Shown here: one piece after another, positions 1 through 64,000 of the stretch
How positions within the stretch are numbered: the first letter of the stretch is position 1
Layout of the letters: every line of letters begins with the position of its first letter
From: Paenibacillus herberti
Lineage (GTDB): Bacteria; Bacillota; Bacilli; Paenibacillales; Paenibacillaceae
DNA: 64,000 nucleotides
NCBI RefSeq assembly: GCF_002233675.1
Contig: NZ_NMUQ01000001.1
Span: 568,680 to 632,679, forward strand
Direction of reading: 5' to 3'
Program-made: the position numbers and the translations under genes
The notes under the pieces: model-generated
Seen by the model: only the letters and a program-made list of their open reading frames with translations
Databases searched by the model: none
Told to the model about the DNA's origin: nothing

Positions 1-1
1 C

Positions 2-1207
2 CGTCTTAAAATTGAATGGGTACAGGCGCATATGCCGGTACTGAACCAGATCCGTGAGCAGTTCGAAAAGGAGCAGCCTTTCAAGGGACTGAAAGTGTCT
101 ATCTGCCTTCATCTGGAAGCGAAGACGGCTTATCTAGCCAAGGTTGTGCAGGCCGGCGGTGCAGAAGTGACGATTACCGGCAGCAACCCGCTGTCCACAC
201 AGGATGATGTTTGCGCTGCGCTTGTTGAGGACGGGATTACCGTTTTTGCTAAGTACAATCCTGATCCGAAGGAATTCAAAGAGCTGATGGTGCGCGCCCT
301 GGAGTGCAAACCTGATCTGATCATTGATGACGGCGGGGATTTTGCGACGATTCTTCACTCCGAGCGCCCTGACTTGATGGAAAATCTGCGCGGCGGCGCC
401 GAGGAAACAACAACGGGCATTATCAAGCTGAAGGCGCTGCATAAGGAAGGCATGCTGAAGTTCCCCATGGTTGCAGTTAACGACGCTTACTGCAAACATT
501 TGTTCGACAACCGTTATGGTACCGGACAATCGGCATGGGACGGTCTGATTCGCACGACGAATCTCGTCGTATCGGGCAAAACCGTCGTTGTTGTTGGTTA
601 CGGCTGGTGCGGCAAAGGGGTTGCGATGCGGGCGAAGGGTCTCGGCGCTAATGTCATTGTTACCGAAGTGGATGCAATCAAGGCTGTAGAGGCTTATATG
701 GATGGCTTCCAGGTGATGCCGATGCTGGAGGCAGCGAAGCTTGGCGATATGTTCATCACGGTGACGGGCAACAAGTATGTCATCAACGGCGAGCATTACC
801 CTGTTATGAAAAATGGAGCGATCCTGGCGAACGCGGGTCACTTCGACGTTGAGTTCAGTAAACCAGATCTTGCTGAGCTGACAAAAGAGATCCGCACGGT
901 GCGCAAAAACATCGAGGAATACAAGCTGCATGACGGACGCAGCATCTACGTGCTTGCAGAGGGCCGACTCGTCAATCTCGCAGCAGGCGACGGACATCCG
1001 GCCGAGATCATGGACATGACGTTTGCGCTGCAGGCCGTAGGCCTCAAGTACGTCAATGATAACTATGAAGAGCTTGGAGCGGGCGTCATCAGCGTGCCGT
1101 ACGAGCTTGACGAATACGTGGCGCGTACTAAGCTGGAGGCGCTCGGCATTGGCATCGACTCGCTGACTAAGGAGCAAGTCCTTTACTTGGATAGCTGGTC
1201 TTCGTAA
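2..1207 (+). CDS. ahcY: Adenosylhomocysteinase, 5' end outside window
   Basis: Hydrolyses S-adenosylhomocysteine to adenosine and homocysteine in the cytosolic activated methyl cycle, using bound NAD. The reading frame is open to the left edge: residues RLKIEWVQAH precede the methionine at 32, so the true start lies upstream and that methionine is internal. Visible motifs are HLEAKTAYLA near the N-terminus, DDGGD, EETTTG, the NAD-binding loop GYGWCGKG and AEGRLVNLAAGDGHP near the C-terminus. The length and lack of the longer insertion fit the compact thermophile/Gram-positive form of the family. Probably only a short N-terminal piece is missing. A strong terminator follows. Confidence 0.95.
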   Translation, partial: RLKIEWVQAHMPVLNQIREQFEKEQPFKGLKVSICLHLEAKTAYLAKVVQAGGAEVTITGSNPLSTQDDVCAALVEDGITVFAKYNPDPKEFKELMVRALECKPDLIIDDGGDFATILHSERPDLMENLRGGAEETTTGIIKLKALHKEGMLKFPMVAVNDAYCKHLFDNRYGTGQSAWDGLIRTTNLVVSGKTVVVVGYGWCGKGVAMRAKGLGANVIVTEVDAIKAVEAYMDGFQVMPMLEAAKLGDMFITVTGNKYVINGEHYPVMKNGAILANAGHFDVEFSKPDLAELTKEIRTVRKNIEEYKLHDGRSIYVLAEGRLVNLAAGDGHPAEIMDMTFALQAVGLKYVNDNYEELGAGVISVPYELDEYVARTKLEALGIGIDSLTKEQVLYLDSWSS

Positions 1208-1297
1208 GACGAAGGCCCGGCCGTATGGGGTGGGGTTCGGCTTCTGATCTGTGAAAGATCGAGACAAGGCAGTCCTATACAAGCTTACGGGAAACAG

Positions 1298-1336
1298 AGC
1301 AGAGCAAGGCGAGAAATCGCCATTGCTCTGCTTTTT
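1298..1336 (+). terminator. Rho-independent terminator after ahcY
   Basis: A stem AGCAGAGCAAGGCGA pairs with TCGCC-A-TTGCTCTGCT around a GAAA loop, with one bulged A, and is followed by a T run. It separates ahcY from the next gene. Confidence 0.9.
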
Positions 1337-1359
1337 AAACATATAACATAGGAGGATAC

Positions 1360-1929
1360 ATGTCCTGGAGCAAACTGAAACAACAATTGGAGAGCTTTCT
1401 CTGTCCGGCGTTACATGGAAGGGTTGAATACCGTGCAACTAGCTACAGTTATTTACCCGATAAAGCAGGAAATTGTTATATTACCGTAGATAAAAAGAAC
1501 ATACTCAATATGAGTGATCCAACTACCTTAATCAGATGGTATCAGACGGAGCTGGAAATTAAGAATGATTCGGATATCCGAATTCCTATCAGCAATGAGG
1601 AAATTGAAGCGGTCAGAAATGATACGAAGGGGACAGTTCCCGAGGATCGTCTAAAAATAATTGCAAGAAATAGAAAAATATCAGAATATGGTAAGGAGCT
1701 TTTGGCAGCTCAGTCATCGTTAAGTAAATCAAATTTTGTCGTTGTAGCTAATAAGTTTTTAACTATTTCAATAGACGAAAGCTTAGAGAGCAATGATATC
1801 TTATTGAATATTCTAGCTTTGGTGGACAGACGAGTTGGAAAAAGAAGAATTTTAAACATGACCGAGAAGATGGAATTAAAACATCCAGTTGTGCAGTATT
1901 TTTATGAACTACGGCTTAGTATGATATGA
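1360..1929 (+). CDS. SF0329 family protein
   Basis: A 189-residue soluble protein without signal peptide or membrane segment. The N-terminus MSWSKLKQQLESFLCP and the segment YITVDKKNILNMSD resemble what I remember of the SF0329 family, whose function is unknown. The start is supported by AGGAGG eight bases before the ATG. The gene is clearly more AT-rich than ahcY upstream, which suggests separate acquisition. It stands alone between two terminators. I cannot assign a reaction or pathway. Confidence 0.75.
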   Translation: MSWSKLKQQLESFLCPALHGRVEYRATSYSYLPDKAGNCYITVDKKNILNMSDPTTLIRWYQTELEIKNDSDIRIPISNEEIEAVRNDTKGTVPEDRLKIIARNRKISEYGKELLAAQSSLSKSNFVVVANKFLTISIDESLESNDILLNILALVDRRVGKRRILNMTEKMELKHPVVQYFYELRLSMI

Positions 1930-1967
1930 AAATAAATAGCTCATTTACCTCCAATTAGGGGTTTTTG

Positions 1968-2054
1968 GTGTACAATGATTCGTACCAATTAATGACAGCG
2001 CGGAAGCTGCTGGAAGCTGAGTATATCGCTTGGACAGATCAGTTAGGGACGTGA
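1968..2054 (+). other. Possible 28-codon GTG-initiated small ORF
   Basis: A GTG-initiated frame encodes VYNDSYQLMTARKLLEAEYI and ends inside the following terminator stem. The composition looks protein-like, with an amphipathic helix pattern, but the only candidate ribosome binding site (TTAGGGG) is weak. It may be a small gene or the remnant of a larger one. Confidence 0.2.
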
Positions 2055-2075
2055 GCTATTCACGTCCCTATTTTG
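2045..2075 (+). terminator. Rho-independent terminator
   Basis: AGGGACGTGA pairs perfectly with TCACGTCCCT around GCTAT, followed by ATTTTGTT. It ends transcription from the SF0329 gene and any small ORF before it. Confidence 0.85.
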
Positions 2076-2211
2076 TTATAGGTAACTGGCCCGCACACAG
2101 TCAATAGTTATTTTTTGCAAGGTCAGCAAATTAATTCAGAGAGTGGAGCGTGTTGGACGATAAATAATAGTAGTGACTTAAGAGAATTTTATTTGATTGA
2201 GGAGACGAAAA

Positions 2212-3906
2212 ATGAAACGGATGATGTTTAGTTTATTGCTCATTGTAGTAATGTTTGCACCGATGCTTAGCGGCACAACCTACGCTGACAATACAGTGAA
2301 GGCTACGGTGACGGAAAGCAGTACCTATTTTAATGGAGAAGAAAAGGAAGTTTACGGATTTAATATTGCAGGGAGTAATTATTATAGGCTGCGTGACGTA
2401 GCCAAGAATTTCTCGGGTACGACCAGTCAATTCGACGCGTCTTGGAATAATAAGAGCAACGCTATTGAGATTACAACAGGACGGCCGTATACTCCTGAGC
2501 CTGAAGAAAACTCGGTATATTATAGTCCCAGCAGAACCTATACAGCTAAGATCTCTACCTCGAAAATTAGGGTTGACGGGCAGCCGCGGCTGATTACTGC
2601 ATACAATATTGATGGGAACAACTATTTTCAGTTGAGAGATTTAGCCGACTTAGTTCCATTTGAACTTGAATATGACATTCAATCCAATAAGATATCCATG
2701 TCCTCTCAAACTCCGGACAATGCTTTTCGGGTAAAGACGGTAACTGAAGCGAAGAGTAACGCTGCAACTTCTTATTTTCCGAGATGGAAGAGTACAGTTA
2801 AATCATATCTTGTAGAGAATAAGGATGGGACCTTTAGTGTCATTGATGTAGACAAAGAGGTTGTGATTGAAACGTATAACAATAAATTCGAATGGATTGC
2901 TAATAAAAGCATACCAAATGAGCTTCCGCTGTTCGGCGGATTTTTTAGCGGTGAGCAGTATAATTATATTGCCTTTGGACAAGAAAACCGCGAAGAGGAC
3001 AATAATAAAGAAGTAATTCGTATTGTCCGTTATGATAAAAGTTTTAATCGGATCGACAGCGTCTCTATCAAAGGTGGGGAGAGCTATACGGTAGAACCTT
3101 TTGATGCGGGTTCTGGACGGATGGCAGAGAATGGGAATACGCTTGTATTTCACACCTCACGTACCAGATACACGTCAGATGATGGATTAAATCATCAATC
3201 CCAGCTTACGATTATAGTGAATACATCTTCCATGACAGTAACCAATGATTTGGGAAAGTTTCAAAAAAATCATGTCAGCCATTCCTTCGATCAATATGTG
3301 CTGTTTGACGGCAATAATCATGTCCTTGTAGATCACGGTGACGCTTATCCACGTTCGATCGTAATGAACAAAGGAGACGGAACCAACTACAGTGAGGTAG
3401 ACCTGTTTAATATTCCGGGTAAAATCGGGGCCAATGCCACCGGCGTTTCTATTGGCGGATTCGAGATGTCGCAGAATAACTATATCGTTGCAATGAATAC
3501 CATTGACCATTCGCGTGTCAGAGATTATACCTCTTATGAGATGGTCGGTTTGGAAAAAGATCAGCGGGATATCATTCTAAGGGTATTGCCAAAGGCAAGC
3601 TCTGCAGTTAACGAAATTATCTTGGCTAAATATGTAGGCAGTGATTTTATCGCATCCATACCTACGCTGGTAAAGATAACAGACAACAAGATGATTGTGC
3701 TCTGGCAGGAATTCGATAAGAATAATAATCCAGGTGACCTGAAATATGTACTTATTGATGGGAATGGGAATGCCACCGGCGACATGCAAACCATTAAGAA
3801 TTTTGTATTATCTGAATGCAAGCCAATCATTAGTGGAGATAAAATGGTCTGGTATACCAACAGCAATGGATCCCGGGTGTTCTACTCCATTCCATTAGTG
3901 GATTAA
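2212..3906 (+). CDS. Secreted protein with copper-amine-oxidase-N-like stalk domains
   Basis: A 564-residue exported protein. The ATG at 2212 is chosen over an in-frame TTG at 2197 because that TTG overlaps the GAGGAG ribosome binding site. Residues 1-26 form a signal peptide (MKRMMFSLLLIVVM core, TTYA cleavage). Two segments, near residues 25-80 and 95-155, carry the pattern YNIxGxNYFQLRDLA seen in stalk or copper amine oxidase N-terminal-like domains, which are common on Paenibacillus surface proteins. The rest, about 180-564, looks beta-rich with short repeated strand patterns, possibly a propeller, and matches no enzyme I recognise. An extracellular binding or wall-associated role is inference. 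Confidence 0.7.
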   Translation: MKRMMFSLLLIVVMFAPMLSGTTYADNTVKATVTESSTYFNGEEKEVYGFNIAGSNYYRLRDVAKNFSGTTSQFDASWNNKSNAIEITTGRPYTPEPEENSVYYSPSRTYTAKISTSKIRVDGQPRLITAYNIDGNNYFQLRDLADLVPFELEYDIQSNKISMSSQTPDNAFRVKTVTEAKSNAATSYFPRWKSTVKSYLVENKDGTFSVIDVDKEVVIETYNNKFEWIANKSIPNELPLFGGFFSGEQYNYIAFGQENREEDNNKEVIRIVRYDKSFNRIDSVSIKGGESYTVEPFDAGSGRMAENGNTLVFHTSRTRYTSDDGLNHQSQLTIIVNTSSMTVTNDLGKFQKNHVSHSFDQYVLFDGNNHVLVDHGDAYPRSIVMNKGDGTNYSEVDLFNIPGKIGANATGVSIGGFEMSQNNYIVAMNTIDHSRVRDYTSYEMVGLEKDQRDIILRVLPKASSAVNEIILAKYVGSDFIASIPTLVKITDNKMIVLWQEFDKNNNPGDLKYVLIDGNGNATGDMQTIKNFVLSECKPIISGDKMVWYTNSNGSRVFYSIPLVD

Positions 3907-3997
3907 TAAGGGAAAAACTTGGACTCATTGATAACTACAAGTATTAGTCCTGATTTTATTGTTTGGGCATAGTGTATATGGCTTGTTCACACAAGGC

Positions 3998-4015
3998 ACT
4001 CCACATATGTGGAGT
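3998..4015. repeat. 18-bp perfect palindrome
   Basis: ACTCCACATATGTGGAGT is perfectly self-complementary and lies in the 280-bp gap between the stalk-domain gene and the pseudogene. It could be a dimeric regulator site or a small hairpin. No promoter could be tied to it. Confidence 0.5.
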
Positions 4016-4070
4016 ATTGCTCACTGTTGGTCAGAAAGATTAATAGTTGAGGTGTATTGGCAGAAATAGT

Positions 4071-4099
4071 AAAGAGGGGAAATTAACCCCTCTTTTTTT
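4071..4099. terminator. Bidirectional-looking terminator
   Basis: AAAGAGGGG pairs with CCCCTCTTT around AAATTAA, followed by a T run on the plus strand. It sits between the plus-strand stalk-domain gene and the minus-strand pseudogene and could serve both. Confidence 0.8.
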
Positions 4100-4188
4100 A
4101 CCCTATGAACTATCGTTCGGCGTTAGCGTAATGAACTCTGTCAAATACCCCGAAGAGTGAACATGGTGTTATCTGAAGGATAGGGCTT

Positions 4189-4772
4189 CTATGAAACACT
4201 AACACTTGTTTTAGTTAACTTCTTGAAAGCAGAGTATTCACGATTTGATCTAATAAAATTTAATATCAAATTGGCGCATTCATTAGGTTTCAAGGTTTCA
4301 GTATTTAGCTCAATGTCATACTCATTAAGGCCATAAACTTGATCATACTGTGAGATTGCTAATCCAATCTCTCTATCCCCCCGTAGTTGTTCTCTTCTAA
4401 TAAGTTCCTCTTTCGAGCAAGTTACTCCTACAAATAGTACAGGATGATCGATTAATAAACTTAAACATGTATTAAACCTCTCGTCGGTATCATTTACTGT
4501 ATCTACAACTACATTCATCCCATTTGCCGACAAAAATTTAACTGTTGAATACTGTTAACAAAACCAATGTAGTCATGAAACATTCCATTAAAAAAATTAT
4601 CAATTGATAAATGATGAAATGAGATTTCATTTTGGTTTAATAGTTCAGTAGATATGGAAGTCTTTCCGGAACTTGAAGTTCCATTTAGAAAAACGATTAA
4701 CCCTTGCTTCAATTTAATCATCCCTTCAAAAAAATCCGTCATATCTAAGGTATTCGTATAGTGATTAAGCAA
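4189..4772 (-). pseudogene. Frameshifted chloramphenicol-phosphotransferase-like P-loop kinase
   Basis: Two overlapping minus-strand frames together make one kinase of about 190 residues. The N-terminal frame (4515-4772) has the Walker A motif GTSSSGKTS followed by HHLSIDNFF, as in the chloramphenicol phosphotransferase-like family. The C-terminal frame (4189-4533) continues with GMNVVVDTVNDTDERF and the family-like FVGVTCSKEELIRRE. The join lies in a run of five A on the plus strand (4532-4536): one more A would restore LNFLSANGMNVVVD in frame. A recent single-base loss or a homopolymer sequencing error explains it equally well. The native substrate is unknown. Confidence 0.75.
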
Positions 4773-4793
4773 TCCTCCCTTAGTTTTTATTTA

Positions 4794-4832
4794 TTGACGA
4801 GATTTCTTGAGGTTGATATAGTTGTTATATCA
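4794..4832 (+). promoter_or_regulatory. Promoter and operator of the GntR/LacI-type regulator
   Basis: TTGACG (4794-4799) and TATAGT (4817-4822) are 17 bp apart. The -10 lies within the inverted repeat TGATATA-GTTGT-TATATCA (4814-4832). A related repeat overlaps the promoter of the downstream transporter, which suggests autoregulation by the adjacent regulator. Confidence 0.65.
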
Positions 4833-4856
4833 TGAAATGTTCGGAAGGAAGATTTA

Positions 4857-6005
4857 ATGAATAAGCCCCTCTATCAGCAGATCCTTAATGGGATTGTGGA
4901 AGATATTAGGAATGGAAATTTAATGCCGGGAGATAAGGTACCTTCGGAAAAAGAGCTTTCTGAACGTTTTCATGTCAGTAGAATTACGGCCAAAAAAGCG
5001 CTGGATGTGCTTGCTAGCAATAATTCGATTGTTCGTGTGCGCGGTAAAGGCTCCTATGTGACCGAGAGGCTTCTTAATAGAGAGGAACAGGAGGCGGATG
5101 AGAATCATCCGTCCATTTTGGATTATCAAGGTTTACTGATTGGAGCCCTGTTTCCTCATTATTGGACTGGTTACGGCTTAAAACTTCAGCATGCGATTGA
5201 GAAGAAAGTTTCAGAGTTAAACGGAACTCTTATTATAAAGCGGGGCTGCGGCAATATAGAGGAGGAGGAAAAAGCTATTGCATCTCTTATACACTTAGGT
5301 GTGAAAGGGCTAATTGCTTTTCCCGTAAATAGTGAACAGTACAACCGAAAGCTCCTTAAACTGATCCTCGACGGGTTCCCTACTGTAATAGTAGATCGGG
5401 ATCTGAAAGGCATTCTTGCCAGTACCGTATCGACTGACAACAAAGCAGCGGCACAGGAGCTAACGACGCTACTCTTCGAAAAAGGACACAAGCAAATTGC
5501 TTTTCTCTCCCCTCCGCCCGAATTAACCTCAACGGTGGATGATCGCCTTCAAGGTTTTCAACAAGCATTTCTTCAGCACGGTATAAGACTGCGGTCGGAG
5601 CATCTGATTACTAATTTAAAAAGTACAATTCTAGCCGGTTCAGAAGCAAGCCAACATGATGCCCTTGTGGAGCAAGATACCGGGATGATAAAGGAATTTG
5701 TCTCAGCAAATCCAGAAGTTACTTCTTTTGTGGTTGTCGAATACGAACTGGCAATCATGTTAACCAAAATTCTCACGCAGCTGAATAAACGAGTTCCCGA
5801 TGATTATTCGATTGTCTGTTTTGATTGTCCAGATGATCCTTTTGATATCCCTAGGTTTACCCATATCCGTCAGGATGAAGTCGGAATGGGGGAAAAAGCG
5901 GTAGAGTTGCTTATGGGGAAGCTTCAGGGTGATGGAGTCCCACTGCAAACATTGTTGGATTTTAAGCTAATAGAAGGCCAGTCAACCCGTTCATTATCAA
6001 CCTGA
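4857..6005 (+). CDS. GntR-family regulator with LacI-like sugar-binding domain
   Basis: A 382-residue DNA-binding repressor or activator. Residues 1-70 are a GntR winged helix (PLYQQILNGIVEDIRNG, GDKVPSEKELSERFHVSRIT, RVRGKGSYV). Residues 90-380 resemble a periplasmic-binding-protein-like sugar sensor (GLIAFPVN, DRDL, STDNKAAAQEL, DYSIVCFD). This architecture is that of the arabinose regulator AraR. It precedes a sugar ABC importer on the same strand, and the same inverted repeat is found at its own promoter and at the importer promoter, so it probably controls both in response to the imported sugar. The ligand cannot be read from the sequence. SD GGAAGGAAG precedes the ATG. Confidence 0.85.
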   Translation: MNKPLYQQILNGIVEDIRNGNLMPGDKVPSEKELSERFHVSRITAKKALDVLASNNSIVRVRGKGSYVTERLLNREEQEADENHPSILDYQGLLIGALFPHYWTGYGLKLQHAIEKKVSELNGTLIIKRGCGNIEEEEKAIASLIHLGVKGLIAFPVNSEQYNRKLLKLILDGFPTVIVDRDLKGILASTVSTDNKAAAQELTTLLFEKGHKQIAFLSPPPELTSTVDDRLQGFQQAFLQHGIRLRSEHLITNLKSTILAGSEASQHDALVEQDTGMIKEFVSANPEVTSFVVVEYELAIMLTKILTQLNKRVPDDYSIVCFDCPDDPFDIPRFTHIRQDEVGMGEKAVELLMGKLQGDGVPLQTLLDFKLIEGQSTRSLST

Positions 6006-6045
6006 CAGGTTGGGTTATAGTAATAACTCATCGTTCAAACGGAAG

Positions 6046-6078
6046 GAGCTTTGTGCGCCAAGCACATAGCTCTTTTTT
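6046..6078 (+). terminator. Terminator after the GntR/LacI-type regulator
   Basis: GAGCTTTGTGC pairs with GCACATAGCTC (one mismatch) around GCCAA, followed by six T. It separates the regulator from the importer, which has its own promoter. Confidence 0.85.
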
Positions 6079-6107
6079 CTTTACGTAACGGTTTTGGAAT
6101 ATTTAAT

Positions 6108-6143
6108 TGATATATTGACATATCATTTATTGGTATGTAGTAT
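6108..6143 (+). promoter_or_regulatory. Promoter and operator of the sugar ABC importer
   Basis: A consensus -35 TTGACA (6115-6120) lies inside the inverted repeat TGATATATTGACATATCA (6108-6125). The -10 candidate TAGTAT (6138-6143) is 17 bp downstream. The half-sites match those at the regulator promoter (4814-4832). A further TGATAT half-site lies at 6168-6173. Confidence 0.65.
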
Positions 6144-6212
6144 GGAAAAAAGTAGATGACATAACTTGATATGGGTTGTGTCGTTAACTGAGAGGAGTTT
6201 TTTATCCGAAAA

Positions 6213-6227
6213 AGATAACGCTTACAA
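6213..6227 (-). promoter_or_regulatory. Candidate cre (CcpA) site
   Basis: Read on the minus strand, TTGTAAGCGTTATCT fits the catabolite response element consensus WTGNAANCGNWNNCW at every fixed position. It lies about 85 bp upstream of the binding-protein start and downstream of the proposed promoter, where CcpA would act as a roadblock. Catabolite repression of the importer is inferred. Confidence 0.65.
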
Positions 6228-6310
6228 TTCTTTTTTTGGGTAACGCATGACGTTTGAAAATGGTCATTCTTTTTCTGCATCATCCAAAACTTATAGGACG
6301 GTGAGACGGT

Positions 6311-7624
6311 ATGAAAACCATGAAAAAGAGAACATTCTTGTCGGTCATCTTTACCTTGATTCTATCCGTAGTGTTGGCTAGTTGCAGCTCTAACGAAACC
6401 ACAGATCCTTCTTCGAGCACAGGAAATGCAGGCAAGTCCGGCAACAAAGTGACCATCACGGTATGGCATGCTATGACTGATCTGACCGCCGAAGCGATGG
6501 ACGCCGTTGTAAAAGCTTTTGAAGCAAAAAATAGTAACATCAAAATTAACTCGGTATATATTGCCCAACAAGGCGAAGGGAAGAACGAAAAGCTGCTTGC
6601 TGCTATTGCCGGCGGTAATGCTCCGGACGTAGCTTACTTTGATCGGTTTGAAGTTGCTACTTGGGCTGCCCAAGGATCGTTGACTGATGTTAGCTCCTAT
6701 GCGGCTTCTTCTGGTGTAAATGCTGATAAATTTTATCCTTTTGCATGGGAAGAAGTGAATTTTGAAGGTAAGCTGTATGCTATGCCTACAACGACGGATG
6801 CACGTTTGGTTTTTTACAATAAGGATCACTTCACTGCAGCGGGCCTGGACCCGGAAAACCCGCCAAAGACGATTCAACAATTGGAAGAAGCAGCTGAAAA
6901 ATTGACTATTAAAGATGGCAAGCGTTTTAAACAAATCGGATTCATTCCTTGGTATGGCCAAGGCTGGTTTTATAGCTGGGGATGGTCTTTCGGCGGTGAG
7001 TTTATGGACACTGCCGGAAAAGTAACCGCCAATAATCCAAAGAATGTTGAAGCCTTGACCTGGATCGCCAACTATGCGAAAAAATACAACATCGAAGATA
7101 TCGCATCGTTTACTGATTCCCAAGGTACAACGACAATGGATCCTTTTTTCACAGGGCAGCTTAGCATGCAAGTTTCCGGTCCGTGGACCGTTTCTCAAGC
7201 GGAGAAGTTTAATCCTGATATGAATTATGGCGTATTCTCTATACCTACTCCGACAGGTGACAACCATACAACATGGTCCGGCGGTTGGGCAACAGTAATG
7301 CCAAAAGGCTCAAAGAAGCCTGAAGCGGCATGGGAGTTTATGAAGTTCTTTTCTAGTGAAGAAGGACAGGAAATTTTTAGTGAAATTTCGGGTGATTTCT
7401 CCGTCATCGACACCGTAAATGAAAAGCTTGGTTATAAAGAGCATCCCGTCTTCAAAAAATTCATCGAGGTATTGCCGGTTTCTAACGCACGTCCGGTAAT
7501 GACGCAAGGCTCATTATACTGGAATGAACTTGCTAATGCAGTAGATTTGGCTACACGCGGTGAAGACCCTAAAACACTTCTTGATAAAGTAAATGAGAAT
7601 GTATCAAAGGCACTGAAACAATAA
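6311..7624 (+). CDS. Sugar ABC transporter substrate-binding lipoprotein
   Basis: A 437-residue extracytoplasmic solute-binding protein of the carbohydrate uptake 1 type. It has a lipoprotein signal with lipobox LASC and the lipidated cysteine at residue 25, then a Ser/Thr-rich linker. The mature domain begins ITVWHAMTD and contains DVAYFDRFEVATWAAQG, the pattern of maltose/glycerol-phosphate type binding proteins. It delivers sugar to the two permeases just downstream. No ATPase gene is nearby, so a shared MsmX-type ATPase is likely. The ribosome binding site is modest (GGACGGTGAG). Sugar specificity cannot be told. Confidence 0.9.
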   Translation: MKTMKKRTFLSVIFTLILSVVLASCSSNETTDPSSSTGNAGKSGNKVTITVWHAMTDLTAEAMDAVVKAFEAKNSNIKINSVYIAQQGEGKNEKLLAAIAGGNAPDVAYFDRFEVATWAAQGSLTDVSSYAASSGVNADKFYPFAWEEVNFEGKLYAMPTTTDARLVFYNKDHFTAAGLDPENPPKTIQQLEEAAEKLTIKDGKRFKQIGFIPWYGQGWFYSWGWSFGGEFMDTAGKVTANNPKNVEALTWIANYAKKYNIEDIASFTDSQGTTTMDPFFTGQLSMQVSGPWTVSQAEKFNPDMNYGVFSIPTPTGDNHTTWSGGWATVMPKGSKKPEAAWEFMKFFSSEEGQEIFSEISGDFSVIDTVNEKLGYKEHPVFKKFIEVLPVSNARPVMTQGSLYWNELANAVDLATRGEDPKTLLDKVNENVSKALKQ

Positions 7625-7635
7625 AGCTTTTACCA

Positions 7636-7659
7636 GGGGAGAGAGGTTCTCCCCTTTTT
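7636..7659 (+). terminator. Attenuating hairpin between binding protein and permeases
   Basis: GGGGAGA pairs with TCTCCCC around GAGGT, followed by TTTTTA. Such partial terminators after binding-protein genes commonly keep binding protein in excess over permease. Confidence 0.7.
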
Positions 7660-7686
7660 ATTTCTACCAAATAGGAGGTATCGCCC

Positions 7687-8628
7687 ATGCTTAAAGAAAA
7701 GGTTGTATCCGAGCCGATATTCCCCCAGGCAAAAGCAAAAAAGAACAAAAAACTGGGAGACGACGCTTTATATGGCTGGTTATTTGCTTCACCATGGGTA
7801 ATCGGACTATTGGTGTTTTTTTTAATTCCACTCGTTTCTTCCTTGTATTTCAGTTTAACGACTTATGGTATTTTGCAACCAGGAGAATTTGTTGGTTTCC
7901 AGAACTACAAAGACTTAATGTCGGATACGGTGTTCTGGAAGTCCATTTATAATACAGTTTATTTCGTTGTATTTTTTGTTCCTCTCAGCATTTTTTTCGG
8001 TGTAGGATTGGCGATGCTGCTGAATATGAAGGTGAAAGGTATGTCCGTATACCGTACGATCTTTTTCCTGCCTACACTTGTGCCATCTGTTGCAATGGCA
8101 GTTTTGTGGATGTGGTTGCTCAATCCGGGCTTCGGTCTCGTGAACGGTATGCTGGATGTCATCGGAATCCAAGGACCGGCTTGGCTAGGTAGTGAAACTT
8201 GGTCCAAACCTTCACTAATCATGATGTCTCTATGGGGAATCGGGCAATCGGTCGTCATTTATCTTGCAGGCTTGAACGATATTCCGCAGGACTATTATGA
8301 AGCGGGGGATATCGACGGTGCCAATTGGTTTGACAAAATGAGAAGCATCACCCTTCCGCTCCTTACGCCGGTGATCTTTTTCAACCTCGTTATGGGCATT
8401 ATCGGCGCATTCCAACAGTTTACGCTTCCGTATACAATGACAGGAGGAAGAGGTACACCTGCCGATTCGATGAAGTTTTATGTCATGTACTTATATGATA
8501 ACGGTTTCAAGTTTTTTAAAATGGGATATGCCTCTGCCATGGCATGGATTCTATTTGTTATCGTAATAGCGCTGACGGGGATTATTTTCTACACATCGAA
8601 AAAGTGGGTTCACTACCAAGGAGAGTAG
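7687..8628 (+). CDS. Sugar ABC transporter permease (MalF/UgpA-like)
   Basis: A 313-residue membrane subunit with six predicted transmembrane segments, starting with WVIGLLVFFLIPLVSSLYF. The cytoplasmic EAA loop is clear near residues 204-225 (EAGDIDGANWFDKMRSITLP). It pairs with the next permease to form the translocation channel for the upstream binding protein. The start follows a perfect AGGAGG. It is co-transcribed with the binding-protein gene through the attenuating hairpin. Confidence 0.92.
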   Translation: MLKEKVVSEPIFPQAKAKKNKKLGDDALYGWLFASPWVIGLLVFFLIPLVSSLYFSLTTYGILQPGEFVGFQNYKDLMSDTVFWKSIYNTVYFVVFFVPLSIFFGVGLAMLLNMKVKGMSVYRTIFFLPTLVPSVAMAVLWMWLLNPGFGLVNGMLDVIGIQGPAWLGSETWSKPSLIMMSLWGIGQSVVIYLAGLNDIPQDYYEAGDIDGANWFDKMRSITLPLLTPVIFFNLVMGIIGAFQQFTLPYTMTGGRGTPADSMKFYVMYLYDNGFKFFKMGYASAMAWILFVIVIALTGIIFYTSKKWVHYQGE

Positions 8629-8642
8629 GAGGGAACAATAAT

Positions 8643-9479
8643 ATGACAGCAAAAACAAATAAAACGGTAAAAAAGAGCGCTGCTCAAATTTTTCTATTGA
8701 TCGCTTCCGTTTTCTTTTTGGCTCCTTTTATATGGATGGTTTCCACTTCGCTTAAAGCGCTTGATCAGGTCTATACGTTTCCTCCTCAGTGGATTCCGAG
8801 CCCTTTCGTGTGGAAAAACTATTTGGATGCCATAGATTATATTCCTTTTTTCACATTCCTAAGTAATACAGTTATCATCACGGTACTTAGCACGCTTGGT
8901 GTTGTTCTTACAAGTCCGCTTGTGGCGTACAGCTTTGCCAAATTCAATTGGAAGGGGAGAGATACGTTATTCTTCATTACCATTGCGGTCATGATGATAC
9001 CAGGGCAAGTTACGATGATTCCGCTCTTCCTGATGTTCGCGAAGCTGGACTGGATTGGAACTTCGCTGCCGCTTATTATTCCTGCGTTTTTCGGTGTTCC
9101 ATTTTATATTTTCTTGTTGCGTCAATTTTTCTTGGGACTCCCCAACGAGCTGAAGGATGCCGCAAGAATTGATGGAGCTGGCGAGTTCAGAACTTATTGG
9201 CAGATCATGCTGCCTCTGGCCAAATCAGCAGTGCTGGCTGTAGGCCTCTTTCAATTTATGGCGGCTTGGACCGATTTTATTGGCCCACTGCTTTACCTGA
9301 CAGAACCAGATTCTTACACGCTGTCACTCGGACTGCAGCAGTTCCAAAGCCAAAAAGGTACGGAATGGGGATTGATGATGGCCGTTTCCACCATGATGAC
9401 TGTGCCTATTGCCATTCTGTACTTCTTCTTGCAAAAAACGTTCATACAAGGGATTACATTCAGCGGAATAAAAGGTTAA
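8643..9479 (+). CDS. Sugar ABC transporter permease (MalG/UgpE-like)
   Basis: A 278-residue second membrane subunit. The ATG at 8643 is preceded by GTAGGAGGG, so the longer open frame beginning at 8544, inside the previous gene, is not used. The N-terminus has a transmembrane segment, then WMVSTSLKALDQVYTFPPQW, typical of MalG-like proteins. The EAA loop NELKDAARIDGAGEFRTYWQ lies near residues 168-187. The gene is 14 bp after the first permease and ends the operon. Confidence 0.92.
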   Translation: MTAKTNKTVKKSAAQIFLLIASVFFLAPFIWMVSTSLKALDQVYTFPPQWIPSPFVWKNYLDAIDYIPFFTFLSNTVIITVLSTLGVVLTSPLVAYSFAKFNWKGRDTLFFITIAVMMIPGQVTMIPLFLMFAKLDWIGTSLPLIIPAFFGVPFYIFLLRQFFLGLPNELKDAARIDGAGEFRTYWQIMLPLAKSAVLAVGLFQFMAAWTDFIGPLLYLTEPDSYTLSLGLQQFQSQKGTEWGLMMAVSTMMTVPIAILYFFLQKTFIQGITFSGIKG

Positions 9480-9499
9480 ACGGAAAGGAAGTAAATAAT

Positions 9500-9523
9500 A
9501 AGGGGCTTGTCTAAGAGCCCCTT
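9500..9523. terminator. Hairpin at end of importer operon
   Basis: AAGGGGCT pairs perfectly with AGCCCCTT around an 8-base loop. The plus-strand T run is missing, so termination efficiency is uncertain. It lies between convergent genes. Confidence 0.5.
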
Positions 9524-9547
9524 AAAAATAGCTGGCAGCCTTTTTCA

Positions 9548-9575
9548 TAGCGGAACCGCAGGGTTCGCTCCGCTA
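9548..9575. repeat. Imperfect hairpin between convergent genes
   Basis: TAGCGGAACC can pair with GGGTTCGCTCCGCTA with a 3-base bulge. It lies just past the end of the efflux gene. It may act as a second terminator or a transcript 3'-end stabiliser. Confidence 0.4.
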
Positions 9576-9581
9576 CACATT

Positions 9582-10778
9582 TTACCAGCTGCTAACCGAT
9601 TGTTGTTCTTTCCACATCATCGTAATTACCAGACCAATAAACATAATGACAGCAGCAAAGAGATACGGGTAGTTGATGTTGACATCAAATAATATACCGC
9701 CTAACGCAGGACCGACAATATTGCCCAAGCTTGTATAGGTTGAATTCATTCCAGCGATAAATCCTTGCTCTTTGTCAGCCGTTTTTGATAAATAAGTCGT
9801 TAATGCTGGCCGTAACAAGTCAAAAGCGAGAAAGATGAAGCAAGTTACTAGCAAAATGGCTAAGTAGCTAGAGATCATGGTCGATACTACCGCTAATAAT
9901 ACACCAGCAATTAAGCAGATCTGGATGAGTTTCTTTTCACCGAGTATATCTACCATTTTACCAAACATAAACACCTGAACAACAACTCCGAAGATTGCAC
10001 TTATGGTAATAATGGTTGCAATATCTTTTGGAGTGAAACCGAATTTATGATCCGAAAACAGACTAAATACCGTTTCATAGGCTGATAAACCAAAGGCCAG
10101 TACAAACACAATAATAAAGGCAATAATGTACTGTGGATGAAGCGAGCGTTTAAGGTCACTTACAAAATTGGTCCCTTTTTTAAGCTGAGAAATTTCCAAC
10201 AGCTGCTGTTTGGATAGTGGCTCTTTTAAAATAAATACGGATGAAATACAGGTTATTAATGCGAAACCAGCAGCAAAATAGAACGGGGCGCGCACACCCA
10301 ACTCAGCAATAAAACCACCGATACCTGGGCCAATAATAAAACCGACACTAATAGCCGCCGAAATATAGCCCATCGCTTTGGGCCTTTCCTCTACTGTCGT
10401 AATATCTGCAACAAAAGCAGTCACGGCTGGCATAATAAATGCAGCACTGATGCCTCCTAAAATTCTAGATAAATAAAGTACGGATACATGCGTGCCTAAA
10501 CCAAAGATCACCTCAGATATACTGAAGAGAAATAAACCAATTACGATCATTTTCTTTCTGCCATAAGTGTCAATCCATCGTCCTGCGAGGGGAGACATGA
10601 GCAATTGTGCAAACGCAAAGGCTGCTACAAGATAACCCATTGTTTGGCCTGATAAATCCATAATATTCATAAAGGTTGGCATAACAGGGACGATAAGTCC
10701 GATTCCTAGAAAAACAATGAATATATTACTTAGTAGGATGAGTAAAACTGTTTTTTGTTCTTTTAATGGTTTTTTCAT
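9582..10778 (-). CDS. MFS multidrug efflux transporter
   Basis: A 398-residue major facilitator protein with 12 predicted transmembrane segments. Loop 2-3 carries motif A (GRWIDTYGRKKM) and segment 5 the antiporter motif C pattern (GPGIGGFIAELG), as in the NorA/Blt/Bmr drug-proton antiporters. The start MKKPLKEQ at 10778 is chosen because AGAGAGG precedes it; an upstream TTG at 10802 would put eight extra residues before it. It is co-transcribed with the TetR gene directly upstream, which ends 24 bp before it. Export of a toxic compound sensed by the TetR protein is the likely role. The substrate is unknown. Confidence 0.88.
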   Translation of the reverse strand: MKKPLKEQKTVLLILLSNIFIVFLGIGLIVPVMPTFMNIMDLSGQTMGYLVAAFAFAQLLMSPLAGRWIDTYGRKKMIVIGLFLFSISEVIFGLGTHVSVLYLSRILGGISAAFIMPAVTAFVADITTVEERPKAMGYISAAISVGFIIGPGIGGFIAELGVRAPFYFAAGFALITCISSVFILKEPLSKQQLLEISQLKKGTNFVSDLKRSLHPQYIIAFIIVFVLAFGLSAYETVFSLFSDHKFGFTPKDIATIITISAIFGVVVQVFMFGKMVDILGEKKLIQICLIAGVLLAVVSTMISSYLAILLVTCFIFLAFDLLRPALTTYLSKTADKEQGFIAGMNSTYTSLGNIVGPALGGILFDVNINYPYLFAAVIMFIGLVITMMWKEQQSVSSW

Positions 10779-10802
10779 AAAGCAATACCTCTCTTTGTGC
10801 AA

Positions 10803-11393
10803 TCATCGCTGCGAAATACCTCTCCAGAATACAGTCCATGAGGCATTTAGTTTATCATTTAAACGCTTTTCATTATCCCCATAGGCAAGCTCTAACAGGA
10901 TTGAATCCACTACACCTATGAAGGCAAGTGTAGGTACAGAGGGTGCATCTTCCATAATAACTTTGGCATCGATCCAATTTTGAAATTTACCCTCTAATAC
11001 GGCTTGAGTCTGCATTTCCGAATCCATTACTTCCTTATTAATCGCTGTTGCTAGATGGAGGGGTGGGAAAAAAGACATGCGTAGCCAAAACTTTAACTGC
11101 TCGCTTTGTTGAAACAAATCAATGATCAATTGTAGATATCCAAACAAAACTGATTTGGGATTTAAGGTATTCACTTTACTCAAATAGTTTAGTTTCGATG
11201 ATAATTCGGCCTCTTTGGCATCTTGTAAAACCTGTAGAAATAAATCATCTTTCCCTTTGAAATGAGCATAGAGAGACTGTTTTTTCATACCAACAGTTTC
11301 AGCAATTTGAGACAGCGAGGCTCCCTCATATCCATGCATAGTGAAAAATTTTAAAGCCACGTCTTTTATTTCTTTACTCTTCAGTAAAATCAC
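10803..11393 (-). CDS. TetR/AcrR family transcriptional regulator
   Basis: A protein of about 195 residues. The N-terminal helix-turn-helix is clear (VALKFFTMHGYEGASLSQIAETVGMKK, then SLYAHFKGKDDLF). The C-terminal ligand domain is divergent, as usual. The start is uncertain: GTG at 11393 has no ribosome binding site, while GAGGTGA is well placed for a CTG at 11384, which would give the family-like beginning LKSKEIKDVA. A perfect palindrome just upstream is the likely operator. It probably represses itself and the efflux gene downstream. Confidence 0.88.
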   Translation of the reverse strand: MILLKSKEIKDVALKFFTMHGYEGASLSQIAETVGMKKQSLYAHFKGKDDLFLQVLQDAKEAELSSKLNYLSKVNTLNPKSVLFGYLQLIIDLFQQSEQLKFWLRMSFFPPLHLATAINKEVMDSEMQTQAVLEGKFQNWIDAKVIMEDAPSVPTLAFIGVVDSILLELAYGDNEKRLNDKLNASWTVFWRGISQR

Positions 11394-11403
11394 CTCATTA
11401 TTA

Positions 11404-11415
11404 ACGAACGTTCGT
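11404..11415. promoter_or_regulatory. TetR-type operator palindrome
   Basis: ACGAACGTTCGT is a perfect 12-bp palindrome lying between the -10 of the tetR promoter and the start codon. Its form matches many TetR-family operators. Confidence 0.65.
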
Positions 11416-11425
11416 CAGTCTATCT

Positions 11426-11454
11426 ATCGTATCAAAAGTAGTTTTTCTATGCAA
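11426..11454 (-). promoter_or_regulatory. Sigma-A promoter of tetR-efflux operon
   Basis: On the minus strand TTGCAT and TACGAT are separated by exactly 17 bp, upstream of the palindrome. Confidence 0.6.
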
Positions 11455-11556
11455 ATGTCAGTAATTGAGAAGGAAATGTCTTGCGAGGATTATGGATGAG
11501 TACATCGCTGGCAGCGATGCGCTCAGGGGCTGATTTCCCTAGGCCCCATCAATAAA

Positions 11557-11595
11557 AACAAAACAACCACGTCCTGCAGACGTGGTTGTTTTGTT
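11557..11595 (-). terminator. Strong terminator of ABC-GntR operon
   Basis: A perfect 17-bp stem (AACAAAACAACCACGTC with its complement) around CTGCA lies just past the GntR gene. T-rich sequence follows on the minus strand. Confidence 0.88.
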
Positions 11596-11606
11596 CATTT
11601 TACGTT

Positions 11607-11972
11607 TCAATAAACTTTCTTCAAAAGCTCAAAAACCTCTTCTATCGTAAGGCCAATCGATTTGTAATAGGAAGTGTCAATGACCATCTGTTTTATGATC
11701 ATTTCATTGCGTTTTTGAAGAATTTCCTCGGGTGAGAGATCAGCGACAAAACAACCTTTGCCTGTCACGGTGTAAATCAGACCCTGTCGTTCGAGTTCTT
11801 CCCATGCTTTTTTGACGGTAATAACACTCACACGAAGCTCTGTGGCCGCATGGCGTATAGGAGGCAAACTATACCCAATTTCAAGTTCACCCTTGAAAAT
11901 CTGTGCACTGATTTGTTCAAAAAGCTGCTGATAAATGGGTTTATCCGATGTGTTCGAAATCGCTATATTCAT
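11607..11972 (-). CDS. GntR family regulator, YtrA type
   Basis: A 121-residue regulator with only the winged-helix domain (PIYQQLFEQISAQIFKGEL, LPPIRHAATELRVSVITVKKA, TVTGKGCFV) and a short helical tail. This short form is the YtrA subfamily, which usually controls the ABC exporter genes in its own operon. Here it is the last gene of the operon: its ATG overlaps the stop of the permease gene. A perfect hairpin terminator follows. Repression of the operon, relieved by an antibiotic or wall stress, is the usual role and is inferred here. Confidence 0.88.
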   Translation of the reverse strand: MNIAISNTSDKPIYQQLFEQISAQIFKGELEIGYSLPPIRHAATELRVSVITVKKAWEELERQGLIYTVTGKGCFVADLSPEEILQKRNEMIIKQMVIDTSYYKSIGLTIEEVFELLKKVY

Positions 11973-12625
11973 TACACTTCTACTTTCTGAAACCGTTTAA
12001 TGGCAATATGATAAGCGATTATTGTAAATATCGCAAATATTGCAATGCCCGAAATCAGAATGGATAGTTGAATGGCCAAATTGTCTGCACCAGTTCCTTT
12101 GAAAAGATCAAATACGAATGAATTCTTTATGCCGAGCCATTCTGCGCCCCCGGCAAACAGTATCGCAGCTGCAATGGCTACAAACGTTGCAGCGCCGTAT
12201 TTATACGCCGTCTTGTAATACATAGTGATAAAAATAATGTTGAAGATCGCCAGCATAATGAAACAGAGTCCCCAGAAACCGAGGGAGGGTCCGAAGAAAA
12301 TGTAGTTCAGATTCGGATACAAGCGTAGACTGATCACGCCATAGATAATGGCAATAATAATATGCAATAACTCTAATATTACAATAATCGCCACTCTTGC
12401 TTTTACAATGTCTTTTTTGGTCACAGGCATCATGCTCGAGAATATTAAATCGTTCTGAGTTTTATAACCTCCAAACATGTTCGGTATCGTTATAAAACAA
12501 AAGTATAGAATGACAAGGAAGTATAACCATCCGGGAATTAACATTAAGGCCCCAGTCAAAAGAGGCATGAAAAAAAAGAAAGGACTTACGCCTAACTTTA
12601 ACTCTTTGATCAGTAAGTTATACAT
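11972..12625 (-). CDS. ABC-2 type transporter permease
   Basis: A 217-residue membrane protein with about six hydrophobic segments (PFFFFMPLLTGALMLIPGW, LYFLVILYFCFITIPNMF and others) and short loops, as in permeases of small ABC-2 exporters. The segment NDLIFSSMMPVTKKDIVKAR is typical of this group. It overlaps the ATPase gene before it by 8 bp and the GntR gene after it by one base, so the three are translated as one unit. The exported substrate is unknown; related systems act in antibiotic or bacteriocin resistance. Confidence 0.82.
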   Translation of the reverse strand: MYNLLIKELKLGVSPFFFFMPLLTGALMLIPGWLYFLVILYFCFITIPNMFGGYKTQNDLIFSSMMPVTKKDIVKARVAIIVILELLHIIIAIIYGVISLRLYPNLNYIFFGPSLGFWGLCFIMLAIFNIIFITMYYKTAYKYGAATFVAIAAAILFAGGAEWLGIKNSFVFDLFKGTGADNLAIQLSILISGIAIFAIFTIIAYHIAIKRFQKVEV

Positions 12626-13382
12626 ACAGCTCCTCCTTTTTCGAGAAGTAGATCATGATTTCCTCAAGATTAGGAATGGATGCCTTAATATCCAATGTTG
12701 GATCGAAATCTTTTGTGTGAATCAAACCTGTAAATCCAAAAGAGCTTGTTTTGTAGGAATTTAGGTTGTTTTTGACCAGATCCAATTGCTCATTCTTGCC
12801 GTTCAATAAACGATACGTATCGATAAATTCTTCCTTTTCCGCGGAGTTGATAATCTGTCCGTTATGGATATAGGTAATGTAATCGGCGCATTTCTCCAGG
12901 TCGGAAGTGATGTGGGTTGAAAAAAGGATGCTGATCTCGCCATCCTGCACAATCTCCTGAAACGTATCCAGCAAATTGTCTCGGGCAACCGGATCAAGTC
13001 CGCTTGTTGGTTCATCCAGAATAAGCAGCTTGGCGCCATGCGATAGGGCAAGGGCTAAGCTGTATTTTACTTTCAAGCCGGTTGATAACTCGGCTATTTT
13101 TTTATCTTCAATTATGTTGAACTTTTTTAAATACTTGTAGTAAATTTGATCATCCCAAGTCGAATAGAATCTTTTGATCACATTTGTTAACGTTTTGATT
13201 TTGCTGCGCGTGTAAAAATTGATGTCTCCGAATGCAGAGCCAATTTCTTGTTTTAATTCAATTTCGTGCTCGGTCATGTTTTTGCCTAAAATATGAATTT
13301 CACCGCTATCCATGCGCACCAAATTCAAAATGGATTTGATGGTAGTTGTTTTTCCAGCGCCATTGGCTCCGATAAAGCCCAT
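12618..13382 (-). CDS. ABC transporter ATP-binding protein, irregular 5' end
   Basis: A 254-residue ATPase of the BcrA type. Walker A GANGAGKTTT, a degenerate signature LSTGLKVKYS, Walker B LLILDEPTSGLDP and the H-loop STHIT are visible. The first methionine at 13382 lies inside the core domain, immediately before Walker A. The same frame stays open upstream to about 13487 and encodes a normal family N-terminus (AIDKNVTKKYEHFHLKNVSF), but contains no ATG, GTG or TTG. An ATG at 13483 is out of frame by one or two bases. Either a rare ATT start at 13460 is used or a small indel has damaged the start. It forms an operon with the permease and GntR genes. Confidence 0.8.
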   Translation of the reverse strand: MGFIGANGAGKTTTIKSILNLVRMDSGEIHILGKNMTEHEIELKQEIGSAFGDINFYTRSKIKTLTNVIKRFYSTWDDQIYYKYLKKFNIIEDKKIAELSTGLKVKYSLALALSHGAKLLILDEPTSGLDPVARDNLLDTFQEIVQDGEISILFSTHITSDLEKCADYITYIHNGQIINSAEKEEFIDTYRLLNGKNEQLDLVKNNLNSYKTSSFGFTGLIHTKDFDPTLDIKASIPNLEEIMIYFSKKEELYV

Positions 13383-13582
13383 AATATAACCTTTTTCCAG
13401 TTGAAAGGATACGTTTTTTAAATGGAAATGTTCATATTTTTTAGTTACATTTTTGTCAATGGCTTTCTTCTTTGGGCATTCATATTCTTAGCAGTTCTGG
13501 ACTCGATAGCAACATGATCAGTAGGGCAGCGCCTTTACTGCTAACTAATTGGAGGATTGAAGGTTGCACTTTTTATCATAAT

Positions 13583-13610
13583 TAGTTATTCTTTATACAT
13601 AGAATAACTA
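13583..13610. promoter_or_regulatory. PadR-type operator, long inverted repeat
   Basis: TAGTTATTCT (13583-13592) and AGAATAACTA (13601-13610) are perfect inverted arms around TTATACAT. They lie directly upstream of the padR ribosome binding site and overlap a possible -10 (TATTCT at 13587; TTGCAC at 13564 is 17 bp upstream). Autoregulation by the PadR protein is likely. Confidence 0.7.
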
Positions 13611-13628
13611 GGTAAGGTGGTGCTGTCA

Positions 13629-13961
13629 TTGCGTAATGAAATGATTAAGGGTTACATAGATGCGATTGTTCTGTCCGTGCTTCGGCGGAATGATGCATAT
13701 GGCTATGAAATCTCGAAGATTATACAAGAGGAGACCGAGGGACTTTTGGACATGAAGGAAGGCACGTTGTATCCCGCTTTGAAACGGATGGAAGCGAACA
13801 ATTACATTGAAGGTTATTGGGATACACGTCCATCAGGTCCGCGGCGGCGATACTACCGAATCACGGAACAGGGTCTGAAAAAGCTGCAGGAAAATAAACA
13901 AGCCTGGGTAGGCAATTTACGAATTATTAATCTTTTTTTAGGAGGGGAGGCACGTGGATAA
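13629..13961 (+). CDS. PadR family transcriptional regulator
   Basis: A 110-residue winged-helix repressor with the PadR pattern IKGYIDAIVLSVLRRNDAYG, EGTLYPALKRMEANNYI and GPRRRYYRITEQG. The TTG at 13629 is chosen because AAGGTGG lies eight bases upstream; the GTG at 13617 overlaps that site. The next gene begins before this one stops, so the regulator and the membrane protein are translationally coupled, a common arrangement in which PadR controls a membrane or transporter gene. A perfect 10-bp inverted repeat lies at its promoter. Confidence 0.88.
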   Translation: MRNEMIKGYIDAIVLSVLRRNDAYGYEISKIIQEETEGLLDMKEGTLYPALKRMEANNYIEGYWDTRPSGPRRRYYRITEQGLKKLQENKQAWVGNLRIINLFLGGEARG

Positions 13962-14856
13962 GGTTCGGCATTACATTGATCGTATATTAAAACAAAGTTA
14001 TTTGACCAAGCGGGAGAAAAAGCTATATGCCGAAGAGATGGAAACCCATCTCCATTGCACGGTAGAAGAGTTGCTCAAGCAAGGCTTCAGCTCGGAAGAG
14101 GCGGTTGATAAATCGATTCGACAGTTTGGTTCAACAGAGGAATTGAACGACGAACTAACAAAAGAGACCTACGGGTATTCAGGGAAGTCCATTCGTAAGG
14201 CGAGCATTGGTCTGTTTCTTTTGCTTTTATGCTCTACGACTGGAGGTCTCTTCCTAAGCAAATTCGGAGTACATAATCGTTATGTTGAAATTTTACCGAT
14301 TTTTTTTATGATGATGCTATTTTTATGTTTATCACTTCTGTTAACACGCAAGAACGTTGATCGGATTTGTTTAGCGTCGGTTCCTTTATTGTTCGTTGGC
14401 GGGTACCTCCAGGCTTATTTTCAGGTATTTGTACATGCATTTGAAGGCCAGGGATTCGAGTTCACGTTATTTCAAAATTTGTTCTTTAGCGGTGTTTATG
14501 ATACTACGGGAGGCCTTTCTGACTTCTCATTTGAAGTAATGGGCGTGGGGAGTATAGGCTTGGTTATCCAATCAATCATCCTGTATTCAATTTGTGAAAA
14601 TCGTTCTATTGCCCTGTTGCCTTTCGGATTGTCAATCGTTTTAACACTACTGCACATGGTAACGTTCAGACTTTATGCTTTAATCGGTTCGTCAATTAAC
14701 TCTCCTGTTTATTTCGGATATGAACGACTCGCTCAAGGTGACCCAGCTCGAATTGTCGACATAGCGCTAAAGTCCTTCGTGTGTCTACTAATCTTCATTG
14801 TAATCGGTTTGTTCGACTACTACATATCTCATCGCAAAATACGCTTGATTCAATGA
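13954..14856 (+). CDS. Membrane protein with permease-prefix/HAAS-like N-terminal domain
   Basis: A 300-residue protein. Residues 1-75 are soluble and helical (HYIDRILKQSYLTKREKKLY, EMETHLHCTVEELLKQGF, KSIRQFGSTEELNDEL). This is the short domain that often accompanies PadR-controlled membrane proteins and permeases (DUF1700/HAAS-like). Six or so transmembrane helices follow (for example ASIGLFLLLLCSTTGGLFL and the C-terminal SFVCLLIFIVIGLFDYYIS). The GTG start overlaps the end of padR by 8 bp and has AGGAGGGGAGG upstream. The molecular function is unknown; sensing of membrane state is one possibility. Confidence 0.72.
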   Translation: MDKVRHYIDRILKQSYLTKREKKLYAEEMETHLHCTVEELLKQGFSSEEAVDKSIRQFGSTEELNDELTKETYGYSGKSIRKASIGLFLLLLCSTTGGLFLSKFGVHNRYVEILPIFFMMMLFLCLSLLLTRKNVDRICLASVPLLFVGGYLQAYFQVFVHAFEGQGFEFTLFQNLFFSGVYDTTGGLSDFSFEVMGVGSIGLVIQSIILYSICENRSIALLPFGLSIVLTLLHMVTFRLYALIGSSINSPVYFGYERLAQGDPARIVDIALKSFVCLLIFIVIGLFDYYISHRKIRLIQ

Positions 14857-14886
14857 GGTTTAAACCATTTGGGAAGGATCGCCATC

Positions 14887-15672
14887 ATGCCAAAGGTAAC
14901 ATGCAATTCAATATCGCTTTATTATGAGACTTACGGAGAAGGCCAGCCTCTTGTATTAATTAGCGGGCTAGGCGGAGACCGCACTTTTTGGCAATCGAGT
15001 TTAGAGAGCTTATCATCCCGATTTCAAGTCATCGTCTTCGATACACGGGGCAGTGGGAAAACCGAAGCGCCAACAAGTGAGTACAGCATGAAGCTTTTTG
15101 CGGATGATTTAGCTGCGTTATTGGATGCTCTAAACATACAAAAAGCGAATGTGCTGGGCTTTTCCATGGGCGGAAATATTGCGCTGACCTTTGCTCTCAA
15201 CTATCCAGAAAGAGTGGAAAAGCTAATTATAGCTGCTTCTTTTGCCGTAATGAACCAACAGGCAAGACTGTTTCTCGATGCTGTTTTATCGGTGTATGAG
15301 GGCGGAGCTTCGGCCAAACAGATGTTTCAGTTAATTGCACCATGGTTATTTTCGGCGACGTTTTTAAGCGATCCCAATCATGCGGCTTATCTTATGTATG
15401 ACGAGGAAGACCCGGAGGAGCAACCGTTATACGCGTGGAAAAATCAATACTTGGCTCAACAGGCATTCAACGCCGTATCGCGGCTGCATGAGATAAAGAT
15501 TCCTACGCTGATTATTTCAGGGGGAATGGACCGGCTCGCTCATCCAGAAGATTCGATACTGCTGGCGAATAAGATTGAACATGCCGTTCTTCGTAATATC
15601 CCTGAATCCGGACACTTAATCAATTATGAATATCCGGATGAGTTTCATCGCTGCATTTTAGAGTTTTTGTAG
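14887..15672 (+). CDS. Alpha/beta hydrolase
   Basis: A 261-residue alpha/beta-fold hydrolase. It has the oxyanion-hole region ISGLGGDRTFW near residue 26, the strand-helix FDTRGSGKT, the nucleophile elbow GFSMGG with Ser93, a likely acid in GGMDRLAHPE and the catalytic His in ESGHLINYE. The ATG at 14887 follows GGGAAGGA; an upstream TTG at 14869 lacks a site. It is 30 bp after the membrane-protein gene, so it may be co-transcribed with padR. The substrate is unknown: esterase, lactonase and peptidase activities all fit the family. Confidence 0.85.
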   Translation: MPKVTCNSISLYYETYGEGQPLVLISGLGGDRTFWQSSLESLSSRFQVIVFDTRGSGKTEAPTSEYSMKLFADDLAALLDALNIQKANVLGFSMGGNIALTFALNYPERVEKLIIAASFAVMNQQARLFLDAVLSVYEGGASAKQMFQLIAPWLFSATFLSDPNHAAYLMYDEEDPEEQPLYAWKNQYLAQQAFNAVSRLHEIKIPTLIISGGMDRLAHPEDSILLANKIEHAVLRNIPESGHLINYEYPDEFHRCILEFL

Positions 15673-15744
15673 AGATAATTCTAATTTTCCGAGAAATGAA
15701 ATCGATAGAACGGGGTATATGCTGGTATTTCATGATGGTTTTGA

Positions 15745-15760
15745 CAGCCCGTTCGGGCTG
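15745..15760. repeat. Short perfect hairpin
   Basis: CAGCCCGTTCGGGCTG lies between the hydrolase gene and the main terminator. It may be part of the transcript end structure. Confidence 0.4.
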
Positions 15761-15775
15761 ACCTAATAGACATTT

Positions 15776-15819
15776 AAAAGCCTTTAAACACTCGGATATC
15801 CGAGTGTTTAAAGGCTTTT
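15776..15819. terminator. Bidirectional terminator, 44-bp perfect palindrome
   Basis: The sequence from 15776 to 15819 is fully self-complementary around GGATATCC, with A-rich and T-rich ends. It serves both the hydrolase gene from the left and the acetyltransferase-like gene from the right. Confidence 0.92.
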
Positions 15820-15823
15820 TCTA

Positions 15824-16693
15824 TCACTGTGCTTCATCCCTCGATTGCTGGTCTCGAAACAAATTCACACCCAGTTCCTCAAGCACATCAATTGCCTGCT
15901 CAAGGGGCAGTTTCGGTAAATTAAACTCATAATTAATCACTTCTCGAACTTCGCTGCGGTTAGCTAATATGCGTTTTTCGACCTGCCCTCGGCTGTTCCG
16001 GATGCTGAGCACATTGTTGACTAAGGAAAGGGATCGCTGTCGCTCCAATTGCCAAATCTGACAGCGTAAAAAGGAGGTGAATACACCATTTGGCGTGTAA
16101 TAGTTTTTAATCGCTTTTTGAAAATCATTAAAGTGGTAAGTTATACGCGTATCGAACGTCCAGATCATTTCAGTAAGCTCTTCCCCGTCCACCGACCGGT
16201 GATAAGTGTACGTTCCGGGTTCATCCCCCGGGCGCAGCCTTATTTCTATGCCGCCGTAATGGGACACCTGATTAGGATCGGTCTCCAATCGAACGGGTTC
16301 AAAAAAAGGAGCGCTGTTCCCGCAATCCACGTACATTTTTTCTTGCTCATTCGGGAGTCGGACCAGCAGTGCAACATGCCCGCCGCCCAATAAAGCATAA
16401 CGGCTATGGAATCCAAGTCGGTTAAGCAATTCGTGGAGACTACTGTTTATGACATAACAGGTGCCTCCCATGTGATGCTGAAAGAGCTGCTCTACAAACT
16501 TCTGTTCATCTTGCTGGAGATGTTTTTGTTTGTGGTAAGCTGTGAAATTCATTAATGTGCTGATGTTTTCAAAAGGAATGCGATTCAGATGAGCGGTGCA
16601 AATCATCTTTAAATATTCATAAGAAGGTTGTTGAACCGGAACTTGAATGTAGTTCAAATATTGGATAGCCCATGCTGGTAATGGCTTTTGCAT
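15824..16693 (-). CDS. Arylamine N-acetyltransferase-like protein
   Basis: A 289-residue NAT-family acyltransferase. The catalytic triad is complete and well placed: Cys79 in GGTCYV, His106 in GGGHVALLV and Asp123 in YVDCGNS. The N-terminal RIPFENIS is also a family signature. The ATG at 16693 follows GGGAGAGA; the open frame extends further upstream to 16843 but that stretch has no start signal. The enzyme would acetylate arylamines or act as a related acyltransferase in secondary metabolism, using acetyl-CoA. No biosynthetic cluster surrounds it. Confidence 0.88.
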   Translation of the reverse strand: MQKPLPAWAIQYLNYIQVPVQQPSYEYLKMICTAHLNRIPFENISTLMNFTAYHKQKHLQQDEQKFVEQLFQHHMGGTCYVINSSLHELLNRLGFHSRYALLGGGHVALLVRLPNEQEKMYVDCGNSAPFFEPVRLETDPNQVSHYGGIEIRLRPGDEPGTYTYHRSVDGEELTEMIWTFDTRITYHFNDFQKAIKNYYTPNGVFTSFLRCQIWQLERQRSLSLVNNVLSIRNSRGQVEKRILANRSEVREVINYEFNLPKLPLEQAIDVLEELGVNLFRDQQSRDEAQ

Positions 16694-16876
16694 CAAGGTA
16701 ATCTCTCCCTTCTGTACTTCATTTATTATAAACGTTGACACTAGTGTCATAGTCAAGATGAAACACATTGGCCCGGAGTCGATCCCATCTGCTTTGGCCG
16801 CCAACATGAGCTGCATCGTCCATTCTAAGCAATCCCACTCCAATTAAGTTTCCACAAAATTCATCCTAAAAATTGC

Positions 16877-16929
16877 TTTACAGGTTATGGAGCGCTGTTA
16901 TATTATCTAATAGGACACCGAAAGGTGTC
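16877..16929 (+). promoter_or_regulatory. Promoter and leader hairpin of the DoxX gene
   Basis: TTTACA (16877) is followed after 16 or 18 bp by TATATT or TATTAT. The leader then holds a perfect stem GACACC-GAAA-GGTGTC (16914-16929) with a stable GNRA-type loop, about 30 bp before the start codon. Confidence 0.45.
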
Positions 16930-16961
16930 GGATAAAAACCATGAAATGGGCGGGGATTTAA

Positions 16962-17330
16962 ATGTATATACTGACAATTGTTCTTCAAAGTTGGCTGCTT
17001 TTCTCTATGGCATTTTTCGGTGTAAGCAAGATCACAGGAGCTCAGCATCAGGTGGAACTGTTTGACTCGGTCAAACTTCCTCAGTGGTTTCGCGTCATTA
17101 CCGGTTATGTTCAAATTGTCGGAGCCATTGGACTCGTAATTGGCTACTGGTATCCGGGGGTTGCTGCGTGGTCTGCAGTACTGATCGGCGCTATGATGCT
17201 GGTAGCGGTTGTCACACATCTTAGAGTTAAACATCCGATCGGAAAAATGATCCCGGCTTTGTTAAATCTTTTCATTGCTGTTGCAGTTGTAATTCTATAT
17301 GCAGACGAACTGTCTCATTTTTTTGGATGA
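16962..17330 (+). CDS. DoxX family membrane protein
   Basis: A 122-residue protein with four transmembrane helices (LTIVLQSWLLFSMAFFGVSK, VITGYVQIVGAIGLVIGYW, AWSAVLIGAMMLVAVVTHL, MIPALLNLFIAVAVVILYA). The pattern FFGVSKITGAQ in helix 1 and a conserved RVKHP before the last helix are DoxX-like. The family is linked to redox and thiol homeostasis in membranes, but this member's role is unknown. It is transcribed alone, with its own promoter and a strong terminator. Confidence 0.85.
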   Translation: MYILTIVLQSWLLFSMAFFGVSKITGAQHQVELFDSVKLPQWFRVITGYVQIVGAIGLVIGYWYPGVAAWSAVLIGAMMLVAVVTHLRVKHPIGKMIPALLNLFIAVAVVILYADELSHFFG

Positions 17331-17364
17331 GCTCCTAAATCTATTTAGCTGCTCCAGCAAAAGC

Positions 17365-17408
17365 AAAACGGGAGGAGACTGAGCCAAGCTCAGTTTCCTC
17401 CCGTTTTT
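17365..17408 (+). terminator. Terminator after DoxX gene
   Basis: A long stem, AAAACGGGAGGAGACTGAGC against its near-complement, around CAA, followed by a T run. Confidence 0.9.
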
Positions 17409-17422
17409 CTGTACATGCTACT

Positions 17423-17548
17423 ATGGAATTTCTTTCAATACTAACTAAATTCATCGCTCATCAGCCGACGGTTAATACTCTAACGGAACTCAGAGAGCTT
17501 ATTTCCCATCAAATACGGGTTCGATTCGAAACTATCGAAGCCAGCTAA
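17423..17548 (+). other. 41-codon ORF in the gap before the histidine kinase
   Basis: The only credible coding signal in the 17331-17719 gap: ATG at 17423 to TAA at 17546, encoding a peptide beginning MEFLSILTKFIAHQ with the helical stretch TLTELRELISHQIRVRFE. There is no convincing ribosome binding site. It may be a gene remnant. The rest of the gap holds the upstream terminator and a 14-bp sequence that recurs inside the kinase gene (see findings). Confidence 0.25.
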
Positions 17549-17719
17549 AACATGGAGGACGTATGGTAACGGCCCATCGTTGAAAACATACTACTAATCG
17601 TTGTTCAGCTATATGTTCGGGCTTGAAACCGACCTCTACACTTGAATAAACAGGCTCTCGCTTGTCGAATGCTGTCGAGTTATTATTAAAGACATAACAT
17701 CAATAGATGAAGCGGCGGG

Positions 17720-19483
17720 ATGGATATGAGACGGTTGTTGGCGATTCGAAACTATATTCCTTTTACTTACAAAATGATGATTCCTTATCTTGTGCTCGTG
17801 CTAATTACGGATGTCGTCATTGGGTATGTTTCTTATTCGATGCTTGTCCAATCCCGCACGGAGGTCGCGAAGACGGGTATCCGCGCGGCGCTGGATCAGA
17901 CGAGGAATAACGTTGAGTATCGAATGGACGAGATACAGGGGATGTCCGATCTACTGTTTGGCAGTCTGCCTTTTCAGCGCGCCTTGCAAACAAAAGGAGA
18001 CCGCTTGACGATGTACTATGCAATGCTCGATGAAATCATTCCACAGTTAGAGGCTCCGCTCAAGCTGATTGGCAGTCCAATTCGGATCATTTTGTACACG
18101 GATAATGAGGACATCTGGGAGGCTGGAGGCGCGACTCTCCATAAACCGATTACGCAAAGTGATTACTTCGTGCGTAAGTTCTCCATGCTGGAAAACAGCA
18201 ACTGGTTCCCTGCATTTCAGGCCGCGAAAAAGGATAATGTATGGCTTCAGGCTGACATGGATACAAAGCTCGGGAATTTTTCTCACTTCCGCAGGCTCGT
18301 ATCCTACACCGATTATATGACGGTTATCGGCTACGTTCGGATCATAATCAATTTTGATAGCTTGCTCGGCAATCTGGTCCTTGATCCCAATGAGCGGGGC
18401 ATGGTACTACGGGTGCTGGACACTTCCTCCGGAGGCATTTTGTATTCGCGTGGAGCTGAGCTGGAAAAAGGTGGGACAAGCGATTATCTCAGCCTGCGCG
18501 AAGCCATACCCGATACCACATATGCCATCGAGGTTTTGGTTCCGAATGAGTATTTGAAAACTGATGCGAAAGAGCTGCAGTGGATCATCGGGCTAATTTG
18601 CGCAGCGAGTTTTGTGTTAATGGCTCTGATCGGGTTTCTCGTGGCCAATCTATCAGGCAAAAAAATGAAACGAATCGTCTCGCATGTCCGCTCGTTCCAG
18701 CAAGGCGACCTTCGCCAGCGAATCGACTTCACCGGCAATGATGAATTTGTACTAATTGCCCATTCCTTCAACCGGATGGCGTCTAGCATTCAGGAGCTCA
18801 TCCAGAGCGTTTACGAGCAGGGGCTCCAGAAGAAACAGGCGGAACTGGAGGCGCTGCAGGCGCAGATCAATCCGCATTTTCTTTATAATGCGCTATCGAC
18901 GATCAGTAGTCTCACAAACCTCGGGGAACCGCAGAAAGTAACCGAGATGGTGAAGGGACTTGCTCAATTTTACCGACTGACGTTGAACGAAGGCCAGGTA
19001 CTTATTCCGCTCGAGAAAGAGCTTGAGCAGGTGCAGGCTTACTTAGGCATTCAGAAAGTAAAACATGCCGACGGGTTCCAGGTGTACATCGAGTTGGACC
19101 CGGAAATCCGCGATGTGAAAATCATTAAGCTGCTGCTACAGCCTTTTGTGGAAAATGTGTTTAAGCATGCTTGGTTTGGAGAGACGATTGCAATTCGCAT
19201 AACGGCGAAGCGGGACGGGGATCGCCTGGAATTGAAGGTAATCGACAATGGGATCGGGATGAAGAAAGAGCAAGTCGAAAAAGTGTTGCGTAGCTCGATC
19301 CAATCGAATACGTACGGGCTGAAAAATGTAGAAGATAGAATCAAGCTTCGGTATGGACCCCAATATGGCGTTCGGATCGCCAGTATTTATGGCGGTGGCA
19401 CGACGGTTCAAATATTGCTGCCACTGCACACGGAATTTTACAAGGAGCGCACCGATTCGGAATACGTCGGTTATCGCGCGTAA
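17720..19483 (+). CDS. YesM-type sensor histidine kinase
   Basis: A 587-residue membrane sensor kinase. Two transmembrane segments (about 20-42 and 287-311) enclose an extracellular sensor region. HAMP follows (KRIVSHVRSFQQGDLRQRI). The His_kinase domain has QINPHFLYNAL, with the phospho-accepting His near residue 385, and the ATPase domain shows LLQPFVENVFKHAW and DNGIGM. This LytS/YesM class is paired with AraC-type response regulators in carbohydrate loci. The response regulator gene follows after 15 bp, and an ABC importer follows that. It probably senses an extracellular polysaccharide product, possibly through the binding protein. Confidence 0.93.
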   Translation: MDMRRLLAIRNYIPFTYKMMIPYLVLVLITDVVIGYVSYSMLVQSRTEVAKTGIRAALDQTRNNVEYRMDEIQGMSDLLFGSLPFQRALQTKGDRLTMYYAMLDEIIPQLEAPLKLIGSPIRIILYTDNEDIWEAGGATLHKPITQSDYFVRKFSMLENSNWFPAFQAAKKDNVWLQADMDTKLGNFSHFRRLVSYTDYMTVIGYVRIIINFDSLLGNLVLDPNERGMVLRVLDTSSGGILYSRGAELEKGGTSDYLSLREAIPDTTYAIEVLVPNEYLKTDAKELQWIIGLICAASFVLMALIGFLVANLSGKKMKRIVSHVRSFQQGDLRQRIDFTGNDEFVLIAHSFNRMASSIQELIQSVYEQGLQKKQAELEALQAQINPHFLYNALSTISSLTNLGEPQKVTEMVKGLAQFYRLTLNEGQVLIPLEKELEQVQAYLGIQKVKHADGFQVYIELDPEIRDVKIIKLLLQPFVENVFKHAWFGETIAIRITAKRDGDRLELKVIDNGIGMKKEQVEKVLRSSIQSNTYGLKNVEDRIKLRYGPQYGVRIASIYGGGTTVQILLPLHTEFYKERTDSEYVGYRA

Positions 19484-19498
19484 AGGAGCACAGATACG

Positions 19499-21091
19499 AT
19501 GGATATTACGATTTTGCTCGTGGACGACGAAGCGGTTGATCTAGCATGGCTGCGGGTGAGGGTGGAAGGCAGCGGGCATGATTCACTAAAGATCGCTGGA
19601 ACGGCGAAGAGCGGATTTGCCGCACTCAAGCTGATGGAGCAGGAGAGAATCGACATCATTCTGTCCGATATTCGCATGCCGATTATGACAGGGACGGAAT
19701 TTGCGCGCAAAGCGAAGGAGATCAATCCGGCCGTTCATATCGTGTTTATCAGTGGACATGAGGATTTTGGCTACGCCAAGGAAGCGATCCAGTTGAATGC
19801 CGCCGGGTATTTGCTGAAGCCTGTAGCGGACAACGAGCTGAATGAAATGATTGCGAATTTATGCATGAAGGTGGAAGCCGAGCGGGAAGTTAACTCCTCT
19901 GTGACGGAAGCGGTGTCCCTTGTTCAGCGTGAGGTTTTGCTGCGTTGGTTCCGCAACCCCTTGCCAGAACATGCGGAAGAGCGTGTACAGCGCTTTTTGG
20001 ACCCGCTGCTACGGGAAGGCGCTGCGGTAGCGCTTATCGAGGTGGATGATCTAGAGTACAACACAAAATCCATTTCGATCGAAGAACGGCGTAAGCTGCT
20101 GTTAGATGTGGAGCAGTTTATTCAGGAATTTGTACACAATAATCGATTAGGTGTCGTTATGACTGGTTTTGACAATCGCTATCTGCTGCTAATTACGATT
20201 GAAGAACAAATATGCCGCCCTGTTCTGGAAAAGATGGTGGGTACTTTCGGCCGCGTATTTCCATTCACAATTACGATTGGGCTCGGCCGGTTTGCGTTGG
20301 TATCGGAAGGACTTCATGATTCGTACGGCCAGGCGGAGTCCGCACTGAATACAAAATGGATACTAGGCAAAAACAAAATCATAATCCAGGACAAGCTGGC
20401 TCCGCCAACTCCGCTTCTTGCATCCGGACTTCCGGCGGAAGTGGATCTGATTGTCGACGAGATGCTTCCGGCGATGCTGGAATACGATCTCGTCAAGATC
20501 GATGACAGTCTCATGCGGCTGTTCCAGCAGGATAAGGATGCGCAGCCTCTTCCGAAGAGCGCGTCGTACGATCTCATCTTTCGGATGACATCCAAGCTGC
20601 ATGCTGACTTGAAACATAGGAACGAGAATCTTTATGAGCTGCTGGATTGGGAGTCACATATGCCGTTAGTACTATTTGAATTCGAGACGATCCATGATCT
20701 GATTTCATGGCTGCGGCGGAGGTTTTTTGAGGTGTCGGAGATGTTGTTCCTGAAGCAGCGAAGGCAGGAGCGGAAGCTAATTGGGGATATTACACGCTAC
20801 GTGGAGGAACGGCTGGAGTTTAAGGTGACACTGAGGGAAGTCGCTGCACACTTCGAATTCACACCGAATTACCTGGGTCAGCTGTTCCGGGCGGAAACCG
20901 GCGTAGCATTCAGCGATTTTTTGAATGATATGCGGATGAAGCGGGCTTGTGCGCTGCTCGATGATCCACGGATGAAAGTATATGAAATTGCTGACCGAAT
21001 CGGTTACAAAAATATTATTTATTTCAATCGGCAGTTTAAGCAAGTGACGGGTATGACTCCAGGTGAGTACCGCAAAAAGAATAAAATATAA
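19499..21091 (+). CDS. YesN-type response regulator with AraC DNA-binding domain
   Basis: A 530-residue response regulator. The receiver domain (1-120) has VDDE near residue 8, the phospho-acceptor Asp57 in ILSDIRMP, and K in LLKPV. A middle domain of about 300 residues, common in this class, is divergent. The C-terminal 100 residues hold two AraC helix-turn-helix units (TLREVAAHFEFTPNYLGQLF and VYEIADRIGYKNIIYFNRQFK). It is the partner of the upstream kinase and the likely activator of the importer genes downstream, whose promoter has a perfect -10 but a poor -35. Confidence 0.93.
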   Translation: MDITILLVDDEAVDLAWLRVRVEGSGHDSLKIAGTAKSGFAALKLMEQERIDIILSDIRMPIMTGTEFARKAKEINPAVHIVFISGHEDFGYAKEAIQLNAAGYLLKPVADNELNEMIANLCMKVEAEREVNSSVTEAVSLVQREVLLRWFRNPLPEHAEERVQRFLDPLLREGAAVALIEVDDLEYNTKSISIEERRKLLLDVEQFIQEFVHNNRLGVVMTGFDNRYLLLITIEEQICRPVLEKMVGTFGRVFPFTITIGLGRFALVSEGLHDSYGQAESALNTKWILGKNKIIIQDKLAPPTPLLASGLPAEVDLIVDEMLPAMLEYDLVKIDDSLMRLFQQDKDAQPLPKSASYDLIFRMTSKLHADLKHRNENLYELLDWESHMPLVLFEFETIHDLISWLRRRFFEVSEMLFLKQRRQERKLIGDITRYVEERLEFKVTLREVAAHFEFTPNYLGQLFRAETGVAFSDFLNDMRMKRACALLDDPRMKVYEIADRIGYKNIIYFNRQFKQVTGMTPGEYRKKNKI

Positions 21092-21160
21092 AGAGATCGA
21101 TCGTAGAATTTGGTTTACTTTTCGTTGATCTGCTGAATTATGTTCCATCTCTGGGCTCCC

Positions 21161-21166
21161 TATAAT
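21161..21166 (+). promoter_or_regulatory. -10 element of the importer operon
   Basis: TATAAT lies 32 bp before the permease start. The sequence 17 bp upstream (TTATGT) is a weak -35, as expected for an activator-dependent promoter. CTCTGG and CCAGAG flank it as inverted arms (21149 and 21172). Confidence 0.45.
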
Positions 21167-21192
21167 TAAGACCAGAGAGAGGAGAGATCAGC

Positions 21193-22119
21193 ATGAGTGA
21201 AAGACGACACCGGTTTTGGCATGACGTGGTTAAATACAGAACCCTGCTGCTAATGCTGGCGCCTGCCGTACTGTTATTCTTCTTGTTCAGTTACATCCCG
21301 ATGAGTGGAATTGTAATCGCGTTCAAGAGATTCGACTATGTAGGCGGTGTGTTCGGTAGCCCCTGGGTTGGATTAGATAACTTTAAATTTTTCTTTGAAT
21401 CGGGTGACGCTTGGCGTGTAACCCGCAATACAGTTTTGTACAATCTGGGCTTCATTATTCTGGGCAATCTGCTTCCTATGATAACGGCGATTCTGCTGTT
21501 CGAGGTCGGCGGCAAATGGTTCCGCAAGTTAACCCAATCGATGCTGTTCCTGCCTTACTTCATTTCCTGGGTCGTTGTTGGTTCAATCGCATACAACTTC
21601 TTCAGTTACGAAGTAGGCACGATCAACGGTTTGTTGACGTGGATCGGTATGGATCCTATCGATATCTACAATACACCTGCTTATTGGCCGGTCATACTAC
21701 TTGTAGTGAATACTTGGAAAACACTGGGGTATGGAACCGTTATGTATTTAGCCGCAATTACGAGTATCGATAAAGAGATGTATGAGGCGGCCGAGATGGA
21801 TGGAGCCAATGTGTTCCAGCGGATTCTCCATGTCACCGTTCCGAATTTGTACCCAACGCTAATCATTCTGGTACTTCTGGCAATCGGTAACATTTTCCAA
21901 GGAGACTTCGGTATGTTCTACAACATGATCGGTAACAATGGTCTGCTGTTCTCCTCAACGGACGTAATCGACACCTTCGTATTCAGACTGCTTATCGGCT
22001 CCAACGAAATCGGTATGTCAGCAGCAGCAGGCGTTTATCAATCGGTTCTCGGTTTTGTGACGATTTTGCTGGCGAACTACGCGGTACGTAAATATGACAA
22101 AGAACGCGCACTATTCTAA
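21193..22119 (+). CDS. Carbohydrate ABC transporter permease (LplB-like)
   Basis: A 308-residue membrane subunit with six predicted transmembrane helices. The N-terminus (LMLAPAVLLFFLFSYIPMSG, IAFKRFDYVGG) is typical of the LplB group in polysaccharide-product importers. The EAA loop YEAAEMDGANVFQRILHVTV lies near residue 197. The start follows GAGAGGAGAG. It forms an operon with the next two genes and lies directly downstream of the two-component genes. Confidence 0.93.
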   Translation: MSERRHRFWHDVVKYRTLLLMLAPAVLLFFLFSYIPMSGIVIAFKRFDYVGGVFGSPWVGLDNFKFFFESGDAWRVTRNTVLYNLGFIILGNLLPMITAILLFEVGGKWFRKLTQSMLFLPYFISWVVVGSIAYNFFSYEVGTINGLLTWIGMDPIDIYNTPAYWPVILLVVNTWKTLGYGTVMYLAAITSIDKEMYEAAEMDGANVFQRILHVTVPNLYPTLIILVLLAIGNIFQGDFGMFYNMIGNNGLLFSSTDVIDTFVFRLLIGSNEIGMSAAAGVYQSVLGFVTILLANYAVRKYDKERALF

Positions 22120-22134
22120 CTTAGGAGGGATTGC

Positions 22135-23034
22135 ATGAGCGCAGCAGTCGTAAAACACAGTAAAGACCGCATTCTATTGTCGGTCATCGGATACACCTTG
22201 CTAGCCATCCTGGCTTTCCTATGTGTGGTGCCGTTCCTTCTCATTCTGTCGTCATCGCTTACAGACGAGAACACCATCCGCATGGAGGGATACAAGTTGT
22301 TTCCAACGGTATTCTCCACCGAAGCTTACAAGCTGCTGTTCGAGTATCCAGAGGCGATGATTCGTGCTTATGGTGTAACTCTGATGGTCACGATTATTGG
22401 AACGGCGGTTGGACTTTTCCTTACCGCAATGAGTGCCTACGTACTTTGCCGGAAGGACTTTAAATGGCGGAACCAATTCACCTTCTATTTCTTCTTCACA
22501 ACACTGTTCAGCGGCGGCCTGGTGCCGTGGTATCTGCTGATCACGAACTACTTGCAGTGGAAGGATACACTTACAGTGCTGATTGTGCCATCGCTAATGA
22601 GCGTGTTCTACATGATTGTCATGAGAACATTCATGGCGGGTATTCCCGAGGCCATTACGGAATCGGCTAAAATCGACGGAGCAGGTGATTTCCGGATTTT
22701 CATGCAGCTGATCATCCCGCTGTCCAAACCGGCGCTCGCGACCATCGGGCTGTTCACCGCACTGAGGTACTGGAATGACTGGTATATGGCGCTGCTGTTC
22801 ATCTCTAAGGAAGATCTTGAGCCGCTGCAATACTATCTCTATAAGATGCTTGGCAATATGGAAGGGCTCCGCACAGCGATGCTTGGCTCAGGCGCTGGTG
22901 TTTCGATCGACATTCCCGGCGAAAGCCTGAAAATGGCCATGACGGTCGTTGCTTGCGGCCCGATCTTGTTCGCTTATCCATTCATTCAGAAATACTTTGT
23001 GCAAGGCTTGACGGTTGGCGCAGTTAAAGGATGA
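22135..23034 (+). CDS. Carbohydrate ABC transporter permease (LplC/YtcP-like)
   Basis: A 299-residue second permease with six predicted transmembrane helices. The family-typical stretches SSSLTDENTIRMEGYKLFP, FYFFFTTLFSGGLVPWYL and the EAA loop ITESAKIDGAGDFRIF are present, and the tail GLTVGAVKG is characteristic of YtcP-like proteins. It is 15 bp after the first permease with AGGAGGG upstream of the ATG. It works with the first permease and the lipoprotein encoded next. Confidence 0.93.
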   Translation: MSAAVVKHSKDRILLSVIGYTLLAILAFLCVVPFLLILSSSLTDENTIRMEGYKLFPTVFSTEAYKLLFEYPEAMIRAYGVTLMVTIIGTAVGLFLTAMSAYVLCRKDFKWRNQFTFYFFFTTLFSGGLVPWYLLITNYLQWKDTLTVLIVPSLMSVFYMIVMRTFMAGIPEAITESAKIDGAGDFRIFMQLIIPLSKPALATIGLFTALRYWNDWYMALLFISKEDLEPLQYYLYKMLGNMEGLRTAMLGSGAGVSIDIPGESLKMAMTVVACGPILFAYPFIQKYFVQGLTVGAVKG

Positions 23035-23091
23035 TCTCAGGGAAACCTGGTTTATCACATAGCATTGCAATTCATACAAGGGGGAAACAAC

Positions 23092-24669
23092 ATGATTAAA
23101 CGGAGCAAACGTCAGCTTGGACTTGCGGTAACGAGTATGCTCGCTGCAACAATGGTGCTGAGCGCATGCGGTCAAGCAAACAAAGCCGCGGATAATAGCC
23201 CGGCGGCCAACAACACGGCTGCGAGCAATTCGACGAATACCGGCGAAAAAGGAAATACCGCAGCTGACACTTCTACGGAAGTAAAGCTGAAAATGGTCTT
23301 GCTCGGTGCTAAGCCGGCTGATTATGATCAAGTGTTCGCCGAGATTAATAAAAACCTTAAAGAGAAAATCAACGCGACGGTTGAAGCTGAGTTCCTGGCC
23401 TGGTCCGACTGGAGCCAAAAATATCCGCTGAAATTCGCGGCGAACGAAGATTTCGACATCATTTATACGTCTAACTGGGCTCAATATACCGATCAAGCAA
23501 CCAAAGGTGGTTTCCTAGAGCTGACGGATGATCTGCTCTCGCAATATGCTCCGCAAACATGGGCGGCTATGCCAAAAGTGAAATGGGACCAAGCTCGAAT
23601 CAACGACAAAATCTATATGATTCCTTCCAACAAAGCGAATGAGTTCACGGACAAGCTCGTCCTGATCCGCGACGATTTGCGCGAGAAGTACGGCCTAGAG
23701 CCGGTAAACAGCCCGGAAACGTATGCGGCTTATTTGAAAGCGGTCGCAAAGAACGAAAAAGGCATCACACCGTACGGCCTGGAGTCGGCCGAGACGAACA
23801 ATCATAACCTAGACAAGCAACTGCTTGTTCAGAAAAACAACTGGAAAGAATTCGCAGGAATTCCGTTCACCGTTAAGACGGATGACGCAAAAGCCCAGGT
23901 GTTTAATATGTACGAAACGCCTGAGTTCGATCAGCTTCTAACGTACTATAAGGATCTCGCGGACAACGGCGGCTGGTCGAGAAACGCGCTGACAAGCAAG
24001 AGCAGCACGACGGATGACTTTAAAGCAGGCAAGCTTGCTTCGATGTCGCATAACGTAACGGCGCTTGGCGGCGTTATGGCGGACGCTCTAAAAGCGCATC
24101 CGGACTGGAAGCTGGCGCTTGCCGACCTGTCCCCGGACAGCAAAAAATCCGCCGCGATCTCCACGCAAAACGGCATGGCGATTCACGCTACGTCCAAAAA
24201 AGCTGAGCGTGCTCTGATGGCGCTGGACCTGTTCCAAAACGACAAGCAACTCCACGATCTTGTCATGTATGGTATCGCTGGCACGAACTACACGCCAGAA
24301 GGCGACGACAAGTTCAGCAAAACGGACAAATTTGCTAATTACAACAGTTTCTCGAACTGGTCATGGACTTCTACGCTGGACCGTGTAGATACCAACTACC
24401 CGCAGGCAGCGCAAGAGATCGAGAAACAATGGGCTGGCAAAGTGTTCAACTACGAGCTGGAATCGTTTGTGTTCGACAAAACCAAAGTTGTGAATGAAGT
24501 GGCAAACGTTGGTAATGTTATGACTCGTTATCTGGCACCGCTTGAGTACGGCCTGATTAAAGATTTGGATAAAGGTAAAGCTGACTTGATCAAACAAATG
24601 AAAGCGGCAGGCTCGGATAAAATCCAAGCTGAGCTGCAAAGCCAAATTGACGCCTTCCTTGCGAAATAA
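23092..24669 (+). CDS. Extracellular solute-binding lipoprotein (LplA-like)
   Basis: A 525-residue binding protein. ATG at 23092 follows AAGGGGGAAAC; an in-frame ATG 27 bp upstream is less well placed. The lipoprotein signal ends in LSAC, then an Asn/Ala/Thr-rich linker. The long mature domain (WSQKYPLKFAANEDFDIIYT, YGIAGTNYTPEGDDKFS) is that of the DUF3502/LplA-like class that partners LplB/YtcP permeases. It would bind an oligosaccharide. A perfect terminator follows, so the next gene may be expressed less or separately. Confidence 0.92.
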   Translation: MIKRSKRQLGLAVTSMLAATMVLSACGQANKAADNSPAANNTAASNSTNTGEKGNTAADTSTEVKLKMVLLGAKPADYDQVFAEINKNLKEKINATVEAEFLAWSDWSQKYPLKFAANEDFDIIYTSNWAQYTDQATKGGFLELTDDLLSQYAPQTWAAMPKVKWDQARINDKIYMIPSNKANEFTDKLVLIRDDLREKYGLEPVNSPETYAAYLKAVAKNEKGITPYGLESAETNNHNLDKQLLVQKNNWKEFAGIPFTVKTDDAKAQVFNMYETPEFDQLLTYYKDLADNGGWSRNALTSKSSTTDDFKAGKLASMSHNVTALGGVMADALKAHPDWKLALADLSPDSKKSAAISTQNGMAIHATSKKAERALMALDLFQNDKQLHDLVMYGIAGTNYTPEGDDKFSKTDKFANYNSFSNWSWTSTLDRVDTNYPQAAQEIEKQWAGKVFNYELESFVFDKTKVVNEVANVGNVMTRYLAPLEYGLIKDLDKGKADLIKQMKAAGSDKIQAELQSQIDAFLAK

Positions 24670-24689
24670 CAACAAGGATCGTTAAGGCG

Positions 24690-24732
24690 CAGGATGCAAA
24701 GCGTTAGCCGCTTTGCATCCTGTTTGTTTTTG
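24690..24732 (+). terminator. Terminator after binding protein
   Basis: A perfect 14-bp stem CAGGATGCAAAGCG with its complement around TTAGC, then TTTGTTTTT. Confidence 0.92.
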
Positions 24733-24793
24733 TACAGGCATTATGTCCGGGTCAAGGATTGCCGAAAATCTATATTTCTCGAGGAGCGTTGCT

Positions 24794-26425
24794 ATGCAAG
24801 CGGCGTCAAGCATTTATGTGAAGGATTTTGAGCAAGGAGATGATGCGGAGCGGATTCGCGCAGCAATTCAACGCGCGCTTGCTACAGGGGCGGAGCGAAT
24901 TGTTTTTGAACCGCGTCGATATCTCCTTCAGAGTACCGTGATCATTCAAACAGAGGGCTTCGCACATGATGCCGGCAGTTCGGATGAAGGCAGTAAGGCA
25001 TCTCATATCGTCATCCTTGGAGCGAAAAAGCTGACGCTGCAAGGTGCAGTAGATGAGTTTGGCGAGCCGGCCACCGTATTGGTTGGGTACAATGATGGGC
25101 AAATCCATGATTATTTGCCGTCGATTTTATGGTGCGAGGATTGCTCGGACTCCACCTTGCGAGATATTGCGTTTACCCGGGAGCCGGAATTTGCCTCGGC
25201 AGGCGTCGTTGTTTATAAGGATGCCAGCAACATCGTAGTTGAGGTGTTTGAGGGTAATCCTTGCACCGAGACGATGGGCGCTTTCTGCATGAATCGGTTC
25301 GATCCGTCGACCGGCAACCTCATAGGTGAGAGCGTAACTTATGGCGATGGAGCGGGCAACCTGTTTGTTCGAACAGGAGAGTCACAATTGACGCTGAATA
25401 GCCCCATGGTAGCAGGCAAAGTGGAGGTTGGTGAGCATCTTTCCTGGCATCAAGGGGCGCGCACGGATTTCCAGACGTATTTTGCCCGCTGTGATCGGCT
25501 AAGCTTGTTGAATATCCGGACGTTTAATGCCAACGGCTTCGCCATGTTAACGGAAAATTGCCGCGGCATCTCGGCGGACCGCGTCGTATTCCGCCCGGAC
25601 GGTAATCGTTTGTTCACGGCGCCAAGAGATGCGTGGAAGCTGTTCAAATGCAGCGGTAATATCGACATCAGCCGGATGGTTGTGGAAGGCGTGCGGATGG
25701 ATGGCCAGAATATGCACAGCAATTGGCTTGTGATGCAAAGCGTCTTGAACCCTCGCGAGGCGGTATTCTTTTGCAAATATACCCCTGCACCGCTAGTGGT
25801 AGGTAGTGATGTGGAGCTGCATGACGGGGAGCGAGTCATCAAAGTTCGGATTGCCAGCTGGAGCCATAGGGGCAAAGGAGAGCATGGCAATTATTATAGG
25901 ATCCAATTCGAACAGGATCTGCCCGAAGAGGCGCGTGAAGGCATGCTGGGAGCTGCGAACTGCTGGGAGCCTGATCGGTATATATGCCGGGATTCCGAAT
26001 TCGTCAACATTGCTGGTGCGGGCCATCTCGTACGTTGTGATCATCTGTACATCCTTAACTGCACTTACAGGAACACGATGAATCCAGGTATTCTGCTCGG
26101 CGCGGAGATGCCAATCCATTCGGAGGGCGGCCACGCGACGGACATTGTCATTAAAAACTGTGAATTCGACAACTGTGGCTTCTTTCCAAGATACGAGGCA
26201 GCGGGTTGTATTGGGGTCAAATCGGCAGGTTTCCACGGTAAGTTTAACCGCGATATTTTGATCGTCAACAATGTTATGCGCAATTCACGAATCGGCGTCC
26301 ATGTCATCGATGGGGATGAAATCTATCTGATTGGCAATACGTTTGACAGCGTGGAAGTTCCGGTGCTGACCGACGAAGAAGTGAACGGGCGGATATATCA
26401 GATGAATCATCGAATAGTGGAGTAA
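24794..26425 (+). CDS. Right-handed beta-helix protein, probable polysaccharide-active enzyme
   Basis: A 543-residue protein. ATG at 24794 follows GAGGAG; the open frame begins upstream at 24713 but that part overlaps the terminator. The N-terminal DDAERIRAAIQRALATGAER, then IVFEPRRYLLQSTVII, is the usual opening of pectate-lyase-like and GH28-like parallel beta-helix proteins. Later turns show repeated strand patterns (FVNIAGAGHLVRCDHLYILN, KNCEFDNCGFF, VNNVMRNSRIGVHVIDGDEI). There is no signal peptide, so it would act inside the cell on an imported oligosaccharide. The exact activity (lyase or glycosidase) cannot be assigned. Confidence 0.7.
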   Translation: MQAASSIYVKDFEQGDDAERIRAAIQRALATGAERIVFEPRRYLLQSTVIIQTEGFAHDAGSSDEGSKASHIVILGAKKLTLQGAVDEFGEPATVLVGYNDGQIHDYLPSILWCEDCSDSTLRDIAFTREPEFASAGVVVYKDASNIVVEVFEGNPCTETMGAFCMNRFDPSTGNLIGESVTYGDGAGNLFVRTGESQLTLNSPMVAGKVEVGEHLSWHQGARTDFQTYFARCDRLSLLNIRTFNANGFAMLTENCRGISADRVVFRPDGNRLFTAPRDAWKLFKCSGNIDISRMVVEGVRMDGQNMHSNWLVMQSVLNPREAVFFCKYTPAPLVVGSDVELHDGERVIKVRIASWSHRGKGEHGNYYRIQFEQDLPEEAREGMLGAANCWEPDRYICRDSEFVNIAGAGHLVRCDHLYILNCTYRNTMNPGILLGAEMPIHSEGGHATDIVIKNCEFDNCGFFPRYEAAGCIGVKSAGFHGKFNRDILIVNNVMRNSRIGVHVIDGDEIYLIGNTFDSVEVPVLTDEEVNGRIYQMNHRIVE

Positions 26426-26450
26426 TCGAATAATCCTATAATCTAGGCGA

Positions 26451-26489
26451 AAAAGGGGCGTTTCTTCCAAGTGGAAGAGCGCCCCTTTT
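26451..26489. terminator. Bidirectional terminator
   Basis: AAAAGGGGCG and CGCCCCTTTT are perfect arms with an inner TCTTCC-AAGT-GGAAGA stem. It separates the convergent beta-helix and AraC genes. Confidence 0.9.
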
Positions 26490-27288
26490 AAACGTGGATT
26501 GTATGCGATTTACGGTAAATTGAAGGGTTTATGCCAAATGATTTTTTAAAGCTTTTGCTCAAATGATGCTCGTCCGCAAAGCCGCAGCGCTCTGCGATGT
26601 CAGATAACGTGAGTGGAGTTTTCTCCAGGAGCTGTTTCACCTTTTCCATGCGAATTCTCTGTACGTACTCGCTCGGCGTCATCTGGAATTCCTTACGGAA
26701 CATACGATTGAGCTGTACGGGGCTTAGACCGAGCTCATAGGCGGTGGCATTAACCGCAGGGCCAGTGGCCGAATGTTCCCCCAGCAGCTTCAGCGCCCGC
26801 CGGGCAAGGGGATTGTCGCTCGCTGGAACGGTAAGCGACTGCTGATGGGTTTCTAAAACATGGAGCAGCCACAAATCGCGCAGCAGATGTTTCCTGAATA
26901 ATTGGGCGGTGGGGCTGTGATCGGACATGGACTCCCGCAGCAGCGCCGTTGTGGAGCGAAAGCGGCGCGTATGGCCGGGGCGAACCCGTCCGTCCGTGTT
27001 TGTTACCTCATCAAGCCGTTGCGGACTGCGGCCTCTCCAATCGAAGCCCAAAAAATGAAAGCTTAGCCCGCTCGTGACACGGCGAAAAATCGTGTCCGGG
27101 GGCACGATGATCCAGTCGTTCCGCTCCGCTTTTAACCATGGAGCCATATGGCCGAGCTGATAGTCAAAGCTGCCTTCATCAACGATAAAACCGGCCCAGT
27201 GTGAGTAGGTGTCATGCGGCTTTTGGAATTCCGGCGTCATTTCAATAAAGGTGTAAAACAGCAGATCCGGCTCCCAATTCGGATTCAT
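26488..27288 (-). CDS. AraC family transcriptional regulator
   Basis: A 266-residue regulator. The N-terminal cupin-like sensor domain covers about residues 1-150. The C-terminal 100 residues contain two helix-turn-helix units (NATAYELGLSPVQLNRMFRK and TLSDIAERCGFADEHHLSKS) and the FGINPSIYRK ending typical of AraC proteins. It is divergent from the 462-residue gene, with a 112-bp shared promoter region that contains an inverted repeat, so it probably controls that gene and possibly the wider carbohydrate locus. Confidence 0.9.
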   Translation of the reverse strand: MNPNWEPDLLFYTFIEMTPEFQKPHDTYSHWAGFIVDEGSFDYQLGHMAPWLKAERNDWIIVPPDTIFRRVTSGLSFHFLGFDWRGRSPQRLDEVTNTDGRVRPGHTRRFRSTTALLRESMSDHSPTAQLFRKHLLRDLWLLHVLETHQQSLTVPASDNPLARRALKLLGEHSATGPAVNATAYELGLSPVQLNRMFRKEFQMTPSEYVQRIRMEKVKQLLEKTPLTLSDIAERCGFADEHHLSKSFKKSFGINPSIYRKSHTIHV

Positions 27289-27349
27289 AGAGCAAGCCTC
27301 CGGAGTGAAATAATATACAAGAAATATGATAACTCCTTACATTATCAAA

Positions 27350-27367
27350 GTATATATCAACATATAC
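27350..27367. promoter_or_regulatory. Inverted repeat in divergent promoter region
   Basis: GTATAT and ATATAC are perfect arms around ATCAAC, 34 bp upstream of the 462-residue gene. A TACAAT -10-like element overlaps its right end. Possible AraC or RNA polymerase site. Confidence 0.4.
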
Positions 27368-27400
27368 AATGTTAACAAATGACAAGGAGGTCTCACCCTA

Positions 27401-28789
27401 ATGACTACACTGACAAGAACTGATTCTGCCCCGCTAACGATTTCGGGAGTAATGCCGCATCTCAGCGTATCGGCGACGATCGACGGCCCTCGCTCCGAAG
27501 GAGGCATCGGCGCGCTTATGCCTTGGGCAAACCGCTTGTGGTTCATCACCTATGTTGCCCATACAGATGGTACGGGCGGCGGTACCGGCCTGTTTGAAGT
27601 GAATGAGCGCATGGAAATTACGAAGCGTCCTGAAAGCGTTGTCGGCACTTATGCGAACCGCATGATTCACAGTGCGTCCAGCCAGTTGGTTATGGGACCG
27701 CATTTCATTGATATCCATGGTAATGTCCGCACGGTAACTGAGCTGGTCGGCCATCGTTTGACGGCTTCCATGCCCCATTTGACCGATATAGCCAATAAAG
27801 TATATGTACTAACGATGGAAGGACTGCTGTTCGAGACGAATGTCTATACGCTGGAAACAACGCTGCTGTTCGATCTGCTCAAGGAGTTGAACGTATCCGA
27901 GAAATGTTATCCACATTTTAAAGGCGGTTGGACGAAGGATGGACGTCTTGTCGTTGCTAACAACACCTACGACGAGCAAGAATATCTCGGTCAAAAAAGC
28001 GATGGCAGACTCGCCCAGTGGGACGGCCAGACGTGGACGATTTTGGAAGAGCAGCCGTTCTGTGAAGTCACTTCATCGGGTGAAGCACCGCTGTTCGCAA
28101 CCGGCTTCGACAAGGCGTCGGCCATTCTAAAAACGTTCACCAACGGGGAGTGGTCGACGTACCGCCTGCCGAAAGCGACCCAGGCGATGGACCATATGTG
28201 GTTTACGGAGTGGCCGCGTATCCGCGAGGTGGAAACCGAGCGTCTGCTGATGGATTTCCACGGTATGTTCTATGAAATGTCGCATAACGCCTTTGGCGGC
28301 AAAATCTGGGGGGTGCGTCCGATTAGTACGCATCTGCGGATGATCCCGGACTTCTGCTCCTGGAGAGGCATGCTCGTGCTGGCGGGCAACCAGGTTACTC
28401 CAATTATGGACTCCAATCTGCTGGCCGGGGAGCCGCAGTCCAACCTGTGGTTCGGCAAAACCGACGATCTGTGGTCATTTGGCAAACCTGCTGGTTGGGG
28501 TGGTCCTTGGTGGGAAACGGAAGTTAAGGCAGGCGTAGCGTCCGATCCGTATTTGATGACCGGCTTTGATCGCAAAGTGCTTCACCTGACGCATGAATCG
28601 TCGCAAGAAGTATCCTTCGATGTACAAATCGACTTCCTTGGCAACGGAACGTGGAAAAAGTATACAACGATCAAGGTGTCCGAGGATGGCTACGCTCATC
28701 ATGTATTCCCGGACGGCTTCAGCGCCCACTGGGTACGCATCGTGCCGCAAGCGGATTGCAAAGCAAGCGCGCATTTCATTTACTCTTAA
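27401..28789 (+). CDS. Conserved-looking protein of unknown function, propeller-like
   Basis: A 462-residue cytoplasmic protein I do not recognise. It has no signal peptide or membrane segment. Repeated aromatic-Gly patterns (FKGGWTKDGRLVVANN, RLAQWDGQTWTILEE, FTNGEWSTYRLPK, FGKTDDLWSFGKPAGW) suggest a beta-propeller or beta-sandwich of carbohydrate-handling type. The start follows a perfect AAGGAGG. It is divergent from an AraC regulator and adjacent to the beta-helix gene and oligosaccharide importer, so a role in intracellular breakdown of the imported glycan is a reasonable inference. No catalytic residues can be named. Confidence 0.6.
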   Translation: MTTLTRTDSAPLTISGVMPHLSVSATIDGPRSEGGIGALMPWANRLWFITYVAHTDGTGGGTGLFEVNERMEITKRPESVVGTYANRMIHSASSQLVMGPHFIDIHGNVRTVTELVGHRLTASMPHLTDIANKVYVLTMEGLLFETNVYTLETTLLFDLLKELNVSEKCYPHFKGGWTKDGRLVVANNTYDEQEYLGQKSDGRLAQWDGQTWTILEEQPFCEVTSSGEAPLFATGFDKASAILKTFTNGEWSTYRLPKATQAMDHMWFTEWPRIREVETERLLMDFHGMFYEMSHNAFGGKIWGVRPISTHLRMIPDFCSWRGMLVLAGNQVTPIMDSNLLAGEPQSNLWFGKTDDLWSFGKPAGWGGPWWETEVKAGVASDPYLMTGFDRKVLHLTHESSQEVSFDVQIDFLGNGTWKKYTTIKVSEDGYAHHVFPDGFSAHWVRIVPQADCKASAHFIYS

Positions 28790-28817
28790 GAGCACACTTT
28801 ATTTACTCATAATAGGC

Positions 28818-28859
28818 AAGACCGGAGCTGGCTTTACAGGCAGCCCCGGTCTTTTTTTA
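28818..28859 (+). terminator. Terminator before the dcw cluster
   Basis: AAGACCGG pairs with CCGGTCTT, with a weaker inner stem, followed by seven T. It isolates the dcw cluster from the carbohydrate locus. Confidence 0.88.
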
Positions 28860-28913
28860 TTGGGATTTTCATAGCGGCATACTGTCTTGTGCAATAACGT
28901 TGTTACAAATAGA

Positions 28914-28937
28914 CGCATATCGCGAACGCGATATGCG
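28914..28937. promoter_or_regulatory. 24-bp palindrome upstream of mraZ
   Basis: Arms CGCATATCGCG and CGCGATATGCG are perfect inverted repeats around AA. The site lies about 170 bp before mraZ. A dimeric regulator site or a stable leader hairpin would both fit. Confidence 0.6.
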
Positions 28938-29050
28938 ATTGCAATAGGCAAAAAGATTCATTCCAAACAAAAAAAATAGGCTAAAAAGTTTATTAAAAAC
29001 TCTCTCATTCAGCAGGAGAAGAGTGCGAAACGGCGAATACCAATCTGCTA

Positions 29051-29100
29051 GTGGGAGAAAGTGGGGCAAAGTGGTGATTTGGGGGAGAGAGGTGGGGAAG
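29051..29100 (+). promoter_or_regulatory. MraZ-binding direct repeats
   Basis: Five successive 10-bp units (GTGGGAGAAA, GTGGGGCAAA, GTGGTGATTT, GGGGGAGAGA, GGTGGGGAAG) end just before mraZ. MraZ proteins are known to bind TGGGN direct repeats at 10-bp period in their own promoter, so this is the probable autoregulatory site. The last unit also forms the ribosome binding site. Confidence 0.8.
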
Positions 29101-29104
29101 GCCA

Positions 29105-29542
29105 ATGTTTCTTGGAGAACATCAGCACAGCTTAGATGACAAAGGCCGCCTTACTGTACCGTCCAAATTCCGCGACAATCTAGGTCCTGTTTTCATTGTA
29201 ACCCGCGGGCTCGACAACTGCCTGTTTGTGTATCCGATGGAAGAATGGAAACAACTTGAGCAAAAAATTCGCCAGCTCCCGCTTATGAAGGCGGACGCAC
29301 GTGCGTTTAGCCGCTTTTTCTTTTCAGGTGCGGTGGAATTGGAGCTCGACAAACAGGGAAGGGTAAATTTACCCAATCATTTGACGGAGTATGCGAAGCT
29401 GGAGAAGGATTGCATGGTGCTCGGCGTATCTAGCCGAGTGGAGATCTGGAGTAAGCCGGTTTGGGAAGGTTACTACGAGCAGTCGGAAGAAGCCTTCAAC
29501 GACATTGCTGAAAAATTGGTGGATTTCGACATTCAATTCTGA
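29105..29542 (+). CDS. mraZ: Transcriptional regulator MraZ
   Basis: A 145-residue protein with the two SpoVT/AbrB-like MraZ halves: [21 protein letters not shown] at the start and [19 protein letters not shown] in the second half. It is the first gene of the dcw cluster and represses or tunes this operon by binding the repeats directly upstream. It may also bind nucleoid DNA. GGTGGGGAAGG lies before the ATG. Length is normal for the family. Confidence 0.96.
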
Positions 29543-29610
29543 TTCACGTCCCTTTTTTGCACCTTACAAGCAACCACAGTCAGTCATCAAGAAATCAGGA
29601 GGACAACCTA

Positions 29611-30576
29611 TTGTTTCATCACATTACAGTTCTAAAAGAAGAGGCCGTAGATGGTCTCAATATTAAGCCAGACGGCATTTATGTTGATTGTACACTCGGA
29701 GGCGCCGGCCACAGTGAGCTGATCGCTTCCCGACTTGGTCCAGGAGGAAGGCTTATCGCCTTTGACCAGGACGATTGGGCACATGAGAATGCGCAGGTTC
29801 GGCTAGCTCCCTATTTGGACCGAATAACGCTGGTACGGGGCAACTTCCGCTACTTGCAGGAGCAGCTGATGCTGCTGCCCGAGGTGCCGAAGGTGAACGG
29901 TGTGCCTCAAGTCGACGGCATCCTGTTCGATCTTGGAGTCTCCAGTCCGCAGCTGGACGAGGCGGAACGCGGTTTCAGTTACAATCATGACGCTCCGCTC
30001 GACATGCGTATGGATCGGGAGTCTGATTTGACCGCTCACGAAATCGTGAACACATGGGATGAGAAGGAGATTGCCCGGATTCTGTTTGTATACGGAGAAG
30101 AGAAGTTTTCCCGGCAGATCGCCAGGGCTATCATCAAACAGCGTGCAACCGCCGAAATTATGACGACAAACGAACTTGCTGAACTGGTTAAGTCGGGAAT
30201 CCCAGCTGCAGCCCGGCGCACGGGCGGCCATCCGGCCAAGCGCAGCTTCCAGGCGCTGCGGATTGCTGTCAACGACGAGCTGCGAGCGGAGGAAGAAGCG
30301 CTTGAACAGGCCGTTGCGTGTGCAGCACCAGGCGGCAGAATTTCGGTCATTACGTTCCACTCGCTGGAGGATCGGATTTGTAAGCAGCTTTTTGTCGGTT
30401 ATTTGGCCAAATGTACCTGCCCGCCTGCTTTTCCACACTGTGTCTGCGGGAGCAAAGGTACACTCCGGCTCGTATCTCGCAAGCCGATCTTGCCATCCCA
30501 AGAGGAGCTTGAGGCTAATCCTCGCTCTCGCTCGGCCAAGCTGAGGGTAGCGGAGAAGTTGCCCCTGTCCCACTAA
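29611..30576 (+). CDS. rsmH: 16S rRNA (cytosine(1402)-N(4))-methyltransferase
   Basis: A 321-residue SAM-dependent enzyme (formerly MraW) that methylates N4 of C1402 in 16S rRNA. The TTG start at 29611 follows AGGAGG and gives the usual N-terminus [15 protein letters not shown]; the earlier ATG at 29557 has no ribosome binding site. Motifs: [13 protein letters not shown] (SAM site), [25 protein letters not shown] and [10 protein letters not shown] near the C-terminus. It lies second in the dcw cluster, as in most bacteria. Confidence 0.96.
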
Positions 30577-30643
30577 ACACGAAAATAGACCATTAACAAC
30601 CTAACAACAGGAAAAGAATCCAACCGCAGGAGGGGAACCCGCT

Positions 30644-31033
30644 TTGGCTTACACGAATGGCAATTTGGCTTTGCAGCCCAAGAGAAAACCGGAGCAGCAG
30701 CGCCCGGTAAAGGAAACGAAAAGAGTCGTGAAGGTCCGGAGGATGATTCCTCCTTCGGAAATGCTGCGCTATATGGGATCTGTGCTGGTCGTTGTGTGCG
30801 TGCTCGTGCTCATTATTTTCCGCTACGCCCAGGACTACCGCATGGAGCTTCAAATCAAAGAATTGAACGCAGGTTATAAACAAGCTACCGTTGATGTTAA
30901 AGTGCTGCGAGGCGAGGTGGCCAAGCTGTCCGATCCTGCCGTAATCTCCAAAAAAGCGCAAGAGCTCGGCATGACTCCAGCAGGTTCGGAGAAAGACAGC
31001 GACTCGGACGCCAAAAAAGAATCGGGACGTTAA
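30644..31033 (+). CDS. ftsL: Cell division protein FtsL
   Basis: A 129-residue bitopic membrane protein. A basic cytoplasmic N-terminus is followed by one transmembrane segment (YMGSVLVVVCVLVLIIF, about residues 43-60) and an extracellular coiled coil ending KAQELGMTPA, the typical FtsL pattern. With DivIC/FtsB and DivIB it activates septal peptidoglycan synthesis by FtsW and PBP2B. TTG start after AGGAGGGG. It ends 3 bp before pbpB, so the two are tightly coupled. Confidence 0.9.
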   Translation: MAYTNGNLALQPKRKPEQQRPVKETKRVVKVRRMIPPSEMLRYMGSVLVVVCVLVLIIFRYAQDYRMELQIKELNAGYKQATVDVKVLRGEVAKLSDPAVISKKAQELGMTPAGSEKDSDSDAKKESGR

Positions 31034-31036
31034 GTC

Positions 31037-33322
31037 ATGGCAAATAATCCGATACAAAGCAATACCATTAAGCGAATCAAAATGAGGACCGTTGTTGTCG
31101 GAGGGGTGATTACCCTCCTTTTTCTTATTTTGATCAGTCGTGTTTTTTATGTGCAGGTCGTGCAGGCGGATTTTTGGCTCAGCGAAGCCAAAGCAATCTG
31201 GAAGGAACAGGATACGATTCCGGCGGAGCGCGGTACGATCAGTGATCGCAAAGGAAATATGCTCGCGATGAACATCCCGGCTTATACCGTCGTGGTCAAT
31301 CCTAAGCTGCTGAATGAGCTTGGAATCGCGGAAGAGGCGGCCAAGGGGCTGGCCGAATTGCTCGGCAAGTCGGAGCAGGAAGTGCTCAAGCAGACAACCA
31401 TGAAGAACAGCAAAGGGGAGTATTTGCAGTACCGGGAGCTTCGTCCGGAGGGCTGGAATATCGATAAGGCTAAGGCGGACAAGGTAATCGCTTTTCGGGA
31501 TAACCTCAAAAAAAGCTATGAGGAGCGTACGGATATAAAGATCCGCAACACGGGCATTACACTGAATGAAGGCTCCAAGCGTTTTTATCCAAACAATTCG
31601 CTGGCAGCTCATGTTCTGGGGTATGTGAACAAGGAAGGCGCTCCAGTTATCGGGCTTGAAGTCGACTTCAATAAACAATTGGAGGGGCAGGACGGCAAAG
31701 TCGTTTATGAAAAGGACGGCAACCGCGTTCAGCTCGCTAACGGCAACGCCCAACTGGTTCCAGCTGTGGACGGAAGTGATATCCAGTTGACGCTGGATTC
31801 AGAGATTCAGAACTATTTGGAAGTGGCTATGAAAAAGGCCTACGAAAAATACGAGCCGAAAAGCATTACCGCTATCGCCGCCGATCCCAATACAATGGAA
31901 ATTCTGGCTATGGGCAATATGCCAACTTATAACCCTAATGAGTACTCCAAATCCAATGTAGGCAACTTCTTCAACCATGCCATTGGATCGACCTACGAGC
32001 CGGGCTCGACGTTCAAAATCATTACGTTAGCAAGTGCGGTTGAGGAAGGCAAGTTCAACCCTAATGCGACGTATAAGTCTGGATCAATTGTCGTTACAGG
32101 CACAAGAATTAGCGACGTTAACACCGCTGGATGGGGCACAATTTCCTATTTGGAAGGACTTAAACGCTCCAGTAACGTCTCTTTTGTCAAGCTTGGGCTA
32201 GAGCAGTTGGGTAAAGAGAAGTTGGTTAACTATTTTGAAAACTTTGGATTCGGCAAGCGGACGGGCATTGAGCTGAAAAACGAAGTCAAAGGTACATTGA
32301 ATATTAATTATCCGTTCGAAGTAGCGACTTCTACGTTTGGACAAGGGGTTGCCGTCACGCCGATCCAACAGATCGCTGCGGTCGCTGCGGTAGCAAACGG
32401 CGGCAAGTTGATGAAGCCGCATATCGTCAAATCCATTAAAGATCCAGCTACCGGCAAGGTGACGGAGACAAAGCCGGAGATGGTGCGGCAGGTCATTAGC
32501 GCCGAAACTTCTCGCAAGGTGGGCGGATACTTGGAGCAGGTTGTCTCTGACAAGGAAATAGGCAGCGGCCGGAATGCGGCGATTCCCGGATACCGGGTCG
32601 CCGGCAAAACCGGTACGGCGGAGAAATCAGACGGCGTAGGATACTCAAAGGATGAATACGTCGTTTCCTTCATCGGTTATGCACCTGTGGAAAACCCGAA
32701 AATCGTCGTTTATGTCACTGTTGACTCACCGAACAACCCGATGGTCAGCGGCGGCACGGTTGCTGCTCCGGTGTTCAAAGAAATTGTTAGCCAAAGCCTA
32801 CGCTATATGGGTGTGAAGCCTGACGCGAAGGCCGTTAAGGATGGGGGCAAGCAAGGCACGCAGACCGTTCCTGATCTGAAGAATAAGGGAATCCAGGAGG
32901 CGCAAGCCGAGCTCAAGTCTCGCGGCATGGCGTCCAAGGTGGTCGGTAAGGGGACGAAGGTGCTGCTGCAGATCCCGGCAGCCGGTGCGGTGTTGGCCGA
33001 GAGCCAGCAGGTCTATCTGTTGACGGAGGAGCAGAGCAAGCTCACCTTGCCTTCGCTAGTCGGCTTGTCGCTTCGCGATGCGTTGCAAGTTTGCTCCTCA
33101 ACGGGCAAGCGCTGCGTGACTGAGGGAGATGGCTACGTCGTGAAGCAAATGGATGCGAAGCTGAATGGCGAACCAGTTGTCAAGCTGACTCTGCAGTCGC
33201 CAAGTGAGCAGCAAGCGGCGAAGGATGCTGCGCTGAATGCAGAGAAGAACGATGATAGTGTGAATGAGGGTAAAGATAAGGACACAGAGAAGGGCACGGA
33301 GCAGAACCAGGACACAGAGTAG
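31037..33322 (+). CDS. pbpB: Penicillin-binding protein 2B-like transpeptidase
   Basis: A 761-residue class B PBP that cross-links septal peptidoglycan. It has an N-terminal transmembrane anchor (VGGVITLLFLILISRVFYV), a dimerisation domain and a transpeptidase domain with the catalytic Ser in GSTFKI near residue 324, SSN near 377 and KTGTAEK near 524. Two PASTA domains follow (TVPDLKNKG onward and TLPSLVGLS onward). The last 40 residues are acidic and low in complexity, ending in the sequence EQNQDTE encoded by a degenerate 18-bp tandem repeat. The stop codon TAG lies inside that repeat, at a position where other units read CAG. Confidence 0.94.
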   Translation: MANNPIQSNTIKRIKMRTVVVGGVITLLFLILISRVFYVQVVQADFWLSEAKAIWKEQDTIPAERGTISDRKGNMLAMNIPAYTVVVNPKLLNELGIAEEAAKGLAELLGKSEQEVLKQTTMKNSKGEYLQYRELRPEGWNIDKAKADKVIAFRDNLKKSYEERTDIKIRNTGITLNEGSKRFYPNNSLAAHVLGYVNKEGAPVIGLEVDFNKQLEGQDGKVVYEKDGNRVQLANGNAQLVPAVDGSDIQLTLDSEIQNYLEVAMKKAYEKYEPKSITAIAADPNTMEILAMGNMPTYNPNEYSKSNVGNFFNHAIGSTYEPGSTFKIITLASAVEEGKFNPNATYKSGSIVVTGTRISDVNTAGWGTISYLEGLKRSSNVSFVKLGLEQLGKEKLVNYFENFGFGKRTGIELKNEVKGTLNINYPFEVATSTFGQGVAVTPIQQIAAVAAVANGGKLMKPHIVKSIKDPATGKVTETKPEMVRQVISAETSRKVGGYLEQVVSDKEIGSGRNAAIPGYRVAGKTGTAEKSDGVGYSKDEYVVSFIGYAPVENPKIVVYVTVDSPNNPMVSGGTVAAPVFKEIVSQSLRYMGVKPDAKAVKDGGKQGTQTVPDLKNKGIQEAQAELKSRGMASKVVGKGTKVLLQIPAAGAVLAESQQVYLLTEEQSKLTLPSLVGLSLRDALQVCSSTGKRCVTEGDGYVVKQMDAKLNGEPVVKLTLQSPSEQQAAKDAALNAEKNDDSVNEGKDKDTEKGTEQNQDTE

Positions 33323-33426
33323 GGACGGGTAGAGCCAGGACAGAGTAGACCGGGACGCAGAGCAGAACCGGGACACAGAGCAAAACCGGGACACAGAGTA
33401 GAACACGGGAGCAGAACCAGGATCAA
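33299..33426 (+). repeat. Degenerate 18-bp minisatellite across pbpB stop
   Basis: About eight units of the type GAGCAGAACCGGGACACA, several shortened to 11-17 bp, run from the last codons of pbpB into the spacer. Some begin GAGCAG and others GAGTAG. The pbpB stop is one of the GAGTAG variants. If the TAG were read through, the frame would stay open to a TAA at 33434. Confidence 0.8.
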
Positions 33427-33480
33427 AGGCAGTTAATTACAACGGCGCTCCGCGCTGACTGACGGGACATTAACCGCTGC

Positions 33481-33603
33481 GCGGAACGGACCCTCCTTCC
33501 GATTCACTGGAGCCCAGATTCCTTTGATTCCAAAACCCCTAACGGGGTAGGAATCCGGCCTCCAAGAGAAGCGCTGCCGCTTCTCCAGGAGCGTTCCGTC
33601 CGC
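33481..33603 (+). repeat. Long imperfect hairpin, about 123 nt
   Basis: Outer arms at 33481-33496 and 33588-33603 pair in 12 of 16 positions. Middle arms GGAGCCCAGATTCC (33509) and GGAATCCGGCCTCC (33550) pair in 11 of 14. The tip is ACCCC-TAAC-GGGGT. A short extra stem AGAAGCG-CTGC-CGCTTCT lies on the 3' side. No coding potential. Confidence 0.55.
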
Positions 33604-33635
33604 TCCGCTTCCCGGTCCCGTAAAAACTCGTCTCT

Positions 33636-33754
33636 CCCCTATTTTTTAGGGGTACGGCTCACTCCAGCTTCGCTTCTGGAGCCCGCCGTACCCGCGCTTC
33701 GCGCGGTGAAGGTGCTTCGGCTTGCGAGGTCGCTGCTCCGTAAGCGACCCAAGC
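33636..33754 (+). repeat. Cluster of four consecutive perfect hairpins
   Basis: In order: CCCCTA/TAGGGG (33636-33652), GGTACGGC/GCCGTACC with inner CTCCAG/CTGGAG (33651-33692), CCGCGC-TTC-GCGCGG (33692-33706), and GCTTG/CAAGC enclosing GGTCGCT/AGCGACC (33720-33754). The stems abut one another, which looks like a folded RNA rather than chance. Confidence 0.65.
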
Positions 33755-34202
33755 TAAGGATCACGATATCCTTGCGGGTTAGACTTTTCTGTCGCACCAT
33801 CAATCTTGGCTACTCTACTGCTCCTTGTAAGGCTTAAGCTACTTCATCGCCGCATACGGGCGAGGTCATTCCCTAGCCACTGAGTTACTCAGTCGCTTAC
33901 GAAGCAGTGAGCCGCAGGCCCAAGCTTAGCTTGTATAGTCAGTAGCTTAGCTCGTAAGCAGTGGGCTTTCGGCAGCTCGTTCCGGCGCTTACCCCCAAAT
34001 ATGTTGTGAGAGCCGAATATTATAACTATTCGGGCTTTTGAATAATTTGAAAGCCCGTAGAGCGTGACTGCGGGGGCCAGGTACCTTGGCTTGGCATACT
34101 TGCTTAGCTCGGAACAGTACAGCAGTACAGACATTGCTCTTGCAAGCCCGCAGCAGAGCGGCGGGGCGAGCTTTTGCCGGAGCATCAAGCGACGGCACGC
34201 CA

Positions 34203-34474
34203 GCCGCGCTAAGCGGCCTGCCGCCTTCCAGGTGTTCGGAAGGCGGCACACCCCCCAATAAAAAATGGGGGGATAGTAGAGTCGGTCCATGGGAGGGGTT
34301 GTGACGGTGAAGCGAAGCGGGCCGAAGCCTTCCGTAGAAGCGGAAGCGGTCCTCTTGGAAGTCGGATGCCTACACATTAATGTGTTAGGCGATCAGGCAT
34401 CCGAGTTCCAGAGGGATCGGAGGAAGGCTCGGCCCGCGCAGCGGAGTTCCGTTGCAGCCACTCCCATAACCTCC
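34203..34474 (+). repeat. Tandem repeat copy 1, about 272 bp
   Basis: Begins GCCGCGCTAAGCGG and is followed immediately by a second copy about 95 percent alike by eye. It contains two short hairpins and a 121-nt stem-loop at 34317-34437. In the long stem, GCGGGCCGAAGCCTTCC pairs with GGAAGGCTCGGCCCGC (one bulge) and CCTCTTGGAAGTCGGATGCC pairs with most of GGCATCCGAGTTCCAGAGGG. Confidence 0.85.
34219..34272 (+). repeat. Two hairpins at head of repeat copy 1
   Basis: TGCCGCCTTCC pairs perfectly with GGAAGGCGGCA around an 8-base loop. CCCCCC then pairs with GGGGGG around AATAAAAAAT. The second repeat copy has the same pair with small changes. Confidence 0.65.
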
Positions 34475-34745
34475 GCCGCGCTAAGCGGCCTGCCGCCTTC
34501 CAGGTGTTCGGAAGGCGCACACCCCCAATAAAAAATAGGGGGATAGGAGAGTCGGTCGATGGGAGGGGTTGTGACGGTGAAGCGGAGCGGGCCGAAGCCT
34601 TCCGTAGAAGCGGAAGCGGTCCTCTTGGAAGTCGGATGCCTACACATTAGTGTATTAGGCAATCAGGGCATCCGAGTTCCAGAGGGATCGGAGGAAGGCT
34701 CGGCCCGCGCAGCGGAGTTCCGTTGCAGCCACTCACATAAGCTCC
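34475..34745 (+). repeat. Tandem repeat copy 2, about 271 bp
   Basis: Second copy of the unit at 34203-34474, with its long stem-loop at 34587-34708. Differences from copy 1 include single-base indels, so the apparent 63- and 80-codon frames in the two copies do not stay in register. This argues that the unit is not protein-coding. Confidence 0.85.
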
Positions 34746-34854
34746 CATAAGCTCACACAGCGCGTTCTACCAACGAACGTTTCCGAATAGGGTAAACATG
34801 TACGGACAGACTCTACCTGTCCACCCTAGAACGAAGCGAGAGGGGAACAAGCGG

Positions 34855-36813
34855 ATGAAAGTGTCCAATGTCACCTTGCGCCGCCGTCTGTTCTTGGCGC
34901 TGGTCGTTGTCATCATCGGCTTCAGTGCGCTGATCGTACGGCTGGCCTACGTACAGCTGGTAAGAGGCGGCGAGCTATCCGCCAAAGCGGAAGACAATTG
35001 GCGTCGCGAGGTTGCATTTGCTCCCCGAAGGGGCGATATTACCGACCGGAACGGCGAGAAGCTTGCCTATAACGTGAGCTCACCCACGATCGTGGCGATT
35101 CCAGTCCAGATCAAGGACAAAGAAGGGACCGCACGCAAGCTGGCGCCCGTGCTTGGCATTTCCGAAGAGAAGCTGCTCGGCTTACTCAAAAAAGAAGAGA
35201 AGAGCGTTTTCATCAAACCGGAAGGCCGCAAAATTACGCTGGAAAAGGCGATGGAAGTTCGCAAGCTGGAGCTGCCGGGCATCGTTGTGGCGGAGGACAA
35301 CAAACGCTACTATCCGTTCGGTGAACTGGCAGCGAGCATCATTGGCATTACCGGTACCGATGCTGGATTAACCGGCGTGGAGAAAAAGTATGACGACCGT
35401 CTGAAAGGTGTCAGAGGCAGCGTATCCTATTTGTCAGACGCCAGGGGACATACGATGCCGGGCTCAACCGACAAGCTCGATGAGCCGAAGAATGGATTGA
35501 ATTTGCAGCTGACAATTGATCGGCAAATTCAGAGCATTATGGAGCGCGAGCTGGACCAGGCGATGACCAAGTACAAACCGAATAACGCCATCGCCATCGC
35601 GATGGACCCCAATACCGGCGAGGTGCTCGGCATGGCGAGCCGTCCGACGTTCGAGCCGGGCAACTACAACGCGTATCCATCCGAGGTGTATAACCGCATT
35701 TTGCCAATCTGGATGACCTATGAGCCAGGCTCTACTTTCAAGATCATCACGCTGGCAGCAGCATTGGAAGAGGGCAAGGTTAATCTCAAGAATGAGCGGT
35801 TCTTTGACCCCGGTGCGGTAGAGATCGGCGGCGCACGGTTGCGCTGTTGGAAAAAGGGCGGTCACGGCAGCCAAACGTTCCTGGAAGTTGTACAAAATTC
35901 ATGTAACCCGGGCTTTGTTGCGCTGGGCAATCGGCTTGGCAAAGACACGCTATTCAAGTATATTAAGGACTTCGGCTTCGGCAAGAAAACCGGTATTGAC
36001 ATCAGCGGCGAGGGGAACGGAATTCTGTTCAAACCAAGCCAGGTCGGCCCGGTGGAGCTGGCGACAACGGCCTTCGGGCAAGGGGTCTCGGTAACGCCGA
36101 TCCAACAGATAACGGCGGTGTCGGCGGCGGTTAATGGCGGTACGCTCTACAAGCCGCATTTGACTAAGGCCTGGACCAATCCAGAGACTGGCGAGGTTGT
36201 GGAGCGGATCCAGCCGGAACCGGTACGCCAGGTCATTTCTGAAAAAACGAGCGCCCAAGTAAGGGAAGCGTTGGAGAGCGTCGTGGCACTCGGCACGGGC
36301 GGCAACGCCTTTCTTGACGGCTATCGCGTCGGTGGTAAGACGGGGACGGCACAAAAAGTCATCAACGGCAGATATTCCACGAGTGAGCATATCGTTTCGT
36401 TCATTGGCATCGCACCTGCCGACAATCCACGCATTGTTGTATACGTAGCGATCGACAACCCGCAGGGCATCCAGTTCGGCGGCGTCGTTGCGGCTCCGAT
36501 CGTAAAGGGGATTTTGGAAGACTCGCTGCAATATATGGGCGTGCCCAAGAGCTCCAAACAAATCGGCAAAAAATACAAGTATGGAGAAACGACGATGGTG
36601 ACGGTGCCGAATCTCGTCGGCAAGACGGTATCGGACATTTACGAGGACATGAACATGAACTTCAATCTTGTCTCCGCCGGCAGCGGTAATACGGTTATCC
36701 GCCAAGCCCCGGCAGCGGGAGAGAGGGTGGATAAAGGGTCGACGATCCGCATCTATTTAGGGAGCGACGCCGACCTGCCGCCTGCAGCAAGCGGAGATGG
36801 ACACAGCCATTAA
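34855..36813 (+). CDS. spoVD: Stage V sporulation protein D (class B PBP)
   Basis: A 652-residue transpeptidase needed for spore cortex peptidoglycan, acting with SpoVE in the outer forespore membrane. The ATG at 34855, after GAGAGGGG, gives the typical start MKVSNVTLRRRLFLAL; an in-frame ATG at 34798 would add 19 residues. One N-terminal transmembrane anchor, a dimerisation domain, then catalytic Ser in GSTFKI near 293, SCN in the SxN position and KTGTAQK near 495. A single C-terminal PASTA domain (TVPNLVGKTVSDI to RIYLGSD) separates it from PBP2B. It is preceded by the hairpin-rich spacer and followed by murE. Confidence 0.95.
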   Translation: MKVSNVTLRRRLFLALVVVIIGFSALIVRLAYVQLVRGGELSAKAEDNWRREVAFAPRRGDITDRNGEKLAYNVSSPTIVAIPVQIKDKEGTARKLAPVLGISEEKLLGLLKKEEKSVFIKPEGRKITLEKAMEVRKLELPGIVVAEDNKRYYPFGELAASIIGITGTDAGLTGVEKKYDDRLKGVRGSVSYLSDARGHTMPGSTDKLDEPKNGLNLQLTIDRQIQSIMERELDQAMTKYKPNNAIAIAMDPNTGEVLGMASRPTFEPGNYNAYPSEVYNRILPIWMTYEPGSTFKIITLAAALEEGKVNLKNERFFDPGAVEIGGARLRCWKKGGHGSQTFLEVVQNSCNPGFVALGNRLGKDTLFKYIKDFGFGKKTGIDISGEGNGILFKPSQVGPVELATTAFGQGVSVTPIQQITAVSAAVNGGTLYKPHLTKAWTNPETGEVVERIQPEPVRQVISEKTSAQVREALESVVALGTGGNAFLDGYRVGGKTGTAQKVINGRYSTSEHIVSFIGIAPADNPRIVVYVAIDNPQGIQFGGVVAAPIVKGILEDSLQYMGVPKSSKQIGKKYKYGETTMVTVPNLVGKTVSDIYEDMNMNFNLVSAGSGNTVIRQAPAAGERVDKGSTIRIYLGSDADLPPAASGDGHSH

Positions 36814-36837
36814 CGCATTCAGAGAGGAGAGAGCGAG

Positions 36838-38322
36838 ATGCGTTTGGAGCAACTGGCATTGCAGCTTAAAACCGCCCGTCTCATTGGAGACGGCGCGATT
36901 GAAATTACAGGATTGGAGAGGGACTCCCGGGCTGTAAAGCCCGGGGACCTGTTCCTTTGTTTGCCGGGCCATACAGTGGACGGGCATGAATTTGCGGCGC
37001 AGGCTGTGGCGGCAGGAGCCGTTGCTCTCGTCGTGGAGCGTCCGCTTCAACTAGACGTTCCGCAGCTTGTTACGGGGGGCAGCCGGCATGCGATGGCGGT
37101 GCTTGCGGATTATTTTTATAATCATCCGAGCCGGGCAATGAATGTCATCGGCGTTACCGGCACGAACGGAAAAACAACAACAACGTACCTGATCGAGCGA
37201 ATCCTCGCGGATCAAGGTTTGAAGCCGGGCGTCATCGGCACGATCGAAAAACGTTACGCCGGGAAGTCTTTCCCGATGAGCGGCACGACGCCGGAGGCGC
37301 TTGATCTGCAGCGGGATCTCGCTGATATGCGAGACGCCGGTACGACGCATACTGTCATGGAAGTTTCCTCCCATGCGCTGGAGCAGGGCCGGGTCAAAGG
37401 GGTCCGTTACCGCACGGCCATATTTACAAACCTGACGCAGGATCACCTGGATTATCACGGGACGATGGATGTGTACCGCGAAGCCAAGGGCCTGCTCTTC
37501 TCGCGTCTGGGCAACAACTACGGCGGCGAAGAGGGCAGCTCCTATGCGGTGCTGAATGCCGATGATCCGGCAGCGGCGCGTTTTGGTCAGCTGACGGCGG
37601 CGGAAGTCATCACATATGGCGTGGATTCACCGGCTGATGTGCAAGGTTCCAATATCCGCATTACTGCGGGCGGAACTTTCTTCCATTTAAGCAGTTTTGC
37701 GGGAGAGACGGATATTACGTTGCAGATGGTCGGGAAATTCAATGTATATAACGCCCTGGCGGCAATCAGTGCTGGACTTGTGGAAGGCATTCCGCTGGAA
37801 GCAATCAAGGCCAGCCTGGAAAGTTTACCGGGAGTGCCGGGACGGGTGGAGTCGGTCAATGCCGGACAGGATTTTGCGGTCATTGTTGACTACGCGCATA
37901 CGCCGGATGGCTTGGAAAATGTACTGAAGGCCGTACGCGAATTCGCTGAGAAACGCGTCATTACGGTGTTTGGCTGCGGCGGCGACCGCGACCGGACGAA
38001 ACGTCCGATCATGGGTGAAATCGCTTCGCGCTACTCCGATTACACGATTGTCACCTCCGACAATCCACGGACGGAAAACCCGGATACGATCCTGCTCGAC
38101 ATCGAGGTCGGCCTGCAGAAGGCGAATGTGTCGCAAGAACGTTATGAGCTCCAGGTGGACCGTCGTGTCGCCATTGAAAAAGCGGTTGAAATGGCAAGCC
38201 CCGGAGATGTAGTATTGATTGCGGGGAAGGGCCATGAGACCTATCAAATCATTGGCAAGGTGACGCATGATTTTGATGACAGGCTGGCCGCCCAAGAAGC
38301 GATAAGGGGAATACGGAATTGA
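36838..38322 (+). CDS. murE: UDP-MurNAc-tripeptide synthetase MurE (meso-DAP adding)
   Basis: A 494-residue Mur ligase that adds the third residue to UDP-MurNAc-L-Ala-D-Glu with ATP. The ATP loop is VTGTNGKTTTT near residue 105. The DNPR motif near residue 408 (TSDNPRTENP) is the marker of enzymes that select meso-diaminopimelate, so the wall is of the DAP type. GAGAGGAGAG precedes the ATG. It overlaps the TTG start of murF by 4 bp. Confidence 0.96.
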   Translation: MRLEQLALQLKTARLIGDGAIEITGLERDSRAVKPGDLFLCLPGHTVDGHEFAAQAVAAGAVALVVERPLQLDVPQLVTGGSRHAMAVLADYFYNHPSRAMNVIGVTGTNGKTTTTYLIERILADQGLKPGVIGTIEKRYAGKSFPMSGTTPEALDLQRDLADMRDAGTTHTVMEVSSHALEQGRVKGVRYRTAIFTNLTQDHLDYHGTMDVYREAKGLLFSRLGNNYGGEEGSSYAVLNADDPAAARFGQLTAAEVITYGVDSPADVQGSNIRITAGGTFFHLSSFAGETDITLQMVGKFNVYNALAAISAGLVEGIPLEAIKASLESLPGVPGRVESVNAGQDFAVIVDYAHTPDGLENVLKAVREFAEKRVITVFGCGGDRDRTKRPIMGEIASRYSDYTIVTSDNPRTENPDTILLDIEVGLQKANVSQERYELQVDRRVAIEKAVEMASPGDVVLIAGKGHETYQIIGKVTHDFDDRLAAQEAIRGIRN

Positions 38323-39860
38323 TTATACGCAAGCTCAGTGTTATCGCCGGAATGAGTTCGGGCCGGATGGGGCCCGGTTACATAGACGCGCCCGAGGAAG
38401 CCGCGGAGGGACAGGGGCTCACTCAGGGCCCGTCCCCCCAAGGCTGGAGAGATATTCTCGTAAAGGGTGTAACGACGGACTCCCGACGCGCGAGCGAAGG
38501 GCAGTTGTTCGTTCCGCTGTCCGGCGATTCGTTCGACGGCCACGACTATGTGGAAGCAGCTTTTCGGCAAGGAGCCGCCGCTGCGTTCTGGAGCCTTGAT
38601 CGGGAGCTGCCCGCCGCGCTGGCTGGCAAACCGCTCGTACTGGTGGAGGACCCGCTTGAGGCGCTCCAGAATTTGGCAGCTGCCTACCGTAGCGAGCTCA
38701 AGACGGTTGTGGTCGGCATTACCGGAAGCAACGGCAAGACGACAACGAAGGATATGACAGCAGCCGCACTCGGCTCGGTTATGAGGGTGCATAAAACGGC
38801 TGGAAATCTCAATAATCATATCGGCTTGCCGATGACGGTATTGGCGTTGGCGGAAGACACCGAGGCAGCTGTGCTGGAAATGGGCATGAGCGGCCTGCGC
38901 GAAATCGCGCTGCTCACGGGAATTGCCAAGCCTGATATCGCCATCATCACGAACATCGGTGATGCGCATTTGCTGCAGCTCGGTTCGCGGGAGATGATCG
39001 CCCGCGCCAAGATGGAGATCGCCGAGGGGCTGAAGCCCGGCGGTCTGCTGCTCGTTAGCGCAGATGAGCCGCTGATCGCGGCGGAGCTGGCGCGAGCTAC
39101 ATTGCCGGAGGGCGCACAAGTTCGCACCTTCGGTGCTTCTCCGCGCAGCGACTGGCGCGCAGGCGGCATCGAGGTGGGCGCGGAATCTTGCGCCTTTACC
39201 GTGAAGGCTGGACCGGCCTCCGGTTTCCGGCTTGGCCCCATTCCAGTGGCACACTTAGCGGAAGGCTGCGATGCAACAGGCGAGTGCTTCCCGCAAGTTA
39301 CCATCGAGATTCCGGTACCTGGCGCGCATAATGTGTATAATGCACTGGCGGCAATCGCCGCTGCGACCGCCTGCGGCGTACCAGCGGAGGCGATTGCCTC
39401 CGGCCTGCGCACGATGCAGCTGACCGGCATGCGCATCCAGCCGGTCGCCGCCTCTTGCGGCGCAATGATTCTCAATGACGCCTACAACGCTAATCCCACG
39501 GCGGTACGCGCTGCGGTTGATCTGGTCGCCGGGCTGACCGGCTACCGGCGGAAGTGGATTGTGCTCTCCGACATGCGGGAGCTGGGCGAGACGGAGCAGG
39601 AGCTGCATCGCGAGACGGGAGCATACATTACGCCGGACAAGGCGGATGCCGTGCTCACTTGTGGTGAGATGTCGGCCTTTACCTCTGCTGGAGCTGCAGC
39701 GTCCTTCGGAACGCTGGCGGCGGAGGCGGTACGCCATTTTGCTTCGCAAGAGCTATTGATTGAAACGTTAAGCGCGGAGCTGGACGCCAGAGATCTGGTG
39801 CTTGTCAAAGGCTCCCGCACGATGCATATGGAAAGGGTCGTAGAAGCGCTGCAGCGTTGA
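38319..39860 (+). CDS. murF: UDP-MurNAc-tripeptide-D-Ala-D-Ala ligase MurF
   Basis: A 513-residue Mur ligase that adds D-Ala-D-Ala to complete the UDP-MurNAc-pentapeptide. ATP loop GITGSNGKTTTKDM near residue 135, then KTAGNLNNHIGLP and EMGMSGLREI, both MurF signatures. NDAYNANPTAVRAAVD marks the C-terminal domain. It is longer than many MurF proteins because of an N-terminal Gly/Pro-rich stretch (residues 12-45) and a middle insertion near 290-310. The TTG start overlaps the murE stop, which implies coupling. Confidence 0.95.
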   Translation: MIIRKLSVIAGMSSGRMGPGYIDAPEEAAEGQGLTQGPSPQGWRDILVKGVTTDSRRASEGQLFVPLSGDSFDGHDYVEAAFRQGAAAAFWSLDRELPAALAGKPLVLVEDPLEALQNLAAAYRSELKTVVVGITGSNGKTTTKDMTAAALGSVMRVHKTAGNLNNHIGLPMTVLALAEDTEAAVLEMGMSGLREIALLTGIAKPDIAIITNIGDAHLLQLGSREMIARAKMEIAEGLKPGGLLLVSADEPLIAAELARATLPEGAQVRTFGASPRSDWRAGGIEVGAESCAFTVKAGPASGFRLGPIPVAHLAEGCDATGECFPQVTIEIPVPGAHNVYNALAAIAAATACGVPAEAIASGLRTMQLTGMRIQPVAASCGAMILNDAYNANPTAVRAAVDLVAGLTGYRRKWIVLSDMRELGETEQELHRETGAYITPDKADAVLTCGEMSAFTSAGAAASFGTLAAEAVRHFASQELLIETLSAELDARDLVLVKGSRTMHMERVVEALQR

Positions 39861-39879
39861 TACGGCAAGGTGGTAGGTA

Positions 39880-40848
39880 ATGGACATGTTGGTCATATTG
39901 ATGACAATCGGCGTCTCGTTTTTGCTCTCGGTCATACTTGGTCCGCTATGCATTCCGCTGCTGCGCCGTCTCAAATTCGGGCAGCAGGTGCGCACGGACG
40001 GGCCGCAGAGTCATCTGAAGAAGTCGGGTACGCCGACGATGGGCGGCATTATTATTATGCTGGCCCTGCTCATCGCGTTTCTGCGCTTTTCCGAGAAGAC
40101 GACGGAGTTCTGGGTGCTGCTGATTGGCGCACTTGGCTTCGGCCTCGTCGGTTTCATGGATGATTACATCAAAATCGTGCTGAAGCGCTCACTCGGACTA
40201 ACGGCTAAGCAGAAGCTCGGGGGACAGTTGCTGTTCAGCATTATCATCTGTGTACTGTTGTTCAAAATGGACCACAGCACCGCGATCAGCATCCCGGGCA
40301 CGCACTTCAGCTTTGATCTGGGCTGGTTTTATTATCCTTTTGTTGTCATTATCTTTTTTGCCACGACTAATGCGGTGAACTTTACCGACGGAGTGGACGG
40401 CCTTCTGGCCGGCACGAGCGGGATTGCCGCCGGTGCTTTCACGATTATCGCCATGCAGGCGACCGAGCATGAGAGCGCCGTGTTCATGGCAGCGCTTGTT
40501 GGAGCGGTGCTGGGCTTCCTTATTTTTAACGCGCATCCCGCGAAGGTGTTCATGGGAGACACAGGTTCTCTCGGCATCGGGGGTGCTCTGGCGGCAGCGG
40601 CGATTCTCACGAAAACAGAAGTTCTGCTCATTCTGATCGGCGGGGTTTTTGTTATCGAGATGGTTTCCGTCATCCTGCAAGTAGGCTCGTTCAAGCTGCG
40701 CGGCAAACGGATTTTCCGCATGAGTCCAATCCATCACCATTTCGAGCTATCTGGATGGTCGGAGTGGAAGGTTGTTACGATATTCTGGGCAGTTGGCCTC
40801 GTGCTGGCGGCCGCCGGACTTGCTCTCTACCGGATAGGCGGGGGCTGA
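39880..40848 (+). CDS. mraY: Phospho-N-acetylmuramoyl-pentapeptide transferase
   Basis: A 322-residue, ten-helix integral membrane enzyme that links UDP-MurNAc-pentapeptide to undecaprenyl phosphate, forming lipid I. Family motifs are clear: [18 protein letters not shown] with the catalytic Asp pair, [19 protein letters not shown] and the C-terminal [14 protein letters not shown]. It sits in the usual dcw order between murF and murD. Confidence 0.97.
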
Positions 40849-40924
40849 ATTTTATATCTCACGCAAACGGCCAACCGTCCAAATGGATGGCGGAGCCGTT
40901 TTGCTGCATAAGGAGAGGATTTGG

Positions 40925-42439
40925 ATGGAACATCCAACTTTATACCGGGGGCGCAAGATCGTTGTACTTGGACTTGCCCGCAGCGGCGTCGCTGTAGCCA
41001 AGCTGTTTCATAGGCTGGGGGCAGAGGTCGTCGTGAATGATCGCAAGTCGAGAGAAGAGAGTCCGGAGGCGGCAGAACTGGAGCAGCTCGGCGTGGAAGT
41101 CATCTGTGGCGGCCACCCCCAGAATCTGGTTGGTTCAACTACGAGTTTACTGGTGAAAAATCCAGGGATTCCGTACAGTGCTCCTCCTGTCGCCGCAGCT
41201 CTCGCACTTGGCGTAGAGGTTGTCACTGAAGTTGAAGTCGCTGGCCATCTGTCGGCCGCTCCAATTATCGGAATTACCGGCTCCAATGGCAAAACAACAA
41301 CGACGACCTGGATCGGCGAAATGCTTGGGGCTGCTGGCCTGAAGCCAATCGTGGCGGGCAATATCGGCCGCCCGCTGTGTGAAGCCGCGGAAGAGGCATC
41401 CGCTGACAACATCCTTGTTGCAGAGCTGAGCAGCTTCCAACTGAAGGGAACATCTTCTTTCCGCCCGCGCGTCGCGCTGCTGCTCAATGTAGCGGAGACG
41501 CATTTGGACTACCATGGTTCCATGGAGGATTATGTTGCCTCCAAGGCCAAGCTGTTCGACCACCAGACGGAGGAGGATACGGCGGTGCTCAACGCGGACG
41601 ATCCCTTCTGCGTAGGGATCGCAGCCAAGCTGCGTTCGCGCAAGCTGCCTTTTTCGCTGACGCAGCGGTTAGACTCCGGCGTATTCATTGATCCGCCATA
41701 TGCCCCTTTGGGCGGTGAGCTTGACGCTGGAGCCACGGCATCAACAGACGCTAACACTGAGCGGCGGGATGGCGCTGCGGGAGGCGGCGGGCAGCAAGGA
41801 GCTGCGACCGACGAGCCTGAGCGTCGCATCGTTTACCGCGACGCTTCCGGCGAGGAGCATATTCTGCTGCCGGTAGCCGAGCTCGGCATACCGGGCAGGC
41901 ATAATGCCGCTAACGCGCTGGCAGCAGCGGCGGCATGCCTCGCCATCGGTGCGGAGCCGGAGGCGCTCGCCGCGCCGCTGCGGGAGTTCAATGCAGTGGA
42001 GCATCGCCTGGAGTTCGTCCGCGAAGCAGGCGGAGTGCGGTACTATAACGACTCCAAGGCGACGAACCCGACGGCAACGACGATGGCGGTCGGCTCTTTG
42101 CAGGGGCCGATTGTGCTGATCGCCGGCGGGCTCGACCGCGGCTCCGACTATATGGAGCTGCTGCCGCTGTTCAAGAGCCGCCTCAAAGGGCTCGTGCTAT
42201 TGGGGCAGACGCGGCATAAGCTTGCGCATGTTGCGGAGCTGGCGGGTATGAGCGCGGTCCGCATAGTCGATGCTGGAGATGACGCCGAATCCACTATCTC
42301 CGCAGCGGTGCGTGAGGCAGCCGCCCTGGCAGCGCCTGGCGACGCCGTGCTGCTGTCGCCTGCTTGCGCTAGCTGGGATATGTTCCCTTCCTATGAAGTT
42401 CGCGGGTGCATGTTTAAAGATTCGGCGCATACCTTGTAA
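40925..42439 (+). CDS. murD: UDP-MurNAc-L-Ala-D-Glu ligase MurD
   Basis: A 504-residue Mur ligase that adds D-glutamate to UDP-MurNAc-L-Ala. ATG at 40925 follows AAGGAGAGG; the upstream ATG at 40883 has no site. ATP loop GITGSNGKTTTT near residue 116, YHGSMEDY and the C-terminal DSKATNPTATTMA are typical. It is about 50 residues longer than most MurD proteins because of a Gly/Ala/Thr-rich, low-complexity insertion near residues 265-300 (GAAGGGGQQGAATDEPERR), between the central and C-terminal domains. Confidence 0.96.
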   Translation: MEHPTLYRGRKIVVLGLARSGVAVAKLFHRLGAEVVVNDRKSREESPEAAELEQLGVEVICGGHPQNLVGSTTSLLVKNPGIPYSAPPVAAALALGVEVVTEVEVAGHLSAAPIIGITGSNGKTTTTTWIGEMLGAAGLKPIVAGNIGRPLCEAAEEASADNILVAELSSFQLKGTSSFRPRVALLLNVAETHLDYHGSMEDYVASKAKLFDHQTEEDTAVLNADDPFCVGIAAKLRSRKLPFSLTQRLDSGVFIDPPYAPLGGELDAGATASTDANTERRDGAAGGGGQQGAATDEPERRIVYRDASGEEHILLPVAELGIPGRHNAANALAAAAACLAIGAEPEALAAPLREFNAVEHRLEFVREAGGVRYYNDSKATNPTATTMAVGSLQGPIVLIAGGLDRGSDYMELLPLFKSRLKGLVLLGQTRHKLAHVAELAGMSAVRIVDAGDDAESTISAAVREAAALAAPGDAVLLSPACASWDMFPSYEVRGCMFKDSAHTL

Positions 42440-42482
42440 GTAGGGGGCTTGTCCCTACTTCCCATGCTAGAGGTGTTGCGTC

Positions 42483-43580
42483 ATGCCCAAAGCCAGATCC
42501 GCTCCCGACGTATGGCTGATCGGCTCTATCGCTCTTATTTTGACGATCGGGCTGATTATGGTGTACAGTGCCAGCGCTGTGCGGGCCTTTCAGGATTTCG
42601 GTGACAAATTCTACTTCGTGAAGCGCCAGACGCTGTTCGCCGCTCTCGGTATCGGTGCGATGGTTTTCACCGCCAACACGGACTATCATGTTTGGAAAAA
42701 ATACGCAAAGCCGCTGCTGTTGATCTGTTTTGCGCTGCTCGTGCTCGTACTTATTCCGGGCATTGGAACATGGCGCGGCGGTGCGCGAAGTTGGCTCGGC
42801 ATTGGCTCCTTTGGCATCCAGCCGTCGGAGTTCATGAAGCTCGGCATGATTTTGTTTCTGGCCAAAATGCTGTCCGACAACCAGCAGCGCGTCACGCTGT
42901 TTACGAAAGGATTGCTGCCTCCGCTTGCGCTCATGGGCACAGCCTTCGGCCTGATCATGCTGCAGCCGGATCTCGGCACCGGCTCCGTCATGATGGGCGC
43001 CTCGCTCATCGTACTGTTTGTCGCCGGCGCTCAAATGAAACATCTTGGCGGGCTCGCGGCCATTGGCCTCGTCGGCATGGTCGGCCTTATTCTTGCCGCA
43101 CCATACCGGCTTGCCAGGATTACCTCCTTCATGGATCCGTGGTCGGACCCGCTTGGCTCCGGTTACCAGATCATTCAGTCGTTGTATGCGATCGCGCCGG
43201 GAGGTCTGGTCGGGCTTGGCCTCGGTATGAGCCGTCAGAAATACAGCTATTTGCCGGAGCCTCAGACCGACTTCATCTTCTCGATTTTGGCAGAGGAGCT
43301 TGGTTTCATCGGCGGCTCTCTGCTCATTCTTCTCTTCCTCATTCTGATCTGGAGAGGGATGAGAGCTGCAATCTATGCACCAGATACGTTCGGCAGCCTG
43401 CTGGCCGCCGGCATTACCGGCATCGTGGCGGTGCAGGTGCTGATCAATATCGGTGTTGTCATCGGTCTGATGCCGGTCACCGGCATAACACTGCCGCTTG
43501 TCAGTTACGGCGGCTCGTCGCTGACGCTGCTTTTGACGGCGCTAGGCATTCTGCTCAATCTATCCCGTTATTCGAGGTGA
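42483..43580 (+). CDS. spoVE: SEDS glycosyltransferase SpoVE (FtsW family)
   Basis: A 365-residue polytopic protein of the SEDS family, which polymerises lipid II together with a class B PBP. About ten transmembrane helices; signatures YSASAVRAFQDFGDKFYFVK, GIGSFGIQPSEFMKLGMILF, AEELGFIGG and GITLPLVSYGGSS near the end. Position between murD and murG, in a cluster with spoVD, matches B. subtilis spoVE, so a role in spore cortex synthesis is most likely. It could instead serve as the vegetative FtsW; sequence alone cannot separate these. Confidence 0.88.
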   Translation: MPKARSAPDVWLIGSIALILTIGLIMVYSASAVRAFQDFGDKFYFVKRQTLFAALGIGAMVFTANTDYHVWKKYAKPLLLICFALLVLVLIPGIGTWRGGARSWLGIGSFGIQPSEFMKLGMILFLAKMLSDNQQRVTLFTKGLLPPLALMGTAFGLIMLQPDLGTGSVMMGASLIVLFVAGAQMKHLGGLAAIGLVGMVGLILAAPYRLARITSFMDPWSDPLGSGYQIIQSLYAIAPGGLVGLGLGMSRQKYSYLPEPQTDFIFSILAEELGFIGGSLLILLFLILIWRGMRAAIYAPDTFGSLLAAGITGIVAVQVLINIGVVIGLMPVTGITLPLVSYGGSSLTLLLTALGILLNLSRYSR

Positions 43581-43585
43581 ATCTC

Positions 43586-44692
43586 GTGCGAATCGTACTG
43601 ACCGGCGGTGGTACGGGAGGCCATATTTATCCCGCCCTGGCCGTAGGCAAGCAACTGCAGCAGGAGGACGTCCGTACGGAGCTTCTTTACATCGGCACGT
43701 CAAAGGGGCTGGAAAGTCGCATCGTGCCGGAGGCGGGTCTGCGTTTTGAGGCGGTGGAAATTACCGGCTTCCGGCGAAAGCTTTCCATGGACAATTTGTG
43801 GACCGTCATGCGCTTCTTTCAGGGCGTTCGCCGCTCCAAGGAGCTGCTCAAGGAATTCAAGCCGGATGCTGTTGTCGGAACCGGCGGTTACGTATGCGGC
43901 CCTGTTGTGTACGCCGCGGCCAAGCTTGGTATACCGACGTTAGTGCATGAGCAGAACGTTGTGCCAGGATTGACGAACAAGTTTTTGGCCCGCTATGCGG
44001 ATAGTGTTGCGGTCAGCTTTGAATCGTCGATGCCGCATTTCGGCAAGGCGAAGCGTACCATCTATGCCGGTAATCCATGCGCCTCACCAGTCGTCAAAGC
44101 GAGCCGCAGCAAAGGTTACGCCTCGCTTGGGCTGCCGGAGGGAAGCCGGGTTGTGCTCGTCGTCGGGGGCAGCCGCGGCGCCAAGGCGATCAATGATTCT
44201 ATGATCGAGATGGCGCCATCTGCTGCCGCATCCAAAAGTACTTATTTCATTTTTGTTACCGGAGAGAGCTATTATGAGCGGACTAGCGGCCTGATTAAGG
44301 AGCGCGTGTCTGGTGTTAACAATCATCTGCATGTGCTGCCTTACGTACACAATATGCCGGAGGTGCTGGCCGCTTCCACACTCGTCGTTGGCCGCGCCGG
44401 CGCTTCGTCGCTTGCCGAGTTTACGGCGCTCGGGCTGCCTTCTATTCTCATCCCGTCGCCAAATGTGACGAATAATCACCAAGAGGCCAATGCGCGCAGT
44501 CTTATGGACGTAGGGGCGGCTGAAATGGTGCTGGAGAGCGAACTCAGCGGTGCCCTCCTTATGGAGCGTATCGATACTATATTGCAGGATAGCGGCAGGC
44601 TGCAGGGGATGAAGGAGGCTTCGCGTAAGCTCGGCATGCCGAGCTCTGCGAGTATTCTGACGGGCGAGCTGCGCCGGTTGGCCGGCAGGTAG
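43586..44692 (+). CDS. murG: Lipid II synthase MurG
   Basis: A 368-residue membrane-associated glycosyltransferase that adds GlcNAc from UDP-GlcNAc to lipid I. The GTG at 43586 is preceded by GAGGTGA, part of which is the spoVE stop region. N-terminal GGGTGGHIYPALAV, then VGTGGYVCGPVV, HEQNVVPG, GGSRGAKAIND and the C-terminal GRAGASSLAEFTALGLPSIL are MurG signatures. A much longer open frame beginning at 42692 in another phase of spoVE is a read-through artefact. Confidence 0.96.
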   Translation: MRIVLTGGGTGGHIYPALAVGKQLQQEDVRTELLYIGTSKGLESRIVPEAGLRFEAVEITGFRRKLSMDNLWTVMRFFQGVRRSKELLKEFKPDAVVGTGGYVCGPVVYAAAKLGIPTLVHEQNVVPGLTNKFLARYADSVAVSFESSMPHFGKAKRTIYAGNPCASPVVKASRSKGYASLGLPEGSRVVLVVGGSRGAKAINDSMIEMAPSAAASKSTYFIFVTGESYYERTSGLIKERVSGVNNHLHVLPYVHNMPEVLAASTLVVGRAGASSLAEFTALGLPSILIPSPNVTNNHQEANARSLMDVGAAEMVLESELSGALLMERIDTILQDSGRLQGMKEASRKLGMPSSASILTGELRRLAGR

Positions 44693-44818
44693 ACGCAGCC
44701 AGGCAAGGCCATGGGCAGCTGTCACCACAGCGTTAGGCTGGGCATAGGATACTGCATAATCGTGTCCGTCAGCTTGAGGGCGGCCGGTTACCTTTCCCCA
44801 AAGGGAAAGAGGCATTCA

Positions 44819-44838
44819 CCGGAGCTTCGCGGCTCCGG
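44819..44838 (+). repeat. Hairpin between murG and murB
   Basis: CCGGAGC pairs with GCTCCGG around a short loop, with no T run. The 200-bp murG-murB gap has no other recognisable element. Confidence 0.4.
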
Positions 44839-44893
44839 GCCGCAGCTTGACTGTGCCAGCCTGCCGCACCGCGAAATTTAAGGAGGAACAACC

Positions 44894-45805
44894 ATGAATT
44901 CATGGATGGCAGAGCTGGAGAGGGCCAATGTTGGCGAGATCCGGCAGGATGTGCCGCTTGCCAGGTATACGACCTGGAGAATCGGCGGTCCAGCTGATGT
45001 CCTGATCATTCCAACAGGCAAGCAGGAGCTGATCCTGACGATGTCGATTCTGCATCGCAGCGGCGTCCCTTGGACAATCATCGGCAAAGGCTCCAATATG
45101 CTGGTGAGTGACAAAGGAATTCGCGGAGTCGTCATCAAGGCGGGAGATGCTCTGGATTATGTGGAGTTCGACGGCACGCAGCTGCGTGCTGGCGCCGCCT
45201 ATTCCATCATCAAGCTGACGGTCATGGCCGGCAAGCAAGGACTGACTGGTTTGGAATTCGCCGGGGGAATTCCAGGCACGGTCGGAGGAGCCGTCTATAT
45301 GAATGCGGGTGCCCACGGGTCCGACGTATCGCGAATATTTAAATCAGCCGAAATTGTGCTGGAGACAGGGGAATTGGTGACATGGGGGCCGGAGGAGATG
45401 GCGTTCAGCTATCGCCATTCTCGGCTGCAGGAGGAAGGCAGCAGAGGTGTTGTGCTGGAAGCGGTGCTAGAGCTGCACAATGGCGACCGCAAAGAGATCG
45501 CGGCTGCACTTGCAACGCATAAAGAGCGGCGCAGACGCACTCAGCCGCTGCAACAGCCTAGCTGTGGTAGCGTGTTCCGTAACCCTCCGGGCAATTATGC
45601 CGCTAAGCTGGTGGAAGAGAGCGGGCTCAAGGGCTTTTCCATCGGTGGAGCGCAGGTTTCAACCATGCATGCCAATTTCATTGTTAACACCGGGCAGGCG
45701 ACGGCTGAAGACGTCCTCACCCTGATCGCCCATATCCGCAGCACGGTCAAGAACCGTACGGGAATTGAACTGATGCCCGAAGTATTGGTGGTGGGTGAGC
45801 GGTAA
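44894..45805 (+). CDS. murB: UDP-N-acetylenolpyruvoylglucosamine reductase
   Basis: A 303-residue FAD enzyme that reduces UDP-GlcNAc-enolpyruvate to UDP-MurNAc with NADPH. It is of the shorter Gram-positive type. FAD-binding region IGKGSNMLVSDKGIRG, then GLEFAGGIPGTVGGAVYMNA, FSYRHSRLQ and SCGSVFRNPPGNYA with the catalytic serine. AAGGAGG precedes the ATG. It is directly followed by murA, so the two committed steps to UDP-MurNAc are encoded side by side. Confidence 0.96.
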   Translation: MNSWMAELERANVGEIRQDVPLARYTTWRIGGPADVLIIPTGKQELILTMSILHRSGVPWTIIGKGSNMLVSDKGIRGVVIKAGDALDYVEFDGTQLRAGAAYSIIKLTVMAGKQGLTGLEFAGGIPGTVGGAVYMNAGAHGSDVSRIFKSAEIVLETGELVTWGPEEMAFSYRHSRLQEEGSRGVVLEAVLELHNGDRKEIAAALATHKERRRRTQPLQQPSCGSVFRNPPGNYAAKLVEESGLKGFSIGGAQVSTMHANFIVNTGQATAEDVLTLIAHIRSTVKNRTGIELMPEVLVVGER

Positions 45806-45820
45806 CTTGGAGGTGTAGGT

Positions 45821-47104
45821 TTGGACAAATTGGTGATTGAAGGCGGGCAACCTCTCTCAGGAACCATTGCTATCCAAGGGGCGAAAAACGCGGCCCTGCC
45901 AATTTTGGCAGCGAGCGTGCTCGCCTGCGGCACAGTTACTCTTGAATCCGTGCCGCAGCTGCTCGATATAGAAGTTATGCTTCAGATTTTGCGGGAGCTT
46001 GGCTGCCGCGCGGATCATGACAAAGAGACGGTCACGCTCAACACCGCGACCGCGTATCACGCCCATATCCCGGAGAAGCTGATGCGCCAGATGCGCTCTT
46101 CGATCTTCCTCATGGGGCCGCTGCTGGCTCGCTTCGGCGAGGTTCATATTTATCAACCGGGCGGCTGCGCCATCGGTGAGCGCAAAATCGACCTTCATCT
46201 TGAAGGGCTTCGCGCGCTTGGCGCCGAATTGGAAGAGTACGGAGATCGCATTTCCTGCACGGCCGACAAGCTGATTGGTGCGGATATCCATCTGAGCTTC
46301 CCGAGCGTAGGAGCGACGGAAAATATTATGATGGCTGCTGCTCTTGCTGAGGGACGCACGACGATCGTAGGCGCGGCTCGCGAGCCGGAAATTCAGGATC
46401 TGCAAAACTTTCTGAACGCGATGGGCGCTCGTATTATGGGGGCGGGCACGGATACGATTACGATTGACGGGGTAGAATCCCTTAATCCTTGCGATTATCG
46501 CGTCATTCCTGACCGTATCGTGGCCGGCACGATTATGGTAGCGGCTGCAGCAACGAAGGGTAGAGTCACGCTCACTAATACGCGTCCGGCGCATCTATCC
46601 TCCTTGATCCATGTCCTTCGCCGCGCGGGTGTTGGAGTAGGTGTTGACGGAGACAGTATTACGGTGGGCGCTGCCGCAAGGCCGAGGTCGATTGAGCGGA
46701 TTGTCACCTCGCCATACCCCGCGTTTCCGACGGATTTGCAGTCACAGGTGATGGTGCTGCTTACTCTTGCCGACGGCGTGAGCGTGATGAAGGAGACGAT
46801 TTTTGAAGGGCGCTTCAAACATGTGGATGAGCTGAGCCGGATGGGTGCCGATATTCGAGTCGATCTGAACGCCGCGATCATCAAAGGGGTTCCGCGTCTC
46901 TATGGGGCGACCGTAGAAGCAACGGATCTTCGTGCTGGCGCAGCGCTCGTCATCGCTGGACTTGCCGCGCATGGCCGGACGGTCGTTGAGCAAGTGCATC
47001 ACATCGATCGCGGTTATGACAGCATCGAGACCATGTTATGCCGGCTGGGCGCTCGTATCGCCCGCAGCGCTCCTGTCCCGGACAATGGAGCGGTACCGGG
47101 CTAA
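45821..47104 (+). CDS. murA: UDP-N-acetylglucosamine 1-carboxyvinyltransferase
   Basis: A 427-residue enzyme transferring enolpyruvate from PEP to UDP-GlcNAc, the first committed step of peptidoglycan synthesis and the fosfomycin target. The active-site cysteine is present near residue 116 in PGGCAIGERKIDLH. GAKNAALPILAAS near the N-terminus carries the catalytic Lys-Asn pair. TTG start at 45821 after TTGGAGGTG. In B. subtilis murA genes lie outside the dcw cluster, so its place here between murB and divIB is a lineage trait. Confidence 0.95.
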   Translation: MDKLVIEGGQPLSGTIAIQGAKNAALPILAASVLACGTVTLESVPQLLDIEVMLQILRELGCRADHDKETVTLNTATAYHAHIPEKLMRQMRSSIFLMGPLLARFGEVHIYQPGGCAIGERKIDLHLEGLRALGAELEEYGDRISCTADKLIGADIHLSFPSVGATENIMMAAALAEGRTTIVGAAREPEIQDLQNFLNAMGARIMGAGTDTITIDGVESLNPCDYRVIPDRIVAGTIMVAAAATKGRVTLTNTRPAHLSSLIHVLRRAGVGVGVDGDSITVGAAARPRSIERIVTSPYPAFPTDLQSQVMVLLTLADGVSVMKETIFEGRFKHVDELSRMGADIRVDLNAAIIKGVPRLYGATVEATDLRAGAALVIAGLAAHGRTVVEQVHHIDRGYDSIETMLCRLGARIARSAPVPDNGAVPG

Positions 47105-47170
47105 AAATTAAATGGCCATATTTTGGAATATGCCCCCCAAGGACCTGCATCCGTTATTGATATGACGGCC

Positions 47171-47210
47171 CATCCCGCTGCCCTGTAAGGCCGGGATGAG
47201 CCTGTTTTTT
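47171..47210 (+). terminator. Terminator or attenuator between murA and divIB
   Basis: CATCCCG pairs with CGGGATG, extended by GGC/GCC outside, followed by six T. It would reduce transcription into divIB from upstream. Confidence 0.7.
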
Positions 47211-47229
47211 AGCAAGAGGAGGGACAAGC

Positions 47230-47994
47230 TTGTCCGAACTGATTCCGCTGCTGAAGGAGCCGCCGCCCAAAAAGCGTGGTAGCCGCAAGCTAATGCTCAT
47301 ACTGGTGCTTCTATTTCTTATTCTATTATCGATCTTGTTTTTCAATTCCAATATAAGCAAGGTTTCTGTCGTCACGATCGAGGGCGAGCAGTTCACCAAG
47401 GAGACTGACATCCGTAATGCCGCCAGCGTGCGACCCGGGGATGCTTTCTTCGGCACGATGGCGAGCACCGTAGAGCAGCGGATCGCTTCTCTTGGTTCAG
47501 TCAAGCAGGCTAAGGTGGAGAAGACTTTTCCCGGCCAAATACGAATTATCGTAAAGGAATATCCTGCTGTAGCTTTCGAGATGGATGACGCCGGACGGCT
47601 CAGCGCGATCTTGGCCAGCGGGACCATCATAGGAGCGGATACGGGCAGCGCTGTCGTGGACAAGCCGGTACTTTCGGGCTGGCGCAAGGATGACCCAATC
47701 AAGAAGAAGTTATGCCAGGCGCTGGCGGCAATTCCGGCGCAGGAGCTGAACCAGCTGTCAGAGATCAGTCCGTCCCCGACGGAATCGTATCCGGATCGCA
47801 TCCGCATTTACACCCGATCTGGCTTCGAGGTCATTACAGCCGCTTCTCTCTTGAAGGACAAGCTGCTTACGCTGAACTCCGTCGTGGAGGAGCGAGCCCC
47901 GGGACGCGTGACCTTGCTGCTTGCAGATACGTACTCTCCTTTCCAGACTGAATCGGAGGAAGGCGAGCAGAAAGAGGGTGCGGACGCTCCCTGA
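47230..47994 (+). CDS. divIB: Cell division protein DivIB/FtsQ
   Basis: A 254-residue bitopic membrane protein of the divisome. A cytoplasmic basic segment (PPPKKRGSRK), one transmembrane helix (LMLILVLLFLILLSILFF, about 20-38), a POTRA domain (SVVTIEGEQFTKETDIRNAA to IRIIVKEYPAVAFE) and a beta domain. It stabilises the FtsL-DivIC complex and helps control septal synthesis. TTG start after AGAGGAGGGA. It is separated from murA by a terminator-like hairpin. Confidence 0.9.
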   Translation: MSELIPLLKEPPPKKRGSRKLMLILVLLFLILLSILFFNSNISKVSVVTIEGEQFTKETDIRNAASVRPGDAFFGTMASTVEQRIASLGSVKQAKVEKTFPGQIRIIVKEYPAVAFEMDDAGRLSAILASGTIIGADTGSAVVDKPVLSGWRKDDPIKKKLCQALAAIPAQELNQLSEISPSPTESYPDRIRIYTRSGFEVITAASLLKDKLLTLNSVVEERAPGRVTLLLADTYSPFQTESEEGEQKEGADAP

Positions 47995-48209
47995 GAGGGG
48001 TTGCCGACGTTCCTCGCCCTTTTATTTCGTTTCAAATAATGGTAGAATTTAAGATATGCTTTTTTTCAATAGGCTGTTATTTATCCAATTGGGATAACTG
48101 CTTGCAAGGTCACATCAAAGTCCTTTTATTATAAGGGCGGAGAAGCTAGTTTTGCTTGTTCTCTCTCAATGCTGGGATGAATTACCTGGTGAAAAAAATG
48201 TTGAAAAAA

Positions 48210-48237
48210 GAGGGAAAATATCAACAGTGTGGAATAT
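48210..48237 (+). promoter_or_regulatory. Candidate sigma-H promoter of ftsAZ
   Basis: GAGGGAAA and GTGGAATAT are separated by 11 bp, close to the sigma-H consensus RAGGAWWW and RNNGAATWW. In B. subtilis a sigma-H promoter raises ftsAZ expression at sporulation onset. It lies about 75 bp before the ftsA start. The rest of the 316-bp divIB-ftsA gap shows only AT-rich sequence with weak sigma-A-like hexamers. Confidence 0.65.
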
Positions 48238-48310
48238 GTAGAACAGATTAATTTCCCGAATGCAGATAGAAATCGATATTATAGCGACCCGGAATGGAGG
48301 TGCCGCGGAA

Positions 48311-49552
48311 TTGAGCAGCAATGACATCATTGTCAGTTTGGACATCGGTACATCCAAGGTTCGAGTTATTATTGGTGAAGTGAACAACGGAGCCATTAAT
48401 ATAATTGGAGTTGGATCTGCCGACTCGGAAGGAATTCGCAAGGGAGCCATCGTTGATATTGACCAGACGGTCAAGTCGATCCGCAGCGCGGTAGAACACG
48501 CGGAACGCATGGTGGATATCGAAATTTCTGATGTGTACGTAGGTGTACAGGGTAATCATATCGCTTTACAGAGCAACCACGGCGTTGTCGCGGTGTCGAA
48601 TGAGGATCGCGAGATCGGAGACGAAGATATTGAGCGTGTCCTGCAGGCTGCTAAGGTAGTCGCTCTGCCGCCGGAACGCGAGATTGTCAATCTCGTTCCC
48701 AAACAGTTTTTAGTGGATGGATTAGAGGGCATCTCGGACCCGCGCGGTATGATTGGCGTGCGGCTAGAGGTGGAGGCTACCATCGTAACCGGAGCCAAGA
48801 CGGCCATACATAATTTAATTCGTTGTGTAGAGAAAGCTGGCCTGCACATTTCAGGCATCATTCTCATGTCGCTGGCTTCCGGCGTGATGTCTCTGAGCAA
48901 AGACGAGAAGTCGATGGGCACGGTTCTTGTTGATATCGGCGCGGGTTCTACGACGCTCGCTATCTTCGAAGATGGTGGCCTAGTAGCTTCCTCGACGTTG
49001 CCGGTAGGCGGAGAATTCGTAACCAACGACATCTCCTACGGACTGCGCACACAAACGGAGCAGGCTGAGAAAATCAAGCTCAAATACGGCTGCGCATCCG
49101 TGTCGGATTCTGCCGAAGATCAGCGGTTTAAGATTACGCGGCTTGGCTCCAACGTGGAGAAGGAATTTTCCCAGGTGGACTTGGCCAACATTATTGAACC
49201 GCGTATGTCTGAGATCTTCTACCTGATCCGTCAGGAAGTGCGTCGGCTTGGATATGGCAGCAAAGTTCAAGGCTATGTACTTACAGGAGGCTCCGTCAAT
49301 CTGCCGGGCACCCTTACCGTAGCTCAGCATGAGCTTGAATCATCGGTGCGGATTGCCGTACCGGACTTCATCGGCGTGCGTGATCCGGCATTCGGCAGCG
49401 GTGTCGGCATGATCCAGTACGTTAGCAAGCACATGACGATTCACAGCTCGGGAGCGGTCAAGAAGCAGGCAAGCCGCAAGACGGGAACCGCAGCCCCCGC
49501 TAAACCCGGCATGATTGAACGAATCAAGAATATGTTCAGTGAATTCATCTGA
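48311..49552 (+). CDS. ftsA: Cell division protein FtsA
   Basis: A 413-residue actin-like ATPase that anchors FtsZ to the membrane. The TTG at 48311, eight bases after GGAGGTG, gives the conventional start [20 protein letters not shown]; an ATG at 48260 would add 17 residues without a binding site. Phosphate loops DIGTSK and [12 protein letters not shown], the adenosine motif TGGSVNLPG, and a C-terminal amphipathic helix [12 protein letters not shown] for membrane attachment are visible. ftsZ follows after 14 bp. Confidence 0.96.
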
Positions 49553-49566
49553 TCGGGGGAAATAGA

Positions 49567-50682
49567 ATGTTGGAGTTCGATATTGACCTAGAACAACTGG
49601 CACAAATTAAAGTCATCGGTGTCGGGGGCGGCGGCAGCAATGCGGTGAACCGGATGATCGACAACGGCGTCAAGGGAGTAGAGTTCATTACGGTGAACAC
49701 GGATGCCCAGGCGCTGCATCTCGCCAAGTCGGAGCATAAGCTCCAAATCGGGGACAAGCTAACGCGTGGTCTCGGTGCGGGTGCCAATCCTGATGTCGGC
49801 AAAAAAGCTGCTGAAGAGTCCCGCGACCTCGTCGCCAGCACGCTCAAGGGCGCTGACATGGTATTCGTCACGGCAGGCATGGGCGGCGGTACCGGAACGG
49901 GAGCAGCTCCAGTTATCGCTGAGATTGCCCGCGAATGCGGCGCTCTGACGGTAGGTGTCGTAACCCGGCCGTTCACCTTTGAAGGCCGCAAGCGCTCCAA
50001 CCAAGCAGAGCTTGGCATCGAAGCGCTTAAGGAAAAAGTCGACACGCTTATCATCATTCCTAATGATCGTTTGCTGGAAATTGTCGACAAAAAGACGCCG
50101 ATGCTTGAAGCATTCCGCGAAGCCGACAATGTACTGCGTCAAGCGGTTCAGGGCATTTCCGACCTGATCGCCGTACCCGGCTTGATCAACCTTGACTTCG
50201 CTGACGTTAAGACGATTATGACCGAGCGCGGTTCCGCGCTGATGGGCATCGGTATCGCCACTGGCGAGAACCGTGCTGCTGAAGCCGCCCGCAAGGCGAT
50301 TCAAAGCCCACTTCTGGAGACATCCATCGACGGCGCTCGCGGTGTTATCATGAACATCACCGGCGGCGCGAATCTTTCGCTGTACGAGGTCAATGAAGCG
50401 GCTGAGATCGTAATCGAAGCTTCCGACCCTGAAGTGAATATGATTTTCGGTGCGATCATCGACGAGGATCTGAAGGATGAGATTAAGGTTACGGTCATCG
50501 CTACCGGCTTCGAGCACAAGGCAGCCCCAGTGCCGATGCGCCGTCCGACCGCTCAATCCTCTGCTCCTGAGGCTCCAGAGCAGCGCCAGCCGGCTGCAAC
50601 TCCGAAGCCGTTCAACAATTCTTCCAGCGACCAGCTGGAGATTCCAGCTTTCCTCCGCAATCGCCCGCGCGGCGACCGCTAG
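49567..50682 (+). CDS. ftsZ: Cell division protein FtsZ
   Basis: A 371-residue tubulin-like GTPase that forms the Z ring. N-terminal [18 protein letters not shown], tubulin signature [13 protein letters not shown] near residue 104, synergy-loop region [11 protein letters not shown], a Gln/Pro/Ala-rich linker and the conserved C-terminal peptide [10 protein letters not shown] that binds FtsA and SepF. ATG after GGGGAAATAG. A terminator ends the dcw cluster after this gene. Confidence 0.97.
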
Positions 50683-50721
50683 ATGAAGGCTCGCAAGTCC
50701 TAGTTCTCATATCTATTCCAG

Positions 50722-50757
50722 AACCGCCTTTCCCTTCAGGGAGAGGCGGTTTTTTCC
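50722..50757 (+). terminator. Terminator of the dcw cluster
   Basis: AACCGCCT pairs with AGGCGGTT, with an inner CCCT-TC-AGGG stem, followed by T-rich sequence. Confidence 0.9.
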
Positions 50758-50810
50758 TTTTTTCGAGCCCCCGGCTATCGACAAAAATAGAGCGCTTTGA
50801 GCGGCAGGTT

Positions 50811-50843
50811 TAGACAGACATTGAGCCTGTGGCGAACTATACT
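50811..50843 (+). promoter_or_regulatory. Candidate Spo0A-controlled promoter of spoIIG
   Basis: TAGACA (50811-50816) and TATACT (50838-50843) lie 21 bp apart, an overlong spacing similar to the known 22-bp spacing of the B. subtilis spoIIG promoter. Possible 0A boxes: TGGCGAA (50830-50836, full match to TGNCGAA), TGTCTAA on the minus strand over the -35, and TGTCGAT on the minus strand near 50778. Confidence 0.5.
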
Positions 50844-50899
50844 GAGTTCATTCGTTCTCCGGGTATGCTCGAACAGCGAATAGAGGAAGGTGAGCCTCG

Positions 50900-51826
50900 C
50901 TGGCCGTATATGTTGACGTGCTATTTTTGAGAGAGATGCTCGTAGACGGCTCTATGCTGCTGCTGACAGCCTGGATTCGGGGAGTGAGGGCCAGACCGCT
51001 GCGCGTGCTGGCTGCGGCTGCGATTGGAGCCGTGTACGTTGTGCTGATGCTGTTTCCGCCGTTGTCTTTTCTTTTCACCGTAGTTGTTAAGGTGGCAATC
51101 TCTTTTGCCATGCTGCTGGTAGCTTTCGGCTTTCAGGATACCCGCAGCTTTCTGCGTTATATCGGAGCTTTTTATGCGGTCAATTTCGTTGCGGCAGGGG
51201 CTGTACTCGGTATCCATTATTTGCTTCTTTCTGGATCGGACGAGGTATGGAACACGATGCGCTTTTTGCAGAACGGAATTTCGACTGAGCTGGAAATGGG
51301 GGCCTGGTTCGTCATCTGTGTCGTCTGCATCGGCTTGTACTTGTTAAAATCTGTCGTTGCCGGCCGCAGGCAAAAGGAACTTGTCCTTACTCATCTGGCT
51401 GAAGTTACGATCATTATTGGAGAAAGCGAATATCACTGCATCGGACTGGTAGATACGGGCAACCAGCTGTACGACCCGCTGTCGCGTACGCCTGTGATGG
51501 TTATGGAAGCTTCACTTTGGGAGGACGATATTCCTCCGGGATGGATGAAGGGAATTCGCGAGTGTCAGGTGGATCGGCTCGTGTCTGGTCTCGGAGAGGA
51601 CGAGTTCAAGTGGCAGGATCGCATTCGTCTGGTCCCTTACCGAGGAATCAACAAGGGAACCCAGTTCATGCTGGCGATCAAGCCGGATGGTGTAGTTATT
51701 GAAAGAGAAGGGATTCGCAGTGAATCCAGTAAAGTTTTGATCGGGCTCGATGGCGGCAAGCTGGTCGCGGACGGTTCGTACCGCGCAATTATACATCCCT
51801 CCCTGGTAGAGAACCGGGCGGGCTGA
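50900..51826 (+). CDS. spoIIGA: Sigma-E processing peptidase SpoIIGA
   Basis: A 308-residue membrane aspartic protease that cleaves pro-sigma-E in the mother cell after a forespore signal. Five transmembrane helices fill residues 1-155. The catalytic motif is LVDTGNQLYDPLS near 190. The start is unusual: the family N-terminus (AVYVDVLFLREMLVDGS) requires initiation at CTG 50900, which has AAGGTGAG five bases upstream, whereas the next start-like codon, GTG 50918, would cut into the first helix and has no site. It is followed by sigE, as in other spore formers. Confidence 0.92.
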   Translation: MAVYVDVLFLREMLVDGSMLLLTAWIRGVRARPLRVLAAAAIGAVYVVLMLFPPLSFLFTVVVKVAISFAMLLVAFGFQDTRSFLRYIGAFYAVNFVAAGAVLGIHYLLLSGSDEVWNTMRFLQNGISTELEMGAWFVICVVCIGLYLLKSVVAGRRQKELVLTHLAEVTIIIGESEYHCIGLVDTGNQLYDPLSRTPVMVMEASLWEDDIPPGWMKGIRECQVDRLVSGLGEDEFKWQDRIRLVPYRGINKGTQFMLAIKPDGVVIEREGIRSESSKVLIGLDGGKLVADGSYRAIIHPSLVENRAG

Positions 51827-51854
51827 ACGATCTTGAATCGAGGAGATGGATCCC

Positions 51855-52577
51855 ATGATGGTGAAGCTGCGCTTAAATTTTCAATTGTATTATTATCGGT
51901 TGTTGTTCCTGCTTGGTCTCAAAAGTCAGGAAATCTACTATATCGGTGGCAGCGAGGCGCTGCCTCCCCCTCTTACCCGCGAGGAAGAGGAGTATCTGCT
52001 AGAGCGGCTGCCCTCCGGCGACAGCGCGATTCGCGCGATGCTGATCGAGCGAAATCTGCGGCTCGTCGTTTATATCGCGCGTAAGTTTGAGAACACTGGC
52101 ATCCACATCGAGGATCTGGTGTCGATTGGTGCGATCGGCTTAATCAAGGCGGTCAACACCTTTGATCCCGAGAAAAAGATCAAGCTGGCCACGTACGCCT
52201 CGCGCTGCATCGAGAACGAGATTCTAATGTTCCTGCGCCGCAATAGCAAAACTCGCACAGAGGTGTCATTCGACGAGCCGCTTAATATCGACTGGGACGG
52301 CAATGAGCTGCTGCTCTCCGATGTGCTAGGAACCGAGAATGATACGATTTATCGTAATATCGAGGAGCAGGTCGACCGCAAACTGCTGCATAAAGCGCTC
52401 GACAAATTAACCGAGCGGGAGCGGATCATCATGGAGCTTCGCTTCGGGCTGGCCGACGGAGAAGAGAAAACCCAGAAGGATGTCGCGGATCAGCTGGGTA
52501 TCTCGCAGTCCTACATTTCCCGTTTGGAAAAGAGGATCATCAAGCGGCTCCGCAAGGAGTTCAATAAGATGGTGTGA
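51855..52577 (+). CDS. sigE: RNA polymerase sporulation sigma factor SigE (precursor)
   Basis: A 240-residue sigma-70 family factor for early mother-cell genes. ATG at 51855 is nine bases after GAGGAG; the ATG at 51846 directly abuts that site. The N-terminal hydrophobic pro-sequence (about residues 1-28, [17 protein letters not shown]) is removed by SpoIIGA. Region 2 ([34 protein letters not shown]) and region 4 ([20 protein letters not shown]) closely match B. subtilis SigE. Here sigG does not follow; a terminator and an accessory block do. Confidence 0.97.
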
Positions 52578-52608
52578 GGCATCACGCAAGGCACACCGAA
52601 ATCGACAA

Positions 52609-52657
52609 GAGACGCATGCTGAGTTCCCTAAACCGGGAATCAGTTGCGTCTCTTTTA
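52609..52657. terminator. Terminator after sigE
   Basis: GAGACGCA and TGCGTCTC form the outer arms, TTCCC and GGGAA the inner ones, followed by TTTTA. It lies between sigE and the convergent FAD-enzyme gene. Confidence 0.82.
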
Positions 52658-52709
52658 TTTCCGAGTCTATCTGTGAGGTCGGCTAATCTCGGCACGAACG
52701 AACGCGGAA

Positions 52710-54047
52710 TCACATTAGACTAAGCGCCGCCTGAATACCGCTGGCAGCTGCTTGGGAAAGGGAATGGGTACGGCCGGAGCAATCTCCGATAGCGTATAGG
52801 CCGGGCAGAGCCGTCTGGAAGTTAGAATCGGTTTCCAGGCGCGGAGCATAAAACTTGCTGTCCAAAGCATAGAGCAGCGTGTTCTCATCCACGGGGCAGC
52901 CGAGCAGCAGCTCAAGCGCATCTAGAAATTCAAGTGTTGCCCGGATATAAAGCTCCGGCATTTCCTCCGTAAGCTGCGCCGGATCAGCTTTCAGCGAAGG
53001 CCGGACTGGGTTAGCCTCGAGCGTGAGAGTGGAGGTAGCGCGGCCTGCCCTCAGATCCGCGAGCCGTTGGACAGCAATCCGCTCGCCACCTCGATTTATC
53101 GCTCCGATCATCTCGCGAGCGTACTCGTTAGCCTTCTCTAAACTAGGGAACAGCTGCGGAACGAACAAGCTGAAATTCAGATTGCCGCTTTTGCCCCCTT
53201 GCTCCCGGAAGTTCTGGCCGTCGGCCATCACCAAGCCCTCTTGGTGTTTGCGGATGATGCGGCCGCTTGGATTCATACAGTAGGTGGTCGCGCTGAAGCC
53301 TTCACCGTCATAGCGGAGCTTGGTCTCGAAGGTGTCTTGCAATATTGAATGGAGCTGTCCCCCAGGCATCTCCAAGCGGAGGCCCAGGTCCAGTCGGGTA
53401 ACGCTTGGTTCCAGGCCAAGTGGACGGAGGATGCTGGTCAGCCAGCCGCTGCCGCTGCGTCCGGTTGCCAGAATCAGCTTGTGCGTATCTACATGTTCAC
53501 CACTGACCATGCGCAGCCGATAGCCTTCTCCGTTTCTGGAGATGGACTCGATATTGATTTCAAATCTCATTTCAATGGATGAGGCCAGTGCTTGCTGGAA
53601 TCCATCCAGCACTTTATAGGACAGCTTTGTGCCGAGATGACGGACCGTCGAGGCCAGCAGCTTGAGTCCGCTGTCAGTGGCTCGGCGGGCTAGCTTGTCG
53701 CTATGGGTTCGGTATGGTTCCGCTTCTGCAGCACCGTATAGGCATAGCACCCGGTCGACCTCGCTCATCAGCGTCTGCAGCGCATCGGTCTCGAGCATGG
53801 ACTCCAGCTCACCGCCGAAGTCGCCGGTGAAGTTGTATTTACCCTCGGAGCGTCCGAGGCCGCCGAAGCCGTAATAAGCGGAGCAATCGCTGCAATCGCA
53901 TCTGAAACTTTGCTTACGCAGGCAGCGGGGATCATTCAGTGCTTTACCTTTATCGAGCAGCAGCACACGGCAGCCGCCCTTTTCCATCAATGTATGAGCA
54001 GCAAAGATGCCTCCCACACCGGCACCTATTATCGTTACGTCGTACAA
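52710..54047 (-). CDS. NAD(P)/FAD-dependent oxidoreductase (COG2509-like)
   Basis: A 445-residue flavoprotein. N-terminal dinucleotide fold VTIIGAGVGGIFAAHTL, a cysteine-rich segment CDCSDCSAYYGFGGLGRSEG near residues 49-70, LILATGRSGSGWL in the middle and the C-terminal FAD motif GLYAIGDCSGRT. This pattern fits the uncharacterised FAD-dependent dehydrogenases of COG2509. The reaction is unknown. It is convergent to sigE and stands alone, first of the genes between sigE and sigG. Confidence 0.82.
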   Translation of the reverse strand: MYDVTIIGAGVGGIFAAHTLMEKGGCRVLLLDKGKALNDPRCLRKQSFRCDCSDCSAYYGFGGLGRSEGKYNFTGDFGGELESMLETDALQTLMSEVDRVLCLYGAAEAEPYRTHSDKLARRATDSGLKLLASTVRHLGTKLSYKVLDGFQQALASSIEMRFEINIESISRNGEGYRLRMVSGEHVDTHKLILATGRSGSGWLTSILRPLGLEPSVTRLDLGLRLEMPGGQLHSILQDTFETKLRYDGEGFSATTYCMNPSGRIIRKHQEGLVMADGQNFREQGGKSGNLNFSLFVPQLFPSLEKANEYAREMIGAINRGGERIAVQRLADLRAGRATSTLTLEANPVRPSLKADPAQLTEEMPELYIRATLEFLDALELLLGCPVDENTLLYALDSKFYAPRLETDSNFQTALPGLYAIGDCSGRTHSLSQAAASGIQAALSLM

Positions 54048-54333
54048 AAAAACGTCCTCCTTATCGCTTCCCGCGGTGTACCGTTCTGAAAAGCGGCCAA
54101 GCTTTTGTTATTTTAGCATGCGAGGAAGAAACTGTGGACCTTCGGCAGCTAAAGCACGGTTTTCGGCGCTAATTTTGCATAATTGATTGCACGAAACTTG
54201 CTTCTCAGACGAGGTTTTCAAAAAAATTAGCTGCAGTTTATATTTTGTTTATCTTTTCTCTGGTTGCAGTTTCTTTTTGTCCTTTATTCTATAGAAGCGG
54301 GCAACAAAAAAGGAACGAATGGAGGATGATTTC

Positions 54334-55032
54334 ATGAGGATTGGGCTCATTATCGCCTTAGCTTGTACGCTCTTTTTACAGGGCTGCTCCTCGGAAAATA
54401 GAATTTCTTCACAAAATGAAGGAGGGGAAACGGCAACTATGGATCAACAATTACTCCAGGCTGCAGAACGTAAAGATGCGGCAACACTCGAAAAGTTAAT
54501 TAAAGACGGCGCCAACATCAATGCTCAGGATTCCAAAGGTAGAACGGCTGCAATGATCGCGACCTACAATAACGATATTGCATCGGCCAAAGTTATTCTC
54601 GAGGCAGGTGCTGATGTAAACATTCAAGATGAGATGAAAAACACCCCATTTCTATATGCAGGTGCAGAAGGAAATCTTGAAATTTTAAAACTTACCATTG
54701 CTGCGGGGGCAGACCCGACCATTACGAATCGCTACAACGGAACCGCTTTGATTCCGGCATCGGAGCACGGTTATACGGGTGTTGTGCAGGAGCTGCTGAC
54801 GAACACCAAAATTGATGTGAACCATGTCAATCGTCTTGGCTGGACCGCTTTGATGGAAGCAATTGTGTTAAATAACGGCAATGCCAATCAGCAGGAGACA
54901 GTGCGGCTATTGATCCAGCATGGAGCAGATGTAAATCTGCCCGATGAAGAAGGGGTCACTCCGCTGAAACATGCGCGGCAAAGAGGCTTCGACGAAATCG
55001 TACAGCTATTGGTGCAAGCAGGAGCAAAATAA
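54334..55032 (+). CDS. Ankyrin-repeat lipoprotein
   Basis: A 232-residue protein. The ATG at 54334 follows GGAGG; an ATG at 54319 precedes that site. Lipoprotein signal RIGLIIALACTLFLQGC ends in lipobox LQGC. Residues 40-232 hold about five ankyrin repeats (AQDSKGRTAAMIATYNND, GADVNIQDEMKNTPFLYAG, GADPTITNRYNGTALIPASE, NRLGWTALMEAI, GADVNLPDEEGVTPLKHA). It would be anchored on the outer face of the membrane as a protein-binding scaffold. The partner is unknown. A terminator follows. Confidence 0.85.
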   Translation: MRIGLIIALACTLFLQGCSSENRISSQNEGGETATMDQQLLQAAERKDAATLEKLIKDGANINAQDSKGRTAAMIATYNNDIASAKVILEAGADVNIQDEMKNTPFLYAGAEGNLEILKLTIAAGADPTITNRYNGTALIPASEHGYTGVVQELLTNTKIDVNHVNRLGWTALMEAIVLNNGNANQQETVRLLIQHGADVNLPDEEGVTPLKHARQRGFDEIVQLLVQAGAK

Positions 55033-55037
55033 CGAGG

Positions 55038-55066
55038 AGAGGGGCTAAGCGGCCCCTCTTTTTTAC
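55038..55066 (+). terminator. Terminator after ankyrin gene
   Basis: GAGGGGC pairs with GCCCCTC around a short loop, followed by six T. Confidence 0.88.
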
Positions 55067-55075
55067 ATTTATTAT

Positions 55076-55104
55076 TTGACGGTGAGAAAGATTATCACTA
55101 CAAT
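55076..55104 (+). promoter_or_regulatory. Sigma-A promoter of ABC exporter
   Basis: TTGACG and TACAAT are exactly 17 bp apart. The predicted transcript start is only about 12 bp before the proposed TTG start codon, so the leader is very short. Confidence 0.65.
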
Positions 55105-55122
55105 GGTTTATATAGGTTTTTA

Positions 55123-56880
55123 TTGCATAAATCAAGCAGAAATGCAGAAATGAGTGAAGAGATGCTCCGCCGATTTTTCTCGCATTACAAACCCTACAAG
55201 GGATTGTTTATTCTCGACTTCACTTGTGCCGTTGTCGCCGGCCTCCTGGAGCTGGCATTCCCGCTAGCTGTTAACCGCTTTGTGGATGATCTACTGCCTG
55301 GAGGCGATTGGAGCCTTATCGTTTGGGCTTCCATAGGTTTGTTGGCAGTTTATGTTTTGTCAGCGCTGCTCAATTATATCGTCACCTATTGGGGCCATAT
55401 GCTTGGGATCAATATCGAGACGGACATGCGCCGCAACTTGTTCGCTAAAGTCCAGAAGCTTAGCTTCCGTTTTTTTGACAACAACAAAACAGGCCATCTT
55501 ATCGGCCGTATGACCAATGATCTCAACGACATCGGAGAGCTAGCGCATCACGGGCCAGAGGACGCCTTCATCGCCGTCATGACGCTGATTGGCTCGTTCG
55601 GCCTGATGGCGTATCTCAACCTGGAGCTGGCGATAATCACCTTCGTCATCATTCCCGTGCTGGCATGGATGATCATCTATTTCGGTCAACGCATGAGCCG
55701 TACATACGAGCGAATGTTTGGCAATGTCGGCAATTTCAATGCACGTATCGAAGACAATGTTGGCGGCATCCGTGTTGTTCAATCTTTTGCCAACGAGAAG
55801 CATGAGAACAAGCTGTTTGCCGTTGAAAATCAAAACTATCGTGAAACAAAGCTTGTGGCTTACAAAACGCTGTCTGCAAGTATGACGCTCAACTATATGA
55901 TGATGCGCCTCATTACGATTCTGATTCTGTTGTTCGGTGCCTGGTTCTACATTGATGGCCGCATCGAGATCGGCGAGTTCCTGGCGTTCCTGTTGTTATC
56001 TAATGTGTTTTTCCGTCCCATTGAGAAAATTAATGCGATCATCGAGACCTATCCGCGGGGCATTGCCGGTTTTACCCGTTATTGCGAGATTATGGACACG
56101 GATCCGGACATTAAGGATGCGCCCAACGCAGTGGAGATTGACCGTGTCACGGGCTCGATTGAGTTCAACAACGTCGGTTTCAGCTATGAGTCGGAGCGTC
56201 CCATTTTGCAAAACATCAATTTCACCATTAAGCCAGGGGAGACTGTTGCTTTTGTTGGGCCTTCCGGCGCAGGTAAAACGACCATATGCAGCTTGCTGCC
56301 GCGCTTCTATGATGTAAATGAAGGTTCGATTAAAGTAGACGGTCGTGATATTCGCGATGTCACCGTGGAATCGCTGCGCCGCAATATCGGTATCGTGCAG
56401 CAGGATGTGTTCCTGTTCTCGGGTACGATTCGCGAAAATATCGCCTATGGCGATCTGGATGCGACAGACGAGCAAATCTGGGATGCGGCGCGCCGGGCGT
56501 CGCTCGATGAGCTAATTCGCTCTTTGCCAGAAGGCATGGACACGGTGATCGGCGAGCGTGGCGTGAAGCTGTCTGGAGGACAAAAGCAGCGCATGTCTAT
56601 TGCCCGCATGTTCCTTAAAAATCCGCCGATTCTTATTTTGGATGAGGCGACCTCCGCACTCGACACCGAGACGGAAGCAGCTATTCAGGCTGCGCTTGCG
56701 GAGCTGTCTGTCGGCCGCACAACGCTAGTAATTGCACATCGTCTGAGCACAGTCAGAAACGCTGACCGCATTATGGTCGTCAATACGAGCGGTATTGCCG
56801 AACAGGGTCGTCACCAGGAGCTGATTGCTGCTGGTGGCATTTACAGCCGACTGCATGTTGCTCAAGCAAGCCAGGCTTAA
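55123..56880 (+). CDS. ABC transporter ATP-binding protein/permease (exporter half)
   Basis: A 585-residue half-transporter. Six transmembrane helices occupy about residues 15-310 (LFILDFTCAVVAGLLELAFP, VWASIGLLAVYVLSALLNYI and others) and the ATPase domain the rest, with Walker A GPSGAGKTT near 380, LSGGQKQRMSIAR and Walker B ILILDEATSALD. Family members export lipids, drugs or peptides. The start is uncertain: TTG at 55123 fits the promoter, and ATG at 55150 has no binding site. It stands alone, so it probably works as a homodimer. Confidence 0.88.
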   Translation: MHKSSRNAEMSEEMLRRFFSHYKPYKGLFILDFTCAVVAGLLELAFPLAVNRFVDDLLPGGDWSLIVWASIGLLAVYVLSALLNYIVTYWGHMLGINIETDMRRNLFAKVQKLSFRFFDNNKTGHLIGRMTNDLNDIGELAHHGPEDAFIAVMTLIGSFGLMAYLNLELAIITFVIIPVLAWMIIYFGQRMSRTYERMFGNVGNFNARIEDNVGGIRVVQSFANEKHENKLFAVENQNYRETKLVAYKTLSASMTLNYMMMRLITILILLFGAWFYIDGRIEIGEFLAFLLLSNVFFRPIEKINAIIETYPRGIAGFTRYCEIMDTDPDIKDAPNAVEIDRVTGSIEFNNVGFSYESERPILQNINFTIKPGETVAFVGPSGAGKTTICSLLPRFYDVNEGSIKVDGRDIRDVTVESLRRNIGIVQQDVFLFSGTIRENIAYGDLDATDEQIWDAARRASLDELIRSLPEGMDTVIGERGVKLSGGQKQRMSIARMFLKNPPILILDEATSALDTETEAAIQAALAELSVGRTTLVIAHRLSTVRNADRIMVVNTSGIAEQGRHQELIAAGGIYSRLHVAQASQA

Positions 56881-56897
56881 GCTGCCCCGATTGTTCT

Positions 56898-56935
56898 AAC
56901 CGTTGCAAGTCGTTATCGACTCGCAGCGGTTTTTT
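56898..56935 (+). terminator. Terminator after ABC exporter
   Basis: CCGTTGC and GCAGCGG arms with inner GTCG/CGAC, followed by a T run. Confidence 0.82.
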
Positions 56936-57015
56936 CTTATTTGAGCTTGTCTGCAGCTATCTTGTACACTGGAATGAGAGAGCGCTGAAGTTAAACATTT
57001 GAAGGAGGGTATGTC

Positions 57016-57990
57016 GTGAGCGAGATTAATTGCACCATTCTGGATGACTATCAGCTTGCAGCGAAGAAATATGGAGATTGGAGCCAATTGGAAAAACGTA
57101 TTAAGCTACGTGTACACCATGATCATTATGACTCCGTTGATGAGCTGGTGAAGCTGCTAAAGGACGAGCAGATCATTGTCATCATGCGCGAGCGGACGCC
57201 GTTTCGGGAGGAGTTACTCGTTCGACTGCCGAAGTTGAAGCTGCTTGTGACAACCGGCATGCGTAATGCTTCCGTTGATCTGGTAGCGGCGGAGCGCCTC
57301 GGCATCGCGGTCTGCGGCACGCGTGGGACATCCGAGGCGCCAATTGAGCTGACCTGGGCGCTTATTCTCGGATTAGCCAAGCAGATACGGCACGAGAATG
57401 AGGCTTTGCGCGGCGGCGGCTCTTGGCAGAGCACGGTTGGCAGTGATTTGAATGGCCGCACGCTCGGCTTGCTCGGCCTAGGTAAAATCGGCAGCCGCGT
57501 GGCGGAGATTGGCCGAGTGTTCGGCATGCGTGTCATGGCGTGGAGCCAGAATTTGACGCCGGAGAAGGCTGCTGATGGAGGAGTGGAGCTGGCGTCATCT
57601 AAGGAAGCGCTACTGGAACAGAGTGATTATGTATCAGTCCATCTTGTTTTGAGCGAGCGGACGAGGGGATTGCTCGGTAGAGCAGAGCTGCAGCGGATGA
57701 AATCTTCCGCTTATCTGATCAATACTTCCCGAGCTGGCATCATAGATCAGAAGGCGCTGATCGACCATCTGCAGCAGGAGCGAATCGCCGGCGCCGGTCT
57801 CGATGTGTTCGATACGGAGCCGCTGCCTGCGGATCATCCGTATCGGACTTTGCCCAATGTGCTGGCAACTCCGCATATTGGCTATGTGACGGACAGTAAT
57901 TATAAGCTGTATTTTGCCGATGCGGTCGAGGATATTGCAGCTTGGCTGGATGGGAAGCCAATTCGTCCCGTGCAGCCGTATAAGCAATAA
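57016..57990 (+). CDS. D-2-hydroxyacid dehydrogenase family protein
   Basis: A 324-residue NAD(P)-dependent oxidoreductase of the D-isomer-specific 2-hydroxyacid dehydrogenase family. The dinucleotide-binding fold is LGLLGLGKIGSRVAEIG near residue 150. Catalytic Arg lies in NTSRAGIIDQ, Glu in DVFDTEPLPADHP and His in ATPHIGYVT. It also has TTGMRNASVDL in the substrate domain. GTG start after GAAGGAGGG. The substrate is not evident; the family includes D-lactate, glycerate and phosphoglycerate dehydrogenases. It is a single gene with terminators on both sides. Confidence 0.88.
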   Translation: MSEINCTILDDYQLAAKKYGDWSQLEKRIKLRVHHDHYDSVDELVKLLKDEQIIVIMRERTPFREELLVRLPKLKLLVTTGMRNASVDLVAAERLGIAVCGTRGTSEAPIELTWALILGLAKQIRHENEALRGGGSWQSTVGSDLNGRTLGLLGLGKIGSRVAEIGRVFGMRVMAWSQNLTPEKAADGGVELASSKEALLEQSDYVSVHLVLSERTRGLLGRAELQRMKSSAYLINTSRAGIIDQKALIDHLQQERIAGAGLDVFDTEPLPADHPYRTLPNVLATPHIGYVTDSNYKLYFADAVEDIAAWLDGKPIRPVQPYKQ

Positions 57991-58066
57991 CTTATAAGCG
58001 ATAATTAATTTGAGCGTCCGTAATTTTGATTGTGCGACGGTCATTAAGATGCTTTGTAAATTAAAA

Positions 58067-58104
58067 GTACCTTCCTGACTTTCAGAAGAAAGTCAGGAAG
58101 GTAC
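58067..58104. terminator. Bidirectional terminator, 17-bp perfect stem
   Basis: GTACCTTCCTGACTTTC pairs with its exact complement around AGAA, between the convergent dehydrogenase and deacetylase genes. The flanking T runs are weak. Confidence 0.8.
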
Positions 58105-58117
58105 ATAGTGTGAAAAA

Positions 58118-59434
58118 TTACTTATAAGCTTGGATACCCAACAAAGTTTCCAAATCGACGATTTTATAGCCGTCTTTCTGTAACGCCTCAATAATGTACG
58201 GAAGCGCTTTGACAGTTTCCGATTGTTCCTTCGTAGAGTGCATAAGAATGATGTCTCCGTTTCTTACGTTAGAAACCACATTATTAACGATATTGTCCAT
58301 TTCCTTTTGCGACCAATCCAGCGTGTCTATTGACCAAAGCACAATGGAGTAACCGTCCTGCTTCGCCGCGGATACGACCTTGTCATCTGTTTCGCCGTAT
58401 GGTGTTCGCAACATAGCGGGTGCCTTACCAATAATCTCTTTAATTGCATCTTCGGTTTCTTTCAGTTCGGAATGAATTTGATCCGAATTTTTTTTAGTTA
58501 AATCAACGTGATTGTAACTGTGGCTTAACACCAAATGACCATTTTCATAGGCTCTTTTTACAACATCCGGATATTGTTTGACGTGCTTACCGATAAAGAA
58601 GAAGCTTCCTCTTACCTTATGCTTCTCCAGCGAATCAAGAATAGCCGGCGTTGTCTGATCATCAGGACCGTCGTCAAAAGTTAGGGCGACCCTCTTCTCG
58701 TTGGGACCGTTAAGAAATACGTTGTTTTTATGTGTTTTGGCGAAAGTTTTAGTTCTTTTGCGCCAATCCAGCATAGTCGTCCAAGCCTTTGACGATAACG
58801 CGTTTGATTTCCCCACAATATCCAATACATAATTTTCTTCGGATACATTTTGGACGCTTCCTGCCGAAAATACGGAAGTATGGTCGACCGAATTTGCTCC
58901 TTTTGGGATAATGAATTTTAACTGAATGTCTTGTTTAACGTTGTAAACGTAAATATCGTCCGTTCCGGTTTCGGTTGTTTTGTCAGGGTTGCCAATGGAC
59001 TTTAGGATACTTTCAAGTGTCAGCTTCTGCAGTCGAAGATCGTAAGAACGAGCGTCGAACAACAACCCGCTTGATTGGTTATAGCCAAAGGAAGAAGCAT
59101 ATCCGTTATACGTTACGTACATACCCGATCCGACCGCGTCGACCTTATCTGGTTCTCCCCATTCTTGTCGTACTTGCTTTATTGTATTTCTGCCAACAAT
59201 AAATTCGTTGTCTGCTGCTTTTCCTTCCCGTGCTAAATCCAGCAAAAGTCTTGGGAAATCAACGTCTTCGGAAGGCGTTACTGTCGGAGATGCAGAAGGA
59301 AGCGCTGTAGAAGCAGCTGTAGATGTAGGTGTAGGTTTTGGCGTTGTTGTCTCGTTCGTAGCTCCGCATGCGGATATAATAAGTATCGTGATTGGGAGTA
59401 TAATCCATTTCAAAAAACTCTTGAATTTCTTCAT
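58118..59434 (-). CDS. Lipoprotein with DUF4309-like and polysaccharide deacetylase domains
   Basis: A 438-residue surface lipoprotein. Signal and lipobox IISAC at residues 1-23, a Thr/Pro/Ser-rich linker, a middle domain (about 65-200; NTIKQVRQEWGEPDKVD, YNGYASSFGYNQSSGLLFDA) resembling DUF4309/YjgB, then a NodB deacetylase domain (about 245-438) with TFDDGP, HSYNH, RTPYG, DTLDW and ILMHS, covering all five NodB motifs. It would deacetylate peptidoglycan or a surface polysaccharide. The ATG at 59434 begins the signal peptide; the longer frame to 59503 adds 23 unlikely residues. Confidence 0.85.
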   Translation of the reverse strand: MKKFKSFLKWIILPITILIISACGATNETTTPKPTPTSTAASTALPSASPTVTPSEDVDFPRLLLDLAREGKAADNEFIVGRNTIKQVRQEWGEPDKVDAVGSGMYVTYNGYASSFGYNQSSGLLFDARSYDLRLQKLTLESILKSIGNPDKTTETGTDDIYVYNVKQDIQLKFIIPKGANSVDHTSVFSAGSVQNVSEENYVLDIVGKSNALSSKAWTTMLDWRKRTKTFAKTHKNNVFLNGPNEKRVALTFDDGPDDQTTPAILDSLEKHKVRGSFFFIGKHVKQYPDVVKRAYENGHLVLSHSYNHVDLTKKNSDQIHSELKETEDAIKEIIGKAPAMLRTPYGETDDKVVSAAKQDGYSIVLWSIDTLDWSQKEMDNIVNNVVSNVRNGDIILMHSTKEQSETVKALPYIIEALQKDGYKIVDLETLLGIQAYK

Positions 59435-59600
59435 TTTTAAACTAAATCCCCTTTGTAAGTTGCGATTGTTGTTTTGAATCGCCCTTTTATTGTAGACAAG
59501 CAAATCAGGTTTGAATCGCAGGGCGAATACAGAGCCGAGAAGTTAGGTGGAGGTTTTAACAATATACTATAAATACAGCAATATCCGAAATAAACAACTA

Positions 59601-59646
59601 TTGACAGTTAGGTGTATGAAGGGCATAATACACTTATCAAGTGTAT
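59601..59646 (+). promoter_or_regulatory. Promoter and operator of the GntR-ABC operon
   Basis: TTGACA (59601) and CATAAT (59624) are 17 bp apart. The inverted repeat ATACACTT-ATC-AAGTGTAT (59628-59646) overlaps the end of the -10 and the start site. Extra GTGTAT and ACACACTT half-sites flank it. Confidence 0.75.
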
Positions 59647-59685
59647 GAACTACTTAGTACACACACTTAATAGGCGAGGTGTGAG

Positions 59686-60117
59686 ATGAACAACGAAGAA
59701 TGGCCGGAAGCGGCCTTTGGCAGCCGAGATCCGGTGTATTTGCAGGTGGTCCGCCATTTCAAGGAGCTAATAGCTACTGGTTGGCTGAAAGCCGGGCAGA
59801 CCGTACCGTCCCGGCGTGAACTTGCTTCCCGAATGAAAATTAATCCGAACACGGCGCAGAAAGCCTACAAGGAAATGGAGGAACAGAAATTGATCGTGAC
59901 CGAGGGCAATTCCCCAAGCCGGATTACAAGTGATGCCACGACACTTCGGGCAATCCGTTCCGAGCTGTTAGGCGAGGCGGTGGAGGCGTTTGTGCAGTCC
60001 GTTCGCCGTTTGGAAGCTCCTGTTGATGAGCTAGTGGAGCTGGTGCGTGAGAAATACGAGAGGCATCCGCAGCCGACAGGCGCGGAGTTTGAGAACGGAA
60101 AGGAAGGCGGAGCATGA
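59686..60117 (+). CDS. GntR family regulator, YtrA type
   Basis: A 143-residue regulator. Winged helix (PVYLQVVRHFKELIATGWL, VPSRRELASRMKINPNTAQK, VTEGNSPSRIT) and a short helical C-terminus. First gene of an operon with an ATPase, a permease and a membrane-anchored protein; it overlaps the ATPase start by 4 bp (ATGA). It probably represses the operon at the inverted repeat over its promoter, until a wall- or membrane-active compound is present, as for ytrA. The effector is unknown. Confidence 0.9.
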   Translation: MNNEEWPEAAFGSRDPVYLQVVRHFKELIATGWLKAGQTVPSRRELASRMKINPNTAQKAYKEMEEQKLIVTEGNSPSRITSDATTLRAIRSELLGEAVEAFVQSVRRLEAPVDELVELVREKYERHPQPTGAEFENGKEGGA

Positions 60118-60803
60118 TCGAAGTCAGCGATATTCGCAAAACTTACCGCCGCAAGAAGGTATTGAACGGCGTATCTTTCAAAGCCGAGAAAGGGCAGATT
60201 ACTTGTCTAATCGGTCTTAACGGCGCCGGCAAATCTACTATTCTCAAGGCAATTATGGGACTTACACCGCTGAATGGCGGCAGCATTCGCATCGGCGGTC
60301 AGGTTTTGACGCCGGAAGTATATAACACAATTGCTTTCATCCCGGATCGGCTTACGATGCCGGGCTCGATGAAGCTGCGCGATGGCTTGCAGTTCATGGC
60401 GGACTTTTATCCCCGCTGGAACGCAGAGCGAGCGGAAGATCTGATGAGCTTTTTCCGGCTGGAGCGTGGGGAGCGGATCGGCAGAATGTCCAAGGGCACA
60501 GCGGCAAAGTTCAACCTCGTACTCGGCATGGCGCAGGATGTGGACTATGTGCTGATGGATGAGCCATTTTCCGGAATCGATATGTTCAGCCGTGAGATGA
60601 TTGCCGATGTGTTCACAAGCCAGCTCGTGGAGGATCGGGGCGTACTTATTACAACCCATGAGATCGGCGACATCGAGCATCTGGTTGACCGCGCCGTGCT
60701 GCTGCAGGGGGGTCATGTCATCCGTGATTTCAATTGTGAAGACATGCGCAGCGAGGAAGGCAAGTCGGTCATCGACGTGATGAGGGAGGTTTACCGGACT
60801 TGA
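60114..60803 (+). CDS. ABC transporter ATP-binding protein
   Basis: A 229-residue ATPase with Walker A GLNGAGKST near residue 36, a degenerate signature (MSKGTAAKFNLVLGMA), Walker B YVLMDEPFSGID and H-loop TTHEIGD. Its ATG overlaps the GntR stop, and its stop overlaps the TTG of the permease. It resembles the ATPases of YtrB/YhcG-type exporters controlled by short GntR proteins. Confidence 0.9.
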   Translation: MIEVSDIRKTYRRKKVLNGVSFKAEKGQITCLIGLNGAGKSTILKAIMGLTPLNGGSIRIGGQVLTPEVYNTIAFIPDRLTMPGSMKLRDGLQFMADFYPRWNAERAEDLMSFFRLERGERIGRMSKGTAAKFNLVLGMAQDVDYVLMDEPFSGIDMFSREMIADVFTSQLVEDRGVLITTHEIGDIEHLVDRAVLLQGGHVIRDFNCEDMRSEEGKSVIDVMREVYRT

Positions 60804-61621
60804 AAACGTATTTGAAGCTGGTACATATGGAAATTTACCGGTTCCGTTTCATCCTGGGCGGCTTGATGGCGTTGACAGCTATCGTTCAACTGCTCGGGAC
60901 TCAGATTTTTCTGTCAGACCGTCTGAAAACAATCTACGAATCAGCTGCCCGCGAGGGCAAATCGCTAGGCGCGGAATATAGCTTTCCAATGAGAGAGGTA
61001 TACTCTACTACTGAAGCTTGGATGGTAGTACCGGTCATAATGTGCATTGTGGTGATCAGTCTTTATATTTTCTTGATCTGGTATCGGGACTGGTTCGGCA
61101 AGTCGACGTTTGCTTACCGGCTGCTGATGCTCCCCTACCCAAGGTTCACTCTTTATTTGTCGAAGTTTACCGCTCTTATGGTGTTCATATTCAGCCTGCT
61201 GGCGCTGCAGATTATCATTGTTGTTTTGCAGATGATGTTGTATTTCTTCCGCGTGCCGGAAGAACTGCGGGTCCCGGTGTCACTAGTCGATATAATCCGA
61301 TTTTCGGAAACATTCTTTTACATTCCTCTGCAACTGCAAGAATTTCTGCTTTTGTACGGCTTTGGTTCTGTCTTCGTTCTGCTGATGTTCACGACGGTGC
61401 TGCTGGAACGCAGTTACCGCTTGAAGGGGCTAATTGCTGGGCTGAGTTATACGCTTGTTACCTTTGCGCTGGTTGCTTGGATGTGGTCAATGGCTGAATC
61501 CGATGGATCTTTTCTTTTCCCTTCCGAGCTGCTGCTTGTTACGATCGCACTCATGCTCGGCAATACGGCGTTATCGTTATGGCTTGGCAGATGGCTGCTC
61601 CGTACGAAGGTTATGGTTTGA
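60800..61621 (+). CDS. ABC transporter permease
   Basis: A 273-residue membrane protein with six or so transmembrane helices (FILGGLMALTAIVQLLGTQI, MVVPVIMCIVVISLYIFLIW, LYLSKFTALMVFIFSLLALQ and others). The TTG start overlaps the ATPase stop by 4 bp, so the two are coupled. Together they would form a small exporter or a sensor for membrane-active agents. The substrate is unknown. Confidence 0.82.
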   Translation: MKTYLKLVHMEIYRFRFILGGLMALTAIVQLLGTQIFLSDRLKTIYESAAREGKSLGAEYSFPMREVYSTTEAWMVVPVIMCIVVISLYIFLIWYRDWFGKSTFAYRLLMLPYPRFTLYLSKFTALMVFIFSLLALQIIIVVLQMMLYFFRVPEELRVPVSLVDIIRFSETFFYIPLQLQEFLLLYGFGSVFVLLMFTTVLLERSYRLKGLIAGLSYTLVTFALVAWMWSMAESDGSFLFPSELLLVTIALMLGNTALSLWLGRWLLRTKVMV

Positions 61622-61631
61622 AGGAGGACAT

Positions 61632-62789
61632 ATGAAAAAATATTTTTACAGTATCGGATTAGTCGGACTGAGCCTGATTGTGCTTATTGTTTTTGCCGGA
61701 GCGGCAATTGCTGAGCGCAAACCTCTCTTTGAGCTGGTCACGCAGGAGGGCAACGCTGAGGTGATGCGAGGGTATGCACTACAAGGAATGGGAGCGCAGT
61801 TGACGTCTGACGGAGGAAGACAATGGATGGAACGTAACCTTCTTTCCTTCGGATATAAGGATTCATTGGACACGGATAATTATGATGGCGAGCGCAATGA
61901 ATTGATTGCTGACTATCGTTCTTTCATGCGAGGCCATCAGCGGGATGATTCCTACTATCGGGACGAGCAAGTAATTATTGGAGCAGACGCTGACAAAGAA
62001 AAGTCAGAGGTTCTAGTTCGAATATTGAATCGCTCCGATTCCAAAGTGAGGGAGTTCAAGGTTCCCGTTAAAAGTAACGATAGCATGCGTCAAAGAGTCT
62101 ATCTCAACATTATCGTTCAGGACATTCAATTGATTGGTAATCGAATTCATCTGTTAGTAAGTGACTATACGAATAGTGGCTGGGCATATACCGATTATGT
62201 TGTTGACCGTAAGAGCGGCACTGTTGTCGAGTCCCAAGTTATTTATGTTCCAGAGGAGACGACTGATGTCTTTTTACGGTCGAGTATGGATGTTAAGGCC
62301 GAATTCAGGGAGCTGGCCGCTTCACCTATCATTATGTTTAATATCAAAACAATTAAAACCGATTCAAGCGGCTCGGATTCACTTAAGGAATGGCGAATCA
62401 TGGGTTATGATTACGCCAGCGGTGAAACGTGGAATTTGCCTCAGGAAGGGCTAGATCTGATCAAAAAAGGTTTGGAGCCTACGCTTCATGAAGGCAAGCT
62501 ATTTATGTACAAAGGTAACTATTCTGGTTCGACAATCCATTTCATGGACCCAAAAACGGGCAAACAAGCCGCAGAGCCGCTCTCTCTGCCGGCCGGTGAA
62601 GCCGGTTCAAGATATATTAGATTTGGGGATGGATTCATCTACGTAAGCTTCCGTGATGAAGGTGTTACCAATGTGATTGTTTACGAAGAGGCGACCCGTG
62701 CCGTCGCATACAGAGGATTGGTCAAGAAGACTAATCCCAAAGCTGACGCACTGTATTCTTATTTCAGACTCAACTATATAGGGAAATAA
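61632..62789 (+). CDS. Membrane-anchored protein of unknown function in ABC operon
   Basis: A 385-residue protein. ATG at 61632 follows AAGGAGG. One N-terminal hydrophobic segment (YSIGLVGLSLIVLIVFAGAA) without a clear cleavage site, then an extracytoplasmic domain of repeated beta-strand patterns (YSYFRLNY, TNSGWAYTDYVVDRKSGTVV, LKEWRIMGYDYASGETWNLP, IHFMDPKTGKQAAEPL), consistent with a propeller-like fold. It is 10 bp after the permease, last gene of the GntR operon. It may be the ligand-sensing or docking partner of the exporter. No family is recognised. Confidence 0.65.
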   Translation: MKKYFYSIGLVGLSLIVLIVFAGAAIAERKPLFELVTQEGNAEVMRGYALQGMGAQLTSDGGRQWMERNLLSFGYKDSLDTDNYDGERNELIADYRSFMRGHQRDDSYYRDEQVIIGADADKEKSEVLVRILNRSDSKVREFKVPVKSNDSMRQRVYLNIIVQDIQLIGNRIHLLVSDYTNSGWAYTDYVVDRKSGTVVESQVIYVPEETTDVFLRSSMDVKAEFRELAASPIIMFNIKTIKTDSSGSDSLKEWRIMGYDYASGETWNLPQEGLDLIKKGLEPTLHEGKLFMYKGNYSGSTIHFMDPKTGKQAAEPLSLPAGEAGSRYIRFGDGFIYVSFRDEGVTNVIVYEEATRAVAYRGLVKKTNPKADALYSYFRLNYIGK

Positions 62790-62806
62790 GTCTGATCTCC
62801 TACAAT

Positions 62807-62837
62807 CTGCCGCGGCCAAGCCTGCGGCATTTTTTTT
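62807..62837 (+). terminator. Terminator before sigG
   Basis: TGCCGC pairs with GCGGCA around a 10-base loop, followed by a long T run. Confidence 0.85.
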
Positions 62838-62943
62838 ATTACCCGATAATGTCGAAAATTCCCTGTATCCTGTTGGCTGGATGCGCTTTCCAAGGGTCTG
62901 TCACCGCTTGTCTGACGCTTCCGCTGGAGGAATAAAAATGAAG

Positions 62944-62980
62944 CCCAAGGAGATAATGCTTATTAATGTTTCTCCTTGGG
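62944..62980 (+). promoter_or_regulatory. Leader hairpin covering the sigG ribosome binding site
   Basis: CCCAAGGAGA (62944-62953) and TCTCCTTGGG (62971-62980) are perfect inverted arms. The right arm contains the first three G of the ribosome binding site GGGAGG (62978-62983) used by the TTG start at 62992. Folding would partly block sigG translation. Confidence 0.6.
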
Positions 62981-62991
62981 AGGTAGTCACG

Positions 62992-63774
62992 TTGACCCGA
63001 AATAAAGTCGAGATCTGTGGAGTGGATACCGCCAAACTCCCCGTCCTTACCAATGTCGAAATGCGAGAGCTATTCACTGCTCTTCAGACGAAAAATGAGT
63101 GGTCTGCCAGAGAGAAACTGGTAAATGGAAACCTTAGGCTGGTCCTCAGCGTCATTCAGCGGTTCAATAACCGCGGAGAGTTTGTAGACGATCTGTTCCA
63201 GGTCGGCTGCATCGGACTGATGAAGGCCATTGATAATTTTGATCTGGGCCAAAATGTAAAGTTCTCCACTTACGCTGTGCCGATGATTATCGGCGAGATT
63301 CGCCGTTATCTACGTGATAATAACCCGATCCGCGTCTCTCGTTCGTTGCGCGATATTGCTTACAAGGCGCTTCAAGTACGGGACGCGCTGACGAATCAAA
63401 ACTCACGCGAGCCGACTATTCTTGAGATTGCCGAAGCGCTTGGCGTGCCCAAAGAAGATGTTGTTTTTGCACTGGACGCCATCCAAGATCCGGTGTCGCT
63501 GTTCGAGCCGATCTATCATGACGGCGGTGATCCCATCTATGTGATGGATCAGATCAGCGATGATCGCAACAAGGATGTTGGCTGGATCGAAGAAATTGCG
63601 CTGCGCGAAGCGATGCACAAGTTGAATCAGCGGGAGAAAATGATTCTCTCGATGCGCTTTTTCGAGGGCAAAACGCAGATGGAGGTTGCCGACGAAATCG
63701 GCATTAGCCAGGCTCAAGTTTCTCGTCTGGAGAAGTCGGCCATCCAGCAGCTGCAGAAACATGTCAAAACTTGA
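62992..63774 (+). CDS. sigG: RNA polymerase sporulation sigma factor SigG
   Basis: A 260-residue sigma factor for late forespore genes. The TTG at 62992 follows GGGAGG and gives TRNKVEICGVDTAKLPVL, equal in start and length to B. subtilis SigG. An in-frame ATG at 62938 with an excellent site (GGAGGAATAAAA) would add 18 residues (MKPKEIMLINVSPWEVVT), so two starts compete. Region 2 (NLRLVLSVIQRFNNRGEF, DLFQVGCIGLMKAIDNFD) and region 4 (TQMEVADEIGISQAQVSRLE) are intact. It lies about 10 kb from sigE instead of next to it. Confidence 0.96.
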   Translation: MTRNKVEICGVDTAKLPVLTNVEMRELFTALQTKNEWSAREKLVNGNLRLVLSVIQRFNNRGEFVDDLFQVGCIGLMKAIDNFDLGQNVKFSTYAVPMIIGEIRRYLRDNNPIRVSRSLRDIAYKALQVRDALTNQNSREPTILEIAEALGVPKEDVVFALDAIQDPVSLFEPIYHDGGDPIYVMDQISDDRNKDVGWIEEIALREAMHKLNQREKMILSMRFFEGKTQMEVADEIGISQAQVSRLEKSAIQQLQKHVKT

Positions 63775-63819
63775 ACAGCCAGTTGTTCAACTTGTCCAGC
63801 TTTAATAGCAGGAGAACTC

Positions 63820-63845
63820 AAGGCGCCGATCGGCGCCTTTTTTCA
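63820..63845 (+). terminator. Terminator after sigG
   Basis: AAGGCGCCG-AT-CGGCGCCTT is a perfect hairpin followed by a T run. Confidence 0.92.
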
Positions 63846-63924
63846 TGCCTTTATGGGCTGTTCCCCTGTCCTTGCTCATATACTGGAATAGGCAACTTAC
63901 ACCCCAGGACGGGAAGTGCGGCTT

Positions 63925-64000
63925 ATGATCATGAAAATCTCCGACTTTCAGACGAAGGATGTCATCAATATCGTGGATGGTAAAAAGCTGGGCCAGATCA
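63925..64000 (+). CDS. ylmC: YlmC/YmxH family sporulation protein, 3' end outside window
   Basis: The first 25 codons encode MKISDFQTKDVINIVDGKKLG after a Met-Ile, the opening of the small PRC-barrel-like YlmC/YmxH proteins found after sigG in spore formers. GGGAAG lies eight bases before ATG 63925; a second ATG at 63931 is possible. The gene runs off the window. Function is poorly known. Confidence 0.8.
   Translation, partial: MIMKISDFQTKDVINIVDGKKLGQI

Follow-up and report, generated by a model that had tools for sequence, protein, structure and literature searches.

In the genome of Paenibacillus herberti, the genes pbpB and spoVD are separated by 1,475 bp of hairpin-packed DNA, whereas the same spacer measures ~45–120 bp at most of the Paenibacillaceae loci examined. 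This raises the question of what fills the spacer and whether the inserted material bears on spoVD. The window, namely the whole stretch of 64,000 nucleotides that was analysed, and the corresponding loci of related genomes lead us to consider it very probable that the island represents the insertion and local expansion, within an originally short spacer, of a non-autonomous mobile hairpin repeat specific to the Paenibacillales.

The spacer carries three copies of an imperfect hairpin of ~137 nt, one on the minus strand and two in tandem on the plus strand (Table 1). The L-type copy is inverted with respect to the R-type copies, with arms at 33547–33617 and 34573–34643 that are 79% complementary, and the two R units, each with a stem-loop of ~135 nt, are 95–97% identical where they align gap-free. 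The small hairpins that begin at 33636 include CCCCTATTTTTTAGGGG as well as an 18-nt stem at 33650–33693, and counterparts of the hairpins beside the L copy adjoin other copies in the window genus. The middle of the spacer, between the small hairpins and the tandem units, is less structured. A sequence-only reading of the island had reported a long imperfect stem-loop, a run of small hairpins and a tandem repeat with one stem-loop per copy, all of which proved real, as did the absence of a plausible gene from the spacer, where the longest open reading frame (162 aa) runs antisense across the repeats. The 18-nt tandem repeat that follows pbpB is expanded in the sister species. The best named SpoVD matches are 89–91% identical and place the window species near P. 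pasadenensis and P. humicus.

Table 1. Features of the pbpB–spoVD region, in coordinates of the window
Feature	Position	Strand	Evidence or remark
pbpB (penicillin-binding protein 2B homologue)	31037..33322	+	ORF, 761 aa; tblastn anchor for spacers
Degenerate 18-nt tandem repeat (ACCGGGACACAGAGCAGA)	33323..33426	+	Repeat search; prolongs the low-complexity end of pbpB
Core hairpin, L-type copy	33474..33610	-	Covariance model, 138 bits
Small hairpins beside the L copy	33611..33760	.	Include a C4/G4 stem with T/A loop (33636-33652)
Terminator-like stem-loop, then GCTTTTG	34013..34033	+	The island has no other such site; 1.6 in shuffled sequence
R unit 1 (271 bp)	34203..34474	+	GCCTTCC/GGAAGGC hairpin, then C5-A6-G5 hairpin, then core
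Core hairpin, R-type copy 1	34310..34444	+	Covariance model, 144 bits
R unit 2 (271 bp), tandem duplicate of R unit 1	34475..34745	+	
Core hairpin, R-type copy 2	34580..34715	+	Covariance model, 151.6 bits, top score in the genome
Candidate spoVD leader	34760..34857	+	TTCTA...CCGAATAG...hairpin...GAGAGGGG, ATG; distinct from the repeats
spoVD, from the conserved ATG	34855..36813	+	ORF and conserved start; the ORF can be opened upstream, from 34798

When folded in windows of 150 nt, the island has a mean energy of −58.4 kcal/mol, compared with −41.1 (s.d. 10.9) over the 64 kb, that is, 1.6 standard deviations under the overall mean, and the most stable of all 1,277 windows starts at 34301. The density of stems had been described as far above that of any other spacer; it is indeed extreme, though not unique in the 64 kb, with GC-rich coding stretches at 39001 and 41751 approaching the stability of the island.

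Close relatives differ widely at this site. The sister species has a spacer of 3,410 bp with three L and five R copies, assembled as one contig, and P. pasadenensis MER37 has a spacer of 628 bp with one L and one generic copy, whereas the array is absent from P. pasadenensis DSM 19293 (81 bp) and P. humicus (89 bp). Between the window and the sister, the cores are 96–97% identical (97.1% for the L core), compared with 78–93% for the stretches that adjoin the cores and 78–86% for the flanks of the L core; one interior stretch is unalignable, and spoVD is 94% identical over its first 300 nt. The site is therefore old in three species, with preserved cores and an unstable number of copies. Gene conversion among copies could contribute to the similarity of the cores. 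That many copies are common to the sisters, with cores conserved above the surrounding spacer, could reflect a host function rather than mere tolerance. In P. mendelii and P. gorillae (L057, L061), pbpB–spoVD spacers of ~0.9 kb are filled with different, unrelated repeats, indicating that the spacer has expanded independently several times.

The long stem-loops of the island are copies of one dispersed family, which is far larger than could be seen from the window. A covariance model of the core (137 positions, 35 pairs) finds at least 26 copies in the genome of the window species (E<1e-4), and BLAST finds 40 places there, approximately the first 20 of which are significant; these counts come from lists of search candidates and are lower bounds. 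Further copies were detected by BLAST in all seven of the other genomes sampled from the window genus, while the search across the family, which the sequence-only reading had called for, matched 223 of the 300 sampled genomes (E≤1e-4). A single-contig genome of 7.26 Mb from another genus (G209) holds at least 147 copies. Within the order, the core occurs in number in two families only, with one weak single match in a third, and the 32 positive genomes in a sample of 349 Bacilli all belong to the same two families. The collection of plasmids searched holds no match for the island repeats. Near-invariant stretches mark the core, chief among them AGAAGCG..AGCG (5′ side) and ATCGGA (3′ side).

Copies elsewhere adjoin unrelated genes in both orientations. 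In G209, 57 of 60 copies are intergenic, with 20 in convergent spacers compared with 5 in divergent ones, and the tandem spacers contain 20 sense and 12 antisense copies, which is no significant orientation preference; this placement does not look like that of an orientation-dependent regulator. The same genome has four head-to-tail copies near 914700 and again near 3361097, spaced by exactly 177 bp. In the genome of the window species, one R copy lies between arrays of two other short tandem repeats (L148 / L028, C12:510000–512200), and a c-di-GMP-I-GGC riboswitch adjoins a repeat copy at another locus (L219, 83–159, minus strand).

Covariation within the core was measured on 93 distinct copies. 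Standard pairs occupy 91.1% of the pair cells, and two-sided compensatory changes are observed in 28 of the 35 pairs (553 cells). The covariation score reaches 0.484, whereas shuffling gives 0.164 and sliding the partner no more than 0.114. Among the pairs that are mostly Watson–Crick, G–U is found 143 times and A–C 42 times, with 18 positions favouring G–U and 7 favouring A–C, counts that derive from copies that are kin and from an alignment that had been fitted to the model. If the core acted solely as a DNA cruciform, G–T and A–C should be equally frequent, since each is the other on the opposite strand. The excess of G–U over A–C rather suggests selection acting on the folded RNA of the model strand. 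A structured non-coding RNA had been among the original proposals for the island, and the very strong covariation, beyond its controls, together with the G–U asymmetry renders this plausible for the repeat core, with both the transcript and its role as RNA being predicted from sequence.

Terminal inverted repeats are present on copies of three classes, A, B and C, in the genome of the window species and in others. Class A copies in the former end with CTATATAAGTTGAACT, and one of them (L138) is missing from two relatives, where the site is empty. The empty site reads GAAG-CTAG-TTCAAGATATGG in the sister, compared with GAAG-CTA[element]TAG-TTAAGATATGG when filled, an alignment that identifies L138 as an insertion at CTAG with duplication of TA, which is established behaviour for IS630 elements. 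A complete IS630-family element of ~1.17 kb in the same genome (L178, C13:250876–252050) has the same ends, such that class A displays both the TA duplication at CTAG and the identity with resident ends that mark an IS630-mobilised, RUP-like repeat. L178 contains two overlapping transposase ORFs, which are probably read by frameshifting. Its subterminal sequence has no similarity to the core and the covariance model does not match it; the interior of the repeat is not an internal deletion of this autonomous element, an origin that is usual, although not universal, for MITEs. Like a MITE, the repeat is short and non-coding, with a core of 137 nt, units of ~200–270 bp and no transposase gene.

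The other two classes have distinct ends. Class C copies in G209 are bounded by GGCTCTAAACC...TTGAGCC with 8-bp duplications, where 5 of 16 copies match at seven or more of the eight positions, compared with 0.4% of mismatched pairs, and class B copies (G347, G366) end differently again (GAGGCCACTGAAAAA; AAGTCCGGTGAATAA). The search for an autonomous partner of class C in G209 yielded none, the only ISL3-type gene being broken and having surroundings that lack class C ends; for class B in G366 no transposase was identified, nearly all paired ends enclosing hairpins. The identity of the core is 58–75% between classes and 72–96% within a class. Because the core is common to the classes while the ends are not, we infer that it has changed transposon shells; carried within at least three unrelated end types, it behaves, on this comparison, as a module. 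The L and R copies of the window itself have no recognisable terminal repeats or target duplication, and their route of insertion is therefore deduced from relatives. Dispersed copies, differences in copy number between sisters, empty sites and target-site duplications together bear out the suggestion that the island belongs to an expanding family of palindromic elements. We also note a class B copy in G366 (L283) that lacks the hairpin apex but has both ends intact, as expected from palindrome slippage, and one intergenic site that is occupied in opposite orientations in two sister species (L145 in the genome of the window species, L172 in G007) and is empty in MER37.

An alternative regards the core as a functional RNA domain that is mobile, such as a host small RNA or RNA device, that is dispersed as cargo by transposases and selected for its function as RNA. 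The presence of the same core within unrelated ends would fit such a domain, as would the excess of G–U, the conservation of the core above its surroundings and the invariance of AGAAGCG..AGCG and ATCGGA. However, the copies have no systematic common neighbour genes that hint at a function, neither the island nor other copies, at ten loci, reach the gathering threshold of any Rfam family and the tandem spacers reveal no significant orientation bias. We regard this alternative as possible, if somewhat doubtful. Similarly tentative is the broader proposal of an RNA core, selected as a folded strand, that would travel across the order as the cargo of at least three end systems, reach up to ~150 copies per genome and, by inserting into operons, rewire read-through.

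Close inverted pairs of copies always have their 5′ ends facing inward (~20 pairs across eight or nine genomes, among which there may be orthologues), and the opposite arrangement was not found within 1.5 kb. In the window genus, each examined pair comprises one L and one R copy, except in MER37, where the partner is of the generic type. This inward-only pairing is not predicted by simple MITE insertion and counts against our main explanation; a composite unit, a constraint of viability or a hairpin-templated inverted duplication are possible origins. In the first of these, the (−,+) L–R pairs would bound a larger composite mobile unit with variable interior DNA, which is consistent with the constant composition and orientation of the pairs, and with interiors of 194–1148 bp, one of which encloses a complete small ORF. 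The interiors are, however, unrelated except for ~65 nt next to the copies, the pairs are not flanked by terminal repeats or duplications, and one pair in G209 (L196) joins copies of different end types, such that a composite unit appears unlikely. A transposon relic within the L–R pairs was rejected on the basis of the same limited sharing between interiors.

The sequence-only reading had also proposed a zone of processing or attenuation that would decouple spoVD from pbpB, a role in which the repeats would act here as cis-regulatory RNA. The higher identity of the cores than of the adjoining spacer between sisters (96–97% compared with 78–86% or unalignable), the strong RNA-like covariation and the presence of the array at this site in three related species are in line with this proposal. 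An intrinsic terminator or attenuator (GC-rich stem followed by a U-run) is represented at the repeats by only one weak site, which lies outside the cores, and the number of copies is unstable. Moreover, the absence of the array from P. pasadenensis DSM 19293 and P. humicus, the unrelated neighbours of copies elsewhere and the lack of orientation bias leave attenuation unsupported for the array. We therefore judge a regulatory role of the repeats at this site to be quite unlikely.

Control of spoVD is more plausibly sought downstream of the repeats. To judge from the comparison of loci, the last ~95 nt before spoVD are an ancestral conserved leader that is separate from the array, the latter having been inserted upstream of it. 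Upstream of spoVD, the Paenibacillaceae examined carry GCTTGTTCTA...GAATA..., where TTGTTCTA and GAATA are invariant (loci L046–L125), and the leader of the window is 98.9% identical to that of the sister. In predicted folds, the ribosome-binding region is engaged by the 5′ arm of the leader. Of 69 leaders, 68 have six or more of their initial 26 nt paired with the final 30 nt, as do 44% of shuffles, and 65 have at least 4 of the 6 Shine-Dalgarno bases paired. The mean energy z-score of the 69 leaders is −3.9, and the leader of the window folds likewise (z −2.6). These leaders were judged by single-sequence folding against shuffles; a sequence-based alignment misplaces the right arm and gives a meaningless consensus structure, and was left out. 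Rfam has no match to the leader at four other loci. We suggest that the leader is a candidate cis-regulatory RNA and may be the real control element of spoVD, acting on translation.

The spread of copies by a REP-associated tyrosine transposase (RAYT), as for REP/BIME elements, would accord with palindromic, intergenic, high-copy repeats that often form inverted pairs, but the copies measure 137–270 nt rather than 20–40, and their terminal repeats and duplications fit DDE transposases. The only Y1 transposase in the genome is an ordinary IS200/IS605 tnpA beside tnpB, with no copy nearby, and as this sole enzyme belongs to an ordinary IS605 pair, an origin through RAYT was rejected as highly improbable. 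Repeats and palindromes are prone to misassembly, and plain short spacers, once named as a sign of assembly noise, do occur in DSM 19293 and P. humicus, but the array recurs in the one-contig assembly of the sister and in MER37, the same elements are present in independent assemblies of many species, one of them single-contig, and covariation lies far above shuffles, so that we give an artefact or chance stem-loops virtually no credence.

Insertion and local expansion of the mobile hairpin repeat would then proceed as follows. Ordinary transposases would move the repeat in trans, as the IS630-family element with matching ends indicates for one class and as we infer for the rest. The core would owe its preservation to its folded RNA, which could help it to spread or make the host tolerate it, one example being a stable domain of untranslated RNA. 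A genus-specific pair, with one L and one R copy and the 5′ ends inward, would have entered the spacer in a common ancestor of the window species, the sister and MER37, and the paired form would subsequently have grown by tandem duplication. The array would be tolerated because spoVD keeps an intact conserved leader downstream, and its main local effect would probably be weaker read-through from pbpB.

The overall nature of the repeat is similar, but distinct, to that of several known systems. The repeats bcr1–bcr3 of the B. cereus group are described as high-copy and MITE-like in structure and function, often residing in UTRs or between operon genes, and other members of bcr1–bcr18 have a conserved RNA structure (PMC3446304; bcr1, Økstad 2004, cited therein). 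The present family is likewise composed of intergenic interspersed repeats limited to one group, whereas, compared by description, it differs in being confined to the Paenibacillus order, in reaching at least 147 copies and in placing one core within unrelated ends. RUP of Streptococcus pneumoniae is a 107-bp repeat with ends similar to IS630-Spn1 and is tied to that one IS (PMC3049150). Class A resembles RUP in its intergenic location, its TA duplication and the identity of its ends with those of an IS630-family element in the same genome, but its long covarying core is also present in copies with different ends and 8-bp duplications. Pneumococcal repeats are over-represented between convergent genes, which has been interpreted as parasitic, and the convergent-spacer enrichment in G209 resembles this pattern (PMC3049150). 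The BOX elements of S. pneumoniae are also modular structured repeats, transcribed in untranslated regions of operons (PMC3049150), but vary in their internal A, B and C boxes, whereas here the core is constant and the ends vary. QMITE2 of Coxiella burnetii, with a core of 113–145 bp, terminal repeats of 23–29 bp, duplications of 7–9 bp and a highly folded transcript, is near the class C copies in size; alternative ends on the same core and cross-species compensatory pairing, which distinguish the present family, are not reported for QMITE2 in the accessible part of its description (PMC10969869). REP/BIME elements with RAYT share intergenic palindromes and inverted pairs, but are of another size, with other ends and another type of transposase. 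The open literature yielded no description of a Paenibacillus repeat of this sort, most subscription journals lying outside the scope of the search; within the literature searched, a family that spans the order and sets one constant, covarying core between unrelated ends appears to be new, while the general kind, a MITE-like structured repeat such as bcr1 and RUP, is already known.

MITE-like repeats are usually viewed as the dead relics of one transposon. The constant core within changing ends makes it testable whether a structured RNA is the unit that persists while transposon shells change. The copies constitute non-coding sequence beside or inside operons in most of the sampled genomes of the family, which the covariance model would annotate. 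At the locus itself, the array explains the strong variability of the pbpB–spoVD spacer, apart from the conserved leader, which may control the translation of a sporulation wall enzyme.
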